From: Acidobacteriota bacterium
GTDB taxonomy: Bacteria > Acidobacteriota > Blastocatellia > Pyrinomonadales > Pyrinomonadaceae
Reading direction: 5' to 3'
Assembly (NCBI GenBank): GCA_025463135.1
Contig: JAOAPY010000052.1
Coordinates: 62,001 to 126,000 of the forward strand
Length of the DNA: 64,000 nucleotides
Part shown: in pieces, positions 1 to 64,000 of the stretch
How the letters are laid out: each line of letters starts with the position of its first letter
Position numbering within the stretch: the first letter of the stretch is position 1
Program-made: the position numbers and the translations under genes
The notes under the pieces: generated by a model
Database searches by the model: none
What the model was told of the DNA's origin: nothing
What the model saw: the letters and a program-made list of their open reading frames with translations, nothing else

Positions 1-224
1 CTGAGGAAGTCAAAGTAGGCCTGCTTTACGAAGAAGTCGGCCTCCTCGGCGGGGTTCCACAACAACTGGCCGCGAATCTCACCGTTAGGAAAACTCGAGC
101 TGTGCAGGTTCATGTATTGCTGACCGGCACGAAGGTCTATCACTTGTTGCGGCGTCGGATTCACTACAAAGTTGTTGACGGGACTGCCGAGCGGCAGTGG
201 GAAGATGATCGGACCGGCCGGTGT
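1..224 (-). pseudogene. Shifted-frame remnant: CHRD domain half plus start of DUF4214, cut by window edge
   Basis: On the minus strand the frame open from 224 to 1 reads GPIIFPLPLGSPVNN, then a stretch with LRAGQQYMNLHSSSFPNGEIRG, and then ADFFVKQAYFDFL. The first two pieces match the C-terminal half of a CHRD domain (family hallmark NGEIRGQ). The last is the conserved start of DUF4214; the intact proteins at 1126-6144 and 6403-12342 have VRQHYYDFLSR and VKQHYLDFLSR at the same place. The frame is blocked upstream by a stop at 225-227. It therefore cannot be translated by itself and belongs to the BNR gene through a one-base shift or a deletion. The N-terminal half of the CHRD domain is missing, which favours a deletion joining two genes over a simple indel. 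Confidence 0.7.
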
Positions 225-756
225 TTACGGTGCTCCAGGTCAGCCCCGCATCCACGCTTTTGTAAATTCCATTGCCCGAGACGCCGGCGAAAAGCGTGGC
301 GGGGTTGTTTGGGTCGACCAACAAAGCAGCGACGGTTGCCGTACTGCTTACATATGGACCATTCCAATTGCCGCCGCCGTCCGTGCTCTTATACAAACCA
401 TTATTCGTCCCGCAATAGATGATTCCTGCGTTCCCGGGATCTACGGCCAGCGCTAAAATCGATTTGCCTGGCAGTCCAGCCTTACTCCATGTTGTGCCGC
501 CGTCCAGACTCTTATAGACGCCTCTGTTTGAGTCGACTCCCACCCCACCGGTACTCGTCTCTATTCCCGCATACCGCACCGCGGCATTTGAGGGCGCGAT
601 CGCCAGGGCATTAACGTCCCCGACCACTGGACCGCTGCGAGACCAGGCGTACAAGTCGGGTGCAGACGAAGTGGAGGCTACGGAACAAAAAACCAGCGCA
701 AGGAGCGCGATAAGCGAGTTGATAGTGATCCGGCGTTCGAGAGATTTTGAAATCAT
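85..756 (-). CDS. Secreted BNR/sortilin-type beta-propeller protein, 3' part out of frame
   Basis: A 223-codon frame opens with a signal-peptide-like N-terminus (basic start, hydrophobic stretch about residues 13-30). It continues with BNR/sortilin-type repeats of the form GVYKSLDGGTTWS, GLYKSTDGGGNWN and GIYKSVDAGLTWS, spaced about 45 residues apart, as in secreted WD40/YVTN-like propellers. The start ATG at 756 has AAGG seven bases upstream. From about residue 180 the sequence stops resembling anything and becomes low-quality Ser/Arg-rich. The correct continuation, a CHRD domain and then DUF4214, is read in the neighbouring frame from about position 224 down to 1. The gene is therefore frameshifted, deleted or misassembled near 214-224. 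It is the third of three minus-strand genes that share a DUF4214 end. Its ligand is unknown. Confidence 0.7.
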   Translation of the reverse strand: MISKSLERRITINSLIALLALVFCSVASTSSAPDLYAWSRSGPVVGDVNALAIAPSNAAVRYAGIETSTGGVGVDSNRGVYKSLDGGTTWSKAGLPGKSILALAVDPGNAGIIYCGTNNGLYKSTDGGGNWNGPYVSSTATVAALLVDPNNPATLFAGVSGNGIYKSVDAGLTWSTVNTGRSDHLPTAARQSRQQLCSESDAATSDRPSCRSAIHEPAQLEFS

Positions 757-1125
757 TGCTTGCCTTAAAGTAACTTGGAATTTCGATAGGATAACAGCCG
801 TCTTAGAGAACGAGATCGCGCGAACCTATGCCGCCTTAAAAGAGTCTTTTTGGTTGATTGGTTTGAGGTCGGAAGTGAGGTAAAACTCACGCAAACGCAA
901 AAATCCAAAGAAAAATCGACCGGGCCTTGCTTCCTGCGCCGCACTTAACTGTGACGTTTACAACTCGACGGCTGCCGGCAGGTCCCATTTGATGGATAAG
1001 ATTCATTGCTGGTTGCCAAAGACTGGGAGTTTTTCAGAGCTCGCCTGTCTATTGAACCGCAGCACTGAAGTCTCCGCGATGGGCCTGAGTCCAGCGACCT
1101 TGCTCACGTGCCGATCCCTTTCAGC
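757..1125. other. Intergenic region between two secreted-protein genes
   Basis: This 369-base gap lies between the end of the YVTN/Calx-beta gene and the start of the BNR gene, both on the minus strand. I see no convincing ORF, terminator hairpin, riboswitch or promoter hexamer pair. The only local signal is the AAGG ribosome-binding site just upstream of the ATG at 756. Confidence 0.5.
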
Positions 1126-4100
1126 CTACTGGCACTCGGTATTGTTGTGAGTCACTATCGAGCTGAAACGCTGCTGATACTCCGTCGACGTTATGAATGA
1201 ACACACCATGGCGTGCTGCTTGGCAACATCGCGCAACGGAGCGCCGTTGACCTGTCCCAGCCAAAAGATATAGCCGGCGATATCCGGATTGCGGCGCAGG
1301 TAACCGAAATATTGAGTAGCCACGAAGGCGCGGTTGTACTCGCCATTAATGAAAGCCCGATTATTTATCGGGTTACCTTGTTCATTGTCATCGGCAAGAT
1401 GATATAGAACCTCGCCACGTCCGCCCTGATTGAATATCGCGATCAAGGCGTCTCGTTGTGACGTCAGGTCAGCTCCAGCATCGGTATTGATGGTGTTCAG
1501 AATTGCATCCACGAATCCCGGTCCATCCAGGTTTGCCGGATACCTGGTCACAAAGGCTGGGCGCAACACAAACGCGTTTGCCAGATCGAGCTGCGTTTGA
1601 GCCAACGACGCTCCGCCTCTCACTCGGGCCCTGTCTGGCGCAAAGACTGCGTAGGAAGGAAGTTTCTTTTCCTCGTTTGGATACTGCGAGTTCGGGAAGG
1701 GATTCGGAAAGGGCTGATTATTGCCAAACGCTCCTCGATAAAGGCGGTACACATACGAACCCGTCTGTTGATATTCCAACTCATAGAAGAACGCGTTCGA
1801 GACATCGATCCGCTTGGCTCGTATACAACTCGCATCATTGCCGCACTGCGTGATCTGTCCGCTCCAGTAATCAAGTCCGCCCTGATCAGGAGTACGGCTC
1901 AGGAAATCATAGTAATGCTGGCGCACGAACATCAGCGCATCATCAAGTGGGTTTGAAGAAGGTGGACTCATGTCGTTGTCGAAAATCGTAACCCTGCTGC
2001 TAATAGGTGACCCGAGCGAAGCGCCATTCCCCTGTACGTTGCTTAGCGTCAGATTCAAGAACTCATTTGCTTCGATATAGACATCGTCTGTCAGCAGTAC
2101 ACTAAAAGTCCTGGTCGTTTCGCCAACCGCAAACTGCAGAGTTCCCGCAGCAATCGTGTAGTCTCGGGTCTGGAATGCCGAGCCGTCACTGGTTTGATAA
2201 TCAACGGAAACCGGATCCGTTGTCCTTCCAAATCTGGTGACCGTAACAATGGCCCTGCCGGCTCCTTCAGAGACGGAATAGTTTGTCGAAGTGAACTGCA
2301 GTTTGGGAGGGCCGTCATCATTGATGATCATTATGCTGACGCCGAATTGAGGATAGGAATTCACGTTCGTGGCGTTGCTCAGCGTGACCGTAAGGAACTC
2401 GTCAGGCTCGTCAACTGTATCTCCTATAATCTCGACGTTGATCGGCAGTGTTGTCGTCCCTGGTAAGAAAGTCAGCGTACCTGAGGTCGCTACATAGTCA
2501 CTGCCGGCCGTCGCCGTACTGTTCGACGTAGCAAAATTAACCGTGATGGTCTCGACAGAGGCATTCGAAAGTGAAACATTCAAAGTGGCTTGAGTGCTGC
2601 CGGAATTCCCCTCCAATACATTGAGGTTATTCGTTATGAACATCGTAGGCTTGAATTCGTTGTCAAAGATCGTAACCACCGCCGTGGTAGGCCCGCTGAA
2701 TACCGCACCGTTAAGAGTGCTGAGAGTGATCCGGAAAGTCTCGTTTGCTCCCTCATAAAAGCTGTCATCCAAAATCGGTACCGCGATCGTCTTGCTTAAC
2801 TCGCCGGGGGCAAAAGTCAGGGTACCGCTGACGGCTGTGTAATCAGATCCGGCTGTGGCAGTGATGTCACTGGTGGCGTAGTTCACGGTAGTCGATCCGG
2901 AAACGTCGCCGGACCTTATGACCTGAAGCCCTGCCGTCGCGCTGGTTTCCGACACGGTAAATTTGTCGGATGCCAATTGCAGGCCGGTAGGAATTGTTCC
3001 GTTGCTTGAAACCAGCGCGCTCTGCACCAGGTAAATATGGTTCACGCTGGTGTCAGACTGTCCGATAGGAGGAACGGTATTGAACGCCAGGCCGTTAGTT
3101 CCCCAGCGAATAATTCTCCGTGGAGCGCCGGGGACATTGGGAATGTCGACTGAGCCCAGCGGCACAAAGGTATTGCTGTCAAAAGCCCTGAGAATCAAAC
3201 CGGTGCCGGACGATGATAGAAAGAAAACTTTTCCCAGAACCGGATCGACGGTTTTCACGGGATTTGATCCTCCCGTGTTAAGAAAACTTCCTGCCAGGAT
3301 TTTCGCTTCCGGATCAACCACTCGACTTTCGTGATACAAGCGGCCATTGGCGAACTTCATCGGAGCGTTTGAAAATCCACTCAAGAGATTATTTCCAATG
3401 GTGGCGCCCGTGACGCCGTTCGCGTCGATGTTGAATTTCACCAGCTCGAAGCCGCTCGAAAAACCGTCATAGCCATATAGCACTGACGGCGTGGCCCCAA
3501 ACGCGATCGGCCCAATTGCGTAGGCGCCTCCATGACTTGTATTGGTTCGGCGCACGCCATCGTCGTAAACGGCGACGCCCAAACCTGTTCCATCTGAAAT
3601 AGCCAAAGCCAACGGACTACCCGGCACGACTGCCATATCGATCGGTCGCTGCGAAGTGCTTCCCCAGCTGAATTGGGTGCCGGCAGTCTGAGTCGGAATG
3701 TTGAAGCGACGAATAGCGGCGGCGCCGTCCAACGAGATGTGCAGCGCGCTTCCATCGTCAGCGAGCGCAAGCTTGTTGGGCTCACTGCCTACAAAAACAG
3801 ATGTTCCCAACGCCCCGGTCAGCGGATTAACAGGAGTAATACTGTTGCCATTGGGCCCGGCGAAACTCGGCACGCTGGCATAGATCATTTGGTCCGGCTG
3901 ATTGTAGACAAGGTCGTTGGCCGGCAAGCTCAGTTGCCTGACGAAAGTCGGCACATACGGCGACGGTGAAGGACTCGGTGTGGGCGAAGGCGTCGGTGTC
4001 GGAGTGGGAACCGCCCCGGACGAACTTACCAAAGTTGATTGCACCAGATAGACACTGTTGGCAGTCCGAAATGCTAATCCGTTCGTTCCCCATCGCACCA

Positions 4101-6144
4101 GACTGGTCACCCTCTCCTGAAACCCCAGGGTCGGAATGTTTATCGTTACAGTGCCCAAAGGAACGTAGGTATTGAGATCATAGGCTTTCAGTGTGACAAA
4201 AGCAGTGCCATACTGACTGTTCAAAAAGTAAGCGCGACCCACGGCAGAATCGGTTGTCATCACCATGTCGGAGAGGGATCCAAGGTTTCTAAAACTACCC
4301 TTGATTGCGCCCGCTCCCGCTTCGGGATCGATTACATCGCCCAGGGTGCGATAGAGCAGGCCATTATCAAAACGCAAGTCGCCTGAGGAAAGCGTTGAAA
4401 CTTTTCCCAGATTGCTGACGCCCAAGGCATCGGCTTGCAGGCGATCGATCGCACCCGATCCAGCGGTCCCCGTAAAGCCCGCGCTGTAAAGCTTGGTCGA
4501 CACATTCGAATACTCAATCGAAAAACTGTTGATGCCGGCGACGTTATTTCGGCGCACACCGTTATCGTAAATAGCGACGCCGTCCGAATCCGGAAAAGAG
4601 ACTCGGTTGGATCGAGACACTGCTACCGCGTTCGAGTCTCCAGGGACGATGGCGAGATCGTTTGCAAACAACGGGGAACCTGCTGAAATTGGAAACTGCA
4701 CACCGGCAGTCTGGGTCAGAAGATCAAATTTGCGGATCGCAGCGGCGCCGTCCAGCGATGAATAAATAGTCTGACCATCACTCGAGATGGCCACCTTCGT
4801 CGGCTCGCTACCGATAAACACCGGCGTGCCGACGGTTCCATCCACAGGGTTTAGCGGCGCAATACTGTTGCCCTTACTCCCTGCTGAACTGGGCAGAGCG
4901 GCGTAAATCATTTGTGTGGCTGAGCTGTAAACCAGATCGCTGGTGGTCAACGGCACAGATCTCACAAAGGTGTCGATCGGCGTTGGTGACGGTGTCGGCG
5001 AAGGAGTGGGCGTGGCTGTAGGAGTGGGCACGGGATCGCCCGAAGGAATCAAATCGGTTTGAATAAGAAACAGCTGGCCGCCGTCAGTGCGAAAGGCCAG
5101 ACCGTTCGAGCCCCAGCGGACCATGCGGCCGGCGTTGCCGTTTACTCCCGGAATCGTCAAAGTCCCAACCGAAAGAAACGTGTTGAGATCAAAAGCCTGG
5201 AGCGTCAATGAATAGTTTTGAGCGGACTGACTGCCGGTCAGGTAATAAGCCCTGCCCACTGCTGAGTCGGTCGTGAAAGGACTGCCGGCTACTCCGGGAA
5301 AGGTACCTACAATGCTTCCTGTGACGGGGTTGATTACCTGGCCAACCGTGCCGTATACCCGGCCATTGTCGAAACGAATTTGATTGCCGGAAGCGAAGGA
5401 AGCAGTGCTCGTGACGCTGACACCAGAGTTATTAATCGTCATGGTGTTGAGGCCGCTGGAAAACCCGCCGCCGTAAAGCGTCGTTGCCGAAGCTGAAAAC
5501 GCAAGAAAATCGCTGGCGGCGCTGTGACCCGGTGTCGTCGTGGGACGTTGCACGCCATTGTCGAAAACCGCGACGCCGGCTTCGGGCGGACTAACACCAC
5601 GATAGTTTCTCGTGATTGCGACCAGGTCAGGATTCCCTGGTGCCACTGCCAGATCGGAGAGACTCAAAGTGCCGTAGAAATTATCGAAGCCAATAGGAAA
5701 TTGCGTCCCCAGCGTATTGCTCACCACGTCATAACGTCGAAATGCCGCGGCGCCGTCAAGAGAGACCCAAAGGCTGTGGCCGTCATCGGCGAGCGCCAAC
5801 TTCGTCGGCTCACTGCCGACAAATGTAGAGGAGTCCACACTTCCACTCACCGGATCAATCGTGCGAATGCTGTTTCCGTTTTGCCCGGCTGCACTCGGCG
5901 TGCTGACATAAAGCTTCTTTGTCAACGAGCTATAAACAACGTCATTTGCGTTGATGGGGAGTTGCCTGATCCACTCGGCTTGGGGTGCGAACCCGGACGC
6001 AGGACCTCGATGCTTTGCCGGGTTTTTGGACGCGGCCAGGCCTGCGGAAAGGCTGGATAGCAGCGGCAGTTGGATAAGAACTGCGAGGATGGCAGCGAGA
6101 ATAGACCTCAGGCGAACATTCCTGTGCTTGGTGAAGTGGGACAT
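1126..6144 (-). CDS. Giant secreted protein: three YVTN-type propeller blocks, three Calx-beta domains, DUF4214
   Basis: 1672 residues. A signal peptide (about 1-38) is followed by three homologous blocks of roughly 330 residues. Each begins with a DLVYSS/DLVYNQ-like motif and repeats the phrases FVGSEPTKLAL and SLDGAAA-RR, typical of YVTN-like beta-propellers. Blocks 1-2 and 2-3 are joined by Pro-Thr-Pro-Ser linkers (about 385-405 and 745-765). Three Calx-beta domains follow (about 1110-1440), each with the pattern TATAGSDY ... SGTL-F-PG and a closing DDS/DDG/DDV. The C-terminus from about 1450 is DUF4214 (FVRQHYYDFLSRTPDQGG). The ATG at 6144 has AGGAAAAGG just upstream. The domains point to an exported adhesive or surface protein with calcium-type beta-sandwiches. 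There is no catalytic motif, and the function is not known. Confidence 0.9.
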   Translation of the reverse strand: MSHFTKHRNVRLRSILAAILAVLIQLPLLSSLSAGLAASKNPAKHRGPASGFAPQAEWIRQLPINANDVVYSSLTKKLYVSTPSAAGQNGNSIRTIDPVSGSVDSSTFVGSEPTKLALADDGHSLWVSLDGAAAFRRYDVVSNTLGTQFPIGFDNFYGTLSLSDLAVAPGNPDLVAITRNYRGVSPPEAGVAVFDNGVQRPTTTPGHSAASDFLAFSASATTLYGGGFSSGLNTMTINNSGVSVTSTASFASGNQIRFDNGRVYGTVGQVINPVTGSIVGTFPGVAGSPFTTDSAVGRAYYLTGSQSAQNYSLTLQAFDLNTFLSVGTLTIPGVNGNAGRMVRWGSNGLAFRTDGGQLFLIQTDLIPSGDPVPTPTATPTPSPTPSPTPIDTFVRSVPLTTSDLVYSSATQMIYAALPSSAGSKGNSIAPLNPVDGTVGTPVFIGSEPTKVAISSDGQTIYSSLDGAAAIRKFDLLTQTAGVQFPISAGSPLFANDLAIVPGDSNAVAVSRSNRVSFPDSDGVAIYDNGVRRNNVAGINSFSIEYSNVSTKLYSAGFTGTAGSGAIDRLQADALGVSNLGKVSTLSSGDLRFDNGLLYRTLGDVIDPEAGAGAIKGSFRNLGSLSDMVMTTDSAVGRAYFLNSQYGTAFVTLKAYDLNTYVPLGTVTINIPTLGFQERVTSLVRWGTNGLAFRTANSVYLVQSTLVSSSGAVPTPTPTPSPTPSPSPSPYVPTFVRQLSLPANDLVYNQPDQMIYASVPSFAGPNGNSITPVNPLTGALGTSVFVGSEPNKLALADDGSALHISLDGAAAIRRFNIPTQTAGTQFSWGSTSQRPIDMAVVPGSPLALAISDGTGLGVAVYDDGVRRTNTSHGGAYAIGPIAFGATPSVLYGYDGFSSGFELVKFNIDANGVTGATIGNNLLSGFSNAPMKFANGRLYHESRVVDPEAKILAGSFLNTGGSNPVKTVDPVLGKVFFLSSSGTGLILRAFDSNTFVPLGSVDIPNVPGAPRRIIRWGTNGLAFNTVPPIGQSDTSVNHIYLVQSALVSSNGTIPTGLQLASDKFTVSETSATAGLQVIRSGDVSGSTTVNYATSDITATAGSDYTAVSGTLTFAPGELSKTIAVPILDDSFYEGANETFRITLSTLNGAVFSGPTTAVVTIFDNEFKPTMFITNNLNVLEGNSGSTQATLNVSLSNASVETITVNFATSNSTATAGSDYVATSGTLTFLPGTTTLPINVEIIGDTVDEPDEFLTVTLSNATNVNSYPQFGVSIMIINDDGPPKLQFTSTNYSVSEGAGRAIVTVTRFGRTTDPVSVDYQTSDGSAFQTRDYTIAAGTLQFAVGETTRTFSVLLTDDVYIEANEFLNLTLSNVQGNGASLGSPISSRVTIFDNDMSPPSSNPLDDALMFVRQHYYDFLSRTPDQGGLDYWSGQITQCGNDASCIRAKRIDVSNAFFYELEYQQTGSYVYRLYRGAFGNNQPFPNPFPNSQYPNEEKKLPSYAVFAPDRARVRGGASLAQTQLDLANAFVLRPAFVTRYPANLDGPGFVDAILNTINTDAGADLTSQRDALIAIFNQGGRGEVLYHLADDNEQGNPINNRAFINGEYNRAFVATQYFGYLRRNPDIAGYIFWLGQVNGAPLRDVAKQHAMVCSFITSTEYQQRFSSIVTHNNTECQ

Positions 6145-6402
6145 TTCCTTTTCCTCGAGTTGTGGGAGAACAGCGAGTGATTGGGATGACTCGACTGAAC
6201 TGGCGTTGAGCTACTTACTTAACCAGCCGATCTTGATTTGCGAAAGCCACCTTAATGAATAGCAAAAACTATTACAAGGCCATCCGATTTGAGTGCCTCA
6301 CCTGAATTTCAGGGGGTATTAAAGCACACTTGGGTAAAAATCCCACGGCGGTTGCAGCAGCGCAGCCTCTTAAGACAGAACACATTCTCGCAATTCAATC
6401 GT

Positions 6403-9400
6403 CTACTGCGAACAGTCCTGATTGCTGCGAGTGACAGCACTTCCGAAGCGCTGTTGATACTCAGTCGATGTAAGGAACGAACACACCATGCCGCGGAAGT
6501 TGTCAGGTTGACTGTTCAAAACATTCAACCAGAAATCATAGCCACCCTGATCGGGATTGCGGCGCAAGTAACCGTAGTACTGCATCAACACGAACGCGGG
6601 ATTGTATTCACGAGTTTTGAACTCGTTGATTTCGATCACGTCCAGCAACACTTGCGCCCGCGTCTTGCCGTTATTGTTCATCGCATCAATTTGTTGCTGG
6701 CGTTCCGCGGTGTAGGGCGTCAGCCCGGCCGTATCGAACAGCTTGTTGACGAACTGCGTGTTGCTCATCGAGCCGTCGTCGGGATATATGACCTTAAACT
6801 CCGGCCGCGCGACAAAGTTGTTCGCCAAGTTGATCGTGCTCTGCGGCAAGCCTGAACCCCCCACCAACTGCGCTCGATCGGCAATGAATTGCTGGAACGT
6901 GATATTCGCACGCGTGGGTGTACTCGGCCGCGTACCGTAAGCGGCGCGATAGAAGCGATAGACCACGTAGCCGGTCTGTTGAAATTCGAGCTCAATAAAG
7001 AAGGCCGCCGAGACACCGATGCGTTGAGTATGAATGCAGGCTGCGTCCAGACCGCACTGCGTAATCTTCGCAGTCCAAAAATCCCAGCCGCCCGGATCGG
7101 GATTGCGGCTCAGGAAATCGAGATAATGTTGCTTCACGAAATTGCGCGCATCATCGATCACATTTGGATTGCTGATCGTGTAGGTGGCGCTGCGCACCGG
7201 ACTCGGCGTCCAGTTACTCTTAAAGGACCGCGCCTTCAGGGTCAGGCTTTGCGAAATCAAAAGCGGATGGCCGGGCGTGAAGACTGGATCGGTCTCGCTC
7301 GGATCGGCGCCGTTGAACGTGTAGTGAGTCTCGACGCCGCCGGTCAGCTGATTCATTTGCGACGGTGTCGACTGGCCCAGGGTGGTGCCGTCGCCCAATT
7401 GGCCGTTATCATTCTTACCCCACAACCAAAGCGTCCCGTCAGATTTCAAGGCGGCCGAGAACGTTGGACCAAGCCCAACTTTTGTGGCGCCTGAAATACC
7501 ATTGACTACCGCGGGTGTTAATTGCTGATAGATCGTGCCGCCCAGAACGCCGTCGTTGTTGGTGCCCCAGGTCCAGACTCGACCATCGGCGGTTAAGGCA
7601 ATTGAGTGCTGTGAACCACCCGCCACGGCAACCACCCCGGAAATAACTCCAACCTGGGCGGCCGCGGTGTGGTCCCCGTCAAAGGATGTGCCCAACCCTA
7701 ATTGACCATAGGTATTATTGCCCCACGACCAAAGACTGCCATCGCTCTTAATCGCAAAACTGTAGGTGGCTCCGGCACCGGCTGCGATAACGGATGAAAG
7801 CCCATTCACTTGCACTGGAATCACTCGATTGGTCGTCGTACCATCGCCGAGTTGCCCGTTGGAGTTGAAGCCCCAGGCCCAGACCGTGCCGTCGTTCTTT
7901 ACAGCCAAACAATGCGATGCCCCGGCCGCAATCGCGGTCACGCCAGAGAGGCCGTTGACCTGTACCGGCGTGATGCGGAACGTGGGACTCGCGGTATTCA
8001 CGCTGCCAATGCCCCATTGCCAAACAGTACCGTCGGACTTTAAGGCGAGACTGGTAAAGCCACCTGCAGCGACATTCGTAACACCTGACAATCCATTAAC
8101 CTGCGTCAGGGTTGCGCTCGGCTGAGAGTTGGTGTCGCGGCCCAGCTCGCCTCCCTGGTTACTGCCGTTGGTCCAAACGGTGCCGTCACTTTTCCGCACC
8201 AGGTTGTGACCAATGTCGGCAACTATTTGAGTGGCTCCGTCATAACCGTTTTGTACCACCGGAGATTTGTACATGGCCTTGGCCGGATCCGGCACGGGAT
8301 AACCGGCGGCAATACCCAGCTGTGAATAGGAGTTACTGCCCCAGCCCCAGAACCCCTGGGAGGTCTGCGCGATCACATGATTGTTGCCCAACGAAATCGA
8401 TTGGATGGTGGCATCGGCGCTGGCATTGGAGATTCCCACCGTGATGCTTGCCGGATAAGTTCCGCTATCGGGTGTAAATGTCGGTGTCGAGAGCACGCCG
8501 ATCAACGGCGGCGCGGGAGCTGCCTCGCTAACCTCGGACGGCCACCAGTGCGCTTCACCGTCTGTGCCATTGCCCAATCGGCCGCGGCTGCTGTCACCCC
8601 AGGCCCACACAATGCCATTCTGTTGCCGGGCCAGAGAGTGTTGACCGCCGGCAGCAATCGCAGTAATACCCGTGAGCCAGATCACTTGACGCGGAGAGGC
8701 GTGCACTCTTTGGCTGGTATCGAGAAACAAGTCGCTGCCATCTCCCATTTGTCCGCGGCGATTATCACCCCAACACCAGACAGTGCCATTACCGAGGAGC
8801 GCCATCGAATGCTCACCACCAGCCGACACGGCTGTTGCTCCGGTCAAGCTGAGCTGCGCGGGTGTTAGTCGTTTGAAGTCTGTGGTGCCGTCGCCTACCT
8901 GCAGGAAATTGTTACTGCCCCAGCACCAAATCGTTCCATCGGATTTCAGCACCACCGCATGCTCGCCACCGGCACTGATACTAGAAACATTAGTCAGGCC
9001 GGGTACCACTGCCGGCAAAGTGCGACCGCTGGTGGTACCGTCTCCCAACTGTCCCCAGTCATTCGCGCCCCATGCCCAGACGGTCCCGTCCTGCTTCAGC
9101 GCCAGTGAATAGTCACCGCCGGCGCTGATGGCCTTGACGCCGCTGAGCCCAACGACCTGCACCGGCGTACTGTGATTGGTTTTGGTGCCGTCACCGAGTT
9201 GACCAAATTGATTGTCACCCCAGGCCCACACCGTACCGTCAGACTTCAGAGCCAGGCTGGCTCCTCCTTTCGAAATGGCAGTGACCCCGTTGAGTCCAAT
9301 TACTCGTACTGGAAGTGCTCGAGTGGAGGTTGTGCCATCACCCACTCCTCCGGAGTAGTTCGCGCCCCACCCCCAAACTGCGCCATTCGATTTTAGCGCC

Positions 9401-12342
9401 AGGGATTCGCCAAAATTCCCGCTGACGGCAACTATCGAAGTCAAAGTGGTTATCGGCGAGGGGATCAGTTTGGCTCCGCCGAATGTTCCATCACCCAACT
9501 GGCCATAGGAACTGTCTCCCCAGGCAACGAGCAAACCGCCTGGCATGATCGCAAATGAGTGTTGGTACCCTGCTGCGATCCCAATGGCCGCAACTAAGGG
9601 ATGCGGATTGGGAAGGGTATAACTCGCCTGTGCCGTAGTCGTCTTATCTGCTTCCAGAGCGCTTGAAACCACCGCCGAGTTAACGTAATACAAATCAGTG
9701 CCCGGAACAGCAGCTGCGTTCAAAAGCAGGTTTATCGTTACCGAGGCGCCGGGATTGATCGCTCCCACTCCGATCGAAAGTTTTCCATTCACTGGCGGCT
9801 TACAAATACCCTGAGTTGTCGTGCAGGAAATAAAACTGGCTTGCGCCGGCAAGGTGTCGGTCACGGCAATACCTGCCGCCGGATTCTGGCCGCTGTTCCC
9901 CAGCTTAATGGTTAACTGCAGATCCTGTCCGATGCGTACCGGCTGCGGATACGCCGAACTGGAAACCGTAAGATTAGGAGTCCTGGGTAGTGAACGCAGC
10001 GCGTAAGTTACCGTAGGGGCGTTTGTAAGATTAATCGCCGAGGTTTCCGCGGTGTGCGAATCGATGACGTAAGAGTCCCGCTCTCCGCCGCCGATTCCGA
10101 CAACCGGAAATATTTGCGTATTGCCGTCTCCATAGCGAGTAATGATCGTACCGTCACTGCGAAGCTCGATCTCAAAGTTAACCGGGGCGCCGCCGCTGCA
10201 TTGAAAAGTGTTCGGATTGAAATTGCAGGGCACGCCTTGCCAGCGAAAGATGATCCGATTTGGATCCGGCTTGACTACATAAACATCCGCATCGGCCCGG
10301 TGGCTGGTATTGAGATCGAGGTCGTCCCAAAGACCCGCGACCATGCGCGAAGAAGCAACGAAGTCGCGGATGCTGAGCGGATCGCTATCAGGGTGGCTGG
10401 GCGGAAAATAAATCGTGCCATTAGTGGAAACCGAAACGCTCGTAGCGTTGTTCTCAAAAAACGGGAAGTTGAACGGCAGGATGTATCCCACCACTACATC
10501 GTCAGCGCTGATATGCAGCGGCACGCCACCGGTTGAAAGCGCCGCCGGCGGGCCTTCGGTTACGACATAAGGATCGGCGGCGTCCGTACTCACCGTCACC
10601 GGAACCGACGCCGTGGTTTCATTACCTACCTTGTCTTTGGCGGTAATGCTGAGCGTACCCGCGGTGTGCCGGAAAGGAATGCGAACATTTGCAAAATCCG
10701 GTGTGTTTGGCGCGGTTGGAAAAATTGTATCCAGCAGAAATCGCGCGCCGGTTGCCTGATCGGTGAATCTGATCTCGTAAAGCGAAGCCTGGCCAACGCT
10801 GCCGTCGTCACCGGGCGTGGTCCAATTGAGCGTGATGCTGCGGCCCTCTTGCGCCGCTATAGATAAATCCGTCATGGCGGCCGGCGGCGTGGTATCGACG
10901 ATGGTTGAGTGCTGCAAAGAGCCAAGCGCACTGAGTCGACGACCCGTAACCGTGGTCTGATCGAGCGCGGGTTTTAGGTCGCCGCCAAAAAGTATTGCCG
11001 CTCGTAATCGGTTGATGTTGAATTCCGGATGCAACGCCAACACCAGCGCGGCCACGCCTGCCGCATGCGGAGACGCCATCGAAGTACCGTCAGCTGAAGT
11101 GTAAGTATTGCCGGGTGTCGTGCTGAGAATACCTGCCCCCGGCGCTCCTATCTGAACAGTGTGCGAACCTCTGTTACTGAAGTTCGCCAAAGCGTCGGTA
11201 CGAGTGGTCGCCGCTACGGCGATGACGTTGGCTAGATCGTAATTGGCGGGATAGGTGGGAAACTGATTATTGTTTGAGGCCTCGTTACCCGCGGCGACGA
11301 CAAATAAAATTCCCGAAGCATTCAGCGCCTGAATCGCGTCGGCTTCGGCCTGCGAGTACCCGCCGCCGCCATAGGAATTGTTCGTTACGCGGATGTTTGC
11401 TCCCTGTGTTCCTCCGGAGCTGACCCAGCGGTCGCGCATCAGTTTCGCGTAAGCCAAAGCCTTCAGCAGGTCAGCGCTCGATCCGCTATCAGGACCAATA
11501 AATTTCAAAGACATCAGACTGACTTGCCAGTTGACGCCCACCACACCAATGCCGTTGCCTCCAGTGGCGCCCACAGTTCCGGCTACGTGAGTGCCGTGAG
11601 CGTCGACAATTGAACCGTCGGGGTTAGTGCCGGGGCCGTCGTAGACACTGGCGTCGTTGTGAAAGAAGTCATAACCATTGACATCGTCTACGTAGCCGTT
11701 GCCATCGTCGTCGATGCCGTTGCCTGGTATCTCGGTCGGATTGTGCCAGATGTTCGCTTGCAGATCCTGGTGATTGATATCAAGGCCTTCGTCAATGACA
11801 GCGACGACCACGTTGTTGCTGCCGGTCGTCATGTCCCAGGCAGGTTCGGCTTTGATATCGGCGCCGACCGTGCCAAAGACCTGGCCCGTGTTCTTCATCG
11901 CCCACTGATCGCCGTACCGAAGGTCGTTCGGCGCGACATCTCTGTAACGCAGATAATTCGGTTCGGCGTAAAGCACATCCGGACGCGCGCGTAGTGCCGC
12001 GATCGCCTGCTCAGTGAACCGCTGATCCACTTGAGCCAGGCGCAAGCCGTCGACGATTTCCGCCCCAGCCAGCCGTTCGATCGTCAGCGGGATCTCAACT
12101 CCACTTTGCATGATCGACAACTGGGTGGTTCCACCTTTGGCCACCGCCGAGTCCTTGCGAAACCGAACCAGAACTTCACCGGGAACGAAGTGTCGTCGTT
12201 GCTTATGTCCTGCTGAATGTGGATTGTCAGCCGATTGAAAAGCCGCGCGGGACAAGAGCGGCAGCGATGCTGCCAGAACTAACAACCCGACGAGCAAGAG
12301 GACAAGACGCAGGTGAGATAATTGAATACTTTTAATCTTCAA
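6403..12342 (-). CDS. Secreted subtilisin-like (S8) protease with two RCC1 propellers, chitobiase-like domain and DUF4214
   Basis: 1979 residues from a TTG start. Signal peptide about 1-35; S8 propeptide about 50-135 (begins VPGEVLVRFRKDS); catalytic domain about 145-470 with Asp184 (AVIDEGLDINH), His249 (DAHGTHVAG), oxyanion Asn353 (AAGNEA) and Ser421 (GTSMASPHAAG), so the triad is complete. Then come a fibronectin-like region, a discoidin/PEGA-like beta region, and a DUF11/CARDB-like domain (about 800-910). The first block of seven RCC1 repeats (VWAWG-N--GQLGDG) spans about 920-1270. A chitobiase/Fn3-associated-like domain begins near 1290, is interrupted by a second block of seven RCC1 repeats (about 1314-1672), and resumes with HYTFNGADPS. 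DUF4214 occupies about 1725-1979. The protein is probably an exported or surface protease; its substrate is unknown. Family knowledge supports the protease and the propeller folds only. Confidence 0.92.
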   Translation of the reverse strand: MKIKSIQLSHLRLVLLLVGLLVLAASLPLLSRAAFQSADNPHSAGHKQRRHFVPGEVLVRFRKDSAVAKGGTTQLSIMQSGVEIPLTIERLAGAEIVDGLRLAQVDQRFTEQAIAALRARPDVLYAEPNYLRYRDVAPNDLRYGDQWAMKNTGQVFGTVGADIKAEPAWDMTTGSNNVVVAVIDEGLDINHQDLQANIWHNPTEIPGNGIDDDGNGYVDDVNGYDFFHNDASVYDGPGTNPDGSIVDAHGTHVAGTVGATGGNGIGVVGVNWQVSLMSLKFIGPDSGSSADLLKALAYAKLMRDRWVSSGGTQGANIRVTNNSYGGGGYSQAEADAIQALNASGILFVVAAGNEASNNNQFPTYPANYDLANVIAVAATTRTDALANFSNRGSHTVQIGAPGAGILSTTPGNTYTSADGTSMASPHAAGVAALVLALHPEFNINRLRAAILFGGDLKPALDQTTVTGRRLSALGSLQHSTIVDTTPPAAMTDLSIAAQEGRSITLNWTTPGDDGSVGQASLYEIRFTDQATGARFLLDTIFPTAPNTPDFANVRIPFRHTAGTLSITAKDKVGNETTASVPVTVSTDAADPYVVTEGPPAALSTGGVPLHISADDVVVGYILPFNFPFFENNATSVSVSTNGTIYFPPSHPDSDPLSIRDFVASSRMVAGLWDDLDLNTSHRADADVYVVKPDPNRIIFRWQGVPCNFNPNTFQCSGGAPVNFEIELRSDGTIITRYGDGNTQIFPVVGIGGGERDSYVIDSHTAETSAINLTNAPTVTYALRSLPRTPNLTVSSSAYPQPVRIGQDLQLTIKLGNSGQNPAAGIAVTDTLPAQASFISCTTTQGICKPPVNGKLSIGVGAINPGASVTINLLLNAAAVPGTDLYYVNSAVVSSALEADKTTTAQASYTLPNPHPLVAAIGIAAGYQHSFAIMPGGLLVAWGDSSYGQLGDGTFGGAKLIPSPITTLTSIVAVSGNFGESLALKSNGAVWGWGANYSGGVGDGTTSTRALPVRVIGLNGVTAISKGGASLALKSDGTVWAWGDNQFGQLGDGTKTNHSTPVQVVGLSGVKAISAGGDYSLALKQDGTVWAWGANDWGQLGDGTTSGRTLPAVVPGLTNVSSISAGGEHAVVLKSDGTIWCWGSNNFLQVGDGTTDFKRLTPAQLSLTGATAVSAGGEHSMALLGNGTVWCWGDNRRGQMGDGSDLFLDTSQRVHASPRQVIWLTGITAIAAGGQHSLARQQNGIVWAWGDSSRGRLGNGTDGEAHWWPSEVSEAAPAPPLIGVLSTPTFTPDSGTYPASITVGISNASADATIQSISLGNNHVIAQTSQGFWGWGSNSYSQLGIAAGYPVPDPAKAMYKSPVVQNGYDGATQIVADIGHNLVRKSDGTVWTNGSNQGGELGRDTNSQPSATLTQVNGLSGVTNVAAGGFTSLALKSDGTVWQWGIGSVNTASPTFRITPVQVNGLSGVTAIAAGASHCLAVKNDGTVWAWGFNSNGQLGDGTTTNRVIPVQVNGLSSVIAAGAGATYSFAIKSDGSLWSWGNNTYGQLGLGTSFDGDHTAAAQVGVISGVVAVAGGSQHSIALTADGRVWTWGTNNDGVLGGTIYQQLTPAVVNGISGATKVGLGPTFSAALKSDGTLWLWGKNDNGQLGDGTTLGQSTPSQMNQLTGGVETHYTFNGADPSETDPVFTPGHPLLISQSLTLKARSFKSNWTPSPVRSATYTISNPNVIDDARNFVKQHYLDFLSRNPDPGGWDFWTAKITQCGLDAACIHTQRIGVSAAFFIELEFQQTGYVVYRFYRAAYGTRPSTPTRANITFQQFIADRAQLVGGSGLPQSTINLANNFVARPEFKVIYPDDGSMSNTQFVNKLFDTAGLTPYTAERQQQIDAMNNNGKTRAQVLLDVIEINEFKTREYNPAFVLMQYYGYLRRNPDQGGYDFWLNVLNSQPDNFRGMVCSFLTSTEYQQRFGSAVTRSNQDCSQ

Positions 12343-12846
12343 TGCTGTTACATCCTGGATGTTTTATTAAGAACTGGTATCCCGGTCCGACAAATGTCGT
12401 ACTGGCGATGGATACTAACGAATATCTTACCCCGCATCAATTTCTCCTGCGTCGCTCAGCCGGCCAATTCCCATTCGGAGAGGATTACCCCATTTCCAAC
12501 TCGCAGGTAGTGGGTCAGTTTCGCAGCAAATGTCCGACAAACTTTTAGTTTGTCGTAGCGTTACGACAAGCTAAAAAAGCTTATCGGACATCAAACTGAC
12601 CCACTATCCAACTCGCAGGCCCACTTCTACCACATTCAGTTTTCTGCTAAGGTTTGGTGCTTCCACGGTCGGGGCGAGGAACTGAACATCAGCGAGAATG
12701 ACGTAGATAGATGTCTCCGACCGGCTATCGGTTCGCCCGTGTGATCCGGCAACAACCCGCCGCCAGACCAACGGCTGCCACCATAACGGCATCGTAAACG
12801 ACGGTTCGGTGCCCTATATTGACGGATTTGAGAGGTTTTGAGTTCA
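12343..12846. other. Divergent intergenic region carrying a family A element
   Basis: 504 bases lie between the divergent protease and TPR genes, so promoters for both must lie here, although I cannot pick clear hexamers. The centre is occupied by the 99-bp family A element and its flanking 13-bp duplication, described separately. No supportable ORF was found. Confidence 0.6.
12495..12619. mobile_element. Family A palindromic MITE-like element with exact 13-bp target duplication
   Basis: The element spans 12508-12606 (99 bp). Its ends are perfect 14-bp inverted repeats: TAGTGGGTCAGTTT on the left and AAACTGACCCACTA on the right. Inside are two smaller hairpins, TGTCCGACAAACT..AGTTTGTCG and CGACAAGCT..AGCTTATCGGACA, which also pair with each other outward. 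Directly abutting each end is the same 13-mer, TCCAACTCGCAGG, at 12495-12507 and 12607-12619. This is what a transposition target duplication looks like. There is no coding capacity, so movement would require a transposase encoded elsewhere. A related copy is at 16410-16504. Confidence 0.85.
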
Positions 12847-14643
12847 ATGCGACGCTTTCGTTTTATTAGTGCCTTTATTGGTCTGGCTATCCTGATTGGC
12901 CAGTTTGTACCCATTTCCAGCGTTTACGCCCAGACGCCCGCGGGCGATGTAGTCATGGTGCTTTCGTTCGAGAACACCTCGAACCGCCCAGAGTACAACT
13001 GGGTCGGGGAAAGCTTTGCGGACTCGCTGACTGAGTTATTGAGTAAGCCCGGCTTGCTGGTGGTATCGGGCGACGAGCGGGCCCTGGCGTATCAAAGAGT
13101 GGGGCTTCCGGAGACCATGATTCCCTCGCGCGCCACGTCGATCAAGCTGGCCCGCGAGGCGAAAGCGACGATGATTGTGCTGGGCACCTATACCGTCACG
13201 CCGCCTCAGGCGCCGGAGCAAAAAACCGCCAAGGGCAAAACGGAAAAGGACAAATCCTCCGCGGAAGCGTACGTGCAGGTCACCACGCGCGTTATCAAAG
13301 TTAACGAAGGACGGACGCTGGGCGAAGTTCTGGATGGCAGTTGGGCCACCCGCCAGTTCGATTTCGGCGGGGCGCTGACGACACTGCAAAACATCCAGGG
13401 GCGGCTTGCCTATCAAATACTCTATCAACGCGATCGCGCCTTACCTTACTCGCAAAACCAATTGGTCCAGGAAGCGACCAAGATTCCGCCCCAGGCCTTC
13501 GAAGCTTATGTGAAGGCCGTGCAAATAGACGAGCGCGACGAGAAGCGCATCAACTATTTGAAGAATGCCCTCCGCCTTTATGCCGACGCCAACGGCGGCG
13601 GCGTGTATTCACAGGCGGCCTTTGAGCTCGGTCGTTTTTATCTGGCGGATGGAAAGTGGAAAGACGCAACCGAATATTTCACTAAACTGCAGAAGAAAGA
13701 ACCGCATTACGCGGAGGCCGCTTTCTATGCTGGTCTCGCCTATTCGAAGTTGGGCGATTGGGGCCGCGCGCTCGCGTCGCTGGTGCCGCTGGCGACGGAC
13801 TTGCCCTTGATCGGTGTTTACAACAACGCCGGCGCCGTGGCGGTGTACGCTGCCCGAGAGCAAAAAAAGGACAAGGACCAGGAACGACAGCGACTACTAG
13901 CGCAGGGGATCACGTTTCTGCAGCGCGCCGCAGAGTCTTCGCCCGATGATTCAATGGTGCGCTTCAACTATGCCTACGCCTTGTTTCTTTCCAACCGGTT
14001 TACCGAGGCTGCCGATCAACTGCGACCTGTAATAACTTCGGATCCGCGAGATGGGCAGGCCTATTTCATTTTTGCCAAGGCCCTGGAAAAAATCGGCAAG
14101 ACCGAGGGCGCTGAAGCTGCCGACAATCAAGCCCGGCGTTACCTGCAAGCTTACGCCAAGTGGCAGGATGAATGGCAGAAGTCGCAGACGACGTCCAAAC
14201 TTACGCTGCGGATGCGCGACGTGCTGAACCTGGATGACATTACGGATTTAGCGCGCAAGAACTCGGCAGCAGCTGATGCGGCTACAGCGACGCAGGATCT
14301 ACTGGGCAAAGCGCGCGAGCTTTACCAGGCGGGCCGCGATGACGAGGCCTTGCCGGAGTTACATCGCGTCGTGATGATCGAACCGACGAATGCCGAAGCC
14401 TACCTGATGAGCGGTCGCATCAACTTGCGTCGCGGAGATCAGGAAGCGGCGATTGCCGCTCTGAAGACGGCAATCTTCTGGGATCCCAAACTGATCGATG
14501 CGCACATCCTGCTGGGGAAAATCTTCCTGGAACGGGGTGATCGCGGCGAAGCTACGAAGTTTGCGACCAGCGCCATTGGCCTCGATCCCAACAATCAGGA
14601 AGCTATTGCCCTGAAGCGGCAAGTCACGATGGGAAGTAATTAG
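12847..14643 (+). CDS. Secreted TPR protein with TolB/FlgO-like N-terminal domain
   Basis: 598 residues from the ATG. A TTG nine bases upstream is possible, but the AGAGG at 12831 is better spaced for the ATG. The signal peptide ends near AQTPAG. Residues about 35-130 (VVMVLSFENTSNRPEYNW, then VGESFADSLTELLS, LLVVSGDERALAY) resemble the TolB-amino-terminal/FlgO-type domain found before TPR arrays. A Lys/Glu-rich charged insert follows (KTAKGKTEKDKSS). Tetratricopeptide repeats cover about 200-430 and, after a gap, about 480-590. It is probably a periplasmic scaffold protein. The NfeD-like gene follows 57 bases downstream on the same strand and may be co-transcribed. The partner and exact role are unknown. 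Confidence 0.85.
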   Translation: MRRFRFISAFIGLAILIGQFVPISSVYAQTPAGDVVMVLSFENTSNRPEYNWVGESFADSLTELLSKPGLLVVSGDERALAYQRVGLPETMIPSRATSIKLAREAKATMIVLGTYTVTPPQAPEQKTAKGKTEKDKSSAEAYVQVTTRVIKVNEGRTLGEVLDGSWATRQFDFGGALTTLQNIQGRLAYQILYQRDRALPYSQNQLVQEATKIPPQAFEAYVKAVQIDERDEKRINYLKNALRLYADANGGGVYSQAAFELGRFYLADGKWKDATEYFTKLQKKEPHYAEAAFYAGLAYSKLGDWGRALASLVPLATDLPLIGVYNNAGAVAVYAAREQKKDKDQERQRLLAQGITFLQRAAESSPDDSMVRFNYAYALFLSNRFTEAADQLRPVITSDPRDGQAYFIFAKALEKIGKTEGAEAADNQARRYLQAYAKWQDEWQKSQTTSKLTLRMRDVLNLDDITDLARKNSAAADAATATQDLLGKARELYQAGRDDEALPELHRVVMIEPTNAEAYLMSGRINLRRGDQEAAIAALKTAIFWDPKLIDAHILLGKIFLERGDRGEATKFATSAIGLDPNNQEAIALKRQVTMGSN

Positions 14644-14700
14644 CTAATCACTTCCCATGCTTGCAGCAGGCGCCAGGACAAGACGCACCGTTATCAGAAC

Positions 14701-14979
14701 ATGGTCCTTGCTTTTGTGTTTGTCGGCCTCATCCTGTCGCTCAGCGCACTCTTTCTCGCTGGTCTTTCCCGTCACAAAAAATCCGCGACTGGCGATCTGA
14801 AGATTATCGGCGCCATTGGCTCGGTTGAAAGCGGACTGGATCCTGAAGGCTCAGTAATCATCAACGGCGAACTCTGGCGCGCGCGACTTGAAAAGGGCGG
14901 CGTACTACCAGCCCGGGATCGAGTGCGCGTCGTCGGGCTGCAAGGGCATTTGATACTCGTAGAACCCTTGTCCAATTAA
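14701..14979 (+). CDS. Short NfeD-family membrane protein (single TM plus OB fold)
   Basis: 92 residues. An N-terminal hydrophobic helix (about 2-22) is followed by the NfeD C-terminal OB-fold pattern: G-IGSVESGLDPEGSV, INGELWRAR, and a terminal RVRVVGLQGHLILVEP. The length fits the short NfeD1b-type class, which lacks the ClpP-like protease domain. These proteins usually work with stomatin/prohibitin-type membrane proteins, but no slipin gene is adjacent here; the upstream neighbour is the TPR gene. The membrane-anchored OB-fold assignment is firm. The physiological role is an inference. Confidence 0.85.
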   Translation: MVLAFVFVGLILSLSALFLAGLSRHKKSATGDLKIIGAIGSVESGLDPEGSVIINGELWRARLEKGGVLPARDRVRVVGLQGHLILVEPLSN

Positions 14980-15204
14980 GCTTTACTAGCTTGTCGTCGA
15001 CGTTTTGTCCAAAAAAGTTGCTCATGTAGGAAAAGTCGGGTTGCTTTACAGCTAGCTTTTCCTCTTGCCGGATTGCTCGTATCCAAGGATCCGGCTTTAG
15101 GACTGAGGCACGAACCTTTTGCGCGCCGCCTGAGAGATGAAGATTGAGGCTGTCCGCATGGCCATGGATCTTCGACATCATCGTCCCACCGCTCACCCGT
15201 CCCC

Positions 15205-15486
15205 TCAATCAAAAAGAGCGGGAGCCTTAGGTAACTTCGGTTTTCGATGGCCTTTCTTATCGCTATGTTTGCGATTAATTCGACGGTCTCGCAGCTTTGC
15301 CCAGATTGCCCGAAGCGAACGAGCGTCTTTTTCCGATAGACCAAGGTGGCCAATTAGGAGGACGCGGTCAGTAATATCGAGAACAGCGGTAATATCATCT
15401 TGTAACAAGAGCGCGTGGAGTTCTTCGATTTCTAGTTTATCAGTACTACAAAGCGGTATTGGCAATCGTTCGGCCTCATTCGGCAC
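15205..15486 (-). CDS. Small hypothetical protein, start embedded in a repeat
   Basis: 93 codons from a GTG. The composition is protein-like, with acidic helices (LEIEELHALLLQDDITAVLD, then LSEKDARSLRAIWAKL) and a Lys/Arg/Pro-rich tail. No family was recognised. The start codon lies inside a family D repeat (15482-15504) and lacks a ribosome-binding site. This could be the 3' part of an older gene whose 5' end was replaced, or a chance ORF. It is opposite in strand to its neighbours. Confidence 0.35.
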   Translation of the reverse strand: MPNEAERLPIPLCSTDKLEIEELHALLLQDDITAVLDITDRVLLIGHLGLSEKDARSLRAIWAKLRDRRINRKHSDKKGHRKPKLPKAPALFD

Positions 15487-15504
15487 AAGTGCACTTTCTA
15501 AACC
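15482..15504. repeat. Family D solo arm
   Basis: The minus-strand text GGTTTAGAAAGTGCACTTGT matches the arms at 26480-26536, 30165-30262 and 36786-36810, whose shared core is GTTTAGAAAG followed by a CTTGTG-like stem. It overlaps the GTG start of the small hypothetical gene. Confidence 0.6.
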
Positions 15505-15539
15505 AGCGGATGGACTAGCCTCCTAACACCCAATCGCTC

Positions 15540-15752
15540 CTCATTTCCAGAAAAAACTTTTTTGTGGCATGCGATGTGCTGAAGGGTAAGACGGCACGCA
15601 CGGAACACATCACGCGATTGACTGTGCCCCCGCCGCCACCCCTCCTATGAGCGCCGCCTGCCGCTGCGCCATCTGCCCTCCGAGCAACCCTTCAGAGCTC
15701 TCCTTCCGAAATTTGAACCCAGCCAGCAATGGCTGGGTTCTCCTGCGTTTGG
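15540..15752 (+). ncRNA. Candidate structured RNA, copy 1 of a tandem pair
   Basis: About 210 bases that recur 330 bases downstream. Shared blocks include TTCCAGAAAAA, GTGGCA, GTGCTGA, CGGCACGCACGGAA, GTGCCCCCGCCGCC, a nearly identical block of roughly 45 bases beginning GAGCGCCGCCTGCCGCTGCG, and a 3' hairpin CCCAGCC-agcaat-GGCTGGG followed by TTCTCCTGCGTTT. The hairpin stem differs from copy 2 by a compensatory C-G to T-A change, which argues for selection on RNA structure. GGCAC and GTGCC could pair around a variable loop in both copies. The terminal hairpin and following T-rich tract suggest plus-strand transcription. The promoter-equivalent position (TAACAC about 15524) is weaker than in copy 2. 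No known RNA family was recognised. Confidence 0.5.
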
Positions 15753-15754
15753 GG

Positions 15755-15821
15755 TAGTGGTTCAGTTTGATTTGTGGCACGCGCATCTTGCGCGTGGATC
15801 ACGGGCGGGACGCCGTGCCAC
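15755..15821. repeat. Hybrid repeat: family A terminal repeat joined to a GTGGCAC...GTGCCAC hairpin
   Basis: TAGTGGTTCAGTTTGAT at 15755-15771 is a one-mismatch copy of the family A terminus. Instead of the family A interior it runs into GTGGCAC (15774-15780), a tight ACGCGC-atct-TGCGCGT hairpin, and a closing GTGCCAC (15815-15821). The latter arm, GGGACGCCGTGCCAC, resembles the GACGCCCGTGCCAC segments inside two genes (34470-34491 and 57746-57770). It lies between the two candidate RNA copies. Confidence 0.55.
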
Positions 15822-15854
15822 ACAGGCCGACAGCTGCTGTACAACGTGGCTCCC

Positions 15855-15860
15855 TATACT
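15855..15860 (+). promoter_or_regulatory. Putative -10 box for RNA copy 2
   Basis: TATACT sits about 8-12 bases before the start of the repeated RNA unit. No good -35 hexamer is visible 16-18 bases upstream. The flanking bases GCTCCCTA and CATTCCAG align with copy 1, so the duplication includes the promoter region, but copy 1 has TAACAC at this place. Confidence 0.4.
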
Positions 15861-15866
15861 TAATGG

Positions 15867-16080
15867 GCCGCACATTCCAGAAAAAGATTTCGTGGCACAC
15901 GACGTGCTGAGCTATACATCGGCACGCACGGAAAACTTGAAACAGTTGAAAGTGCCCCCGCCGCCTTCTTCCCTCTGAGCGCCGCCTGCCGCTGCGCCAG
16001 CCGCCCGCCGAGCATCCCTACAGAGTTCACACCAATATTCGAACCCAGTCAGAAATGACTGGGTTCTCCTGCTTTTAAGG
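15867..16080 (+). ncRNA. Candidate structured RNA, copy 2 of a tandem pair
   Basis: Second copy of the unit at 15540-15752, with the same order of conserved blocks. It ends in CCCAGTC-agaaat-GACTGGG, then TTCTCCTGCTTTT, a plausible intrinsic terminator. Relative to copy 1, the stem has a T-A pair where copy 1 has C-G, and only the loop also changes. Upstream is a good TATACT box. A minus-strand ORF overlapping this region (about 15912-16166) translates to low-complexity Ala/Gly/Arg and is not credible. The role is unknown; trans-acting RNAs are often kept in tandem copies, but that is inference. Confidence 0.5.
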
Positions 16081-16409
16081 CCTTTGTTTTCCCGAGCATT
16101 ATCTTTTCCAGATCGACTGTTCTCTAAATGTGTCTTGGTCCGGCGCCCTTTGCGCGCAACCGCCATCAGTCACGACCACCGTCAGCGCGACGGAATTTGT
16201 CACTTCGCACTGACGTTTTATGTCGTTTAGACCGATTTGAGTAACCCTTTTGCGTCAGTCTGACTGCTTGAATGAAGCAGCGCAAATTTTTTTTGCCATG
16301 ATCATCCCAACCTTTGAGATTGCCCGACGACTCTTCTGCAACACCCCACTCTCGTGTGGGTATTTCAAGAAAAGAATCGTGCGCTTTTCTTTAGGTTCGA
16401 TCTGAAAAG
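16081..16409. other. Intergenic region with nothing assignable
   Basis: 329 bases between RNA copy 2 and the second family A element. Only a small CCCAC-tctc-GTGGG hairpin near 16345 and an A/T run near 16288 were noticed. No ORF or promoter is supported. Confidence 0.5.
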
Positions 16410-16504
16410 TAGTGGGTCAGTTTCGCGGCAAATGTCCGACAAACTTTAGTTTGTCGCGGCGTTACGACGAGCTGAAGCTTATCGGACATCAAACTGACTC
16501 ACTA
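16410..16504. mobile_element. Family A palindromic element, second copy
   Basis: 95 bp with ends TAGTGGGTCAGTTT and AAACTGACTCACTA (one mismatch). It has the same interior as the 12508 copy: a TGTCCGACAAACT hairpin, a short GCGTTACGAC centre, and an AGCTTATCGGACA arm. No target duplication is visible (left flank ends GAAAAG, right flank begins TGCAGG). It ends only 19 bases before the lnt start, so it may affect the lnt leader. Confidence 0.8.
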
Positions 16505-16523
16505 TGCAGGACTGCGAGCTCGC

Positions 16524-18101
16524 ATGTTGAATCCTGCGTGCTCTGCTAAACTCGCGCGGATGAGGGCAGCGGCGCGGCACAACATGACGGATTGGGGGTT
16601 GGCGCTTCTCTCCGCCCTGCTCCTGGTGCTCGCATTTCCTGATTTCAATCTATGGATCCTGGCCTGGGTCGGTCTGGTTCCTCTCCTGATCGCAATTGCG
16701 CGCCGGCCCCTCTCAAAACGTGCTTTCTGCCTCAGCTGGATTACCGGCAGTGCCTTCTTCTACATAACCTGTTACTGGCTCACCTATTCAATGATCCACT
16801 ACGCGGGAATCCCCGCGCCGCTGGCCTATGCTCTGTTGCTTCCAGGCGCATTGCTGCTCGGGGTGTTCCCTGGTGTGTTTGGCATGGCCCTGGCGCGTCT
16901 GATCAGGACCTGGGGTACCGGGGCCCTATTCGTTGCGCCCTTGTTGTGGGTGACACTGGAATGGCTACGACTAAACGTGACGGGCCAATTGTGGAATGCT
17001 ATTGGATACTCTCAGGCCTTTCATCCCAGTCTCATTCGTGCAGCGAGTTGGGGCGGTGTATATGCCGTTGGCTTGATGATCGTCGCCGTTAACGCTGCGA
17101 TCGCTTTCGCTCTGCTGCGGCGAACAATTCAGGGGCTCGTCGTTGCGGGACTTGTGATTGTGGGTACGGTTGGTTTTTGCGTCGGGGTAGCCGCCATTTC
17201 AGATTTGCTGGACGCTAACACTGCCAGCGCTCAGAGTCCCATCGTAGTCGTAGCGCTACAGCCCAACGTTCCGATGGAGTTTAATAAAAGCGCGCCGCAG
17301 ATGGATGAACTGTTCAATCGCCACATTACTCAAAGCGAAAAGGGCTTAAGCCAGGCAAAGGATGAAAAGGGATCGCGTCTGGTTATCTGGCCCGAGTCAC
17401 CCATGAATTTCACTTACGGCACCGACCCGCAACTGCGCGATCGTTTGTCGCAATTTGTTCAGCGGAACCACACTTCGCTGATTCTCAACTCACAAGAGCC
17501 CGCAGCCAACGACGGCTCTTACAACTCAGCCCTCTTGATTAATGAAGAAGGTCGTCTCACAGCACAATATGATAAGATTCGCCTGATGCCGTTCGGCGAG
17601 TATGTGCCCTTGCCACGGTGGTTACCGGGCTCGGATCGAGTCAGAGCAATTGTCGGCGGGTTTACTCCGGGCAGTCGCTACACATTAATGCCCGTGGGCA
17701 CGATGAGCGCGGGAGTTTTTATTTGCATTGAATCCGCGTATCCGTGGATTCCTCGAACCCTCGCGGCGGAGGGCGCGGAAGTACTCATCAATATTTCGAA
17801 CGATGGTTATCTGGGGCCAACGCCGGTGATGCGACAGCACCTGGCTAATACCATCTTTCGCGCGGTTGAAAACGGCCGCCCGGTATTGCGAGTCACTAAT
17901 ACCGGCATCACCGCCTACATCGATGGGCGCGGCAAAGTGGTTGACGCAACCAATGGATTTCAGGAAGAGGTTCGAACCTGGACAATCGCGGGACGAGGAA
18001 ATAGAAAGACGATTTACACAAAGTTTGGCGACTGGTTTGTTGGCCTTTGCGGTGTGTTGAGTTTGTTGTTGATTGCGTTGTCGTTTAGAACGAGGGTGTA
18101 G
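16524..18101 (+). CDS. lnt: Apolipoprotein N-acyltransferase
   Basis: 525 residues. The enzyme transfers the third acyl chain to the N-terminal Cys of lipoproteins in the inner membrane, the last step of lipoprotein maturation in diderm bacteria. Several membrane segments cover about 25-230, followed by a periplasmic nitrilase-like domain. The triad can be read as Glu291 (IWPESPMNF), Lys351 (YDKIRLMPFGEYVP) and Cys401 (FICIESAYP), with a typical C-terminal TM helix. The length fits the family. The first ATG (16524) is used, but in-frame ATGs at 16560 and 16584 could also be the start, and no strong ribosome-binding site decides. The stop codon lies inside a 7-bp-period array (18094 onwards). 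prfB follows 120 bases downstream. Confidence 0.95.
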   Translation: MLNPACSAKLARMRAAARHNMTDWGLALLSALLLVLAFPDFNLWILAWVGLVPLLIAIARRPLSKRAFCLSWITGSAFFYITCYWLTYSMIHYAGIPAPLAYALLLPGALLLGVFPGVFGMALARLIRTWGTGALFVAPLLWVTLEWLRLNVTGQLWNAIGYSQAFHPSLIRAASWGGVYAVGLMIVAVNAAIAFALLRRTIQGLVVAGLVIVGTVGFCVGVAAISDLLDANTASAQSPIVVVALQPNVPMEFNKSAPQMDELFNRHITQSEKGLSQAKDEKGSRLVIWPESPMNFTYGTDPQLRDRLSQFVQRNHTSLILNSQEPAANDGSYNSALLINEEGRLTAQYDKIRLMPFGEYVPLPRWLPGSDRVRAIVGGFTPGSRYTLMPVGTMSAGVFICIESAYPWIPRTLAAEGAEVLINISNDGYLGPTPVMRQHLANTIFRAVENGRPVLRVTNTGITAYIDGRGKVVDATNGFQEEVRTWTIAGRGNRKTIYTKFGDWFVGLCGVLSLLLIALSFRTRV

Positions 18102-18194
18102 GAGTTGGGGTGTAGACGCCGATGGATACATGAGAAATGACAACTGGAAAATGGAAAATCTTTCTCCTACACCCCACACCCCAACCCCTACACC
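18094..18194. repeat. Three 7-bp-period arrays forming an inverted repeat after lnt
   Basis: 18094-18114 is GGGTGTA GGAGTTG GGGTGTA; 18130-18157 is ATGAGAA ATGACAA CTGGAAA ATGGAAA; 18167-18194 is CTACACC CCACACC CCAACCC CTACACC. All are in exact 7-base register. The outer arrays are mutually complementary and could fold into a long stem. The lnt stop codon TAG (18099-18101) is inside the first array. Confidence 0.75.
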
Positions 18195-18221
18195 CTAATT
18201 CGAGAGGAGTATCAAACAATA

Positions 18222-19332
18222 ATGACTGAGCCTTTATCAATACAGGAATTAAGATCATCATTTGAAGAGTTGAGCAAGCGCGTGGAACAACTCGGGAGGT
18301 TTCTTTGATGTTCCCGCTCGTCGTGAAGAACTGAAGACTATTGAAAATCAGGCCTCAGCTCCAGACTTTTGGAACGATCAGGAGCAGGCGCAGAAGCTCT
18401 TACAGCAACGGAGCCGGCTGGAACAAAAAATCCTGCGCCAGGAACAGTTCGAGTCCCAAGTAGCCGACGCCGGCGTGTTATTTGAATTTGCTGCCGAGGA
18501 TGAAGCTTCGCTGACCGAACTGCGCGCCCTGCTTGAGCGACTCGATCGCGAGGTAAGCCTGGCAGAAACGGCGATGCTGCTGTCAGGTGAAAACGATCAG
18601 CTCAATGCCATCTGTACCGTTCATCCCGGCGCCGGCGGCACTGAATCGCAGGATTGGGCTGAGATGCTCCTGCGCATGTATTTGAAGTGGGCAGAGCAGC
18701 GTGGCTTCAAGACCGAAATCATCGACTATCAACCTGGTGAGGAAGCCGGATTGAAAAGCGTGACTTTCAGAGTAGAAGGCGAATACGCCTATGGCCTGCT
18801 CGCCGCTGAAGCGGGCGTGCATCGTCTGGTTCGCATTTCGCCCTTCGATCAGGCAGCGCGAAGACACACATCTTTTGCTTCCCTTTTCGTTTCTCCCGAA
18901 ATTGACGAGAACATCGAAGTCGAAATATTTGATAAGGACCTGCGCGTCGATACCTATCGCGCCACGGGCGCCGGCGGCCAGCACATCAACACCACGGATT
19001 CGGCGGTGCGCATCACACATCTTCCCACCGGCACCGTAGTGCAATGCCAGAACCAGCGTTCGCAGCATCAGAATCGCGCGGTGGCGATGCAGGTCTTGAG
19101 ATCGAAGCTGTACGAACTGGAAGTGGAGAAGCGACGCTTGGAAACGGCCGAGTTAGAGGCCAACAAAGCTGACATCTCATTCGGCTCACAAATCAGAAAC
19201 TATGTGCTGGCGCCTTATCAACTCGTAAAGGATGCGCGCACGAAACTCGAACGAGGAAACGTCGACGCCGTGCTCGGCGGCGACATAGATGACTTTATTA
19301 AGGCATATCTCTTGTTGAAGAAGGCAGCATAG
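18222..19332 (+). CDS. prfB: Peptide chain release factor 2, expressed by programmed +1 frameshift
   Basis: RF2 recognises UGA/UAA and triggers peptide release. The gene begins at ATG 18222, with GAGAGGAG 13 bases before it, and reads 28 codons to an in-frame TGA at 18306-18308. Shifting +1 at CTT-TGA gives DVPARREELKTIENQ, followed without interruption by the rest of RF2. The long downstream frame contains SPF (VRISPFDQAARRH), the RF2 stop-codon discriminator, and the catalytic GGQ (GAGGQHINTTDSAVR, codons at 18973-18981). The total length of about 369 residues is normal. It lies between lnt and ftsK, all on the plus strand. The frame break is autoregulation, not damage. Confidence 0.96.
18294..18308 (+). 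promoter_or_regulatory. prfB programmed +1 frameshift site
   Basis: GGGAGGTTTCTTTGA contains an internal Shine-Dalgarno-like GGGAGG, the slippery CTT codon and the in-frame TGA, followed by T. The spacing matches the conserved RF2 autoregulation site: low RF2 slows termination at UGA and favours the shift. The exact codon before CTT (TTT rather than TAT) is a small variation. Confidence 0.95.
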
Positions 19333-19365
19333 GACCAACGCCCGGCATTGCGTCTGGAGTCTTTG

Positions 19366-21876
19366 ATGGCCACGACACACTTAGAAAACAAACCCCGAGT
19401 CCTGACTCCAAGGAACACGCGGCTGAACGAGATCGTCGCGATCCTGTTGCTGGCGTTGGGCCTGTTGCTGGCGCTGTGCCTGGTGTCCGCCGCTTTCTAT
19501 CCTAATGATCCATCATGGAATTCAGCGGGCCAGGAAGGGACACATAATCTTACCGGACCGATCGGCGCCAACGTGGCCGCTTTCCTGTTTCAATTCCTCG
19601 GTCTGGCCTCTTATCTTTTACCGATATTGTTTCTTGCGGCGGCGTGGCGCCGCTTTAAAACGCGCAGCATTCGTGCTCCGCTGTTGCGGGTCGTCGGCTT
19701 GTTGATGCTGGTCCTGGCAGCGTCGGCGCTTTTGGCCATTTCAAATCTGCACCCGCTGTTTGATCAGAGTGTGCCACCAGGAGGCCTTGCCGGTGCTCTG
19801 ATCTCAAGAGTCCTGGCCAGCGGTCTGAATACGGTCGGCGCCACGGTGCTCCTGTTGGCAGCAGCTGCAACCGGATTGCTTTTGACCAGCAACTTTTCGT
19901 TTGTCGGTTTTTATCATCGCCTGATCGAAGCAATTGGCAACCGGCTGTCCTTCCTTCGCCTGCTGCCGGAAAAGTTCAGAATCTGGCGCGCAGCCAGACG
20001 CGAGCAGGCCCTTCTGCGAAAGGAAGCAAAGCAGGCTGCGAAAGCGGAACTTGAAGGAACTCGCCAGACACTAAAACAACCGGGTGGTCTTTCACCGACT
20101 GAGCGCGTCGCGGAATTCATGAACGCGAATAGCCAGACGCAGGCAACGACTGTGATCAGAGGCGAAGCCGAGGCGGCAGGAGCGAGCGCCGGGTTGGCCC
20201 TGGGCGCCGCCGCGGGAGTACAGAAAAATACAATTGACTTTCCCGGCAGACTTCCCGGCGGGCGCGCGTCTCGCAATAGCGCGGCTCTCGAGGACGATGA
20301 AGTCGAAGAGATGGTCAAGGGCGTGTCGGTCCTGCGCAAGAAAGCCGAACCACCCGCGACCGGCAAGCTGCCCTTCGACGCCGATCGCGCACGACGCCCT
20401 TCGTACTCGGAATACACGCTGCCGCCTATCGGCTTTCTTAATGAAGCACCGCCGCATAGTGAACAGGCCGACGCAGAGTTGCTGGCCATTGCCACCCGTC
20501 TGGCGGAAAAGTGCAAGGAGTTCAACGTCACAGGTCAGATCAAACATATCTGTCCCGGCCCTGTGGTCACAACCTATGAATTCAAACCAGATCCAGGCGT
20601 AAAGTATTCGCGCATCACCGGATTATCAGACGATCTTTGTTTGGCGCTGAAAGCCGAATCGATTCGCATCGATCGCATGCCGGGCAAACCACATGTCGGC
20701 ATTGAAGTTCCCAATCCGCGCCGGGAAACAATTTTTCTGCGCGAGATTATTGAGTCTCGTCCCTTTCGCGAGTCGGCTTCCAAACTAACGGTCGCCCTGG
20801 GGAAAACTATTGATGGTCTGAACTACGTCGCCGATCTCGCCAAGATGCCGCACCTGCTGATCGCCGGCACTACCGGCGCGGGAAAGTCAGTCGGGGTAAA
20901 TGCGTTGATCGTCTCGATTCTTTATAGGGCGCGACCCGACGAAGTTAAGTTCATTCTGATCGACCCCAAGCGTCTCGAGCTCGGCCTTTATGAAGACATC
21001 CCACACCTGATAACGCCTATCATCACCGATCCGAAGGCGGCATCGCGTTCCTTGAAGTGGGCGGTGTCAGAAATGGAGCGTCGTTATCGCGAGCTGGCCG
21101 GTTGGGGCGTGCGCAACATCGACGGCTATAACAACGAGATCATGCGCCGCAATCTGGTGCAGGAATACGATGAATCGGGCGAGCCCTGGAAGCCTTTGCC
21201 CTATATCGTCATCATCATCGATGAGCTTGCCGACTTGATGATGACTTCCGGGCGTGAAGTTGAAGAATCCATCACGCGGCTGGCGCAAATGGCGCGCGCG
21301 GTCGGCATTCACCTGGTGCTGGCCACGCAACGACCTTCAGTCGATGTCATTACCGGATTGATCAAGGCGAACTTCCCTTCGCGGATTTCGTTTCGCGTCT
21401 CTTCGAAAGTCGATTCGCGCACCATCGTCGATACCAACGGCGCGGAGCAACTACTCGGTCGCGGCGATATGTTGTTCCTGCCGCCGGGAACTTCCCGTCT
21501 GGTGCGCGTGCACGGCGCCTATCTTGACGAAGGCGAAATCAGCAAGATCGTCACGAACATCAAGGCCCAGGGCGCGCCTGCCTATGACACGACAATCACA
21601 CAGTCTGAAGAAGAGGCGCTCGGTCTCACGGACATGGATGGTGATCGCGACGAGATGTTCGAAGAGGCACTGCGCATCTGCGTCGAGATGAAGCGCGCCT
21701 CAACGTCTGTCCTGCAAAGACGCCTGCGCATCGGCTACGGACGCGCCGCAGCCATCCTCGACATGATGGAGCGCGACGGCCTGATCGGTCAGGCAGACGG
21801 CTCTCGACCGCGGCCGGTGCTGGGCAGGGCGTACGAAATGATCGCCGAATGGGATGAACAGGGCGAAGTTGAGTAG
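19366..21876 (+). CDS. ftsK: DNA translocase FtsK/SpoIIIE
   Basis: 836 residues from the ATG. GGAG sits seven bases upstream, better than the TTG at 19348. Four hydrophobic helices occupy about 20-180. A charged linker rich in Arg/Ala/Glu follows (about 210-340), then the RecA-like motor: Walker A (IAGTTGAGKSVGVN), Walker B (YIVIIIDELADLMM), and the LATQRPSVDVITGLIKANFP motif. The C-terminal winged-helix gamma domain ends RPVLGRAYEMIAEWDE and normally reads KOPS-type DNA sequences. It pumps chromosome ends through the closing septum for dimer resolution. The start is 33 bases after the prfB stop, so co-transcription is likely. Confidence 0.95.
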   Translation: MATTHLENKPRVLTPRNTRLNEIVAILLLALGLLLALCLVSAAFYPNDPSWNSAGQEGTHNLTGPIGANVAAFLFQFLGLASYLLPILFLAAAWRRFKTRSIRAPLLRVVGLLMLVLAASALLAISNLHPLFDQSVPPGGLAGALISRVLASGLNTVGATVLLLAAAATGLLLTSNFSFVGFYHRLIEAIGNRLSFLRLLPEKFRIWRAARREQALLRKEAKQAAKAELEGTRQTLKQPGGLSPTERVAEFMNANSQTQATTVIRGEAEAAGASAGLALGAAAGVQKNTIDFPGRLPGGRASRNSAALEDDEVEEMVKGVSVLRKKAEPPATGKLPFDADRARRPSYSEYTLPPIGFLNEAPPHSEQADAELLAIATRLAEKCKEFNVTGQIKHICPGPVVTTYEFKPDPGVKYSRITGLSDDLCLALKAESIRIDRMPGKPHVGIEVPNPRRETIFLREIIESRPFRESASKLTVALGKTIDGLNYVADLAKMPHLLIAGTTGAGKSVGVNALIVSILYRARPDEVKFILIDPKRLELGLYEDIPHLITPIITDPKAASRSLKWAVSEMERRYRELAGWGVRNIDGYNNEIMRRNLVQEYDESGEPWKPLPYIVIIIDELADLMMTSGREVEESITRLAQMARAVGIHLVLATQRPSVDVITGLIKANFPSRISFRVSSKVDSRTIVDTNGAEQLLGRGDMLFLPPGTSRLVRVHGAYLDEGEISKIVTNIKAQGAPAYDTTITQSEEEALGLTDMDGDRDEMFEEALRICVEMKRASTSVLQRRLRIGYGRAAAILDMMERDGLIGQADGSRPRPVLGRAYEMIAEWDEQGEVE

Positions 21877-21890
21877 CACCCCTCGTTTTC

Positions 21891-21972
21891 CATGTTTCAT
21901 TTGGCATTTCTCATTCCGCCATCTCAGTTCAACGTTCATAAATGGCACAATCAGAAATGAGAAATGGAAAAC
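21891..21972. repeat. Degenerate 7-bp-period inverted repeat after ftsK
   Basis: CAT recurs at 21891, 21898, 21905 and 21912, an exact period of seven. The complementary ATG phase appears at 21957 and 21964 (AATGAGAAATGGAAAACC). The two sides form an imperfect inverted repeat, and the unit resembles the ATGAGAA/ATGGAAA array at 18130-18157. The rest of the 21877-22182 gap holds nothing else I can name. Confidence 0.6.
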
Positions 21973-22182
21973 CTCATTGGTCAGGTCATTTGAACGTCGA
22001 GGGTCGAGACAACTATCGGCGCGGGGAAACCCTTCCTTGACAAACTTTCCACACCTCCTGTGGAAAAGTCTGTGAACAATTTCAAATTAATGACCCGAAG
22101 TTCATGAACCGGTTGGACTTCTAGCAAAATGCACACTAGAGCGGCGCACTCTTAAAGTCTTCACAAACACTTGTTTGCATGC

Positions 22183-22542
22183 ATGAGACAAAGTCTTCTA
22201 CAAGCAAGAACCACACGGCTCGTTTACACCACACTCATCGCCGCGCTTACACTTATCGTCCTTTCCTGTGTCAAACTTCCGCGTCAACAGGCGCTGGTCA
22301 GTGAGAGATCGCTGTCTTCCGCTGCAACGAGTGGAAACCCGGGTCCAGCACGTATCAACATCAACAGCGCATCGACCGCTGAGCTTGAGAAACTGCCGGG
22401 CATCGGGCAGGTCATCGCCGCCCGCATCGTCGCGTATCGGGAACACTACGGTCCCTTCCGGCGCGCGGAACACTTGATGATGGTGCGCGGATTCAGCGAT
22501 ACCAAATTTTGCGCGATTCGCGATCTAGTGACCCTCGAATAG
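22183..22542 (+). CDS. ComEA-like helix-hairpin-helix lipoprotein
   Basis: About 119 residues from the ATG at 22183. A TTG 12 bases upstream is less likely. The N-terminus is a signal peptide ending IVLSC, a lipobox-like site suggesting a lipid-anchored protein. After a short Ser-rich spacer comes the ComEA helix-hairpin-helix core ININSASTAELEKLPGIG followed by AARIVAYREHYGPF. This domain binds DNA non-specifically during uptake. A comEC gene lies about 1 kb away on the opposite strand. A lipidated single-HhH protein as the periplasmic DNA receptor is plausible, but a role in uptake is inferred. Confidence 0.8.
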   Translation: MRQSLLQARTTRLVYTTLIAALTLIVLSCVKLPRQQALVSERSLSSAATSGNPGPARININSASTAELEKLPGIGQVIAARIVAYREHYGPFRRAEHLMMVRGFSDTKFCAIRDLVTLE

Positions 22543-22666
22543 GTAATGTTTTCAGCCCTTCATCTTGACTAAGCGTTATCAGCAGACTATAAAGATCTCG
22601 CCCGCTGACCCATGAACCGGCTGTCCGCGCACACCTTCACGTTGGTAACTAAGGAGAACGTCAATC

Positions 22667-23239
22667 TTGTCATCTCAAATTGAGCCTTCGGCAAATTCCG
22701 CCGCCGGCGTCTGTAGTAACGATCAAACAATTTCGTTTTCCGCGCTGCTGGAAACGCTCAAAGCTCAAACTGATCCTCCGTCGCTAAAACAACTCTACAG
22801 CTGGCTGGAAAACACCAGCATCTCGTCCAAAGACCTCGAGCCATATCTCGGTTTCAAGGAACGCACCTACTGGCGGCACCTGGTTTGTCGGAATGAAGCG
22901 GTAGAGATGTTAGTGCTTTGCTGGAAGCCCGGCCAGCGAACGGTGATACACGATCACAATGGATCAATCGGCGCGGTACTGGTCCAGCAGGGTGTCTTGT
23001 GGGAAACGATGTTCAACTTTCACGAACAGAAGGGTCTGCGTTATCGCGCGGTGGCCGAGCACCAACCGGGAGCGGTGACCGGCGCGGACGTTCCTGACAT
23101 CCACCAGTTGGGAAACCCCGACGTCAGCGAAAAAGATCTGGTCACAATTCATGTCTATGCGCCCCCACTGGGTGTCCTGCACACCTACAAACCAGGCAGC
23201 GCAGAGATCGAACTGTATACGCCGGACGATTCGGTGTAG
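22667..23239 (+). CDS. Cysteine dioxygenase family protein
   Basis: 190 residues from a TTG start chosen because AAGGAG lies ten bases upstream. It is a cupin of the type I cysteine dioxygenase family: metal ligands are visible in the first motif HDHNGSIGAV and in the later PDIHQLGN. A YWRHLVCRNE strand precedes the cupin core, and the C-terminus has VTIHVYAPPL. The expected reaction is O2-dependent oxidation of L-cysteine (or a related thiol such as 3-mercaptopropionate) to the sulfinate. Substrate choice cannot be decided here; bacterial forms usually lack the Cys-Tyr cross-link, and Gly follows the HDH motif here. It stands alone, with no obvious operon partner. Confidence 0.88.
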   Translation: MSSQIEPSANSAAGVCSNDQTISFSALLETLKAQTDPPSLKQLYSWLENTSISSKDLEPYLGFKERTYWRHLVCRNEAVEMLVLCWKPGQRTVIHDHNGSIGAVLVQQGVLWETMFNFHEQKGLRYRAVAEHQPGAVTGADVPDIHQLGNPDVSEKDLVTIHVYAPPLGVLHTYKPGSAEIELYTPDDSV

Positions 23240-23295
23240 CTCCCCGCGTGAGTAAATAATCCACGCTTGATGCCGAAAAGAATCTTGGATTATTG

Positions 23296-23441
23296 CAAGT
23301 AAGGAAGGGGACCCTGTCCCCGCTCAACTCGGGCAATGGTCGAGCAGTGGAAAAACTATCAACTCCGGCAACGTTGCAAGGTATAAGGTCTTCAAGACTC
23401 TATGCCAACTTGCGCGGGGACAGGGTCCCCTTCCTTACTTG
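23296..23441. repeat. Perfect 28-bp inverted repeat with 90-bp spacer
   Basis: The arms 23296-23323 and 23414-23441 are exact complements, built around GGGGACCCTGTCCCC, which is itself a palindrome. They lie between convergent cysteine dioxygenase and comEC, so they could act as a bidirectional terminator, but the arm structure resembles a REP/MITE-type element. No other copy was seen in this window. Confidence 0.75.
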
Positions 23442-23538
23442 TAGTTTTGCTGCTTGACTGATTACTTCTGAAGAGCTTTTTTCTCAGGAGATCAAGGGCG
23501 GTTGAGGATGAGATGAGGCCTATTGAGATCGCGCCACT

Positions 23539-26301
23539 TCACCTCACCTCTGAAACTCCACACTGAATAAACTTCCGCACCACCAGATCCCGGCCATCAG
23601 TGCTCACCGTGATCGTGCCGCGCTTCCCGGTAGTCATCACCTCGGCGCCACTGGCCTGCCAGCGCTCAACAACTTCTTTGGTAGGATGCCCAAACATCGA
23701 TGTAGTGCCCACCGATATGATCGCCAGCCGCGGATGAGTAGCAGCGACAAAAGCGGCAGTTGATGACGTTTTGCTGCCGTGGTGCGGCACCTTGACTACA
23801 TCGGCATGGATATCAGTGTTGGCGGCAAGTATTGCCGCTTCGCCCTCCTTCTCAACGTCACCCGTCATCATGATTGTTCGTTGCCCGTACTTTAGCCGCA
23901 GCACGATTGAATCGTTGTTGCGGGAAGGCGCGTTGTCGTCGGCAGCAGGTGGCCCGAGTACCGTTATCGTCACATCTCCGAATTTCAACTCATCATTCGC
24001 CGCCAGCACGCTTTGCGGTACTTGTCTCGCCCGCAGCGTTGCAGCAAACTTCGCGTACTCAGGATCGCTTCCCGGGGTGCGGGCCACAAAAGCCCTGCCC
24101 ACCTGGAAGTTGCGCATCACATCGTTCAACCCATCCATATGATCCGCATCGGCGTGCGTCGCCAGGATGTAATCGATGCGATCCAGGCCGCGCCACCAAA
24201 GATATTCCGACACGACGGCTTCGCCGATGCTGCGGGTGTCGCGCTCGAATGGTGTGTCCAAATCATCATCCATGAGGAGGGGAGCACTGCTCGACGAATT
24301 TCCTTGATGACCGCCAAAGCCGGGACGACCGCCACCATCGATCAATAAGGTCTGGCCGTCCGGCAGCGTCACGAGCGCCGCATCTCCCTGGCCCACATCC
24401 AGAAAATCAATTTTCAGTCTTCCCTCAGGCCTTCCGGCACTCAGCGGATGCGCCACGAGCAACAGCAACAAAGTCAGTTGGAGCGCGGCCGCGATTGTGG
24501 TCCAGGTACGCCGCCTCTGACTTCGATGAGTAAGGGGTAGACCCAGTGGGCGCCAACCATTGAGCTGCCGGATCAACCAGACGAGCGGCAGATAGTAAAC
24601 CGCGTAAAGAGCAGCCGGCCATCCGCTGTATTCGGGCAGACGAAGCGAAGCAACGCCGAGATTCGCAAACAAATCGACGCTGTGGACCATCAACCAGTTG
24701 ACCGTGTTTGCCAGGGCGATCAGCGGCGCCGCAATTACTGAACTGAGGTGCACAAGAACCAGCGCCGCCAACGCCACAAACCCCAACAATGCCATTAACA
24801 CACTCACAAAAATGTTCAAGACGAGCGATGCCACAGACAAGCGATGAAAGTACAGAATCAGCAAAGGCAGCAAAGCCCCCTGCACGCTCGCCGACACAAT
24901 CAACGCCCCCACTCCATAACGCAGGATCCCCTGCAGGTGATATCGTTCCAGGCGCACGGCAAGTGGAGATTTGAAGAGCTGGTAGCTGTAATTAGCACTG
25001 GCCATCTCGCGCCGCCATTTTTCCCCACTCCAGTAAAGCGCTTCGCAACTACGACGCAGCCATCTGCGGCACGAGGGCGGATAGGGTGTCTCCATAGTGG
25101 GCTGCCACTCACCGATCTGCGAAAGTCTACGCAAAAGCGGCGCGGCGATGACCACAATCGCGAGCACTGAAACGAACGTCAGTTGGAACGATGGGTCAAA
25201 CAAATTGCGGGGACTGGACAGGAGCAGCAACAGCCCTGCGCCTCCCAGAGCATTTAGAGAGCTGGCGCGCCGCGAAACCAGTGGCGCCATGGCAACCAGG
25301 CTAAACATCAGGGCCGAGCGAACCACGGACGATTCTGCGCCGACCGCAACCGTGTATGACCATAAAACTACAAGCGAAACAATCAGCTGTAACCATTTCT
25401 TCCTGGTAACTCGCCTGACAATCAACAGTACGACTGCGCCAATGAAGCTGATGTGCAGACCGCTGATCACGAGTACATGAAAAGTACCGCCTTCGCGAAA
25501 ACGTTCCGCGGCCTGATGAGAAAGGTTATAGCGGTTCCCGAGCAGAGCGGCATCCAGCACACCCGCGGTCTCGGCAGAGAAGTGCTTCTTGATCTCGCGC
25601 TCGAGCATTCCTCGCCACTCATACAGCCAATGCAAGGGCAAAAAAATTCGTTCGTCTTCAAGACGTTCCACCAGCAGCGGACTCTTCAACTTTCCGGTCG
25701 CATCCTGGCCCTTGCGGTCGAGAAACTCTGTGAATGAAGAGACGCCCGGATTGCGATAATTGTCGGGACGTTCAAGCACTGTTATTACACGCACGCGCGC
25801 GCCATAGCGGAGCTGAAGGGCCTCGTATTCCGCGCGTATTGAGTCATCGCGCAAGGGCGCGAGCAACTGCACAACTCCCGAAGCGTTGCGCTCAACACTT
25901 CCCAGCCGCAGTTTCTCGGCATGTATAGTCAGGTAAAAACTATCGGGCGTGTATTCAGGCGGTTGCTCCAGCACACCGGTGAGTTCAACCGGATCGCCGG
26001 CAACTATCAACCCGCTCGCAAGCAGGTTCTTGATCCGATTCGCAGGCGCGGGGCGTTGTTCGATCGCTTCAAGAGTGGCTCCGGTCAGCAGAGCAGCAAG
26101 GACGATCAAAAGAGTTGGCCAGATCCTGTTCTGCTCACTAAGAAGCAGAAGCGGAGCCAATGACACGCCCGCAGCCAAACTTAGAAGCAATCCGATCGGC
26201 AGCGGAAAGAAGTGCGCTATCAGGATTCCGGAGCTGAGGGCCGCCAGCAGCAAGGCCAGCGGATGAGTCGCGAATGAGGGCTCGCGCGAGCGGGATCCCA
26301 T
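23539..26301 (-). CDS. comEC: DNA internalisation channel ComEC/Rec2
   Basis: 920 residues, a full-length ComEC. The N-terminal membrane segments and DUF4131-like OB domain occupy about 15-240. The Competence domain holds the signature FHVLVISGLHISFIGAVV (about residue 280) and many TM helices to about 600. A C-terminal metallo-beta-lactamase-like domain has HADADHMDGLNDVM, then VPHHGSKTSS and a final AIISVGTTSMFGHP. It forms the inner-membrane channel for single-stranded DNA during natural transformation, and the MBL domain is the likely strand-degrading nuclease. The ATG at 26301 has GGAAG upstream. The pilB-X-pilT-pilC genes and the ComEA-like lipoprotein in this window are probable partners. 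Confidence 0.93.
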   Translation of the reverse strand: MGSRSREPSFATHPLALLLAALSSGILIAHFFPLPIGLLLSLAAGVSLAPLLLLSEQNRIWPTLLIVLAALLTGATLEAIEQRPAPANRIKNLLASGLIVAGDPVELTGVLEQPPEYTPDSFYLTIHAEKLRLGSVERNASGVVQLLAPLRDDSIRAEYEALQLRYGARVRVITVLERPDNYRNPGVSSFTEFLDRKGQDATGKLKSPLLVERLEDERIFLPLHWLYEWRGMLEREIKKHFSAETAGVLDAALLGNRYNLSHQAAERFREGGTFHVLVISGLHISFIGAVVLLIVRRVTRKKWLQLIVSLVVLWSYTVAVGAESSVVRSALMFSLVAMAPLVSRRASSLNALGGAGLLLLLSSPRNLFDPSFQLTFVSVLAIVVIAAPLLRRLSQIGEWQPTMETPYPPSCRRWLRRSCEALYWSGEKWRREMASANYSYQLFKSPLAVRLERYHLQGILRYGVGALIVSASVQGALLPLLILYFHRLSVASLVLNIFVSVLMALLGFVALAALVLVHLSSVIAAPLIALANTVNWLMVHSVDLFANLGVASLRLPEYSGWPAALYAVYYLPLVWLIRQLNGWRPLGLPLTHRSQRRRTWTTIAAALQLTLLLLLVAHPLSAGRPEGRLKIDFLDVGQGDAALVTLPDGQTLLIDGGGRPGFGGHQGNSSSSAPLLMDDDLDTPFERDTRSIGEAVVSEYLWWRGLDRIDYILATHADADHMDGLNDVMRNFQVGRAFVARTPGSDPEYAKFAATLRARQVPQSVLAANDELKFGDVTITVLGPPAADDNAPSRNNDSIVLRLKYGQRTIMMTGDVEKEGEAAILAANTDIHADVVKVPHHGSKTSSTAAFVAATHPRLAIISVGTTSMFGHPTKEVVERWQASGAEVMTTGKRGTITVSTDGRDLVVRKFIQCGVSEVR

Positions 26302-26430
26302 TTAAGCTTCCGATCTGTGTACCGCACGTTCGCGAGCTGAGCAGTTGTGAGCGAGCAGAGCACTCAGGTCATGGTGAGGTCGAGAGAGCCGCCAGGCAAA
26401 GCTAAATAGTGGAGGTCCGTGCTCTCCTAT

Positions 26431-26586
26431 CTCATTCTCACCCGGTTTCAACCGGGTGAGCGCGGTCATTTTTTTCGATCCGTTTAGAAAGGGCACTTGT
26501 GCCCCCACACGCGCGGACAAGTCGCTTTCTAAACGGGCAGATGAGCGGATTATCCAATCACCTGGTTGAAACCGGGTCAGAATGAG
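26431..26586. repeat. Nested inverted repeats: family C outside, family D inside
   Basis: The outer arms 26431-26458 and 26559-26586 (28 nt, two mismatches) carry the CACCCGGTTTCAACCGGGTG palindrome flanked by CTCATTC/GAATGAG. The inner arms 26480-26502 and 26515-26536 carry CCGTTTAGAAAGGGCACTTG and its complement. The element fills most of the 341-bp gap between comEC and tyrS (both minus) and could attenuate read-through. The same outer motif recurs at 58317-58352. Confidence 0.8.
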
Positions 26587-26642
26587 AGCCGACCCGCTGA
26601 AAATTTAGGCGTGAAACTCCGGTGCCTGAGATCGAAATAGTA

Positions 26643-27926
26643 TCAAGCCTGATTTTCAATTATCCTCACGGCATGATAGTGCCTGCTTCCCTTCCTCAGC
26701 ACCAGGATCTTGCCGTCGATAAAATCCGACAACGCTATGGCCGCACGGGGATCAGCCGCGCGTCGATTGTTCACACTGATCGCGCCTGATTGAATGAGGC
26801 GCTTACCCTCGGCCTTGGAAGGAACTACGCCGCACGTTACCAACAGATCATTGAGCAGCATACCGTCGCCGGCAAAACGCGCCTGGTCCAACTCAGTCGA
26901 CGGCACGTCGACAAATATATCGAGGATGTCATCCGCGCTCAGGCCGGCTATTTCCTTGCCGAACAAGACCTCGGACGCCCGCACGGCTTTGGCCAGCTCA
27001 GTCTCGCCATGGACCATCTCAGTCACCTGGCGCGCCAGTTCGCGTTGCGCTTTGCGCGTGTGTGGTTCGAGACGTACAGACTCTGCCAACTCTTGAATCG
27101 CTTCCTGGGAAAGCCAGGTAAAAAATTTCAAATAGTTGACAACATCCTTGTCGTCGGTATTTACCCAGAATTGGTAGAAGCGATATGGCGATGTCAGTTT
27201 TGGATCCAGCCAGACGGCTCCGGCTTCCGTCTTGCCGAACTTGACGCCTGCCGAAGTCGTGACCAGAGGAAACACCAGACCATGCGCTTTCACTCCGCGC
27301 AAACGGCGAATCAGATCGATGCCGGCCAGAATATTTCCCCACTGGTCGCTGCCGCCCAGCTGCAAAATGCAGTTGTGACGATCGTGCAGCACAAGGTAGT
27401 CATAAGCCTGCAACAGCGAGTAACTGAATTCCGTGAAGGACATGCCGTCTTCAGTTTCGAGCCGGCGTTTCACTGATTCCTTAGCCAGCAGGTAATTGAC
27501 GGTGAAATATTTTCCTACGTCGCGCAGGAACTCCATCATGGAAATCGGCACCAGCCAATCAGCGTTGTTAATGATGCGCGCGGCGTTAGGCTTCGCATTG
27601 AAATCCAGAAAGCGACTGAGCTGGCTTTTGATTCCTTCCAGATTTGCATCAACCTGCTCGGCGGTTAGCAACTGGCGCTCCTGAGTCTTGCCGCTGGGAT
27701 CGCCAATTAAGCCGGTGCCGCCACCCGCGATGGCAATAGGCGTGTGACCAAAGCGCTGCAAGCGCGCCAGGCACATCACCGGCAACAGCGATCCAACGTG
27801 CAGGCTAGGCGCAGTAGGATCAAAACCGATGTAGGCAGAAATCTTCTCGCCGGCCAACACCGCCGGCAGTTCCGGCGTCGTGTCCTGGACCACTCCCCGC
27901 CATTTGAACTCTTCGAATAGATTCAT
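26643..27926 (-). CDS. tyrS: Tyrosyl-tRNA synthetase
   Basis: 427 residues from ATG 27926 (MNLFEEFKWRG); a GTG eight codons upstream is less likely. This class I synthetase has the HIGH-like motif PSLHVGSLLPV, the tyrosine-binding region with QLGGSDQWGNI, and KFGKTE in place of KMSKS, as in the TyrRS subgroup with the KFGKT loop. A C-terminal S4 RNA-binding domain begins LLVTCGVVPSKAEGKRLI. Length and motif order are normal. It charges tRNA-Tyr. No T-box or other leader element was seen upstream; instead a 20-nt inverted repeat lies in the 28000-28079 gap. Confidence 0.96.
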   Translation of the reverse strand: MNLFEEFKWRGVVQDTTPELPAVLAGEKISAYIGFDPTAPSLHVGSLLPVMCLARLQRFGHTPIAIAGGGTGLIGDPSGKTQERQLLTAEQVDANLEGIKSQLSRFLDFNAKPNAARIINNADWLVPISMMEFLRDVGKYFTVNYLLAKESVKRRLETEDGMSFTEFSYSLLQAYDYLVLHDRHNCILQLGGSDQWGNILAGIDLIRRLRGVKAHGLVFPLVTTSAGVKFGKTEAGAVWLDPKLTSPYRFYQFWVNTDDKDVVNYLKFFTWLSQEAIQELAESVRLEPHTRKAQRELARQVTEMVHGETELAKAVRASEVLFGKEIAGLSADDILDIFVDVPSTELDQARFAGDGMLLNDLLVTCGVVPSKAEGKRLIQSGAISVNNRRAADPRAAIALSDFIDGKILVLRKGSRHYHAVRIIENQA

Positions 27927-27999
27927 TTTTACTCTTGTCAGCGTCACCAATCAGATGCAACAAGCAATAACATAGCCCTTCATGATTTCAAAGTGAGAT

Positions 28000-28079
28000 G
28001 TACGACAGGCTGCCAGCCTCTCGAGTGCACGCAACCATACTGGTAATGCATCACTCGGCAGGCTGGCAGTCTGCGGTAC
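28000..28079. repeat. 20-nt inverted repeat around GGCTGCCAGCCT
   Basis: The arms 28000-28019 and 28060-28079 pair with three mismatches. The left arm contains the self-palindromic GGCTGCCAGCC. The repeat lies between the methyltransferase stop and tyrS start (both minus), so it may end transcription, although no T-run follows. Confidence 0.6.
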
Positions 28080-28085
28080 GATGAC

Positions 28086-29270
28086 CTACCCGTCCTTTCT
28101 TGCGAGCTGCGCCACGGTCTCCACGTGATGTGTTTGCGGGAACATATCAAACGCAGTGACAGAGATGAGCGTGTAGCCGGCGGCGAGCAACTTTTTCAGA
28201 TCGCGGGCCAGCGTAGCGGGGTCGCAGGAAACATAGGCAATATGCCGTGGCTGCAAATCGAGTATGCCCTTGATGACAATGTTCTCGGCGCCGGCCCGCG
28301 GTGGATCGAGCAAAAGGAAATCGACCGAGGGAAATGATTGAGCGTTTTCCTTCAGCCAATAACCAACGTCGCGGGTGACGACCGAGGCATTCGTTAACTG
28401 CGCCTGCTGCAGGTTGCGTACGGCAAACCCGGATGCTCTTTCATTTACTTCAATGCCAACGACTCGCGCAAAGCGCCGCGCCAGAGGCAAAGTGAATAGA
28501 CCGGCGCCACAATAGAGATCGATCGCCAACTCTCCTCGCGCGTCGCCGCTGGCCTCGCCGATGAGTTGGGCCAGCAGCCCGGGGCTAACCTGGAAGAAAG
28601 AGTCGGCATTGAATAAGTAGCTTTCACCTACGACCGAGAGAGTAACGTCGTCGGTTTGAAACCCGGCCAGAGGCGGCGCCACGGACACATCAACATCGCC
28701 GACTACGGCGCGAACATCTTTCGGAAAGATATCAATGGAACCGGATCTTATTTCACTGCGCACCCGCTCGAGAATTTCCTGCAACCGAGGTGCGAGGACG
28801 GCGCAGACCTCGACGTCGCAGACGCGGTGCGAGCCAGTTTCGAAATATCCCAGCCGTTGCGTTACCGGATCGAGTTGCCAGTTCGCGCGCACACGATACT
28901 GCCATTCTCGCGGCGCCGGATGGATGACAATTTTCGGAGGGCTTTCGATCTGCGCAATGCGCCGCAAACAGTCGCGAATTATTTCTTTCTTCGCGTCGAG
29001 CTGTGCCTGATAGGTCAGCTGCTGAAAATCGCAGCCACCACAAGCGCCGAAATAAGGGCAGGGCGGTTCGACGCGCACGGATGAGGGAGTGATGATTTCT
29101 TCGATCGAGGCAAACGCTACTTGCCCGCGGACACGATCTATGCGCACCCGCACCACGTCGCCGGGCGCCGACAGTGCCACGAACAAGGTATAGCCTTCGG
29201 CGTGGGCCAGGCCCAGACCTCCGGGTAAAATGCGTTCGATTGTGACTGTCGCAAATGTTGGTGGTGACAT
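28086..29270 (-). CDS. RumA/TrmA-family uracil-5 RNA methyltransferase
   Basis: 394 residues. An N-terminal TRAM domain (about 1-60) is followed by Fe-S-type cysteines in CPYFGACGGCDFQQ (with a Cys near residue 70), a central domain, and a SAM-dependent methyltransferase core with the motifs AIDLYCGAGLFTLPLA and LLDPPRAGAE. The catalytic-Cys motif YVSCDPATLARDL and the C-terminal DMFPQTHHVETVA are family signatures. It methylates uracil C5 in 23S rRNA (RlmD/RlmC type) or tRNA (TrmA type); the TRAM and Cys cluster favour the rRNA group. The target position cannot be read from sequence. Confidence 0.92.
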   Translation of the reverse strand: MSPPTFATVTIERILPGGLGLAHAEGYTLFVALSAPGDVVRVRIDRVRGQVAFASIEEIITPSSVRVEPPCPYFGACGGCDFQQLTYQAQLDAKKEIIRDCLRRIAQIESPPKIVIHPAPREWQYRVRANWQLDPVTQRLGYFETGSHRVCDVEVCAVLAPRLQEILERVRSEIRSGSIDIFPKDVRAVVGDVDVSVAPPLAGFQTDDVTLSVVGESYLFNADSFFQVSPGLLAQLIGEASGDARGELAIDLYCGAGLFTLPLARRFARVVGIEVNERASGFAVRNLQQAQLTNASVVTRDVGYWLKENAQSFPSVDFLLLDPPRAGAENIVIKGILDLQPRHIAYVSCDPATLARDLKKLLAAGYTLISVTAFDMFPQTHHVETVAQLARKDG

Positions 29271-29375
29271 ACGAAGAGAGACTTAACAAAGTACAAAATA
29301 TTAATCCGCAGATTATACGGATTACGCCGATTCCGCTTACGTCTTATCTGCGAAATCTTTGGATTATTCTTCAAT

Positions 29376-30137
29376 TCAAAGATAAAAGAGACTGAGACGC
29401 GGTACGCCAAACTGCTCGCGCAGGCGTTTCAGTAGTAAGTTATTCAACGTCTGCTCGTAGACCGCGGCGTCCATGTGACTGCGATATGGACGCAATTGCT
29501 TCTTGATCTCGCTACTAATGGCTTCGACCTCGGCCGCCGGCGCCGAAGCACTCAGGGTGTCACTCAAGAGGCGTTCGATTCCCGTTAACGACACTTCCAA
29601 TTTCTGCGCGTCGGGTCTTGTTGCCTCGGCAAATTCTTTTTCCAGGTCGTCGAGCAAGGTAGCGGCGCGAGCAAGTGCTTCGGAAATGTCATCGAGGCCG
29701 GAGGCGTTTCGTTGCTTGACCGTCGCGATGATTCTTTCTCTCGCGGTTCGCAAATGCGCGAGAATGTCAGCGCGCGGAAAGGGCAGACTCGGGGCAGGGC
29801 TGACACTCAGGTCCGCCCCGACAACACCCGCGTCAACACCGTCATCTGTGGTTGCCTCTTCACTCGGCGCGGCCCCGACGCGTGCTTCCAACCATTCGGC
29901 GTACTGGGCTTCAACCTCTTCCTGACAATAAAGCAGCGTTTTCACAGATCGTTTTCTGGGCTTCGCCTCCCAGGAATCAAAGGCCTTTTCTATTCCGCGC
30001 AAGACCACATGCAGCGGGATGCCCATCTCTTTCCAGCTTTCAATCAGGGCCCAGTCGATCGAGCTCAGGAGGAGATGTTTTGCGCGGCGGCGAACAAAAG
30101 TGTCTTCAACTTCGGTAAAGTAATTAAAATAGTTCAA
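29376..30137 (-). CDS. Hypothetical protein with repeat-derived linker
   Basis: 253 residues from a TTG start. No family was recognised. The N-terminal about 80 residues (YFNYFTEVEDTFVRRRAKHL, then LLSSIDWALIESWKEMGIPL) look like a compact helical domain of a conserved unknown type. The C-terminal half (about 125-253) is strongly helical with heptad-like Leu/Ala. The two are joined by an acidic/Pro-rich linker about residues 90-120. Part of that linker (VGADLSVSPAPSLP) is encoded by a family G intergenic-type repeat at 29790-29822. The gene lies between coaX and the methyltransferase, all minus. Function unknown. Confidence 0.8.
   Translation of the reverse strand: MNYFNYFTEVEDTFVRRRAKHLLLSSIDWALIESWKEMGIPLHVVLRGIEKAFDSWEAKPRKRSVKTLLYCQEEVEAQYAEWLEARVGAAPSEEATTDDGVDAGVVGADLSVSPAPSLPFPRADILAHLRTARERIIATVKQRNASGLDDISEALARAATLLDDLEKEFAEATRPDAQKLEVSLTGIERLLSDTLSASAPAAEVEAISSEIKKQLRPYRSHMDAAVYEQTLNNLLLKRLREQFGVPRLSLFYL
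29790..29822. repeat. Family G repeat inside a coding sequence
   Basis: The plus strand reads GGGGCAGGGCTGACACTCAG then GTCCGCCCCG, a GGGGC...GCCCC hairpin. A second copy with the shared GACACTCAGG..CGCCCC core lies between genes at 57436-57460. Here it is read through in frame. Confidence 0.6.
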
Positions 30138-30164
30138 GTGCGGACCGATCTTTCATTTAGCTTT

Positions 30165-30262
30165 TCGTTTAGATGGCGGATTTGTCCGCCTGCGTACGTC
30201 GCCACTCAACCAAAGAGTATTTTATCGCGAGCGCTGGGCGCACAAGCGCGCTTTCTATACGG
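30165..30262. repeat. Family D degenerate inverted repeat
   Basis: The left arm 30165-30190 begins TCGTTTAGATGGCGG, and the right arm 30236-30262 is GGGCGCACAAGCGCGCTTTC then TATACGG. They are diverged complements of the CCGTTTAGAAAG arm seen at 26480. The repeat fills the gap between the hypothetical gene and coaX. Confidence 0.55.
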
Positions 30263-30293
30263 CCCTGGATGATTGAGGCAATTCCGTTGCACT

Positions 30294-31070
30294 CTAAACA
30301 GGGCGCGTATGACTCTTCTCGTAAACCAGCCGCAAACCCTCGAGCGTCAACGTATCATCAACCAGTTCGATCAACTCTGAACCGGTGGCAATCAAGGGCG
30401 CGAGTCCGCCCGTCGCAATCACACGCGGTGATCCGCCCAGCTCAGCCAGCATCTTGCGCAGTACGCCATCCACCAGACCCACATAGCCGTTATAGAGCCC
30501 CGACTGCATAGCGGAAACCGTGGACGAGCCAATCACTCTGGTTGGTCGCTTAATATCCACTCGAGGCAACTTCGCTGTTCTTTCAAACAAGGCATCGGCC
30601 GAGATCATGATTCCCGGAGTAATCACGCCGCCCAGGTACTCGCCATCCTTGTTGATCGCATTGAAAGTCGTGGCCGTTCCAAAATCAACGATGATGCATG
30701 GTGCGCCATACTTATGAATCGCGGCTACCGCGTCGACGAGGCGATCGGCGCCCACGTCAGAGGGCGGCTCGTACAGTATCCGCACTCCGGTCTCGGTTGT
30801 GTGGTCCACGAAAAGCGGTGACAGGTGAAAATAGACTTCAGCCATTTGCTTCAACGTGTAGTTCAACGGCGGCACTACCGAAGCAATGGCGATGGCGTTG
30901 ATGGCTTTGAAATCAAGCCCGGCAAGCTCAAACAAGTTGCGTGCGTGTACGCCATATTCATCCACCGTGCGATTGCGCGCTGTCGTCAGACGCCAATGCG
31001 CGATCAACTCTGCTCCCTGGTACACGCCCAAAGAAGTGTTCGTGTTGCCAACATCAATGACCAGCAGCAT
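30294..31070 (-). CDS. coaX: Type III pantothenate kinase
   Basis: 258 residues. CoaX phosphorylates pantothenate, the first step of coenzyme A synthesis, and belongs to the ASKHA fold. Motifs: phosphate-1 LLVIDVGNTNTSLGVY at the N-terminus, VGADRLVDAVAA with the catalytic-type Asp about residue 105, IIVDFGTATTFNAI, and a C-terminal VIATGGLAPLIA. The ATG at 31070 lies within the end of the glycosyltransferase gene (17-nt overlap) and is preceded by GGGGAG at good spacing, so the two are translationally coupled. Monovalent-cation-dependent and feedback-insensitive kinetics are family knowledge. Confidence 0.95.
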   Translation of the reverse strand: MLLVIDVGNTNTSLGVYQGAELIAHWRLTTARNRTVDEYGVHARNLFELAGLDFKAINAIAIASVVPPLNYTLKQMAEVYFHLSPLFVDHTTETGVRILYEPPSDVGADRLVDAVAAIHKYGAPCIIVDFGTATTFNAINKDGEYLGGVITPGIMISADALFERTAKLPRVDIKRPTRVIGSSTVSAMQSGLYNGYVGLVDGVLRKMLAELGGSPRVIATGGLAPLIATGSELIELVDDTLTLEGLRLVYEKSHTRPV

Positions 31071-32376
31071 ACAACAACTCCCCGCGCGAATCGGCGCGCG
31101 TTGCGCTGTCGCTTAAGACAGCTTCAATGAAATCACAGGCCACCGCGGCCCCGTTTTCCGCACGCAGTTGGCGGCCCACGTCTCGTGCATTTTGCGCATA
31201 GGACGGTTCGGTCAACAACACGCTCAATTCCCGGGCGATGCGCGCGGCGTGGTACTTCCCTCGTGGCAGAGTGCGGCTCGTGCCCACTCGTGCAGCGTGA
31301 GCAGCATTGTCCGGTTGGTCAAAGGCAAACGGGACAATCAGCGTCGGCACTCCCGCTCGCAGTCCCTGAGACGTGGTGCCGACTCCACCGTGATGGACCA
31401 TCGCGCAAGCACGCGGCAGCAAGGCTTCAAAAGGCGCATAGTTCACCGCCATCACTGTCGCCGGCAGAGCTTCGCCGGGCCGATTGCGTTCGTCGCCGAT
31501 CAGCAGTACCGCGCGACGCTCGAGCAGGTTTGCGGCAGCGATGCTCTCACGATAAAAGTCGCGGGCCACCCACACGGCTGAAGACCCGAGAGTGAAAACA
31601 ATCGGCGGTGGACCATCGTCGAGAAACCTGGATAACTCGGGCGGCATCTCCAGCTCGTTCCGCCCATCGTAGAAAGCGAATCCCGTCACACGTGCCTGAG
31701 GCGGCCAATCAGGTTGAGATTGAGCAAATAACTTTGAAAACATCGCGAGAATGAGAGTCGGCGAATGCTGACCTTCGAATACAGGACTGCCGCGATCGGG
31801 CAAACCCAGCTCGTTACGAAACTCATTGTAGGCTTTGTTGTTGTAGACCTTTTTTACCTGCTTAAAAAAAGCGGCGACAAAACGTGGTCCCAAGAGTTCG
31901 GCGTGACGCATCCATGCCCAGAAAGGCGGCACCGGCGGATCGTAAGCTGAGAAGAATGAGACCGGCGCCAGCACGCTCGAGACCCATGGTATGCCGGTCT
32001 TTTGCGCCACCAGTGGTCCGGCAAACGTGATCGGATGTGTGAGCAGCAGGTCAGCGCCCTGCACAGCTTGCAGAAGATCCTCATAGCCGTCTCGCACGAA
32101 CGGAAACAGCATCTCGTTCAAGAGAAACCCACTGCCCGACTTTGGATTCATGACCCTTTCCATAGTCACCGCATCCTGTTCCTGAGGCGGCGGAATGTTG
32201 GGACGCAGCGGCACAAAATCAAAACCGGCCAATTGCATCTTTTCGCGGTACAGTTCGCTGGTGGCGATGATGGGATGATGACCACGCGCCTGCAACTCAA
32301 TCGCCAGGCCCATGTAGGGATGAATGTCACCATACGATCCAAAGGTCGTCAGAATTATTCGTTTTCCCGTGGTCAT
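31054..32376 (-). CDS. UGT/MGT-type glycosyltransferase (GT1 family)
   Basis: 440 residues. The N-terminal half begins RIILTTFGSYGDIHPYMGLA, typical of sterol/macrolide-type glycosyltransferases. The C-terminal NDP-sugar site contains MVHHGGVGTTSQGLRAGVPT then PFAFDQPDNA (about 345-375), with an HGG..T..GL motif and the D-Q pair that contacts the sugar. Acceptor and donor are unknown. The gene sits between birA and coaX. A 24-nt self-complementary arm ends four or five bases before the ATG and no ribosome-binding site remains, so initiation may be weak or controlled by that hairpin. Confidence 0.9.
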   Translation of the reverse strand: MTTGKRIILTTFGSYGDIHPYMGLAIELQARGHHPIIATSELYREKMQLAGFDFVPLRPNIPPPQEQDAVTMERVMNPKSGSGFLLNEMLFPFVRDGYEDLLQAVQGADLLLTHPITFAGPLVAQKTGIPWVSSVLAPVSFFSAYDPPVPPFWAWMRHAELLGPRFVAAFFKQVKKVYNNKAYNEFRNELGLPDRGSPVFEGQHSPTLILAMFSKLFAQSQPDWPPQARVTGFAFYDGRNELEMPPELSRFLDDGPPPIVFTLGSSAVWVARDFYRESIAAANLLERRAVLLIGDERNRPGEALPATVMAVNYAPFEALLPRACAMVHHGGVGTTSQGLRAGVPTLIVPFAFDQPDNAAHAARVGTSRTLPRGKYHAARIARELSVLLTEPSYAQNARDVGRQLRAENGAAVACDFIEAVLSDSATRADSRGELLYAAGH

Positions 32377-32380
32377 AAAC

Positions 32381-32461
32381 TGTCCGACAAACTTCAGTTT
32401 GTCGATTTGTTCCGCAATAACTTCCCTGGGCGAGTCACGACAAACTGAAGTTTGTCGGACA
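32381..32461. repeat. Perfect 24-nt inverted repeat of TGTCCGACAAACT arms
   Basis: The arms 32381-32404 and 32438-32461 are exact complements. Each is also its own hairpin (CCGACAAACT-tc-AGTTTGTCG). The arm is the same as the interior of family A but lacks its terminal repeats. It lies between the birA stop and the glycosyltransferase start. Confidence 0.85.
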
Positions 32462-32475
32462 TCGGCGTAAGTGAG

Positions 32476-33231
32476 CTACTGGTCGCCGGGGCGTACGCTG
32501 GTTACGTCGGCGGCGCGCACGATCCTGATTTCACCAGCCTCCGTTTCTACACGCAAGGCGCCGTCGCTTTCAAGCCCTCTCGTAATTCCGTCGAAAGTTT
32601 CTGCTGCGCTCCTCACGGAAACTTGTTTGCCATTCGCATAATCTGAGAGCTTGGACCACTCCTGAATTATTCCCGCGGCGCCATCCACTTCCTGAAACAA
32701 CTCATAGCGGTTCGCCAACGCCTGCACCAGAGACTGTAAAACTGCTTCCTGATCGATCTCCTTTCCGATTGCGTCCTTGATCGAAATCGCCACCTCGCGC
32801 AACTCTTCGGGAAAGGCAGCGGAATTCAGGTTGATGCCAATGCCTAGAATTACGGCACGTCCCCTCGCGGTCTCGATGGTTTCGGCCAGTATGCCGCAGA
32901 GCTTTCGATCGTCGAACAAAATGTCATTGGGCCATTTTATCTCGGTCTTGAGCGCGCATGATTCAACCAGCGCATCATGGACCGCCAACGCCGCAAGTAG
33001 AGGAATCAGAGACCAGACAGAAAGATCCACACGCGGACGCAAAATGATGCTGAAGTAAAGACCGGATCCGGCCGGTGAGGCCCATTGACGCTCCAGGCGA
33101 CCACGGCCGGCAGTCTGTTCCTTCGCGACCACGGCAACGCCCTCAAGCGCACCCTGTTGCGCGAGCCGGGCCGCTTCCGTGTTCGTCGACGGCAACGAAG
33201 CGAAGCGGAGAATTTTTGGATTAAAGGGCAT
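32476..33231 (-). CDS. birA: Biotin--[acetyl-CoA-carboxylase] ligase
   Basis: 251 residues, the catalytic class I form without the N-terminal DNA-binding domain. The biotin/ATP loop reads EQTAGRGRLERQWASP. It is followed by GLYFSIILRP, the KWPNDILFDDRKLCGIL signature, and GIGINLN. The C-terminal SH3-like cap ends near VTSVRPGDQ. It activates biotin as biotinyl-AMP and transfers it to the carboxylase carrier Lys. As it has no helix-turn-helix, it should not repress biotin genes itself. birA beside coaX is a known arrangement in bacteria; here the glycosyltransferase sits between them. Confidence 0.94.
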   Translation of the reverse strand: MPFNPKILRFASLPSTNTEAARLAQQGALEGVAVVAKEQTAGRGRLERQWASPAGSGLYFSIILRPRVDLSVWSLIPLLAALAVHDALVESCALKTEIKWPNDILFDDRKLCGILAETIETARGRAVILGIGINLNSAAFPEELREVAISIKDAIGKEIDQEAVLQSLVQALANRYELFQEVDGAAGIIQEWSKLSDYANGKQVSVRSAAETFDGITRGLESDGALRVETEAGEIRIVRAADVTSVRPGDQ

Positions 33232-33241
33232 GGGGTAGGAA

Positions 33242-33297
33242 GGGTTTTGGGTTTTGGGCTTTGGGCTTTGGGCTTTGGTTTTTGGTTTTTGGTTTTT
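33242..33297. repeat. Eight-unit 7-bp tandem array (GGGTTTT/GGGCTTT/GGTTTTT)
   Basis: Two GGGTTTT, three GGGCTTT and three GGTTTTT units follow in exact 7-base register. The array lies just upstream of birA (minus), in its presumed promoter or leader region. It is complementary in style to the array at 33478-33533, giving a large imperfect inverted repeat. Confidence 0.85.
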
Positions 33298-33477
33298 GAT
33301 GTTTGAAGGGTTTGTTTTGGGCTCCGGAGGAGCCGAATGTTTATAGATACCGCTCTTCTTTATGTAGACAGCCCCAGAGGGGCGTAATTTTCCAATATCT
33401 GATTGCCAACCTTGTCTCCTGTCGATAGCGGGCGCGCTCTCTCTAAACGAACGATCAAACAGCCAGATGCCAATGAT

Positions 33478-33533
33478 CTAAAAACTAAAAGCCCTAAGAC
33501 CAAAGGCCAAAGACCTAATACCCAAGACCTTTG
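33478..33533. repeat. Eight-unit degenerate 7-bp array overlapping the phosphotransferase stop codon
   Basis: In register the units read CTAAAAA CTAAAAG, CCCTAAG ACCAAAG, GCCAAAG ACCTAAT, ACCCAAG ACCTTTG. On the minus strand this encodes the last residues (KGLGY) and the TAG stop of the phosphotransferase at 33515. The unit is the complement of the CTTTGGG-type array at 33242. Confidence 0.75.
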
Positions 33534-34579
33534 ACCGCATCCTTTGCCAACTCGAGCACCAGCCGATCGAAGTGACGAAAGCGTTCGTCTCGTGTTTGGC
33601 CGCGGTCATAACGAAAATAGATCTGCTGAATAATCACCGCTACCTTGAACCGGGCGAAAGTCTCGTAGAAGACAATCTGTGAAAGATCGCGGCCTGTCAG
33701 CCGCTCATATCTTTCAATTATCTCTGCGCGGGTCATCCACCCGGGGCCGCTTGTCACAGCATGTAAACTCTGTTGCTCGTCAGCGCTCTGCAGCGTCCAA
33801 TAACAGAGCAATAGGCCAAGATCGATCAAGGGATCGCCTACCGAACACATCTCCCAGTCGAGTACGGCTACGACACGCGCAGGATCTCGCGGGTCAAGCA
33901 TGATGTTGTCCAGCTTGAAATCGTTGTGAACAATTGTTGCCCCCATGTTCAATTCGGATGGAATCCGTTCACCAAGCCACTCCATGACCTGGTCCATCTC
34001 CACGACTTCGCTGGTCTTTGAGCGCAGCCAGCGTTCGGACCAGCCGCGCACCTGGCGTCCGACGAACCCGACTGGTTTACCAATTTCCGCGAGCTCGGTC
34101 GCATAGATATCAACAGCATGAAGCGCCGCTAACGTGTCGACCACGGCTTCACTCACGCGCCGGCGCCGAGTCTCATCATCACCGATCTCCGAAGGTATGT
34201 TATCGCGAACGATCAAACCGTGCCGGCGCTCCATCAGGTAAAACGGAACGCCGATGACCGCGGTGTCTTCACAGAGAAGGATAGGGCGCGGGGCGAGTGA
34301 GAAATGCGGATGTAGCGCCTGGAGCAGGCGAAACTCGCGCGGCATGTCGTGCGCCGTAGGCGCCACGGGCCCTACCGGCGGTCTGCGCAGAACGAATTGT
34401 TCCGCTCCGAAGCGAATCAGGTAAGTTAGATTCGAGTGTCCGCCCGCAAATTGTTCGAGTCGAAGGTCCGCGGGTGAGACGCCCGTGCCACATTCGAGTT
34501 GACCGCGCAGATACGCCGCCAGTGAGCGCAGATCCAGTTCCTCGCCGGGTCGCACCACGGCCGTGTCACTGCTCGTCAA
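33515..34579 (-). CDS. Aminoglycoside-phosphotransferase-fold kinase (ACAD10/11-type)
   Basis: 354 residues from a TTG with AGG seven bases upstream. APH-fold kinase: Gly-rich and Lys strand [13 protein letters not shown].. and [10 protein letters not shown] near the N-terminus, the catalytic loop [13 protein letters not shown] (HxDxxxxN) about residue 218, and the Mg-binding [17 protein letters not shown]. This is the subgroup fused to acyl-CoA dehydrogenase in eukaryotic ACAD10/11 and acting with LvaA-type 4-hydroxyacyl-CoA phosphorylation. Here it is a separate gene overlapping the acyl-CoA dehydrogenase by 14 bases, so the two are coupled. Substrate assignment is inferred; antibiotic resistance is unlikely given the neighbour. 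An in-frame repeat segment encodes [10 protein letters not shown] near residue 33. Confidence 0.88.
34470..34491. repeat. Family B-linked GACGCCCGTGCCAC arm inside the phosphotransferase gene
   Basis: GCGGGTGAGACGCCCGTGCC then AC, nearly the same as the tail of the insertion at 57746-57770 and the arm at 15803-15821. It encodes GTGVSP in the N-terminal region, before the nucleotide loop, where length variation is tolerable. Confidence 0.5.
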
Positions 34580-35765
34580 TTTTGGCCTCGCTCTTAAATT
34601 GTTTCAGGATGCGCTGCGCGACCACCATGCGGTGCACCTCGTCTGGTCCATCATAGATGCGGGCTGCGCGGGCGTCTCGATAGAACATCTCCAGCGGCGT
34701 GTCCTTGGAATAACCCAGCGCGCCATGCACCTGAATGGCGCGATCGATGACATCGTTCAGCACGCGCGCGCCATAAAATTTAATCAAAGAGATTTCGATG
34801 CGCGCGTCATCGCCCCGATCCATCTTCCAGGCCGCCTGCAAAGTCATCAGGCGCGCTGCATTTATCTCGGCCGCGGAATCGGCGATCCAATTCTGTACTG
34901 TCTCTTTATTCGCGAGCGGCTCACCAAACGCTTTGCGTTTAAGTGCGTAGCGACACATCATCTCAAAGCTGCGCTGGGCCGCGCCCAGCCAGCGCATGCA
35001 ATGTTGGATTCTGCCCGGCCCCAGCCGTGCCTGGGCCAGCTTGAAGCCTTCACCCACCTGGCCCAGCAGATTCTCGACAGGCACGCGACAGTTTTCAAAC
35101 CGAATTTCACAGTGGCCGCCGACGCCACCCGATCCCATCACACCCACGGCGCGAATAATGTTAAAGCCCGGGGTGTCAGTCGGCACGATGATCATGCTCG
35201 CTCGTCCGCGCGGTTCGGCCGCGGCGTCAGTCACTGCCATAACGATCGCGAAAGCAGATCCAATCGCTCCGGAGATAAACCACTTGTGCCCGTTGATCAC
35301 CCACTCGTCATCAACACGCTCAGCTGTAGTTCGCAATCCGGTTGGATCGGAGCCGGCAACCTCCGGTTCAGTCATGGCAAAGCAGGAGCGCACGTCGCCT
35401 GCTGCCAGCGGCCGCAGGTATCGCTCTTTCTGTTCAGCATTCGCCGACACAATCAGGATTTCAGCGTTGCCCGCATCCGGCGCCGCTTCGCCAAAAATGC
35501 GGGGGCCGATCACTGAACGGCCGATGATCTCGTTTACCAGCGCCTGGCCAATGTAGCCAATGCCCATCCCGCCGAATTCCTTCGGCAGGTTGGGCGCCCA
35601 AAGTCCCTGGTCCTTTACCTTCTGTTGCAGCTCGCGTTCAAGCGAAGTGGGCAGACCTTCGTGCTCGATGACCTTGTCTTCATTTGGGTAGACATGGGCT
35701 TCCATAAAAGCCGTAATTCGCCCCCGAACTTCTTCCAGTTCCGGCGGTGTGCTGAAGTCAATCAT
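34566..35765 (-). CDS. Acyl-CoA dehydrogenase (ACAD11-like)
   Basis: 399 residues, the usual length. The signature [16 protein letters not shown] is followed by [14 protein letters not shown]. The second signature is [20 protein letters not shown] then [12 protein letters not shown]. It is an FAD enzyme that oxidises or eliminates at the alpha-beta bond of acyl-CoA esters. Close coupling with the APH-fold kinase (14-nt overlap, kinase downstream) recalls ACAD10/11 fusions. In that case phosphorylation of a 4-hydroxyacyl-CoA followed by ACAD-type chemistry feeds beta-oxidation. That route is an inference for this organism. The ATG at 35765 has no strong ribosome-binding site. Confidence 0.92.
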
Positions 35766-35780
35766 TCATTGATTGTAACA

Positions 35781-35931
35781 CCTGGGACCGCACGCCTCCT
35801 GCGTGCTAAGCCGTACGGAGCAAGACCTTCTCGGTCTTAAGGAGAATTCTGCCGAATTCCCGGTGAAGCATGGTAATTGAGCACAAAGAATTCACCGCAC
35901 GACCAGCACGCAGGACGCGTGCGGTCCCCGG
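35781..35931. repeat. Family B 27-nt inverted repeat
   Basis: The arms 35781-35807 and 35905-35931 begin or end in CCTGGGACCGCACGC / GCGTGCGGTCCCCGG and pair with two mismatches. Smaller hairpins (GGAGAATTCTGCCGAATTCC) lie in the spacer. It lies upstream of the acyl-CoA dehydrogenase and after the Spy-like gene. Confidence 0.75.
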
Positions 35932-36014
35932 GGACTTCCGGCTTGACGGCCACCAAAAATAGTTAAGGGGAGACACACCCGTGTCTCCCCCATCGCCGTG
36001 TCCTGTTCTCGATG

Positions 36015-36704
36015 TTACGGCTTTTCTACGCGCGGGCCAGGAAAGCCGCCACGTCGACCGCCGCCCTCACCATCTCTGCGATGGCGCCGGTGCTCGCGCA
36101 TCTTGTCGCGCTGCTCGGGCGTGAGGATGCCGGAGACCTGTTGGCGCGTACTCTGATGAATGGATCCAATCTTCTCGGCTTTCTGTTCCGAGCTAAGCGT
36201 TGAATCATTGCGGATGGTGGCGACCTGATCGCGTGTGCTCTGATGAAGCGTCTTGAGCTGGGACCTTTGATCGTCGTTCAGGCCGAGAGCGACGCGGCCA
36301 CGATCGCCGCTGCCATCGCGGCGAGTAAATCCATGACCGAAGCCATGTCCCTCGCGCTTATGGTTCTTTACGATTTCCTGTTGTTGCGGCGTCAGTATGC
36401 CAAGGACTTGCTGATGGGCGGCTTCCCGAATTGAGCTTGCTTTTGCCTGCCTCTGCTCGGGCGAAAGAGTCTGGTCGTTGCGCAACGACCGTAACTGCGC
36501 GCGGCTGCTCTGGTGAATTGATTTGAACTGTGCCTTTTGATTCTCAGTCAGACTCAAAGCATCGCGGTCCTGAGCACCCTCGACCTTTGGATTTTGGGGA
36601 ACAGCACTCGTTTGTGAATATGCGGAGCTCGCGTGGCTTCCTGCGAAAACTATGAACGAAGCGAGAATTGCGAGAATAGTTTTTAGTTTCATGTTAGTCC
36701 TCAT
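36015..36704 (-). CDS. Periplasmic Spy/LTxxQ-like protein with two repeat halves
   Basis: 229 residues with a signal peptide (about 5-30, ending SAYSQ). Two related halves each hold an LTENQKAQFKSIHQSSRAQL / LNDDQRSQLKTLHQSTRDQV helix and a closing GILTPQQQE / GILTPEQRDK. These are LTxxQ-type motifs of Spy/CpxP periplasmic chaperones. The C-terminus is Arg/Gly/Pro-rich. Either of two ATGs (36704, 36692) could start; both have AGGA or GAGGA upstream. It is probably a stress-related helical chaperone or metal-binding protein; the function is inferred. Confidence 0.8.
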   Translation of the reverse strand: MRTNMKLKTILAILASFIVFAGSHASSAYSQTSAVPQNPKVEGAQDRDALSLTENQKAQFKSIHQSSRAQLRSLRNDQTLSPEQRQAKASSIREAAHQQVLGILTPQQQEIVKNHKREGHGFGHGFTRRDGSGDRGRVALGLNDDQRSQLKTLHQSTRDQVATIRNDSTLSSEQKAEKIGSIHQSTRQQVSGILTPEQRDKMREHRRHRRDGEGGGRRGGFPGPRVEKP

Positions 36705-36785
36705 TTTGAATTTCCTATTAGGTATGACGGCCTCTCTTTGGACGCTCGCAAGGGTCGATTGGTCTGGAAATTCTTCTCTCTCTGC

Positions 36786-36810
36786 AGTTTAGAAAGCGCG
36801 CCTGTGGGCC
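36786..36810. repeat. Family D solo arm upstream of the Spy-like gene
   Basis: AGTTTAGAAAGCGCGCCTGT then GGGCC, matching the family D arm core GTTTAGAAAG. No partner arm is nearby. Confidence 0.5.
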
Positions 36811-36904
36811 TGACGTTGAAAAGAGATCAAGCAGAATTGAAAAAGGCTCACAAAAAAATCGGTCACTGTCGTGTTGCCTTGACAGTGGCCCGTAGCGAAG
36901 GGGA

Positions 36905-36931
36905 AGCACGCAGAATGCGTGCGGTCCCAGG
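36905..36931. repeat. Family B solo arm
   Basis: AGCACGCAGAATGCGTGCGG then TCCCAGG, equal to one arm of the 35781-35931 repeat with one or two changes. It sits 15 bases beyond the DUF1501 stop. No opposite arm was found within 200 bases. Confidence 0.65.
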
Positions 36932-36946
36932 ACAGGTCCCCGGGGG

Positions 36947-38215
36947 TTATGAGAGTAGGCCGCGGAATTTTGTCGGGTTTGTGTCGTAAGCGGGAAATAC
37001 AGTCTTCAAGTTTGGCGTCCCCAGATGACGCTTCGCTACTTCGCCGAAGACGTCGCGAAAATCAGTGGTCAGGTTCAGGTCGCGTCCTTCGTACAACTGA
37101 TCGGTCTTCAATCCCGGCCATTGACCGTAGACTTTTCCGCCGCGCACGTCATTCCCGACGACGAACATCGCGTTCGCATGACCGTGATCAGTGCCCCGAT
37201 TTCCGTTCTCGCGCACCGTGCGACCAAACTCTGACATCGTCATGATCACGACATCGTCCATGCGCTGGCCCAGATCAGTGTAGAGGGCCGCGATGCCCGA
37301 ACTGAATTGCTGGAGCAGATTACTCAACTGACCGCGCGAACTGCCTTCGTTGACATGCGTGTCCCAACCGCCAATATCCGTAAAGGCTATTTCCAAACCC
37401 ACACCAGCCTTAATCAACTGCGCGATTTGCAGCAAACCATTTCCGAAGGGTGTGCGCGGATACTGGGCGCCGTTTTCAGCTTTATACTGACTGGGATTGA
37501 CCTTCTTCAAATAGTTGACGGCTTCAAAGGTTTCCTTTCCAGTGTCACTCAGGACATCGTGAGCCGACTGACCATACAGAGCTTCGAAGCCCCCCTGCAT
37601 GGAGGCCGAGTTCTGGCCGGCGCGAATGTTGAAATCAGCCAGATTCGAAATCGCCAGGGCCGGCGCTCTTCCCTGTAACGCGCGCGGCATGTTTGAGGTC
37701 ATTGAGACAGCTCGGAACAAAGAATTCTGTGGATCCGCCTGACTTTGCAATAAACGATTCAGCCAGCCATCCTGCGTCGACTTCACTCCGGGCGTCGCCG
37801 ATTCCATATAGTCCTGCGCATCAAAATGCGAACGCGTGTTGTCCGGCGAACCAGCGGCTTCGACGATTGCAAGCCGCTTCGAATCCCACAGTGGTTTTAA
37901 CGAAGCCATGGCCGGATGCAAGCCAAAGAAGCCGTCGAGATCGATGGCTGCTTCTATGTTCCCGACCTGCGGTTTTGGAATAGCGATCGTGGGCCGCAAA
38001 TCGTAATAGGCGTGCTCGCCATACGGCACGACCATGTTCAAGCCATCCACCGCTCCCCGCTGAAAGATCGCGATTAGCGTTTTGCGCCGGCCGCCGGTGA
38101 TGCGCTCGCTGCTCTGGGCCAACACGGCCCGCTCGATGAATGACGGGGCCGAAAGCGCAACGCCGATACTGGCGAGAGCAATGCCGCCGGACTTTATGAA
38201 AAAACGTCGGTTCAT
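36947..38215 (-). CDS. DUF1501 secreted protein
   Basis: 422 residues with an N-terminus like a Tat or short Sec signal (MNRRFFIKSGGIALASIG). DUF1501 hallmarks: LIAIFQRGAVDGLNMVVPYG, FGLHPAMASLKPLW, NTRSHFDAQDYMESATPG, DVVIMTMSEFGRTVREN and GTDHGHANAMFVVG. The His/Asp pattern places it in the alkaline-phosphatase-like superfamily, although no specific reaction is established. It is nearly always found beside DUF1800, as here (73-base gap, same strand). GGAG precedes the ATG by nine bases. Confidence 0.92.
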   Translation of the reverse strand: MNRRFFIKSGGIALASIGVALSAPSFIERAVLAQSSERITGGRRKTLIAIFQRGAVDGLNMVVPYGEHAYYDLRPTIAIPKPQVGNIEAAIDLDGFFGLHPAMASLKPLWDSKRLAIVEAAGSPDNTRSHFDAQDYMESATPGVKSTQDGWLNRLLQSQADPQNSLFRAVSMTSNMPRALQGRAPALAISNLADFNIRAGQNSASMQGGFEALYGQSAHDVLSDTGKETFEAVNYLKKVNPSQYKAENGAQYPRTPFGNGLLQIAQLIKAGVGLEIAFTDIGGWDTHVNEGSSRGQLSNLLQQFSSGIAALYTDLGQRMDDVVIMTMSEFGRTVRENGNRGTDHGHANAMFVVGNDVRGGKVYGQWPGLKTDQLYEGRDLNLTTDFRDVFGEVAKRHLGTPNLKTVFPAYDTNPTKFRGLLS

Positions 38216-38235
38216 AATTACAACTCCAGACTCTT

Positions 38236-38285
38236 AGTAGGTCTTTGGGTTTTTTCCAAGTCCAAAGCCCAAAGTCCCAGGACCT
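38236..38285. repeat. 7-bp-period patch between the DUF1501 and DUF1800 genes
   Basis: TAGGTCTTTGGG is followed by the complement TCCAAAG CCCAAAG TCCCAGG, with the latter in 7-base register. The CCCAAAG unit is the complement of CTTTGGG at 33256. The patch forms a short imperfect hairpin in the intercistronic gap. Confidence 0.5.
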
Positions 38286-38288
38286 TTT

Positions 38289-40463
38289 TTACTGCCTTTG
38301 AAATTCCGGTGTCCCCAATATCAGCCCCACGATCTTCGTGACCGGATCGGTAATTGTCGCCTGTGGTCCGGTACGCGGCGCTGCCTGCCGAGGTCGATCA
38401 AGGGGTCCATCAAGAGGTCCAGCCGGCATTTCCGCAGCCTGCTGATCGACGACCTTTTGCGGCGGGGACAAAGTAATCTGTTCATTCAACTGTTTCAGCA
38501 GCGTCTCTTTCGTGCGGGCCGAAACGTCACCGGCGACCATCACCGCCAGAAAGCGGTCCATCACCCTGTCATTGTCCAACGATGCTGCGGCAGTATCACC
38601 GACAAACTGGCGCAGATTCACTCTGGTCCCCGGAATGCGATTGCTGGCGAGCGCTAAACCGAAATTCAAGCGCTCGAGCAAGGCGCCCGTGTTGACCCAG
38701 TTCTCAGCCACGTCCGAATAGCCATTGGGCGTTTGATATCCGTAGAGCGGTTCGCCCATGCGCGCTATCCACTGATGTAGTTGTGGACCGCCGTTCGTCT
38801 CGGCGCCGAGCGTGCGAATTGCACTGATAGTAAGTTCAAACGGTCGCTTGATCTTCGCGCGATACGAATCCGCGGAATTAAACTCCGGCGAAAAGAAAAT
38901 TGTTCGCAATGTCTCGCGAATGTCGCCATCGCTTTTGGTGAACGCGGCGGCAACCCGTTCGACTAAAGCCGGCGGCGGATTATCCATAACAAAGTGCCGC
39001 GCCAACTTGGTGGCAATGAAACGGGCTGTCGCTTGCTGGTGCGCGAGTATGTCCAGCACCATCAGGCCATCATTGACTCCGCCCCCCGCGGGAATCTTAT
39101 GACCCAGCACAATCTTTTCGCCGTCGTCATGCATGCGCGGCGCAAAATAAAATTTGCCGGCATTCTCGCGAGCCTGCTCACCCATGATTGCCGCTGCGGC
39201 CGCGCCGGCGCCACGCGGCGCAAAGATGGTCCAGCCGGTAAAACAACGCGCCACTTCCTGCACATCTTTCTGCGTGTAGCCACCATCAACGCCGAGCGTG
39301 TGCAGTTCCATCAGTTCGCGCGCGTAGTTTTCGTTGATACCTCGTTTGGGTCGCTTTGCCTGTGCCTGTGGCTGGTTCGGCCCCCGCTCACCGGCGTTCG
39401 GATTACGCCCCGGCTGCTGCTGGTTGCGCCGGCCATTGCGTAACATGTCGAGAATCGGATCGCGACCCTGCGGACGTCCCGCTTGTTGGAGTCTGCGGCC
39501 GCCGCCGCCGTTTCCCAACTGCGCGTTCGGACTGACGCTCTGAAAATTGTCGAGATAAAAAAGCATTGCCGGACTTTGCGCGGTGGCTTTCAGCAGGTCG
39601 GCAAACTTACCCATCGAGTTTGGGCGAATGGTGTCCCGATCGTACGAGGTCAGCAGCCAGCGATCAGCGCCCTTACCGGCAAACACATTGAAGTGGTTGG
39701 TCCAAAAATCAACCATCACTTCCTGCAGCTGGCGTTCGCTGTATACAGCGCGAAGGATGCGCGCCGCCTGTAACTCCCCCGTGATTCTTTGTGGCGGCTG
39801 GAGACCGTTCTGTAGGTAATAGTCGCGGACAGCTTTGCGATATGCTTCATTGTTTTGCGGATTGGGATCAGAAGGGCTGCCGTTCGCGTTGCCGGGTGCG
39901 CTGGGTTTCGCCTCGGCCGTCATGACGTTGGACGATATCACATCTGGTTTCTGCTGCGGCGTCATCTGATCGGCGTTAGCATCGGCGCCGGGCGCCGCGT
40001 TCGCTCCGCCCTTCACGCGGTTGTCGCGCGCGGCGGCGAGACTACTCGGCAAATCACCTTTCTTATCGAGCTGGCGCAGTAACTGGCCCGGCTGCGGATA
40101 TTTCTCGTAGAGCTCAGCTGTTGTCATCGCCAGCGTCGGCAGGTTCTTGTCTTTGAGCTTGGCTTCGATCGCCAGATCGGCGATGCCGCTCGGATTGAGT
40201 TGCTGATTGACGTAGTTCTCAAGACCCATCGCCTTAACGCGCTCCACGTCCCCGGGCCGCGCTCCAAAGCCGAGCCGGTTGAGCACGTGCAGGATGCGCT
40301 GATCTTCGCTAAGGCCTGCCGAACGCGCCTTTTGGGCTCGCTTTGTCGCCTCCATGCCCTGCGCGCTTACTCCGAGCGCAAACGTGCCGGCCAGTAATGC
40401 AGCGGAGATTGATAACGCAATCGTTTTGTTGATGAAGGCGTTGAAAGGAGCACGATTTCTCAT
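38289..40463 (-). CDS. DUF1800 secreted protein
   Basis: 724 residues with a signal sequence (TIALSISAALLAGTFALGVS). DUF1800 motifs: HVLNRLGFGARPGDVERVKA near the N-terminus, VDFWTNHFNVF, ENYARELMELHTLGVDGGYT, DVQEVARCFTGWTIF, and FATKLARHFV-like text. A long low-complexity insert (about 135-215 and 320-375, Pro/Asn/Gln-rich) makes it longer than typical members. It was probably transcribed first, with DUF1501 downstream. The pair's function is not known; they are abundant in Acidobacteriota and related soil phyla. AGGG precedes the ATG. Confidence 0.92.
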   Translation of the reverse strand: MRNRAPFNAFINKTIALSISAALLAGTFALGVSAQGMEATKRAQKARSAGLSEDQRILHVLNRLGFGARPGDVERVKAMGLENYVNQQLNPSGIADLAIEAKLKDKNLPTLAMTTAELYEKYPQPGQLLRQLDKKGDLPSSLAAARDNRVKGGANAAPGADANADQMTPQQKPDVISSNVMTAEAKPSAPGNANGSPSDPNPQNNEAYRKAVRDYYLQNGLQPPQRITGELQAARILRAVYSERQLQEVMVDFWTNHFNVFAGKGADRWLLTSYDRDTIRPNSMGKFADLLKATAQSPAMLFYLDNFQSVSPNAQLGNGGGGRRLQQAGRPQGRDPILDMLRNGRRNQQQPGRNPNAGERGPNQPQAQAKRPKRGINENYARELMELHTLGVDGGYTQKDVQEVARCFTGWTIFAPRGAGAAAAAIMGEQARENAGKFYFAPRMHDDGEKIVLGHKIPAGGGVNDGLMVLDILAHQQATARFIATKLARHFVMDNPPPALVERVAAAFTKSDGDIRETLRTIFFSPEFNSADSYRAKIKRPFELTISAIRTLGAETNGGPQLHQWIARMGEPLYGYQTPNGYSDVAENWVNTGALLERLNFGLALASNRIPGTRVNLRQFVGDTAAASLDNDRVMDRFLAVMVAGDVSARTKETLLKQLNEQITLSPPQKVVDQQAAEMPAGPLDGPLDRPRQAAPRTGPQATITDPVTKIVGLILGTPEFQRQ

Positions 40464-40689
40464 AAGGTTAACCCTATTATTTCAATCCTGATTACGGACT
40501 TTATTTACGGTCGCAGGTTTGATGATACTCGCCTGAATCGGCCAGGCCAACCGCATCTAAACGCTGGGTCGCATCATCTTAGACGCTTGCGGGTTGTGAA
40601 AGGTCGAAAAAGCATTTTCTTCGGGATTCTGTGGTAAGCGGTTGAAAACGGGGTTGTACCTGCAATACGCTTCCGACTAAACTCTTTCT

Positions 40690-40983
40690 GTGAATTTTGA
40701 GTGGGACGAGGCTAAGAACCAGGAGAACACTCGTAAGCACGGGTTTGACTTTGGTGATGCGTGGGAAATCTTTCAAGGTCCCTTGCTCACGGGTCTTGAT
40801 ACCCGAGCGGGTTATGGCGAGGCTCGCTGGACTGGCATTGGTTTTCTGGGCAATCGAATTGTTGTCGTAACCTTCACTGAACCGGCGGCTGACGCCATAC
40901 GGATTCTCTCTTTGCGAAGAGCATTAAAACATGAGCGAAACAAATTTGAAGAAGCCATCAGAGACGGACTGGGCGCGCATTGA
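40690..40983 (+). CDS. brnT: BrnT-type toxin
   Basis: 97 residues from a GTG. BrnT family signature: FEWDEAKNQENTRKHGFDF at the N-terminus and IRILSLRRALKHERNKFEEA at the end. BrnT is a RelE-like ribonuclease toxin that blocks translation. The antitoxin frame starts before the toxin stop (53-nt overlap), as usual for brnTA. Conserved Arg/His residues (RKH, RRA) are present, so it appears intact. Confidence 0.9.
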   Translation: MNFEWDEAKNQENTRKHGFDFGDAWEIFQGPLLTGLDTRAGYGEARWTGIGFLGNRIVVVTFTEPAADAIRILSLRRALKHERNKFEEAIRDGLGAH

Positions 40984-41206
40984 CCGATTGGCGGATGACG
41001 AGATTGATACCTCTGATATTCCGCCCTTAGACGATTCGTTCTTCAGCGCAGCCAAGTGGCGGCTGCCAGGAAAGAAAACCGCGGTCACATTGAGCGTTGA
41101 TGCCGAAGTGTTGAAATGGTTTGAAGCCCAAGGCGCGGATTTTCAACAGCGGATCAATGCCGCCTTGCGAATCTACGCGGAGGCACATCAGGAAGAACAA
41201 CGCTAG
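40931..41206 (+). CDS. brnA: BrnA-type antitoxin
   Basis: 91 residues. The N-terminal half is acidic and toxin-neutralising (DDEIDTSDIPPLDDSFF). The C-terminal ribbon-helix-helix reads KTAVTLSVDAEVLKWFEAQG then DFQQRINAALRIY, typical BrnA. The BrnT-BrnA complex usually represses its own promoter. The pair stands alone next to the M28 peptidase gene. Confidence 0.9.
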   Translation: MSETNLKKPSETDWARIDRLADDEIDTSDIPPLDDSFFSAAKWRLPGKKTAVTLSVDAEVLKWFEAQGADFQQRINAALRIYAEAHQEEQR

Positions 41207-41274
41207 GCCGCTGCATGAGCAAGCGTTTCCCAGAACGTAATCCCCGAAGATGAGCAAAGAATTCATGATCCTGA

Positions 41275-42708
41275 TCAGTTGCGCGCTCGAGGCGCCGGCC
41301 GCGGATAGCTCGCCGGGCTGCGATTCCCTTCCTTATCCACCGAGCGCACGCCGAAAAAATAATTGTCTTTCGACATCCCTTTCAAAGTGTAGCTGGTCAC
41401 GTTTCCGATCCAGCGCGAGTTAGACCAAACCGCCGCAGTAGTATCGCGCCAGACAATTTCATAACCAGCCAGATCAGCTTCTCTATTCGCATCCCACTTC
41501 AGTTCCGTATCGTTTGCCAGCCCAGTAGTGAGCAATACATTTTTCGGGGCCGCGGGGGCAAAGGCCAACATCGCCAGAGACGATGCATTCACGCGCGCGA
41601 CGTCAGCGATGTAATTAAAGTCGTCAAACTCCGGCAGGTCACCGTACTGAATTCCTTTTTCCAGGCGCACGTTTTGATGTTGATGGTTGTAGTTTTCGTT
41701 TGGTTCAGTAAATCGCACCGCCGCATAGCCGCGCTCGAGAAACGGCTGATGATCGCCGCCGCGTCCATACCGATCGCGACGATAGATCATCCATACATTC
41801 ATTCCCGGCACGTAGCGCTCGCCGACCTCTTTAATGAACCGCGCCAGTTGCCGCGCCGGCGAGTCGTTCTCGCCACCTACACTGCGCCGCGTGGTGGCCT
41901 CAGGCTCAGTTTCATTGGAGCGCACGCCTTCAGAGAAAACGCGCACTCGGTGCGGATCATGCATACCGTTGCCACCCAGCGAGCTGCCGATGATGTCGTT
42001 GGTGAACATGGCTTCGATGTCCAGATTGTTCTTCCTGGCTTGCTCAGCGTAATAAGTTGATCCCAGTAGTCCCTGCTCTTCGCCGGCCACCGCCATGAAG
42101 ACAATGGTGGCGTCGAATTTGTACCGCGCCATCACGCGCGCCATTTCCAAAACCGCGGCCGTACCAGAGGCGTCGTCGTTAGCTCCCGGCGCGTCGCACT
42201 TCGCATCCGTTGGACTCGTACACATCGAGTCGTAATGGCCGCTCACGACATACATGCGCTTTTCTGACTCAGGTTGTGTGCCTCTCAACGTGGCTACCAC
42301 ATTCGTCAACATCGTGGGCTGTGGCACGCGCGCGGCCTTTGCCTGTTCAAAGGTCTGCTCTTCCACAGTCATTCGTCCACCGGACTGCGCTGCTGCCTTC
42401 TGAAATTCCCCGAACAGCCAATCCCGCGCTGCCCCAATGCCGCGCTTTGGATCACTTTGCTCTGAAAGAGTATTGCGCGTGCCGCATGAGACGAGCTTGC
42501 GAATAGTGCGTTCGATATTGCGCGCGTCAATCTCACGAACGAGTCGCATAATCTCGGCATTTCGTTTAGGCCCCACACCTGACGACTGCGCGAGTTTGCG
42601 TGGACTCTTTTGCGCGCCGGAATTCAGCGGGAACGAAAGCAGGCCGGCAAACAAAACCAAGACGAGCCAAAGGATTCTCGCGCATCCATTCATCTTCCCG
42701 ATCCGCAT
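41275..42708 (-). CDS. Secreted M28-family metallopeptidase with C-terminal fibronectin-like domain
   Basis: 477 residues with a signal peptide (about 10-32). M28 zinc ligands: VVSGHYDSM (His, Asp), GANDDASGTAAVLE (bridging Asp), VAGEEQGLLGS (Glu pair), a following FTNDIIG (Asp), and a late NHQHQNV (His). A C-terminal FN3-like domain (about 390-470) contains TELKWDANREADLAGYEIVW. It is likely an extracellular or periplasmic aminopeptidase that trims oligopeptides. GGGGAG precedes the ATG at 42708. Confidence 0.92.
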   Translation of the reverse strand: MRIGKMNGCARILWLVLVLFAGLLSFPLNSGAQKSPRKLAQSSGVGPKRNAEIMRLVREIDARNIERTIRKLVSCGTRNTLSEQSDPKRGIGAARDWLFGEFQKAAAQSGGRMTVEEQTFEQAKAARVPQPTMLTNVVATLRGTQPESEKRMYVVSGHYDSMCTSPTDAKCDAPGANDDASGTAAVLEMARVMARYKFDATIVFMAVAGEEQGLLGSTYYAEQARKNNLDIEAMFTNDIIGSSLGGNGMHDPHRVRVFSEGVRSNETEPEATTRRSVGGENDSPARQLARFIKEVGERYVPGMNVWMIYRRDRYGRGGDHQPFLERGYAAVRFTEPNENYNHQHQNVRLEKGIQYGDLPEFDDFNYIADVARVNASSLAMLAFAPAAPKNVLLTTGLANDTELKWDANREADLAGYEIVWRDTTAAVWSNSRWIGNVTSYTLKGMSKDNYFFGVRSVDKEGNRSPASYPRPAPRARN

Positions 42709-42730
42709 TAAGTTTTCTCCCCGACAAACA

Positions 42731-43201
42731 TTATTTGGTACCGCGATCTGATGGCTCTCTGAAAACCGGCGCGAAGGTCCGGGTGGTATGTTCGGTAACG
42801 CTCGGCACCGGCTCGAACTGCGGATTCAATTGCCGAGGCTGCTCGCGACTTTGCTTTGGCAGCACCGCCGGCTTTTCCTTCTTCGCGTCAAGCGAAGATC
42901 TGACAATGCGTGACAGAAGGCGCAGCAACAAAAAATCGCAGGCAATAATGGTAGCCATTCCCATCACTACGATGGCCATGATCGGATCGGGCACATGAAA
43001 CACCGTCGCCAGCCTGATCGCGCCTTCGATCAGGATGGAAAATCCACCCAACGTGAGGGCAGTGATAACGATTCCAATTACCAGAGCCGGTTTAGTGAGA
43101 CTGATGGGCACAAATTCAGTCGCCGGAGCCATACTCGCTCCACAGCGGTTGCAATACTTGAGTTCAAGCGCCGATTCAGCACCGCATGATTGACAGTACA
43201 T
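42731..43201 (-). CDS. Zinc-ribbon membrane protein
   Basis: 156 residues from ATG 43201, chosen because GGGAGGTGAC lies directly upstream; longer upstream starts have none. A double-CxxC zinc ribbon (CQSCGAESALELKYCNRCG) starts the protein. Two membrane segments (about 36-60 and 72-98) and a Lys/Pro-rich cytoplasmic tail follow. Many bacteria have such zinc-ribbon/TM proteins near ECF sigma genes, but no function is known. The anti-sigma gene ends 175 bases upstream. Confidence 0.8.
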   Translation of the reverse strand: MYCQSCGAESALELKYCNRCGASMAPATEFVPISLTKPALVIGIVITALTLGGFSILIEGAIRLATVFHVPDPIMAIVVMGMATIIACDFLLLRLLSRIVRSSLDAKKEKPAVLPKQSREQPRQLNPQFEPVPSVTEHTTRTFAPVFREPSDRGTK

Positions 43202-43265
43202 TGTCACCTCCCGCAGCAGAACAATTTCTGAATGGTACTTTATCACTATCGTACTATCACTATCG

Positions 43266-43373
43266 CCCTGGGACCGCAGGCATCCTCCCACTTGCTTTCC
43301 CCAGCGGGTCATCTTCCGATGAGAGTAATGAGTATCGTGCGTAGAGGCAGGCAGGATGCCTGCGGTCCAGGGG
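43266..43373. repeat. Family B 21-nt inverted repeat at the anti-sigma stop
   Basis: The left arm CCCTGGGACCGCAGGCATCC (43266-43286) is complementary to 43353-43373 (AGGATGCCTGCGG..) with slight mismatch. It ends two bases before the anti-sigma gene stop. Confidence 0.75.
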
Positions 43374-43375
43374 GG

Positions 43376-44524
43376 TTAGCGAATTCGGTAGGCGCGGCCT
43401 TTCCAGATAAGAATTATTTCGCCGCTCAATTGTTTGGCAATCGTGTCAATGACGGGCTCGTCGGCAACCAGCGCGCGATACTGTTCTGATCCACGAGCGA
43501 CCGTGGTCATCGAGAAAGAAGGTTTGTACGCAACATCAACCCAGATGTTGTTGTGACGCTGAAAGCGCCGGCCGCCCACTGCGCGCACTTCGGCCTGTTC
43601 GTCACGGTCCAATAAGAAGCCGCCACGCGCTCCATTTACGGTTTTCGCCTTTTTACGCTCATCTTCCTTAGCGGGCGCATCAGCCGCTGGCGCTCCGCTC
43701 GCACTCCCAGCGTCCTTCGCATCGTCGCCTCTCTTGTCGTCGGCTCTTTTGCGAGCGACGCTTGGCTTCAACTCAGCCATTCCGCCCACCACTCGAGAAC
43801 TATCTTTCTCAGACGTGTTCACTTGTTTTGCTGTTGCCGGCGGCGGCGCAGGTTCCGGAGCGTAGGTCGGCTGGGCTAAGGCTGCGACTTCATTCTTCGG
43901 AGACTCTTTCGCGTTGCTGGAAACCGCGGACTCCGGTTTCGCCGGGTTACCGGTCTTCGCTGCTTTTTCGCCGGTCTTATCCGCAGACTCGCGGCCCCTG
44001 GTGGCTGAGGGTGCTGCCGGCTTTCCCGACTCAGCAAGCTTATCAATCGAATCGGTTTGCTCTTTTGTTGGTGCGCCATCCGCCTGAGCGGGGCTGGACT
44101 TGGTGTTGAGCGCTATTAATGACTCCCTTGACTGACGCCGCGAGCCAAAGAAAACGATGCCGATAACGACCAGCAGCATCGCCGGCAAGACGTACCGCAG
44201 CATCGCGGGAGCAAATAGCGCGGCCAACATTCTTCGCCAATCAAAGGCCGTTGCCGTTTTGCTAATCGGTGTTTCGTTAATTACCAGACCCGCGGCGAGT
44301 GAAAGTTGTGTAACGATTTTTCGGCAATCGTCACAGTCCGCAAGATGGGACGTGTACCGGGCGCGCGTGGCCGCCGGCAACGCGCCTTCGGCATAGGAAT
44401 TCAGCTCGTCGGCATCCAAATGCGCACCTGTAGGGTTTCCGGGCGAGTTGGCAAACACACTCTGCTTTCGCCGCGGAAAACCACGCAACAGGCTATCGAT
44501 TTCGTTGTTTTCGGATTGCTTCAT
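43376..44524 (-). CDS. Putative anti-sigma factor (ZAS-type) with membrane anchor
   Basis: 382 residues. The N-terminal cytoplasmic domain has HLDADELNSYAEGAL and the ZAS motif HLADCDDCRK (His-x3-Cys-x2-Cys). A TM helix lies at about 110-130 (YVLPAMLLVVIGIVFFG). A long disordered extracytoplasmic region rich in Ala/Lys/Pro follows, then a folded C-terminus (about 300-382). It is encoded just after the sigma factor on the same strand (76-base gap), as expected for a cognate pair. The sensed signal is unknown. Confidence 0.85.
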   Translation of the reverse strand: MKQSENNEIDSLLRGFPRRKQSVFANSPGNPTGAHLDADELNSYAEGALPAATRARYTSHLADCDDCRKIVTQLSLAAGLVINETPISKTATAFDWRRMLAALFAPAMLRYVLPAMLLVVIGIVFFGSRRQSRESLIALNTKSSPAQADGAPTKEQTDSIDKLAESGKPAAPSATRGRESADKTGEKAAKTGNPAKPESAVSSNAKESPKNEVAALAQPTYAPEPAPPPATAKQVNTSEKDSSRVVGGMAELKPSVARKRADDKRGDDAKDAGSASGAPAADAPAKEDERKKAKTVNGARGGFLLDRDEQAEVRAVGGRRFQRHNNIWVDVAYKPSFSMTTVARGSEQYRALVADEPVIDTIAKQLSGEIILIWKGRAYRIR

Positions 44525-44600
44525 TCGTTGTTCTAGTGAACTCCAACTTAAGAACGCTCTACACTACTCAACCTTGCGACTGTAGTTTTTGCCAGGACTT

Positions 44601-45551
44601 TCAATCATGACTCAGGTTCTCAGGCGCTCCGCCCTTCGTGATCAAGAGCGCCTCCAGATCTCCCTCCAAATGCGCGGCGAGTTTTGAAAAGGCTGCTGCT
44701 GTTTCCTGCTTTGACCAGCCACATTCTTCCGTCAGAATTTGCTCCACGCTTTGACGCAATTCATTATGGACGCGGGCCAGACGGCGGCTGGCAGTGGCTT
44801 CGTGAACGCCCAGTACTGCACCGGCTTCGCGCAATCGCAAATTGTCAAAATAATAAAGCTTCACCAGTAGTCGATCTTCGTCGGCCATCTCTTTGATTGA
44901 TCGAGCCAGCGCCTGCTCCATTTCATTTCGTTCTATTTTGTTTGCGAGTGCATTTTCCGGATCAAGGGCAACACTCGCCATTCCCGCCGTTTGCTTGTCG
45001 CTGGAATCTCCAGCCGTAAAGCGATCAAAATCCGCATCGTCCTCGGTTTGGACCAGCCGCGACTGCTTACGATGTTGATCAACGGCCAACTGAGCTACGA
45101 CAGCTCGCAGCCAGCCGGCAAAAGAACCGCGGCCCGAATAGTAGGCAAGCTTGCCGGCGGGCCGACCATCTTCGCGTACGCGCAACCCGTGCAACTCTGC
45201 CCAAATTGATTGGGCCAAATCGTCAGCGGCATCTTCGGTGCCGGCGGCTGAACGAGCAGCGGAACGCACAGTCGTCGAATAGCGCTCTACGAGATCGTCC
45301 CAGGCCGTGGCGTTTCCGCGCTCGCAGGCTACTGCCAGACAGAGGTCTCCGGCCTGCAGCTGGTCAATGAAATCAGCAATGGATTTAGCCGCTGCATTCG
45401 GCTCGTCCCTAAGCAGATATTTTTCCAGCGAAGCTTTAATACGGGGGCTTACAACTTCAACCGCCAATGAATAGTGATCGCCCGCACGCGCCAACAGTCG
45501 TTGGGTGCCCTGGTCAATCAGCTTCTCGATTTGCGTGGTTTGATTACTCAC
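44601..45551 (-). CDS. Sigma-70 family (ECF-like) RNA polymerase sigma factor with N-terminal extension
   Basis: 316 residues from a GTG. The first 95 residues are an unassigned extension. Region 2 is recognisable in AWDDLVERYSTTVRSAARS and DDLAQSIWAELHG. Region 4 is DRLLVKLYYFDNLRLREAGA then LGVHEATASRRLARVHNEL. The C-terminal tail of about 40 residues continues TEECGWSKQETAAAFSKL. It is longer than a usual ECF factor (about 190 aa). Together with the anti-sigma gene it forms a regulatory pair. No ribosome-binding site is visible before the GTG. Confidence 0.87.
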   Translation of the reverse strand: MSNQTTQIEKLIDQGTQRLLARAGDHYSLAVEVVSPRIKASLEKYLLRDEPNAAAKSIADFIDQLQAGDLCLAVACERGNATAWDDLVERYSTTVRSAARSAAGTEDAADDLAQSIWAELHGLRVREDGRPAGKLAYYSGRGSFAGWLRAVVAQLAVDQHRKQSRLVQTEDDADFDRFTAGDSSDKQTAGMASVALDPENALANKIERNEMEQALARSIKEMADEDRLLVKLYYFDNLRLREAGAVLGVHEATASRRLARVHNELRQSVEQILTEECGWSKQETAAAFSKLAAHLEGDLEALLITKGGAPENLSHD

Positions 45552-45612
45552 GGGGGAATTGTTCAGGATCGATTCACAAGCGACGCTATGCTATCACGAG
45601 TGGCACGGATGT

Positions 45613-45713
45613 CCTGGGACCGCGGGCATCCTGCCTGCTGCCCCGCTCGTTAGATATCCTTTGGAGAGTAAACCTGGGGAGACACGAGCAGGCAGGATGC
45701 CCGCGGTCCCAGG
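45613..45713. repeat. Family B perfect 27-nt inverted repeat
   Basis: The arms 45613-45639 and 45687-45713 are exact complements (CCTGGGACCGCGGGCATCCT.. and its reverse). It lies between the divergent sigma and queE genes and may overlap their promoters. Confidence 0.8.
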
Positions 45714-45778
45714 GTCATGACTTTGCGATTCCAATTACGTAACATAGAATTCCAGTTCACCAGCGGCCACTTACTGAG

Positions 45779-46423
45779 ATGCTTCGCGTCACCGAAATCT
45801 TTCGTTCCATACAGGGCGAGTCCACTCACGCCGGCCGTCCCTGCACCTTTGTGCGTCTGACCGGCTGTCCCATGAGATGCGTGTGGTGCGACAGCGAATA
45901 CACTTTTACGGGCGGCGAACACGTAAGTCTCGAGGACATCTTGATTCAGGTACGGGCCTTCGGCTGCCAACTGGTGGAAGTTACCGGAGGAGATCCGCTG
46001 GCACAAAAGGAGGCGTATTCCCTCATAAAGAAGCTGTGCGATGAAGATTTTGAGGTACTTATCGAGACCGGTGGTCTCTTTTCTACGGAAGGAGTTGATG
46101 AACGCGCCGCTATTATTCTCGATGTGAAATGTCCAGCCTCAGGCGAAGAAGCTCGCAATCACTGGCCTAATCTCGATCGCCTGCGGGCCGACCGGGACGA
46201 AATAAAATTCGTGATCGCCAATCGCGCGGATTGGGATTACGCCGTTGATGTTATCAAGCGACACGAGCTCGAGCACCGTACGCGGGCAATCTTGATCTCA
46301 CCGGCATGGAACGAAATCGACCTGAAGGATTTAGCCGATTGGGTGGCGACGAGCGCTCTCAAAGTTCGCATGCAGCTTCAGCTGCACAAGTATATTTGGG
46401 GACCGAACGTCAGGGGTGTATGA
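45779..46423 (+). CDS. queE: 7-carboxy-7-deazaguanine synthase
   Basis: 214 residues. This radical-SAM enzyme converts carboxytetrahydropterin to CDG in queuosine synthesis. The N-terminus reads TEIFRSIQGESTHAGRPCTF, with the CX3CX2C cluster in TGCPMRCVWCDSE, and GGDPLAQ follows. The length (about 215 aa) is normal. queC overlaps the same pathway and follows nine bases downstream, so the two form an operon. Neither queD nor queF is in the window. Confidence 0.95.
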   Translation: MLRVTEIFRSIQGESTHAGRPCTFVRLTGCPMRCVWCDSEYTFTGGEHVSLEDILIQVRAFGCQLVEVTGGDPLAQKEAYSLIKKLCDEDFEVLIETGGLFSTEGVDERAAIILDVKCPASGEEARNHWPNLDRLRADRDEIKFVIANRADWDYAVDVIKRHELEHRTRAILISPAWNEIDLKDLADWVATSALKVRMQLQLHKYIWGPNVRGV

Positions 46424-46432
46424 GGGGGCTCC

Positions 46433-47191
46433 ATGGGTGGCAGTAACGAACTAATGGATGAACCTGTGACGGAGCCTGCTTCATCCTTCATCCTTCATCC
46501 TTCATCCTTAGCCATCTGCCTCGTGTCCGGCGGCATGGACTCCTGTGTAACCGCGGCCATCGCTCGCGAAGAGAATGACTCGCTTGCCTTTCTGCATGTT
46601 TCCTACGGCCAACGAACTGAGCAACGCGAACGCCGAGCCTTCGAGGATCTCGCAGATCATTATGCCGTCAAGAAACGTCTGGCGGTGTCCATCGAATATC
46701 TTGCGCGGATTGGTGGCTCATCGCTGACTGACAAAGACATTCAGGTAACGAAGGCCGATCTGTCGGCCCAGGGGATCCCTGCCAGCTACGTGCCTTTTCG
46801 CAACGCACACTTGCTTTCGATAGCTACCAGTTGGGCCGAAGTAATCGGTGCCCAATCCATTTATATTGGCGCTGTGGCTGAGGACTCTTCAGGCTATCCT
46901 GACTGTCGGCCTGAATTTTATGCCGCCTTTCATCAGGCAATCAGTCTGGGTACCAGGCCTGAAACCGTAATCCAAATCAGAACGCCGGTTATCGAGCTCA
47001 AGAAGGCTGAAATTGTTTTACGTGGTAAAGAGCTCGGCGCCCCACTGGAGTTAACCTGGTCCTGTTACCTGGAGGGCGAGAAAGCATGCGGCAGTTGCGA
47101 TTCCTGCGCCTTGCGCCTGCGCGCATTCCGACAGGCGGGCATCGTGGATCCAATCCCTTACGTGCTTGACAGCAGCCGGTTTGCTTATTAA
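46433..47191 (+). CDS. queC: 7-cyano-7-deazaguanine synthase
   Basis: 252 residues. The ATP-pyrophosphatase loop LVSGGMDSCVTAA and the zinc site ending CGSCDSCALRLRAF are intact. It converts CDG to preQ0 using ammonia and ATP. The start ATG 46433 has GAGGGGG four bases upstream. Before the catalytic core there is an unusual extension of about 27 residues. Part of it (SSFILHPSS) is encoded by four TTCATCC heptamers, so a gain or loss of one unit would shift frame. Confidence 0.94.
   Translation: MGGSNELMDEPVTEPASSFILHPSSLAICLVSGGMDSCVTAAIAREENDSLAFLHVSYGQRTEQRERRAFEDLADHYAVKKRLAVSIEYLARIGGSSLTDKDIQVTKADLSAQGIPASYVPFRNAHLLSIATSWAEVIGAQSIYIGAVAEDSSGYPDCRPEFYAAFHQAISLGTRPETVIQIRTPVIELKKAEIVLRGKELGAPLELTWSCYLEGEKACGSCDSCALRLRAFRQAGIVDPIPYVLDSSRFAY
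46480..46507. repeat. (TTCATCC)x4 heptamer tract inside queC
   Basis: Four perfect tandem copies in the N-terminal extension, 5' of the ATP-binding loop. Seven bases is not a multiple of three, so copy-number change breaks the frame after the start codon. Confidence 0.9.
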
Positions 47192-47299
47192 CTTTAGGCC
47201 GTTCCCAGGATGCGAATTACAACTGACACTGATGCGAAGGCATCCTAAGAGCTCTCCCGCTATCATAAAAATCACCTGGACACTTTCCGTTGGAGGAAC

Positions 47300-48712
47300 A
47301 TGATGTTTCGCAAATACTCTCTGCTGACTCTCCTTGCGGTCGCCGTCTTCGCGGTCTCGGCGATCGTCTCTTCAGCGCAGGTCGGGGCGCTTAACGGACA
47401 CGTCAAACTCAAACAGGCTGACGGCACTACAGTCCTGGTGGCCGGCGCTGTCGTCGACGTATTTCGTACCGACATTAGCGGCAAGTACGAAACTAAAACG
47501 GACAAAAAAGGCGAGTTCCGCTGGGCCGGTCTACCATACACGGGCACTTACATCATCGCCGTCAGTGCACCGGGAGCACAACCGAATTTTCAGGCCGAGG
47601 TAAAGGCCGGGCGCGAGGTTGATTACAACATCGTGCTGGAAGTTGGCGATGGCAAGCGACTCACCTTAGATGAGATAAAGACGATTCTTAAAGGCGGCAC
47701 CAGGTCATCTTCTTCGGGCCCCACGGCGCCGGCTGCGGAAAGTGGCGGCGACAAGGTCAAGCGCGCAGAGGTAGAAGCCAAGAACCGTGAGCTGATAGAA
47801 AAGAATAGGAAAGCTGAGGATTCCAACAAGGTCCTCACCGAAAAATTTAAGCTGGGCAACACTTCGCTCACCGCGGGCAAAGCCTCAAATCGAGCAGGGA
47901 AATATGACGAAGCCATTAAGCTGTTTGATGACGCGGTAACGCAATACGATGAAGGCATTGCCGCGGACCAAACGCATCCGAGTGCCCCCACGCTGATGAC
48001 GAACAAGGCGCAGGCTCTAATCGATCGTGGCACGGCTAAGTACAACTCAACTATTAAATCTGAGGCATATGTGGCCGCTAATAAGGCGGGTGGCGCCGGC
48101 GGTAGCGCGCTGCTGGAGCCGGCAAGGAAGGATTGGAAGGATGCGGCTGAGGTCTCCACCAAAGCCGTTGAAGGCTACAAGTCGCAGTCAGCGCCGACCG
48201 ATCCGGCTGACCTTGCTAATTTCAATCTCGGCAAGTTATTTGCGTTAATGGTGAGATTTGCGGCCTTGAGCAAGGTAGTAACAAAGGTTGATCCCACCCA
48301 GTTGGATGCCGGCGTGGCGGCCTACGATGAATACGCTGCCGTGGAGACGGATGCGGCCAGGAAAGCATTGAATGAACGCGACCTGGCGAAGATGCTGTTC
48401 GACGCGAATGCCTACGATAAGGCCAAACCGGCATATCAGAAAATCCTGGCGCAAACTCCTGACGACGCAGACGCACTGCAAAATATGGGCTTGACTCTCT
48501 ATAACCTTGGTTTCGTCAAAGAAGGGGAGGGCAAGAAAGATGAGGCCAAAGCCAACTATCAGGAAGCGGCAAATTATCTTCAGCAATTTGTAGATAAAAC
48601 CACTAACTCCGAGCTTAAGATCGAAGCACAGGCTATTTTGCAGAACCTGAAAGAGCAACAAAACGTCCAGGCAGAAAAATCAACAGCCCCTGCGCGCCGA
48701 CGCAGGCCGTAA
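47300..48712 (+). CDS. Secreted TPR protein with carboxypeptidase-regulatory-like N-terminal domain
   Basis: 470 residues. Signal peptide about 1-26. A beta-sandwich (about 28-110) contains LNGHVKLKQADGTTVLVAGA and VDVFRTDISG. A charged coiled region about 155-190 (KRAEVEAKNRELIEKNRKAE) precedes TPR units (KASNRAGKYDEAIKLFDDAV, and a C-terminal pair). GGAGG is three to six bases before the ATG pair at 47300/47303. It is probably periplasmic; the partner is unknown. It precedes the pilB cluster but is separated by 344 bases containing a promoter. Confidence 0.87.
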   Translation: MMFRKYSLLTLLAVAVFAVSAIVSSAQVGALNGHVKLKQADGTTVLVAGAVVDVFRTDISGKYETKTDKKGEFRWAGLPYTGTYIIAVSAPGAQPNFQAEVKAGREVDYNIVLEVGDGKRLTLDEIKTILKGGTRSSSSGPTAPAAESGGDKVKRAEVEAKNRELIEKNRKAEDSNKVLTEKFKLGNTSLTAGKASNRAGKYDEAIKLFDDAVTQYDEGIAADQTHPSAPTLMTNKAQALIDRGTAKYNSTIKSEAYVAANKAGGAGGSALLEPARKDWKDAAEVSTKAVEGYKSQSAPTDPADLANFNLGKLFALMVRFAALSKVVTKVDPTQLDAGVAAYDEYAAVETDAARKALNERDLAKMLFDANAYDKAKPAYQKILAQTPDDADALQNMGLTLYNLGFVKEGEGKKDEAKANYQEAANYLQQFVDKTTNSELKIEAQAILQNLKEQQNVQAEKSTAPARRRRP

Positions 48713-49056
48713 GTGAGATTCGGAGACAGGGGGAAGGGGGTGACGCGGGGATTCATGGCGTGAGTTTCGCTGGTTCCGCCACCCGCTTTCCCCCTTTTCG
48801 CTCCTTGTCCCCGCCCTGCGTACCCCTTTCTACGCATCCCCCTTCGACGCGTCAGACTCGCTCTAAATCCTTCAAAACCGCGCTCTCCAGAGCTTTGCCG
48901 TCAAAAACTTGAGTCTTGACAGTCTTCGCGTTCAACCTGTACTATGCCTGTGCAACGGTGTTGTGCACACCGGCGTTGGGCGTTCACCAAAGAACGTCCC
49001 GCGGCAATTGTCTCTGATCTTGGACCCGCCCGCTAAACGTTCGAACCTACCAAAGC
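48713..49056. other. Leader of the pilB cluster
   Basis: 344 bases with a pyrimidine-rich tract in the first half and the promoter at 48916-48945 in the second. No ORF or structured element was recognised. Confidence 0.6.
48916..48945 (+). promoter_or_regulatory. Sigma-70-type promoter for the pilB operon
   Basis: TTGACA (48916-48921), an 18-base spacer and TACTAT (48940-48945). Transcription should start about 48952, leaving a leader of roughly 105 bases before the pilB ATG. Confidence 0.65.
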
Positions 49057-50865
49057 ATGTCTGCCAAATTAGGCGAAATCCTTGTCCGTGAAAATCTGAT
49101 TAGCCCGCAACACCTGCGTGAAGCGCTTGAATATCAGCGTGAACACGGGGGTCGCCTGGGCTTCAACCTCGTCAAGCTCGGCCTCGTGTCTGATGACATG
49201 ATTACGGCGGTTCTCTCCCGCCAATATGGCATCCCTTCGGTCAATCTCGAACTGTTTCAAATCGATGCTTCGGTGCTGCGGCTGATCCCACAGGAAGTCG
49301 CGCAAAAGTATTCGGTCCTGCCACTGTCTCGAGTGGGCGCCACGCTCACTCTGGCGATGGTGGATCCGACCAACGTATTCGCCATGGACGACATAAAGTT
49401 CATGACAGGTTTGAACGTTGAGCCGGTCGTGGTTGCAGAGGCCAGTATTCAGCACGCCATTTCCAAGTACTACAGCAATTCACGGGAGATTGATCTGGCC
49501 GCCGTCACCGTCGATGAATCAGTCCTTGAAAGCGTCTCAGTCCTCAGCGCCAATGGCAACGGAGCCATCACCAATGCGGACCTCGTCTCGCTCGATACGA
49601 TTGACTTCGCGCCGGCGGAGGGCTCGGAAGAAGTCGAGGTCGTTGAAGACAACGAAGAGATCGATCTTTCGACCCTTTCGCGAATGTCCGCGGATGCTCC
49701 GGTGGTGCGCCTGGTTAATGTGCTGCTGGTGGATGCGCTGCGGCGCGGCGCCTCTGACATTCACGTCGAGCCATACGAGAAAGAACTGCGTATTCGCTTC
49801 CGCATCGACGGCGTCTTGTACGACGTTATGCACCCACCGCTGAAGCTGCGGGACGCATTGATTTCCCGCATCAAGATCATGTCGAAACTCGACATTTCTG
49901 AAAAGCGTCTGCCGCAGGATGGCCGCATCAAGATCAAGGTGAAAGTTGATGCCCGATCGCGGGAACTCGATTTCCGCGTTTCAACTCTGCCGACGTTGTT
50001 TGGCGAGAAGGTCGTGCTTCGTCTGCTCGATAAAGAAAATCTGATGCTCGACATGACCAAGCTCGGCTTCGAACCAGAGTCGCTGGTCAAGTTCAAGCGA
50101 AACATTTCGAAACCCTACGGCATGGTCCTGGTGACTGGTCCAACCGGAAGCGGAAAGACCAACACGCTTTATTCGGCACTCCAGGCCTTGAACACCGTCG
50201 ACACCAACATCATGACGGCCGAAGACCCCGTCGAATTCAACCTGGTGGGAATCAACCAGGTGCAGATGAAGGAGCAGATCGGTCTGAACTTCGCGGCCGC
50301 CCTGCGAGCTTTCCTGCGTCAGGATCCCAACATTATTCTGGTCGGTGAAATTCGTGACTTCGAAACCGCGGAGATAGCCATCAAGGCGGCCTTAACCGGC
50401 CACATGGTCCTGTCTACCCTGCACACCAACGATGCTCCCTCGACCATCTCGCGTCTGATGAACATGGGCATCGAGCCCTTCCTGGTTGCTACGAGCGTCA
50501 ATCTAATCCAGGCCCAGCGGCTTATTCGCCGGATCTGCAAAGACTGCAAACGCGAGAACCCGACCCCCGCTGAAGCACTCGCTGAAATCGGTTTCACGCT
50601 GGAAGAAACCAAAACACTCAAGACCTACAAAGGGCAGGGCTGCTCCACCTGCAACAACACCGGTTACAAAGGGCGCGTAGGACTCTACGAAGTCATGGAA
50701 ATAACCGATGAGATTCGTGAACTGATCCTGATCGGCGCCTCCGCTTTGGAACTGCGAAAGAAGGCGATTGAAGACGGAATGATCACTTTGCGGGAATCCG
50801 GACTTCACAAGATTCGCGCGGGAATTACCACGGTCGAAGAGGTTGTCCGTGAGACTGTGGCTTAA
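49057..50865 (+). CDS. pilB: Type IV pilus extension ATPase PilB
   Basis: 602 residues. A GspE-N/MshEN-type domain (about 1-160; ILVRENLISPQHLREALEYQ) is followed by the T2SSE ATPase. Walker A is VTGPTGSGKTNTLYSAL, the Walker B/Asp-box region is LRQDPNIILVGEIRDFETAE, and a His-box reads LSTLHTNDAPST. Four cysteines in CKDC ... CSTC form the zinc site, as in PilB/GspE. It powers pilus extension. The gene heads pilB-X-pilT-pilC, all on the plus strand with short gaps. Confidence 0.94.
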   Translation: MSAKLGEILVRENLISPQHLREALEYQREHGGRLGFNLVKLGLVSDDMITAVLSRQYGIPSVNLELFQIDASVLRLIPQEVAQKYSVLPLSRVGATLTLAMVDPTNVFAMDDIKFMTGLNVEPVVVAEASIQHAISKYYSNSREIDLAAVTVDESVLESVSVLSANGNGAITNADLVSLDTIDFAPAEGSEEVEVVEDNEEIDLSTLSRMSADAPVVRLVNVLLVDALRRGASDIHVEPYEKELRIRFRIDGVLYDVMHPPLKLRDALISRIKIMSKLDISEKRLPQDGRIKIKVKVDARSRELDFRVSTLPTLFGEKVVLRLLDKENLMLDMTKLGFEPESLVKFKRNISKPYGMVLVTGPTGSGKTNTLYSALQALNTVDTNIMTAEDPVEFNLVGINQVQMKEQIGLNFAAALRAFLRQDPNIILVGEIRDFETAEIAIKAALTGHMVLSTLHTNDAPSTISRLMNMGIEPFLVATSVNLIQAQRLIRRICKDCKRENPTPAEALAEIGFTLEETKTLKTYKGQGCSTCNNTGYKGRVGLYEVMEITDEIRELILIGASALELRKKAIEDGMITLRESGLHKIRAGITTVEEVVRETVA

Positions 50866-50883
50866 AGCATAGGAGTAAAGAAA

Positions 50884-51609
50884 ATGTTGCGAAAAGTTCT
50901 ATTGTCAATATTGATCCTACTTTCGGTGTTTGCCATCATGCCCTTCGCGGACTCGGCTGCCCGTGGCCTGAGTCGCAGCATCGGCTTGCAGAGGCGGCAT
51001 CATCGTCATCACTCGCGTCGCTGGTGGCGTCGCCACAGAGCGCACATGCGTCACCGCCAGGCTGCGATGTCGATGGCCCATCGGCCGGCAACTTTGACTT
51101 CCAGGTCAGTCGTGACCGGTCCAAACAATACTCCTGCTGCTGCTACCGTCCAGCCTCCTGCGATGTCAAACGGATTGTCAAACGGATGGAGCGCGATGCC
51201 GGCTGCGGCTAACGGCGAGGTGAAATTCCGCGCCAAAGAAAACGCAACCGATCAGGCCGCTCTTACAGTGGTGGCCCTTAGCCGACCTGCTCCGGCTTAT
51301 CTGACCAGCAAAGAGCAGCGACAAATGCTTAGCGGTATTTCTTTCGCCGAACTGCGGCGCTCAGTGATTGACAAGATGATCACGGCGGGCGGTTGGGTCA
51401 ACAACGACTTCGAGCGTGAAGTAGGCGGCCGTCGCGTGTTCGTAGTGACCGCGCAAACACCGGCCGAGGGCCGTTCGCCGGAGAAGGCCTGGAATTTCTA
51501 TTTCACCGAAGTCAAAGGACGGATCTACAGTCTGGCTACCGAAGCCAACCTGCAGTCAGCTCAGCGCATGGCAGCCGAAGCCGAAAGATTTATCGCTTCG
51601 CTGAAGTAG
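50884..51609 (+). CDS. Uncharacterised secreted protein between pilB and pilT
   Basis: 241 residues. A signal peptide about 1-26 is followed by a His/Arg-rich stretch (about 36-60; RRHHRHHSRRWW), a Ser/Thr/Ala-rich low-complexity linker (about 70-125) and a folded C-terminal domain (about 130-241; AELRRSVIDKMITAGGWVNN, then RRVFVVTAQTPAEG). GGAG precedes the ATG. No family was recognised. Its position within the pilus operon suggests an envelope component of the pilus machine, but that is inference. Confidence 0.85.
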   Translation: MLRKVLLSILILLSVFAIMPFADSAARGLSRSIGLQRRHHRHHSRRWWRRHRAHMRHRQAAMSMAHRPATLTSRSVVTGPNNTPAAATVQPPAMSNGLSNGWSAMPAAANGEVKFRAKENATDQAALTVVALSRPAPAYLTSKEQRQMLSGISFAELRRSVIDKMITAGGWVNNDFEREVGGRRVFVVTAQTPAEGRSPEKAWNFYFTEVKGRIYSLATEANLQSAQRMAAEAERFIASLK

Positions 51610-51663
51610 GAAAGGCACTCTTGCCGGTATTTCTGAGCTTAGGGTCGAGGAGAATTTAACCAA

Positions 51664-52839
51664 ATGGGACCGAATGAAACACCGCCACAGATCTCGCTTT
51701 CAGAACTTCTGCGCAGTCTTTCTGAATTGCACGGATCTGATCTACACGTCACCACCGGCTCTCCGCCGCAGGTGCGCGTCCACGGTCATCTGCGCCCGCT
51801 CGAAGGTTACCGAAACCTGACCTCGGCAGACACGAAACAACTTGCTTATTCGGTATTGACCGATGCGCAAAAGCATCGCTTCGAAGAGAATCTCGAACTC
51901 GACTTTTCCTTCGGCGTCAAAGGACTGTCTCGATTTCGCGCGAACCTCTTCAATCAACGCGGCGCCGTGGGTGCGGTGTTTCGCGCCATTCCCTATGAGA
52001 TCAAAGCCTTCGAGGATCTCGGGCTACCCTCGGTCGTCAAGGAACTATGCAACAAGCCACGTGGCCTGATTCTGGTCACCGGGCCCACCGGTTCCGGAAA
52101 ATCGACTACGCTCGCCGCCATGATTGATAAGATCAATCGTGAGCGTCACGAGCACATTCTGACTATCGAGGATCCGATCGAGTTTCTGCACAATCATAAG
52201 AACTGTTTGATCAATCAACGCGAAGTCAACTCTGACACTCGCGGTTTTGCCGAGGCCCTGCGCACTGCTTTGCGTCAGGATCCCGACGTCGTGCTGATCG
52301 GTGAAATGCGAGATCTGGAAACGATTGAATCAGCTTTACGCATTGCGGAAACTGGACACTTGACCCTGGCCACACTGCACACTAACTCGGCCATCTCGAC
52401 CATCAACCGTATCATCGACGTCTTTCCTGCGGATCAGCAATCACAGATTCGGGCCCAGCTTTCCCTGGTGCTCGAGGGAATCCTTTGCCAGGCACTGCTG
52501 CCAAAGGCTGAAGGCGCAGGGCGCGTGATGGCCCTCGAGGTCATGATTCCCAATTCTGCAATCAGGAATCTGATTCGCGAAGACAAGGTCCACCAGATTT
52601 ATTCGATGATGCAAACCGGACAGGACAAGTACGGCATGCAAACGTTCAATCAAACGCTGGCCACTCTTTATCACCGGCGCCAGATCACTCTTGATTGCGC
52701 TTTGCAGCGTTCATCCAATACCGACGAACTGAAAGAACTGATCGAACGCGGTTCCGGACTGAACACCGGACCCAAACCCAACCATCCCAGCCCCTATGCC
52801 CAGGTTCGCCCCGTCGGCAGCCGTCCCACGGCTAGATAA
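51664..52839 (+). CDS. pilT: Type IV pilus retraction ATPase PilT
   Basis: 391 residues. Walker A is VTGPTGSGKSTTLAAMID, the Asp box is LRQDPDVVLIGEMRDLETIE, and the retraction-specific motif AIRNLIREDK is present near residue 300. There is no cysteine zinc site, which distinguishes it from PilB. A Pro-rich tail of about 30 residues ends the protein. GAGGAG ten bases upstream fixes the ATG at 51664. It powers pilus retraction for twitching and DNA uptake. Confidence 0.95.
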   Translation: MGPNETPPQISLSELLRSLSELHGSDLHVTTGSPPQVRVHGHLRPLEGYRNLTSADTKQLAYSVLTDAQKHRFEENLELDFSFGVKGLSRFRANLFNQRGAVGAVFRAIPYEIKAFEDLGLPSVVKELCNKPRGLILVTGPTGSGKSTTLAAMIDKINRERHEHILTIEDPIEFLHNHKNCLINQREVNSDTRGFAEALRTALRQDPDVVLIGEMRDLETIESALRIAETGHLTLATLHTNSAISTINRIIDVFPADQQSQIRAQLSLVLEGILCQALLPKAEGAGRVMALEVMIPNSAIRNLIREDKVHQIYSMMQTGQDKYGMQTFNQTLATLYHRRQITLDCALQRSSNTDELKELIERGSGLNTGPKPNHPSPYAQVRPVGSRPTAR

Positions 52840-52863
52840 CCTCAGGAACCGGAGATCTGAAAA

Positions 52864-54093
52864 ATGCCTACATATGTTTTTAAAGGCCGCAACAAACTGA
52901 ATGAGAATGTTGTCGGTGAACGCGTCGCGGACAATCGCGAGGCCTTGCGGCAGATCCTGCGAAAAGAGCAGGTAACGATTACCGCGGTCAAGGAAAAGGG
53001 GCGCGAGATTGGTATCCCCAAGCTTGGCGGCCGCAAGAAGGTCAAGGCAAAAGATCTCTCGATCTTTACCCGGCAGTTTTCCGTCATGATAGATGCGGGC
53101 TTGCCCCTGGTCCAGTGTTTGGAAATCCTGGCCCAGCAGCAGGAGAACAAATACTTTCAGGGGATCCTGTTGCAAGTGCGGCAGGACGTTGAAGAGGGCT
53201 CGACCCTGGCGGCGGCCATGGCCCGACACACCAAGGTCTTTGACCAGCTTTACGCCAACATGGTTGAAGCCGGTGAGACCGGCGGTATTCTCGATCTGAT
53301 TCTTCAGCGCCTTTCGACGTTCATTGAAAAGATCGTCAAGTTAAAGCGCGATGTAATTTCGGCAATGATTTATCCGGCCGCGGTTGTGTTGTTGGCCGTC
53401 GTGGCGGTCGCGGTGATCATGATCGTGGTGATTCCGCAGTTTCAGAATATCTTCCTTGGTCTGCTCGGACCCGGCGAACAATTGCCGTTGCCGACGCGCA
53501 TCGTCGTAGGCATAAGCGACTTTCTGGCCGGCTGGGGAGGCCTGGTAATTTTGGCTTCCATTATCGCTTTCGTGGTTGGTTTTCGCTTCTACTACAAGAC
53601 TCCCGGTGGACGGAGAGTCATCGATGGTCTGGTTCTGAAAGTGCCCATCCTCGGCGACATCTTCCGCAAGATAGCAGTTGCCAGATTTTCGCGTACGCTT
53701 TCCACGCTGCTTTCTTCCGGCGTTCCCATCCTGCAATCGTTGGACATCACCGCCCGAACCTCTGGTAACGTGATCATTGAATCAGCGATTCTGAAAATCC
53801 GTCTCGCCGTCGAACGCGGCCAAAGCTTTGTCGAGCCGTTAAAGGCCACCGAAGTCTTTCCGCACATGGTAGGCCAGATGATCGGCATCGGTGAACAAAC
53901 CGGCGCGCTCGATGCGATGCTGGGCAAAATTGCCGACTTCTATGAACAGGAAGTCGACGCGGCCATCGCGAACCTTCTGACACTAATCGAGCCCGTACTG
54001 ATTGGCTTCCTCGGTGTCACCATCGGTTCGATCGTCATCTCGATGTACCTGCCGCTGTTCACCCTGATCGGCAAACTCTCCAACGGCCATTGA
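52864..54093 (+). CDS. pilC: Type IV pilus inner-membrane platform protein PilC
   Basis: 409 residues with two GspF/PilC domains (about 70-195 and 270-395), each ending in a membrane segment, and a third TM helix at about 220-240. Signatures: DLSIFTRQFSVMIDAGLPLV and VARFSRTLSTLLSSGVPIL. It couples ATPase motion to pilin assembly. GGAG is about ten bases before the ATG. An intrinsic terminator follows at 54137, closing the operon. No pilin, pilMNOPQ or pilD gene is in the window. Confidence 0.95.
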   Translation: MPTYVFKGRNKLNENVVGERVADNREALRQILRKEQVTITAVKEKGREIGIPKLGGRKKVKAKDLSIFTRQFSVMIDAGLPLVQCLEILAQQQENKYFQGILLQVRQDVEEGSTLAAAMARHTKVFDQLYANMVEAGETGGILDLILQRLSTFIEKIVKLKRDVISAMIYPAAVVLLAVVAVAVIMIVVIPQFQNIFLGLLGPGEQLPLPTRIVVGISDFLAGWGGLVILASIIAFVVGFRFYYKTPGGRRVIDGLVLKVPILGDIFRKIAVARFSRTLSTLLSSGVPILQSLDITARTSGNVIIESAILKIRLAVERGQSFVEPLKATEVFPHMVGQMIGIGEQTGALDAMLGKIADFYEQEVDAAIANLLTLIEPVLIGFLGVTIGSIVISMYLPLFTLIGKLSNGH

Positions 54094-54136
54094 TGGGAAG
54101 TGAAGTGTGTTGTGATGATTTCTTGAGAAGAAAACG

Positions 54137-54163
54137 GGCCAGGATGGCCTGGCCTGTATTTTC
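54137..54163 (+). terminator. Intrinsic terminator after pilC
   Basis: The stem GGCCAGG-atgg-CCTGGCC is followed by TGTATTTTC, 43 bases after the pilC stop. The palindrome can serve both strands and also separates the oppositely oriented NACHT gene. Confidence 0.75.
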
Positions 54164-54284
54164 TCGTCGCGGGCCGGACGTGCAGTCTCATGCAGTTGAT
54201 TCGACTCCATGGTGGCAATTCTGCTGAGACATTAACCTGCCCCGCGAGATAGCCGTAGTTCGTTTAGGGTATTCAGCCATAAGA

Positions 54285-56333
54285 CTAAATATTTGCCCAG
54301 TCCGCTTGCCTGATTACAATAAGACATTCTTTTAGTACATTCTTTCTGGCGTCCCTTGACACATAGCATCCATTATTCAAGCATTCCAAGGGAATCTGGT
54401 AAACACTGAGCAGAGTGACCAAAAGATTTAGCAAGTATCCGCTCGTATCTTTTATTAGCACACGGTTAATCTCTTTGAGCGAATCTCCTTCCATTGTGAG
54501 TTGTTCATTGAGTATCTCCCTGTAGGCGTGACCAAAAACCGACGCCGCAGCATCGGCGTAAAGCGTACTAACGGCGAGCAGGTCGTCAGCTTTGTCAATC
54601 GCAGTATGCAGCGTGCTACCAAAGGCAGTTGTATAAAGATCAGTTAAGCTCCGAAGCACTTCCAAAATCCGCTTCGACACAACAGAAATCTGACCATGAT
54701 TTGAGGTATTATGTTGCGAGCCAGCCAGCAGCTCTATTGTTCTCCCAAGGCAAAGCACCTTCGCAAGCTCCACGGATATATTTAGCGTTTTGAAAAACAC
54801 ATTCTGATTAGCAACGCGAGCTCTTACCGGTTGCAAAATAAACGCGAGTCTTCCCACTGCCAACACATCTGCCTTGTCGATTATCATCATCAGGAAATCG
54901 TCCGCCTGATCCAACATACCCGCTGTCATCAGAAATACTTCACGCCATCGCTTGTCAGCAAAATGCTCTTCAACCATTCGTCTCATGGAGCCTCGTGAAG
55001 CATTGTCTACCATATATTTTGCAGTGAAGTATTCTTGAAACGTCAAATGGGAAAACGAATAAATCCCTCTTGCCCTTTCAACGAACAATCCATGTTGGGC
55101 TTCAATCGATTTCAAAATATCTTCACTATCGATCTCCAAAGCGCCCATCTTGATTTGTGGCAAGTTGCGAATAAACTGGCCGATGTGATGCGTTAATGTG
55201 CGTTGAGCGAAAAAGTGCTCATCGTTTTGAAACGTCTTTGCAGCGATTCGGCTAAACAGGCTTTCCTTCTTTCGGATTGTGAGGTCCTTATATAGATCCT
55301 CACGTTTTACTCCTCTGGAGGCGTCCCATTTTTTTAATAGCGCGTCAAGTGCCTCTTCGTAGAGTTCGGCTCTATTTTTTGGGAAACTCATTGTTTGATC
55401 GAACGCCAAACAGAGCAAGGTCAACAAGAGTGGGATTGCCGCGAGATCCATTATGCGCGGGAATTTAGTAAGCTCTGACCAGCACAAAGAAGCCTTTCTC
55501 TCTTCAGTAAACCAATTTTCGATAAAACGTTGGATTTGATTCGCATCAAAATCTGCGATCTCCACATAGGTGAATTTCTCGAAGACATAATTAAAGGCGG
55601 CTATTCGGCAACTTATGATAAATCTGGTCCTGGGGAAATCCCGCGCGAGTTGTTCGATATCCCTAACAACCTCCGCTTCTCTAGCTTTTGGTACCTCATC
55701 CAAGCCGTCCAAGAGTAACAGGCACTTTCCCAAATCAAGCATATGATTCAAAAATGGTTGTGGCTGCGGGAATTGGCAAACCTCGAACTCTTGCACTATG
55801 AAGTCCTTGAACGACTTCTTGCTGTCAGCCAAATGCTTGAGTTGTACAAACACCGGCAGGACTTTGCGCCTCAGAGATCCGTCCGCTGCCTGAAGAGCGA
55901 TATACTTCAGAAATGTTGTTTTACCTGCACCGGGTTTACCCAACAAAATGATTCTGGGTGTCTTATTAACCACTTCAATGCCGGCTTTTGTTGAGCGCTT
56001 TAACCCAAAGCTGGTCGGGTTCTCTTGAAACCAACGGTGTAGATCTTCAACCGTTTCTCGTTGTTGTGAGGTAATCTTTTCCAAAACATTCACTCGGGTA
56101 TATATATTGCGAATCGGAATTGACTCGCTCATGCCGAAAATTCTCATGGTTCCATAGCGCTCTTCAATTTGTTCCGTATAGCGTCTCGCCGCGAAGCCAA
56201 AAAAATCGCGCTCGTCATTCTTCCCTTTGATCCAGTCCAGGCTGTCCTTGAGTCCGTGATAGCACGATTTAAAAATCTCTGTGAAGGCATTGACTGCGAC
56301 TTTAGCGGCCAGATCTGTAGTTAGGTGGTCCAT
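54285..56333 (-). CDS. NACHT-family NTPase (bacterial NLR-like), probable anti-phage protein
   Basis: 682 residues. A short N-terminal helical domain (about 1-120) precedes the NACHT module: Walker A GKPGAGKTT (132-140), Walker B LLLLDGLDE (205-213), and the sensor RFIISCR. The downstream winged-helix mark is FSHLTFQEYFTAKYM (about 435). The helical C-terminus (about 470-682) has no LRR or WD repeats and ends with Cys-containing helices. bNACHT proteins are established phage-defence ATPases that sense infection and trigger an effector, often through the short N-terminal domain. The gene is alone and noticeably more AT-rich (sampled lines about 42% G+C against about 52-55% around it), suggesting acquisition. 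Confidence 0.85.
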   Translation of the reverse strand: MDHLTTDLAAKVAVNAFTEIFKSCYHGLKDSLDWIKGKNDERDFFGFAARRYTEQIEERYGTMRIFGMSESIPIRNIYTRVNVLEKITSQQRETVEDLHRWFQENPTSFGLKRSTKAGIEVVNKTPRIILLGKPGAGKTTFLKYIALQAADGSLRRKVLPVFVQLKHLADSKKSFKDFIVQEFEVCQFPQPQPFLNHMLDLGKCLLLLDGLDEVPKAREAEVVRDIEQLARDFPRTRFIISCRIAAFNYVFEKFTYVEIADFDANQIQRFIENWFTEERKASLCWSELTKFPRIMDLAAIPLLLTLLCLAFDQTMSFPKNRAELYEEALDALLKKWDASRGVKREDLYKDLTIRKKESLFSRIAAKTFQNDEHFFAQRTLTHHIGQFIRNLPQIKMGALEIDSEDILKSIEAQHGLFVERARGIYSFSHLTFQEYFTAKYMVDNASRGSMRRMVEEHFADKRWREVFLMTAGMLDQADDFLMMIIDKADVLAVGRLAFILQPVRARVANQNVFFKTLNISVELAKVLCLGRTIELLAGSQHNTSNHGQISVVSKRILEVLRSLTDLYTTAFGSTLHTAIDKADDLLAVSTLYADAAASVFGHAYREILNEQLTMEGDSLKEINRVLIKDTSGYLLNLLVTLLSVYQIPLECLNNGCYVSRDARKNVLKECLIVIRQADWANI

Positions 56334-56790
56334 AAGCTTCTTCGTCAGTCTGCGTTACAAACCCTGGCGATGACGACTAGGATCGGACAATTAACGCTTT
56401 GGTTTGCGCAAGTTCATTTTAGTTTCAACCTGGCAGCGCAAACTTGAAGAGTTCAAACCATAAATGTCTTAAGGTCATTTATCGTGAGCATTGAAGGATG
56501 CATACTGACAAAGTCGGCATCGGGGACTCACCATCGGGCCCAACACCTTTGAATTCTAGTGTTAAATTCGGGTCACCCTCAGCAGTCTACATTTGAGTGC
56601 AGTGTAAGTCTAACCATTCCGCGTGATTGACGAGTAAATTGAACCGCGGCCACTTGACGGTTTCGCGTTATACGTCGCGAAGATCCAATCATGTAGGCTA
56701 AGGGCCGGCACGTCTGATGTTTCAGACGTGCCGGCCTCTAACGCTCGTTGCGCATTTTTCTGCGCAACTTTTGGTCAGGTGATTCTTTCG
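56334..56790. other. Gap between the NACHT and small secreted-protein genes
   Basis: 457 bases, more AT-rich near the NACHT start, whose promoter should be here. I could not pick hexamers. The far end carries two hairpins described separately. Confidence 0.5.
56703..56768 (-). terminator. Two strong hairpins after the small secreted-protein gene
   Basis: Reading minus from the stop at 56791, the first stem is GTTGCGCA-loop-TGCGCAAC (56747-56768). The second is a perfect 15-bp stem with a four-base loop, GGCCGGCACGTCTGA and its complement (56703-56736). The first looks like a terminator without a U-run; the second may be a REP-type palindrome. Confidence 0.6.
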
Positions 56791-57120
56791 TTAGTTGATC
56801 CTTTCGCGTCTGATCAGGACCATTTGCGATCCACCGTAAGGTGAATACCTCATCTGATAAGTCTCACGATAGGTATGCCATCCGTCACGCACAATGCGCG
56901 TTTGGATTGAGTTGTTGTACCCGCGATTGTAATCCCGATACTCACGCCGATCGCGATCATAGTCACGACGATAATCACGATCGTTGTGACGCCGCTGTCC
57001 AATCCGGATGCGGATTTGAGGATTAGCCCTGGTTACAGCGTTCGCGTTTATCTCAGTCCATGAACCTATGAATCCCAAAGAAGCTATTGCCAGCGTAATT
57101 GAAAGTAGACGTTTTTTCAT
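56791..57120 (-). CDS. Small secreted Arg/Asp/Tyr-rich protein
   Basis: 109 residues from ATG 57120, which has GGGAGGAAG just upstream; longer upstream frames have no signal. Signal peptide about 1-26 (LLSITLAIASLGFIGS). The mature part has a charged repeat (HNDRDYRRDYDRDRREYRDY) and a C-terminal beta-like segment (IVRDGWHTYRETYQMRYSPY). No family was recognised. Strand and spacing suggest an independent transcription unit. Location is outside the cytoplasm; function unknown. Confidence 0.8.
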   Translation of the reverse strand: MKKRLLSITLAIASLGFIGSWTEINANAVTRANPQIRIRIGQRRHNDRDYRRDYDRDRREYRDYNRGYNNSIQTRIVRDGWHTYRETYQMRYSPYGGSQMVLIRRERIN

Positions 57121-57537
57121 TTTCTTCCTCCCATTGTTCAAAACGTTCGCTGGATATACTTGCAAGCACCAGGCCCTTGGTAGCGCCATACTAGTCATTG
57201 AAGGTTTTGTGAAGTAAATGAACGGTGATTGTGACCAGACGAACACTCTATTCACATCAAGATTACAATTGGATTTTGGACATTCGTTTTGTGTTGCAAC
57301 GAGGTCGGGCGTCATGTCGCATTCGCGACATTGGATGCACGAAATGAGAACTGGACGAACAGGCAAGGTCGATCGGTTGGAAACCCACAAACTCACGGGA
57401 CTGCGTTTCCGACTGGATTAACGTACCGAATTGTCGAGGGCGGACACTCAGGCCCGCCCCTAAAAGAAGGATGACCTGAGTGCCTTCGCGCGACTTTCTA
57501 ATTACCACGTAGCAGGCAATCGCGTACAATTCGCGGC
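57121..57537. other. Divergent intergenic region with a family G arm
   Basis: 417 bases between the small secreted gene and the CAT-like gene. It contains the family G arm GAGGGCGGACACTCAGGCCC at 57436-57460. A plus-strand ORF near 57218 has no protein-like features and was not called. Confidence 0.5.
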
Positions 57538-58284
57538 ATGGCGGAGTATCTGGATATCGCGAATTGGGCGCGGCGCGATGTATATAAATTCTTCCGTGGC
57601 TTTGATAAGCCGTATTTCAATATCTGCACCATGCTGGATGTGAGCAATTTGCTTTCGGCGTTAAGCGAAAGAAGCGGGGGCTTTGATGAGAGCGAAGCAG
57701 CGCGGAGAGGAACGTTGTTGCACGCGGGACGCGTGCGGTCCCAGGCTTCTGGCGAGACGCCCGTGCCACGCATTGATGCGAAAGCGAATGTGTCCCTGGC
57801 GTATCACTACTTCGCTTTGAAGGCTGCGAATGAGATTGAGCCGTTTCGTTATCGGTTAAGGAGCGACAGGGTGCTGGTCCATCCGGTAATTCATGGAGCG
57901 ACGACGGTGTTGCTGCCGAATGAGACGTTTACATTTGCGTATTTTGACTACGCAGCGGACTTCGCAGAGTTTATCGACGGAGCTGAGCGCGCGGTCGCAG
58001 AGGCAAGGACCACCGGTAGTTTCTGGACCAAAGACGATGATGACAACATGATCCACTGTACCGTCCTGCCGTGGGTGTCGTTCACCAGTTTCTCGCATGC
58101 GCGGAATTGGAAACGCGAGGACTCGGTCCCTAAGATTTCCTTCGGGAAGTTCGTACGCGATGGAGAGAGGACGTTGATGCCGTTGTCCGTCGAAGTACAC
58201 CATGCCTTGATGGACGGATTTCATGTTGGGCGCTATGTCATGCGACTGGAAGAATTGCTGTCCAAAGCGGAGAGGTACCTCTAA
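57538..58284 (+). CDS. Chloramphenicol-acetyltransferase-like acyltransferase with repeat-derived insertion
   Basis: 248 residues; the CAT family is about 215. The N-terminal motif WARRDVYKFFRGFDKPYFNI and the central FALKAANEIEPFRYRLR are typical. The catalytic HHALMDGFHVGRY motif is intact near the C-terminus. Between the third strand (LDVSNLLSALSE) and NVSLAYHYFALK there are about 30-38 extra residues, of which LHAGRVRSQASGETPVPR is encoded by a family B repeat at 57720-57770. The active site should be usable if the loop is tolerated. The substrate is unknown; many such homologues are not chloramphenicol-specific. The insertion could also reflect an inactivated copy kept in frame by chance. 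Confidence 0.85.
   Translation: MAEYLDIANWARRDVYKFFRGFDKPYFNICTMLDVSNLLSALSERSGGFDESEAARRGTLLHAGRVRSQASGETPVPRIDAKANVSLAYHYFALKAANEIEPFRYRLRSDRVLVHPVIHGATTVLLPNETFTFAYFDYAADFAEFIDGAERAVAEARTTGSFWTKDDDDNMIHCTVLPWVSFTSFSHARNWKREDSVPKISFGKFVRDGERTLMPLSVEVHHALMDGFHVGRYVMRLEELLSKAERYL
57720..57770. repeat. Family B repeat inserted in frame in the CAT-like gene
   Basis: GCACGCGGGACGCGTGCGG then TCCCAGG equals one family B arm. It is followed by the linked GGCGAGACGCCCGTGCCACG arm also seen at 34470-34491. It adds residues to a conserved CAT segment without a stop codon. Confidence 0.8.
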
Positions 58285-58316
58285 GGCGGTCCGAGAGAGA
58301 CTGCGGCTGCGCCCCT

Positions 58317-58352
58317 CTCATTCACACCCGGTTGAAACCGGGTGTGAATGAG
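58317..58352. repeat. Family C perfect palindrome
   Basis: The 17-bp arms CTCATTCACACCCGGTT and their exact complement are joined by GA. It is the same motif as the outer arms at 26431-26586. It begins 33 bases after the CAT-like stop and could end its transcript. Confidence 0.8.
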
Positions 58353-58447
58353 ATGAGTGTTCGGTGTGCGTTTGTGGTTCGATACCTAATGGAGAATTTT
58401 AGCGGGCCGGGACGCAGACCAACAGTATCACTCTCATCAACAAAAAT

Positions 58448-58477
58448 TTGACACACATCTGGCCGTCGCCATAAGAT
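58448..58477 (+). promoter_or_regulatory. Putative promoter for the TonB-dependent receptor
   Basis: TTGACA (58448-58453), an 18-base spacer and TAAGAT (58472-58477). The predicted transcript would have a leader of roughly 210 bases before the ATG at 58698. No known riboswitch fold was recognised in it. Confidence 0.5.
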
Positions 58478-58697
58478 GCGACGACGCGAACGAAGCCGAT
58501 AATTCCGAACATGCGAAACGTGATGAAGACTTGTCTGGGTCGCAACATACTTGAGGTTTCGTGGACACGCGTGCTCTCACCTGAACTACAAATTAACTCG
58601 ACCTTAACGCAGAGTGCCCAAGCAAAAAGTGAGAATGCTTCCGATCAGGTACAGTCAAGCCTGAAGCCATAGAATCGTCCAACCACAGGAGATGAAA

Positions 58698-61600
58698 ATG
58701 CACAGCGAAAAAGTTCCCTCCTTTGCCCCGCTGGTCAAAGGTTTTTGTATTTCCCTGTTCATCCTTTTGCTCAGCGCCCAGTTGTTGAGCGCGCAAACTC
58801 AGATAACCACTGGAACGATCCAGGGTACGGTGACCGACGCAAACGGCGCGATCGTGCCGGGCGCCAGTGTCGAGGTCAAAAACGTCGATACTAACTTTTC
58901 CAGGACCGCGACCACCGATGAAGGGGGCCGCTTTGTGGCGCTGGGCCTGCCTCCCGGCAACTACGAAGTGACCATCTCGAAACAGGGCTTTGCCACCACC
59001 GTGGTGGAGAAATTCCCGCTGACTGTTGGCCAGGCGATCAATCTGCCGTTAACGATGAAGGTATCGGGAGTCGCGGAACGAGTAACCATTTCGGCAACGC
59101 CGACCGTCGACACCTTAAAGACAGAGTCGAGCAGCACCTTGAATGAGACAACGGTAAGCACGACTCCGATTCTGGGGCGAAAGTTTGAGGATCTACTCAC
59201 TCTGACCCCAGGAGTCAGCATCGTGCAGGGACCGGACGGCAATGAGATCACTTTTGCCGGCCAGCGCGGCGTTTTCAACAACGTCAGTCTCGATGGGGGT
59301 GACTATAACAATGGCTTCTTTGGTGAGCAGCTTGGTGGCCAGCGCGCCGCGATCGACATTCCCCTCGATGCGGTGAAAGAGTTTCAGGTGGTGGCGACTG
59401 GGGCAAGCGCGGAATTCGGCCGTACCGCCGGCGGCATTATCAATGTGATTCCCAAATCAGGCTCGAATGAAGTGCACGGCAGTTTGTTCCACTACCAACG
59501 CCTGGAAGCCCTGACGGCGCACACATCAGATGGCAAGCCACTCAAGGATTTTCGCCGCGAACAGACGGGCGGCGTGATCGGTGGACCCATTCGCAAGAAC
59601 AAGGCCTTCTTTTTCCTATCATTTGAGGGCATTCACGAAAATCTGACGCGCGCCAATCTGAGCGATCCGATTGGCACTCCCTGCTCAGTTCCGACGCCGA
59701 CCATCACCGCCAACGAGACCCTGATTAATTCCAGCTCCGACTGTCAGCGCCTGGCTTTGATTAACTTCATCAAGACGACGAGAAATCAGGATGAGGGCCT
59801 GCCGGTAAAACATCCCATCAGGAACTACGCCTTTCTGGGAAAGACTGATTTCAATCTGAACAAGTCGAACCAGCTGGCCGTCTCATACAACTTTGATTAT
59901 TCGAAGAACACGAACCAAACCTTCGACGTTGCGACTTACGGCAATTCGGCAAACGGGATCGAAGGTCCGTCGAAGATCAACAATATCAACGTGAACCTCT
60001 TCTCGACGGTGGCGGCCAATAAACTGAACGAGGCCCACTTCTCTTATACGCGTGAGTTACGCCCGCGGGCGGCAGTTACTTCCAATGTGCCGGCCGATAC
60101 GGCAATGGGCTTTGCCACAACCTTCAGATTTGGCGCGCCGTTTTTTCTTGAGCCTACGGTGGATGAATTGATTTGGCGCACGCACCTGAAGGACAATTTT
60201 TCAATCGTCCATGGCAGCCACACGATCAAGGTCGGCGGTGAATGGTTGCACACTTTGAACGATCAGGTCTTTCGCGGTTTCTTTACCGGACGCTACATTT
60301 TTGACAGCGTCACCGGCTTTCTGCGTTATGCATCGCCGACCGCGGCCGGCGGGTTTGGACCAAAAGCGCAGGAGTGCTTCAGCGCGACCGGAGTCGTAAC
60401 CTGGGTAACGGCGCCAACGCCCTGCCCGGCTGGAAGTTCAGTCGGCGGGCCTTTGCTTTTGTACCTGCAGAATGGAATTTCCACCGGCATCTCGGGAGTT
60501 CCCGCGCCCGGCAAATCCACAATCACCAACCAGGACCTGGGACTTTTTGTGCAGGACAAATGGCAGGTCAAACCAAACTTTACCCTGAACTATGGCTTGC
60601 GCTGGGAAGCCCAAATCTTTCCCAAGCCCGTCATCTCGCCGTCGCAAACGGCCTATGCATCATTACTGAGCAATCCCCGCTTTCCCTCAGACGGAACCTT
60701 GCACAGTCCCAAGAAAGAATTCCAGCCGCGGGTTGGGTTCGCCTGGGATGTTTCCAAGAAAGGCAAATCGGTAGTGCGCGCCAGTTATGGCATCTTCTAT
60801 GGCCGGCAGAATATGTTGTCGCAAGTGGGTTCAATAACTGACAACGGCGCTCAGCAGTTTGGTGTTGTCTGCGCATCGAGCTTTGCCTTTACCTGCTTTG
60901 GTGCTTCAACGCAACCGCCTACCTGGCCCAACGTTCTCCCCGTTTCTCCCGGCGGCGGAATTCCCTTTGGCGCGAGTGTGCGGGTCTTCAGCAAAGATTA
61001 TGCGAACCCGCGAATCTATACGGCGAACATTGCCTTCGAGCAGGAAATTGCCAGGGACGTTTCGGTGTATTTTGATTTCACCCATTCGAAAGGCGTGCAT
61101 CTGACGCGATTCCTGAATTATGCGAGGACCGGACTGTTCCCCACCTTGGGAGATGTATACGTTACCAGCGCGGTTGGTAAATCGCTCTACAACGGTTTTA
61201 CGGCCGGCATTAAAAAGCGCATGAGTAAGCGCTATCAGTTCGAAGCAAATTATACCTTCTCAAAAGATCGGGACGACGACTCGAACGAGCGCGATCCATT
61301 TACAGATCGATCGTTTGACATCAACAATCTCAAGTTTGACTACGCCTTCTCAGACAGAGATATCCGGCACAAATTCAACTTCTACACCTTCGCGCAACTG
61401 GGCTGGGGATTCGAAGGAAACTTTCTTGTGCAGGCGCGCAGCGCGCAACCGATAACTCCGGCGGTGCGAACGGCGACAAATCGGAATTCGTTGCGCAAAG
61501 ACAACAAATACTTTTCGTTTGACTGGCTCTTACAAAGACCGATTAAGCTTGGCGAGCGATACGCGCTCATTCCGGTCATCGAAATGTTCAATACATTCAA

Positions 61601-61718
61601 CAACCCAAATAATGTCAACCCGCTCAGCACGCCGGGACTGTTCAACTTTGATGGATTCCTGCGTCAGGGTGTTGGCGATCCGCGACAGGTGCAGTTGGCG
61701 ATTAAGTTCAAGTTCTAG
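58698..61718 (+). CDS. TonB-dependent receptor, Oar-like, with N-terminal carboxypeptidase-regulatory domain
   Basis: 1006 residues from ATG 58698; AGGAG lies six bases before it, while the ATG at 58692 overlaps it. A signal peptide (about 12-35) precedes a carboxypeptidase-regulatory-like domain (about 40-130; GTIQGTVTDANGAIVPGASV) and a plug region (about 140-250; PILGRKFEDLLTLTPGVSIV, DAVKEFQVVATGASAEFGRT). A long beta-barrel ends QLAIKFKF, with a terminal aromatic residue as outer-membrane beta-signals have. This family is typical of Acidobacteriota and Myxococcota (Oar). The transported or bound ligand is unknown. No TonB/ExbBD gene is nearby. Confidence 0.92.
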   Translation: MHSEKVPSFAPLVKGFCISLFILLLSAQLLSAQTQITTGTIQGTVTDANGAIVPGASVEVKNVDTNFSRTATTDEGGRFVALGLPPGNYEVTISKQGFATTVVEKFPLTVGQAINLPLTMKVSGVAERVTISATPTVDTLKTESSSTLNETTVSTTPILGRKFEDLLTLTPGVSIVQGPDGNEITFAGQRGVFNNVSLDGGDYNNGFFGEQLGGQRAAIDIPLDAVKEFQVVATGASAEFGRTAGGIINVIPKSGSNEVHGSLFHYQRLEALTAHTSDGKPLKDFRREQTGGVIGGPIRKNKAFFFLSFEGIHENLTRANLSDPIGTPCSVPTPTITANETLINSSSDCQRLALINFIKTTRNQDEGLPVKHPIRNYAFLGKTDFNLNKSNQLAVSYNFDYSKNTNQTFDVATYGNSANGIEGPSKINNINVNLFSTVAANKLNEAHFSYTRELRPRAAVTSNVPADTAMGFATTFRFGAPFFLEPTVDELIWRTHLKDNFSIVHGSHTIKVGGEWLHTLNDQVFRGFFTGRYIFDSVTGFLRYASPTAAGGFGPKAQECFSATGVVTWVTAPTPCPAGSSVGGPLLLYLQNGISTGISGVPAPGKSTITNQDLGLFVQDKWQVKPNFTLNYGLRWEAQIFPKPVISPSQTAYASLLSNPRFPSDGTLHSPKKEFQPRVGFAWDVSKKGKSVVRASYGIFYGRQNMLSQVGSITDNGAQQFGVVCASSFAFTCFGASTQPPTWPNVLPVSPGGGIPFGASVRVFSKDYANPRIYTANIAFEQEIARDVSVYFDFTHSKGVHLTRFLNYARTGLFPTLGDVYVTSAVGKSLYNGFTAGIKKRMSKRYQFEANYTFSKDRDDDSNERDPFTDRSFDINNLKFDYAFSDRDIRHKFNFYTFAQLGWGFEGNFLVQARSAQPITPAVRTATNRNSLRKDNKYFSFDWLLQRPIKLGERYALIPVIEMFNTFNNPNNVNPLSTPGLFNFDGFLRQGVGDPRQVQLAIKFKF

Positions 61719-61729
61719 TGTGAAAGAAA

Positions 61730-61757
61730 TAGGGTGTGGGCGTTAGGGTGTAGGGTG
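61730..61757. repeat. 7-bp array (TAGGGTG) after the receptor gene
   Basis: TAGGGTG TGGGCGT TAGGGTG TAGGGTG in exact register, starting 12 bases after the receptor stop. The unit is the same as GGGTGTA at 18094-18194. Confidence 0.75.
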
Positions 61758-61798
61758 TAGACAGACAGGAAACTTCTGCACCCTGCTCTTCGCTCTTT

Positions 61799-61877
61799 CT
61801 TTGCGGGCTTTGCGTCTTTGCGGAAAATTCTTTGTCGCCCTGAAGAGGCCTCCCGCAAAGACGCAAAGCACGCAAAG
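61799..61877. repeat. 25-nt inverted repeat of CTTTGCG units
   Basis: The arms 61799-61823 and 61853-61877 pair with one mismatch, built from CTTTGCG-type units. It lies between the convergent receptor and P-loop genes and may act as a bidirectional terminator. Read as protein it gives spurious ORFs, which I did not call. Confidence 0.75.
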
Positions 61878-61893
61878 GAATTTTTCTACAAAC

Positions 61894-62427
61894 TTATCGC
61901 TTGAGGCAATCCAGGTACTGGTAAATTTTTGCGGCCGTATCAGCCGGTGCTGTATTGCTGGTATCAAGGGACAACGCACTCGCAATTGCGGGAAAAACAA
62001 ACGCTCCACTGCTTTTCAGTTCGCGGTATTGTGCCACTGAGCTCAGCTTGTCGAAAGCTCTTCGCGAAGGATCTTCCAGCCGGCGCTCAATTTCCGCCTC
62101 AGCGCAGGTTAACTCGACGAAAACAACCTGCCCTCCCAAAGACTCGACGAGATTAATCGTGGTCTGAACAAACCCTGCCGGCACTGTGGCCTCAGGAGCA
62201 AAGGTAAAGATCAGCGATAGATTTTGACTGGCAGCCTCACGAAATGTAGCGAGCCAAATTTCCTGTCGCAGCCGCACGAACGATTCGCCACCGAAAGCGA
62301 AGACAGAACTCACCAGGTCGACGGTCAAGTGATTATGAAACAAACGAAATTCGGTGAGCGCCGCCAGCTCGCGTGCGACCGTCAACTTCCCCACTCCCGG
62401 AGCTCCATGAATGAAAACAAGCTGCAT
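61894..62427 (-). CDS. P-loop kinase-like protein (AAA/shikimate-kinase fold)
   Basis: 177 residues from ATG 62427, with AGG eight bases upstream; a longer start adds an implausible N-terminus. Walker A is VFIHGAPGVGKLTVAREL at the N-terminus, followed by HNHLTVDLV and a later VVFVELTCAEAEIERRLEDP segment. It resembles shikimate/adenylate-kinase-like phosphotransferases annotated as hypothetical AAA proteins. The substrate is unknown. It is convergent with the TonB receptor. Confidence 0.8.
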   Translation of the reverse strand: MQLVFIHGAPGVGKLTVARELAALTEFRLFHNHLTVDLVSSVFAFGGESFVRLRQEIWLATFREAASQNLSLIFTFAPEATVPAGFVQTTINLVESLGGQVVFVELTCAEAEIERRLEDPSRRAFDKLSSVAQYRELKSSGAFVFPAIASALSLDTSNTAPADTAAKIYQYLDCLKR

Positions 62428-62555
62428 CAATTCAACCTGTGTAATCAGATCTGATGAAACGGCAGAATATTCTCGCGCCTGGTGCAAACGCAATAGCGCG
62501 AGGGGACCTGATTGCTGAAACTACAAAGCTACCGATTAAAAGCAGTGCCCAAAGT

Positions 62556-62628
62556 TGTAGCGCAAACTGTTAGTCTGCGAAGATTGAATGGCACTCAACG
62601 CGGCCGCAAACTAACAGTTTGCATTACA
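62556..62628. repeat. 24-nt-armed palindromic element, variant core GCAAACTGTTAG
   Basis: The left arm TGTAGCGCAAACTGTTAGTC (62556-62579) and the right arm 62605-62628 are near-complementary. The geometry is the same as the TGTCCGACAAACT element (24-nt arms, each folding on itself) but the sequence differs. It suggests a second subtype of the same class. Confidence 0.65.
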
Positions 62629-62655
62629 AAAGCAAATATCTGCTGAAAGATTCCA

Positions 62656-62685
62656 TTGACAAGATTGCAGGCCAGTTGCTAAGTT
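62656..62685 (+). promoter_or_regulatory. Putative promoter of the second subtilisin gene
   Basis: TTGACA (62656-62661), an 18-base spacer and TAAGTT (62680-62685). The leader to the GTG at 62975 would be about 280 bases. It contains a good TCGC..CTGCAGA-cata-TCTGCA..CGA hairpin at 62779-62806 and the palindromic element at 62834-62927. No riboswitch class was recognised. Confidence 0.5.
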
Positions 62686-62833
62686 CCTCCCGGCCCCACT
62701 GCAATGGGGTTTTGATCCCGACCCGAATCAGCATTCTCACAAAGCTCTGAAAAATCCAGACTCTGCCACACAACTGTGTCGCGGCTGCAGACATATCTGC
62801 AAGCGACCTTTAACGGCAACCAGATGAAAGAAG

Positions 62834-62927
62834 TGTCCGACAAAATTCATTTTGTCGTTTGCGTCGATTAGCTCCAATTAAAGAGGAGAATTGATAGTCA
62901 ACGACAAGCTAATAAAGCTTATCGGAC
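62834..62927. repeat. Family A-interior element in the subtilisin leader
   Basis: TGTCCGACAAAATTCATTTT then GTCG on the left (62834-62857) and CGACAAGCTAATAAAGCTTA then TCGGACT on the right (62902-62927). The interior matches the family A copies but the outer TAGTGGGTCAGTTT ends are absent. It lies in the 5' leader of the protease gene, 47 bases before the GTG. Confidence 0.75.
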
Positions 62928-62974
62928 TCCAGCGGGCTCTTCTATTTGCGGTTGCAACTCAAGGAGTAATCAAC

Positions 62975-64000
62975 GTGAAGAGAATCCCCCTCGCAATCGT
63001 CCTCGGCGTGCTCTGTTTCACAGCCTTCTCGATTTTTTCTCAACGTCACGCTGCCGCCAAATTGACCGTCCTTCCACAAACCGCTCAGCAACCCGGCTCA
63101 CCCGCGGCGGAGACGCAAATTGCCCGCTCTCAAAGATCTGTTATCAGCCCAGACGGCAAAGTCTTACTTGAGTCAGATGCTGAAAGTGACGACGTAGAGT
63201 TTGTGCCCAACGAAGTTCTGGTCAAATTCAAAGATGAGAACGAGGCGAACGAAGTAGCGCTCGACCGCAGGACAAGCGGGGGTGCACTCAGCGTTTCAAA
63301 TGCGCGCCTGAACAAGATTTTTGCGCGCTTCGGCGTGGCGGAAGGCCGCAAGCCGTTCGCTCGCGGAAAATCCAGAGTCTTATCCAGCGTCGTCAAGCTC
63401 ACCACGCGCGCCGCGGATCGAAAACACTTGAACGAGTTAATAACCGACTTGCGTCGGCAACCGGAGATCGAATACGCGGAACTGAATGTAATCATGAAGA
63501 CCCAGTCGGTTCCGAACGATACTTACTACGGCACCTCGGGCGCGTGGGGCCAGACGTTCCGCGACCTGTGGGGCCTGCAAGCAATCAATGCTGAAACGGC
63601 CTGGGATACAAGCCAGGGTGACAACGTCGTAGTAGCCGTGGTTGATACCGGCCTTGACTACAACCACGAGGACATTGCGAATAACGTTTGGCAGAACGAT
63701 GGCGAGATGGGGCTGGATGGTTCCGGAAACGACAAGCGGTCCAACGCCATTGACGACGACGGCGACGGCTTAATAGATGACTGGCACGGGTGGGATTTTG
63801 TGACCATCGACGGTACGCCGGCGGACAATAACCCCATGGATGACTTTGGCCACGGCACGCACGTCAGCGGAACAATTGCTGCGACCGGCAATAACGGATT
63901 AGGAATTATCGGCGTCGCTCCACACGCGAAGATCATGGCCCTCAAAGGCCTGGACTCGAACGGGAGCGGCAGCATGGAAGACCTGTGCAACGCGATCATT
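62975..64000 (+). CDS. Second secreted subtilisin-like (S8) protease, cut by window edge
   Basis: 342 codons are visible from a GTG that has AAGGAG eight bases upstream. A signal peptide (about 1-27) precedes an S8 propeptide (about 75-175; VEFVPNEVLVKFKDE), and the catalytic domain starts near 205. Asp224 (AVVDTGLDYNHED) and His293 (DDFGHGTHVSGT) are in place; the Ser would be beyond the window. A Ca-binding-like DDDGDGLIDDWHGW segment is visible. It is related in layout to the 1979-residue protease at 6403-12342 but clearly diverged. Whether it too ends in RCC1 or DUF4214 cannot be seen. Confidence 0.92.
   Translation, partial: MKRIPLAIVLGVLCFTAFSIFSQRHAAAKLTVLPQTAQQPGSPAAETQIARSQRSVISPDGKVLLESDAESDDVEFVPNEVLVKFKDENEANEVALDRRTSGGALSVSNARLNKIFARFGVAEGRKPFARGKSRVLSSVVKLTTRAADRKHLNELITDLRRQPEIEYAELNVIMKTQSVPNDTYYGTSGAWGQTFRDLWGLQAINAETAWDTSQGDNVVVAVVDTGLDYNHEDIANNVWQNDGEMGLDGSGNDKRSNAIDDDGDGLIDDWHGWDFVTIDGTPADNNPMDDFGHGTHVSGTIAATGNNGLGIIGVAPHAKIMALKGLDSNGSGSMEDLCNAII

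Follow-up and report, generated by a model that had tools for sequence, protein, structure and literature searches.

Comparative sequence analysis of a 64,000-nt stretch of DNA from a member of the Pyrinomonadaceae (hereafter, the window) indicates that two similar units on its plus strand are each a non-coding RNA gene. Both begin with a conserved block that looks like an RpoN (sigma-54) promoter, and both belong to an RNA family that has a representative in every genus of the Pyrinomonadaceae. The RNA is predicted from the same comparisons to be most likely about 147-163 nt long, and it is probably a signal-triggered regulator of other genes.

The two units occupy window positions 15563-15751 and 15891-16077, are about 77% identical, and lie 328 nt apart; the boundaries of 15540-16080 given in the original prediction are correct to within about 25 nt. 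Identity is 76% in the alignment of 15553-15700 with 15881-16028 and 84% in the block containing the 3' hairpin (15706-15750 and 16032-16076). A search of the source genome with the unit retrieved a single further match, the second copy (E = 3e-38), and the genome contains two copies. Both are located in a 1.5-kb gap between the gene of an NfeD-domain protein (14701..14979, +), which is an upstream neighbor in many homologous loci, and the conserved downstream neighbor lnt (apolipoprotein N-acyltransferase; 16524..18101, +), which starts 447 nt after the end of copy 2. Farther upstream is a TPR-repeat protein gene (12838..14643, +), conserved in most homologous loci, and downstream of lnt the window contains prfB-like and then ftsK-like ORFs. 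The spacer between the copies includes an imperfect inverted repeat, GTGGCACGCGCATCTTGCGCGTGG...CCGTGCCAC (15773-15822). With 43 matches in the same genome it is a dispersed repeat, so the two copies are separated in part by inserted repeat DNA. Elsewhere in the window, a 1979-aa ORF (6403-12342, minus strand) resembles by eye a subtilisin-type protease followed by RCC1-like repeats.

An initial DNA search gave matches at E <= 0.01 in 29 of 60 relatives, mostly from the same family, and about 29 full-length units were aligned to build a covariance model, R1. Matches to R1 were found in 103 of 119 Pyrinomonadaceae genomes, in 66 of the 69 genomes of good quality, and in all 29 genera. The hosts are Pyrinomonadaceae (Blastocatellia), among them the isolate Pyrinomonas methylaliphatogenes K22. 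No R1 match was found in other families of the class, and none could be assigned with confidence across 396 genomes spread over the phylum. A model restricted to the transcript reproduced this distribution, with copy 1 scoring 125.6 bits; its one match outside the family (E = 0.04) was treated as noise. Short BLAST matches (L026, L028, and L030) had hinted at distant homologs in other families of the class, but these scored at most 3.7 bits with the model and were rejected. Two weak matches, G074:C46:2138-2257 (41 bits) and G106:C7:231100-231232 (28 bits), may be diverged paralogs. The covariance-model search, proposed as a check along with the original prediction, thus yielded about 120 homologous units in 29 genera, a spread that excludes chance. 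The central claim of that prediction, a duplicated small-RNA gene, is borne out by this presence throughout the family and by the covariation described below.

Most genomes carry one copy of the gene. Tandem pairs have several origins: a recent one in one genus, an older one in the clade to which the window belongs, and a further one in another genus. The predicted tandem pair is therefore real here, but the layout is not a specific property of the gene, since most genomes have a single copy. The genomic context is conserved, as 90 of the 101 examined units are flanked by the TPR gene and lnt, all in the same orientation. In 7 of the 101 units neither of these genes is adjacent, and in some of the seven the genes that follow are on the opposite strand. 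Units found away from the TPR-lnt locus identify the element as a gene of its own that is mostly kept in one place; judging from these contexts, it is independent and not tied to a downstream gene.

The predicted RNA of copy 1 is about 161 nt long (15591..15751, +), if it starts 12 nt past the -12 element and ends where conservation ends. Helix P2 (15592-15595/15632-15635) surrounds hairpin P3 (15598-15603/15622-15627), both supported by covariation and folding; together they span 15592..15635. They overlap a near-invariant C-rich stretch (15628..15646) with low pairing probability outside P2, which comprises a CCCC internal loop (15628-15631), the GCCG of the P2 3' strand (15632-15635), and an unpaired segment (15636-15646). 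Hairpin P4 (15647..15672) has an invariant TGCC loop and double-sided changes in 7 of its 10 pairs. Then follow a conserved C/U-rich stretch with CCGAGC and CCUUCAG (15673..15714), mostly unpaired according to conservation and folding, the terminator-like 3' hairpin P5 (15715..15740), in which 9 of 10 pairs show double-sided changes, and a conserved 3' tail, TCCTGCGTTTG (15741..15751). The RNA of copy 2, delimited by the transcript-only model and folding, is predicted to be about 159 nt long (15919..16077, +). Here, covariation and folding support both P2 (15920-15923/15960-15963), enclosing P3 within 15920..15963, and the terminator-like P5 (16041..16066); P4 (15975..16000) is supported by covariation, and the minimum-energy fold of this copy differs around it.

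In 50 diverse transcripts, 94.8% of the cells in the four helices are paired, and 20 of 29 pairs show double-sided changes. None of 500 shuffles scored as high, and sliding the helices by 1-3 columns reduced the paired fraction to 33-40%. On 29 sequences the corresponding values are 94% of cells and 14 pairs. P4 and P5 differ greatly in sequence among homologs but stay paired, P3 switches from CACG/CGTG to CTTG/CAAG, and P2 hardly changes apart from C-G/U-G variation. Compensatory exchanges are observed even between the two copies in the window: ATG/CAT in P4 of copy 1 (15647-15649/15670-15672) corresponds to CTG/CAG in copy 2 (15975-15977/15998-16000), and CCCAGCC/GGCTGGG in P5 to CCCAGTC/GACTGGG. 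The latter C-G to T-A exchange in the terminator-like stem, already noted in the original prediction, is real, and the stem is one of the four helices supported by covariation. Thermodynamic folds of individual homologous transcripts contain on average the same helices as covariation, and leave open the near-invariant patches CCCC, CAUCACUUCU, the P4 loop YUGCC, CC..CC, CCUUC, and UCCUUCC. Both copies in the window also fold better than shuffled sequences (z of -2.7 and -2.9). Against a tree-simulated null, two P5 pairs reach E < 0.05 over all column pairs and 13 would pass if only proposed pairs were considered (arithmetic from the printed values), in a test whose power is limited by a deep two-clade split that lets unrelated clade-marker columns score highly. 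A long-range TGGC/GCCA pairing proposed by RNAalifold was rejected, as it uses promoter bases upstream of +1 and shows no covariation. The 3' end predicted to be terminator-like is a conserved helix, but what follows it is not the tail of a textbook terminator: in UCUCCYGCNUUU, U accounts for 1.6 of the first five bases after the stem. The tails in the window (15741-15751 and 16067-16077) are conserved in sequence, which is unusual for a plain terminator.

The first conserved block of the unit, 16 bases of the form TGGCAY-N6-TGCW, occurs with unchanged spacing in 97 of 101 units. In its fuller form, TGGCAC(G/A)-N4-(G)TGC(T/A), GG and GC are separated by 10 bp, the canonical sigma-54 spacing, and the block looks like an RpoN site, that is, a promoter of the -24/-12 type. 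It agrees with TGGCAC-N5-TTGCW, the first T of TTGC being usually replaced by G, as in glmZ. Conservation among homologs places the element of copy 1, TGGCATG-CGAT-GTGCT, at 15565..15580 (+; GG at -25/-24, GC at -13/-12) and that of copy 2, TGGCACA-CGAC-GTGCT, at 15893..15908 (+). As fits a promoter, the spacer from -11 to -1 varies in sequence. The distance from -12 to helix P2 is 12 nt in 84 units and 11 nt in 13, which puts the predicted start one base ahead of P2. The duplicated conserved unit originally given as about 210 bases does exist, but the RNA itself would be about 160 nt long, as the first block is the putative promoter. Sequences 5' of TGGCAC are unrelated between genera and often consist of simple repeats or low-complexity DNA. 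The pattern has two matches in the window, both of them the units, with 0.7 expected. Genome-wide it is not enriched (17 matches, compared with 27 for the reversed pattern), and therefore the case for a promoter rests on positional conservation, not on rarity. The source genome carries rpoN, as do 58 of 60 relatives, and encodes about 36 strong sigma-54 activator domains; Hfq was found in 29 of 30 genomes checked.

The most likely explanation of these observations is a stand-alone sRNA gene under the control of sigma-54 and an activator, with an RNA of about 160 nt acting in trans via its C/U-rich patches. The TGGCACG-N4-GTGCW element would be bound by sigma-54 RNA polymerase and opened, in response to a signal, by an activator of the enhancer-binding type. 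Transcription starting about 12 nt past the GC element would produce an RNA of about 160 nt with P2 over P3, then P4, then P5, unpaired C/U-rich patches between them, and a 3' hairpin protecting the molecule. The patches would probably pair with G-rich target sites, for example in translation-start regions of mRNAs, perhaps with Hfq, and several mRNAs may be regulated in trans. Extra copies, whether in tandem or dispersed, would increase the dose or make it more diverse, as for Qrr or GlmY/Z. Duplexes of the sRNA with the start regions of the neighboring TPR, NfeD, lnt, and ftsK genes gave no signal. The retention of most units at the TPR-lnt locus counts against a purely trans-acting gene, which needs no fixed place.

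As originally supposed, the RNA falls outside known families. At the gathering threshold, Rfam has no match in the window and the permissive threshold adds only chance-level ones; in ten homologous loci nothing except tRNAs was detected. We rate it as a new family with an RpoN promoter like those of Qrr, GlmY/Z, and CrcZ; by covariance model it belongs to none of these families. GlmY/GlmZ of Enterobacteriaceae share with it a sigma-54-type promoter, a structured sRNA of similar size, and sibling copies. Moreover, among the mapped sigma-54 sites of Salmonella (PMC3844500), that of the sRNA gene glmZ reads TGGCACGTTATGTGCA, with the same GTGC variant of the -12 element as in the units described here. 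However, GlmY/GlmZ belong to another phylum and have another fold, and the siblings here are often adjacent; there is no evidence for GlmY/GlmZ-like control of glmS or for a link to RapZ. Qrr1-5 of Vibrio are multi-copy sRNAs with a conserved unpaired core, controlled by the sigma-54 activator LuxO (PMC4211561). The resemblance lies in activator control, multiple copies, and the unpaired core, whereas there is no sequence or covariance match, one copy per genome is usual here, and no link to quorum sensing is known. Acido-1 (RF01686) and Acido-Lenti-1 (RF01687), candidate ncRNAs of Acidobacteria from comparative genomics (PMC2864571), match neither the window nor the ten homologous loci. 6S RNA is likewise near-universal, about 180 nt long, and of the abundant type, but this identity was rejected, as the genome encodes its 6S RNA elsewhere (G000:C7:109185-109370). 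CrcZ/CrcY of Pseudomonas are also sigma-54-dependent RNAs with repeated unpaired motifs. CrcZ is longer and carries A-rich Hfq/Crc motifs, in contrast to the C-rich patches of the Pyrinomonadaceae RNA.

In the main rival explanation, the same patches titrate a protein: the sigma-54-driven RNA would sequester an RNA-binding protein via its C-rich patches, as CrcZ does with Hfq. Each molecule has several near-invariant single-stranded C-rich patches, tandem copies supply more of them, and their letter-level conservation exceeds what pairing with a few fast-changing targets needs. However, the patches resemble neither the A-rich repeats of CrcZ nor the GGA loops of CsrB/RsmY, there are few repeated motifs, and no candidate protein binding C-rich RNA was identified. 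We regard this explanation as possible but clearly the less probable one. The same modest credence applies to its broader form, in which a family-wide sigma-54-controlled RNA, part of a new ribonucleoprotein, connects global gene control with an activator that senses the envelope or nutrients. It is unlikely that the RNA is a cis-acting leader or attenuator, that is, the start of the lnt transcript with the 3' hairpin as a regulated terminator. The terminator-like end and the position of 90 of 101 units upstream of lnt on the same strand would fit such a role, but some units are found elsewhere without a codirectional gene behind them (L040, L049), and no conserved alternative pairing opens P5. 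Besides, a leader has no need of two full tandem units with two promoters, or of the long distance to lnt behind copy 2.

Two further explanations concern the boundaries and the coding capacity of the unit. A reading along the lines of the original prediction, in which GGCAC and GTGCT form a 5' hairpin of the sRNA and a sigma-70-type promoter lies upstream of it, now seems very unlikely. GGCAC can indeed pair with GTGCT, and TATACT, originally taken for the promoter of copy 2, is present upstream of it at 15855-15860. But no counterpart of TATACT is conserved in homologs, and no sigma-70 promoter-like site was found near it on the plus strand. In the homologs, -10 and -35 elements are not conserved, and repeats abut the block. 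Position 18 of the block is T in 62% and A in 36% of cases, following the W of the sigma-54 consensus, while its would-be partner G4 is invariant; position 14, with C as its would-be partner, is A or C in 21%. Both the outer and the inner pairs of the hairpin thus break in many homologs without compensation; the hairpin was rejected as an RNA structure in favor of a promoter, and the block and its spacing are of the sigma-54 type. A short conserved peptide or a dual-function RNA is still more improbable. Short ORFs of 35-50 codons exist in some of the units, and the longest ORF has a median of 35 aa, but no reading frame is shared among the homologous units, their lengths fall into all residues modulo 3, and substitutions preserve base pairs. 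The initial view that no protein reading makes sense is therefore upheld.

Taking the favored reading of a sigma-54-controlled sRNA, the literature offers little for comparison. We found no described sRNA in Pyrinomonadaceae, no paper on Pyrinomonas and small RNAs, none treating sRNA and RpoN together in Acidobacteriota, and essentially nothing on RpoN control in Pyrinomonadaceae. Sigma-54-driven sRNAs are best known from Gammaproteobacteria, and the present comparisons suggest that they probably occur in a distant phylum as well. Pyrinomonadaceae are a large lineage of soil and engineered environments. An RNA present in every genus of the family, with a promoter legible in DNA, would provide a direct handle on RpoN signaling in Acidobacteriota, and P. 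methylaliphatogenes K22 is a culturable host.

Several minor observations concern the region upstream of the putative promoter. Apart from the end of the TPR gene, no family-wide enhancer (UAS) motif was found within 250 nt upstream; the conserved word TGTTCCAAATAGTGTAAC, shared by half of the family and considered as an enhancer, encodes the C-terminus of the TPR protein together with the stop codon. Genome G020, which is 91% complete and in which no rpoN was found, has one copy at the lnt locus (L093:3622-3790) that has lost the sigma-54 block and another, elsewhere (L049:6007-6189), in which the block is retained. In half of the family (e.g., L048, L094, and L096), conservation continues past the TPR stop into noncoding nucleotides (TAG-TGTAAC). 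These lie about 160 nt before TGGCAC and are a possible enhancer site. Finally, in several genera (e.g., L044, L050, L143, and window 15547-15558) a TTTCC(A/T)GGAAA palindrome or TTCCAGAAAA is located about 10-20 nt upstream of TGGCAC, and in this part of the family it could be a regulator site beside the promoter.
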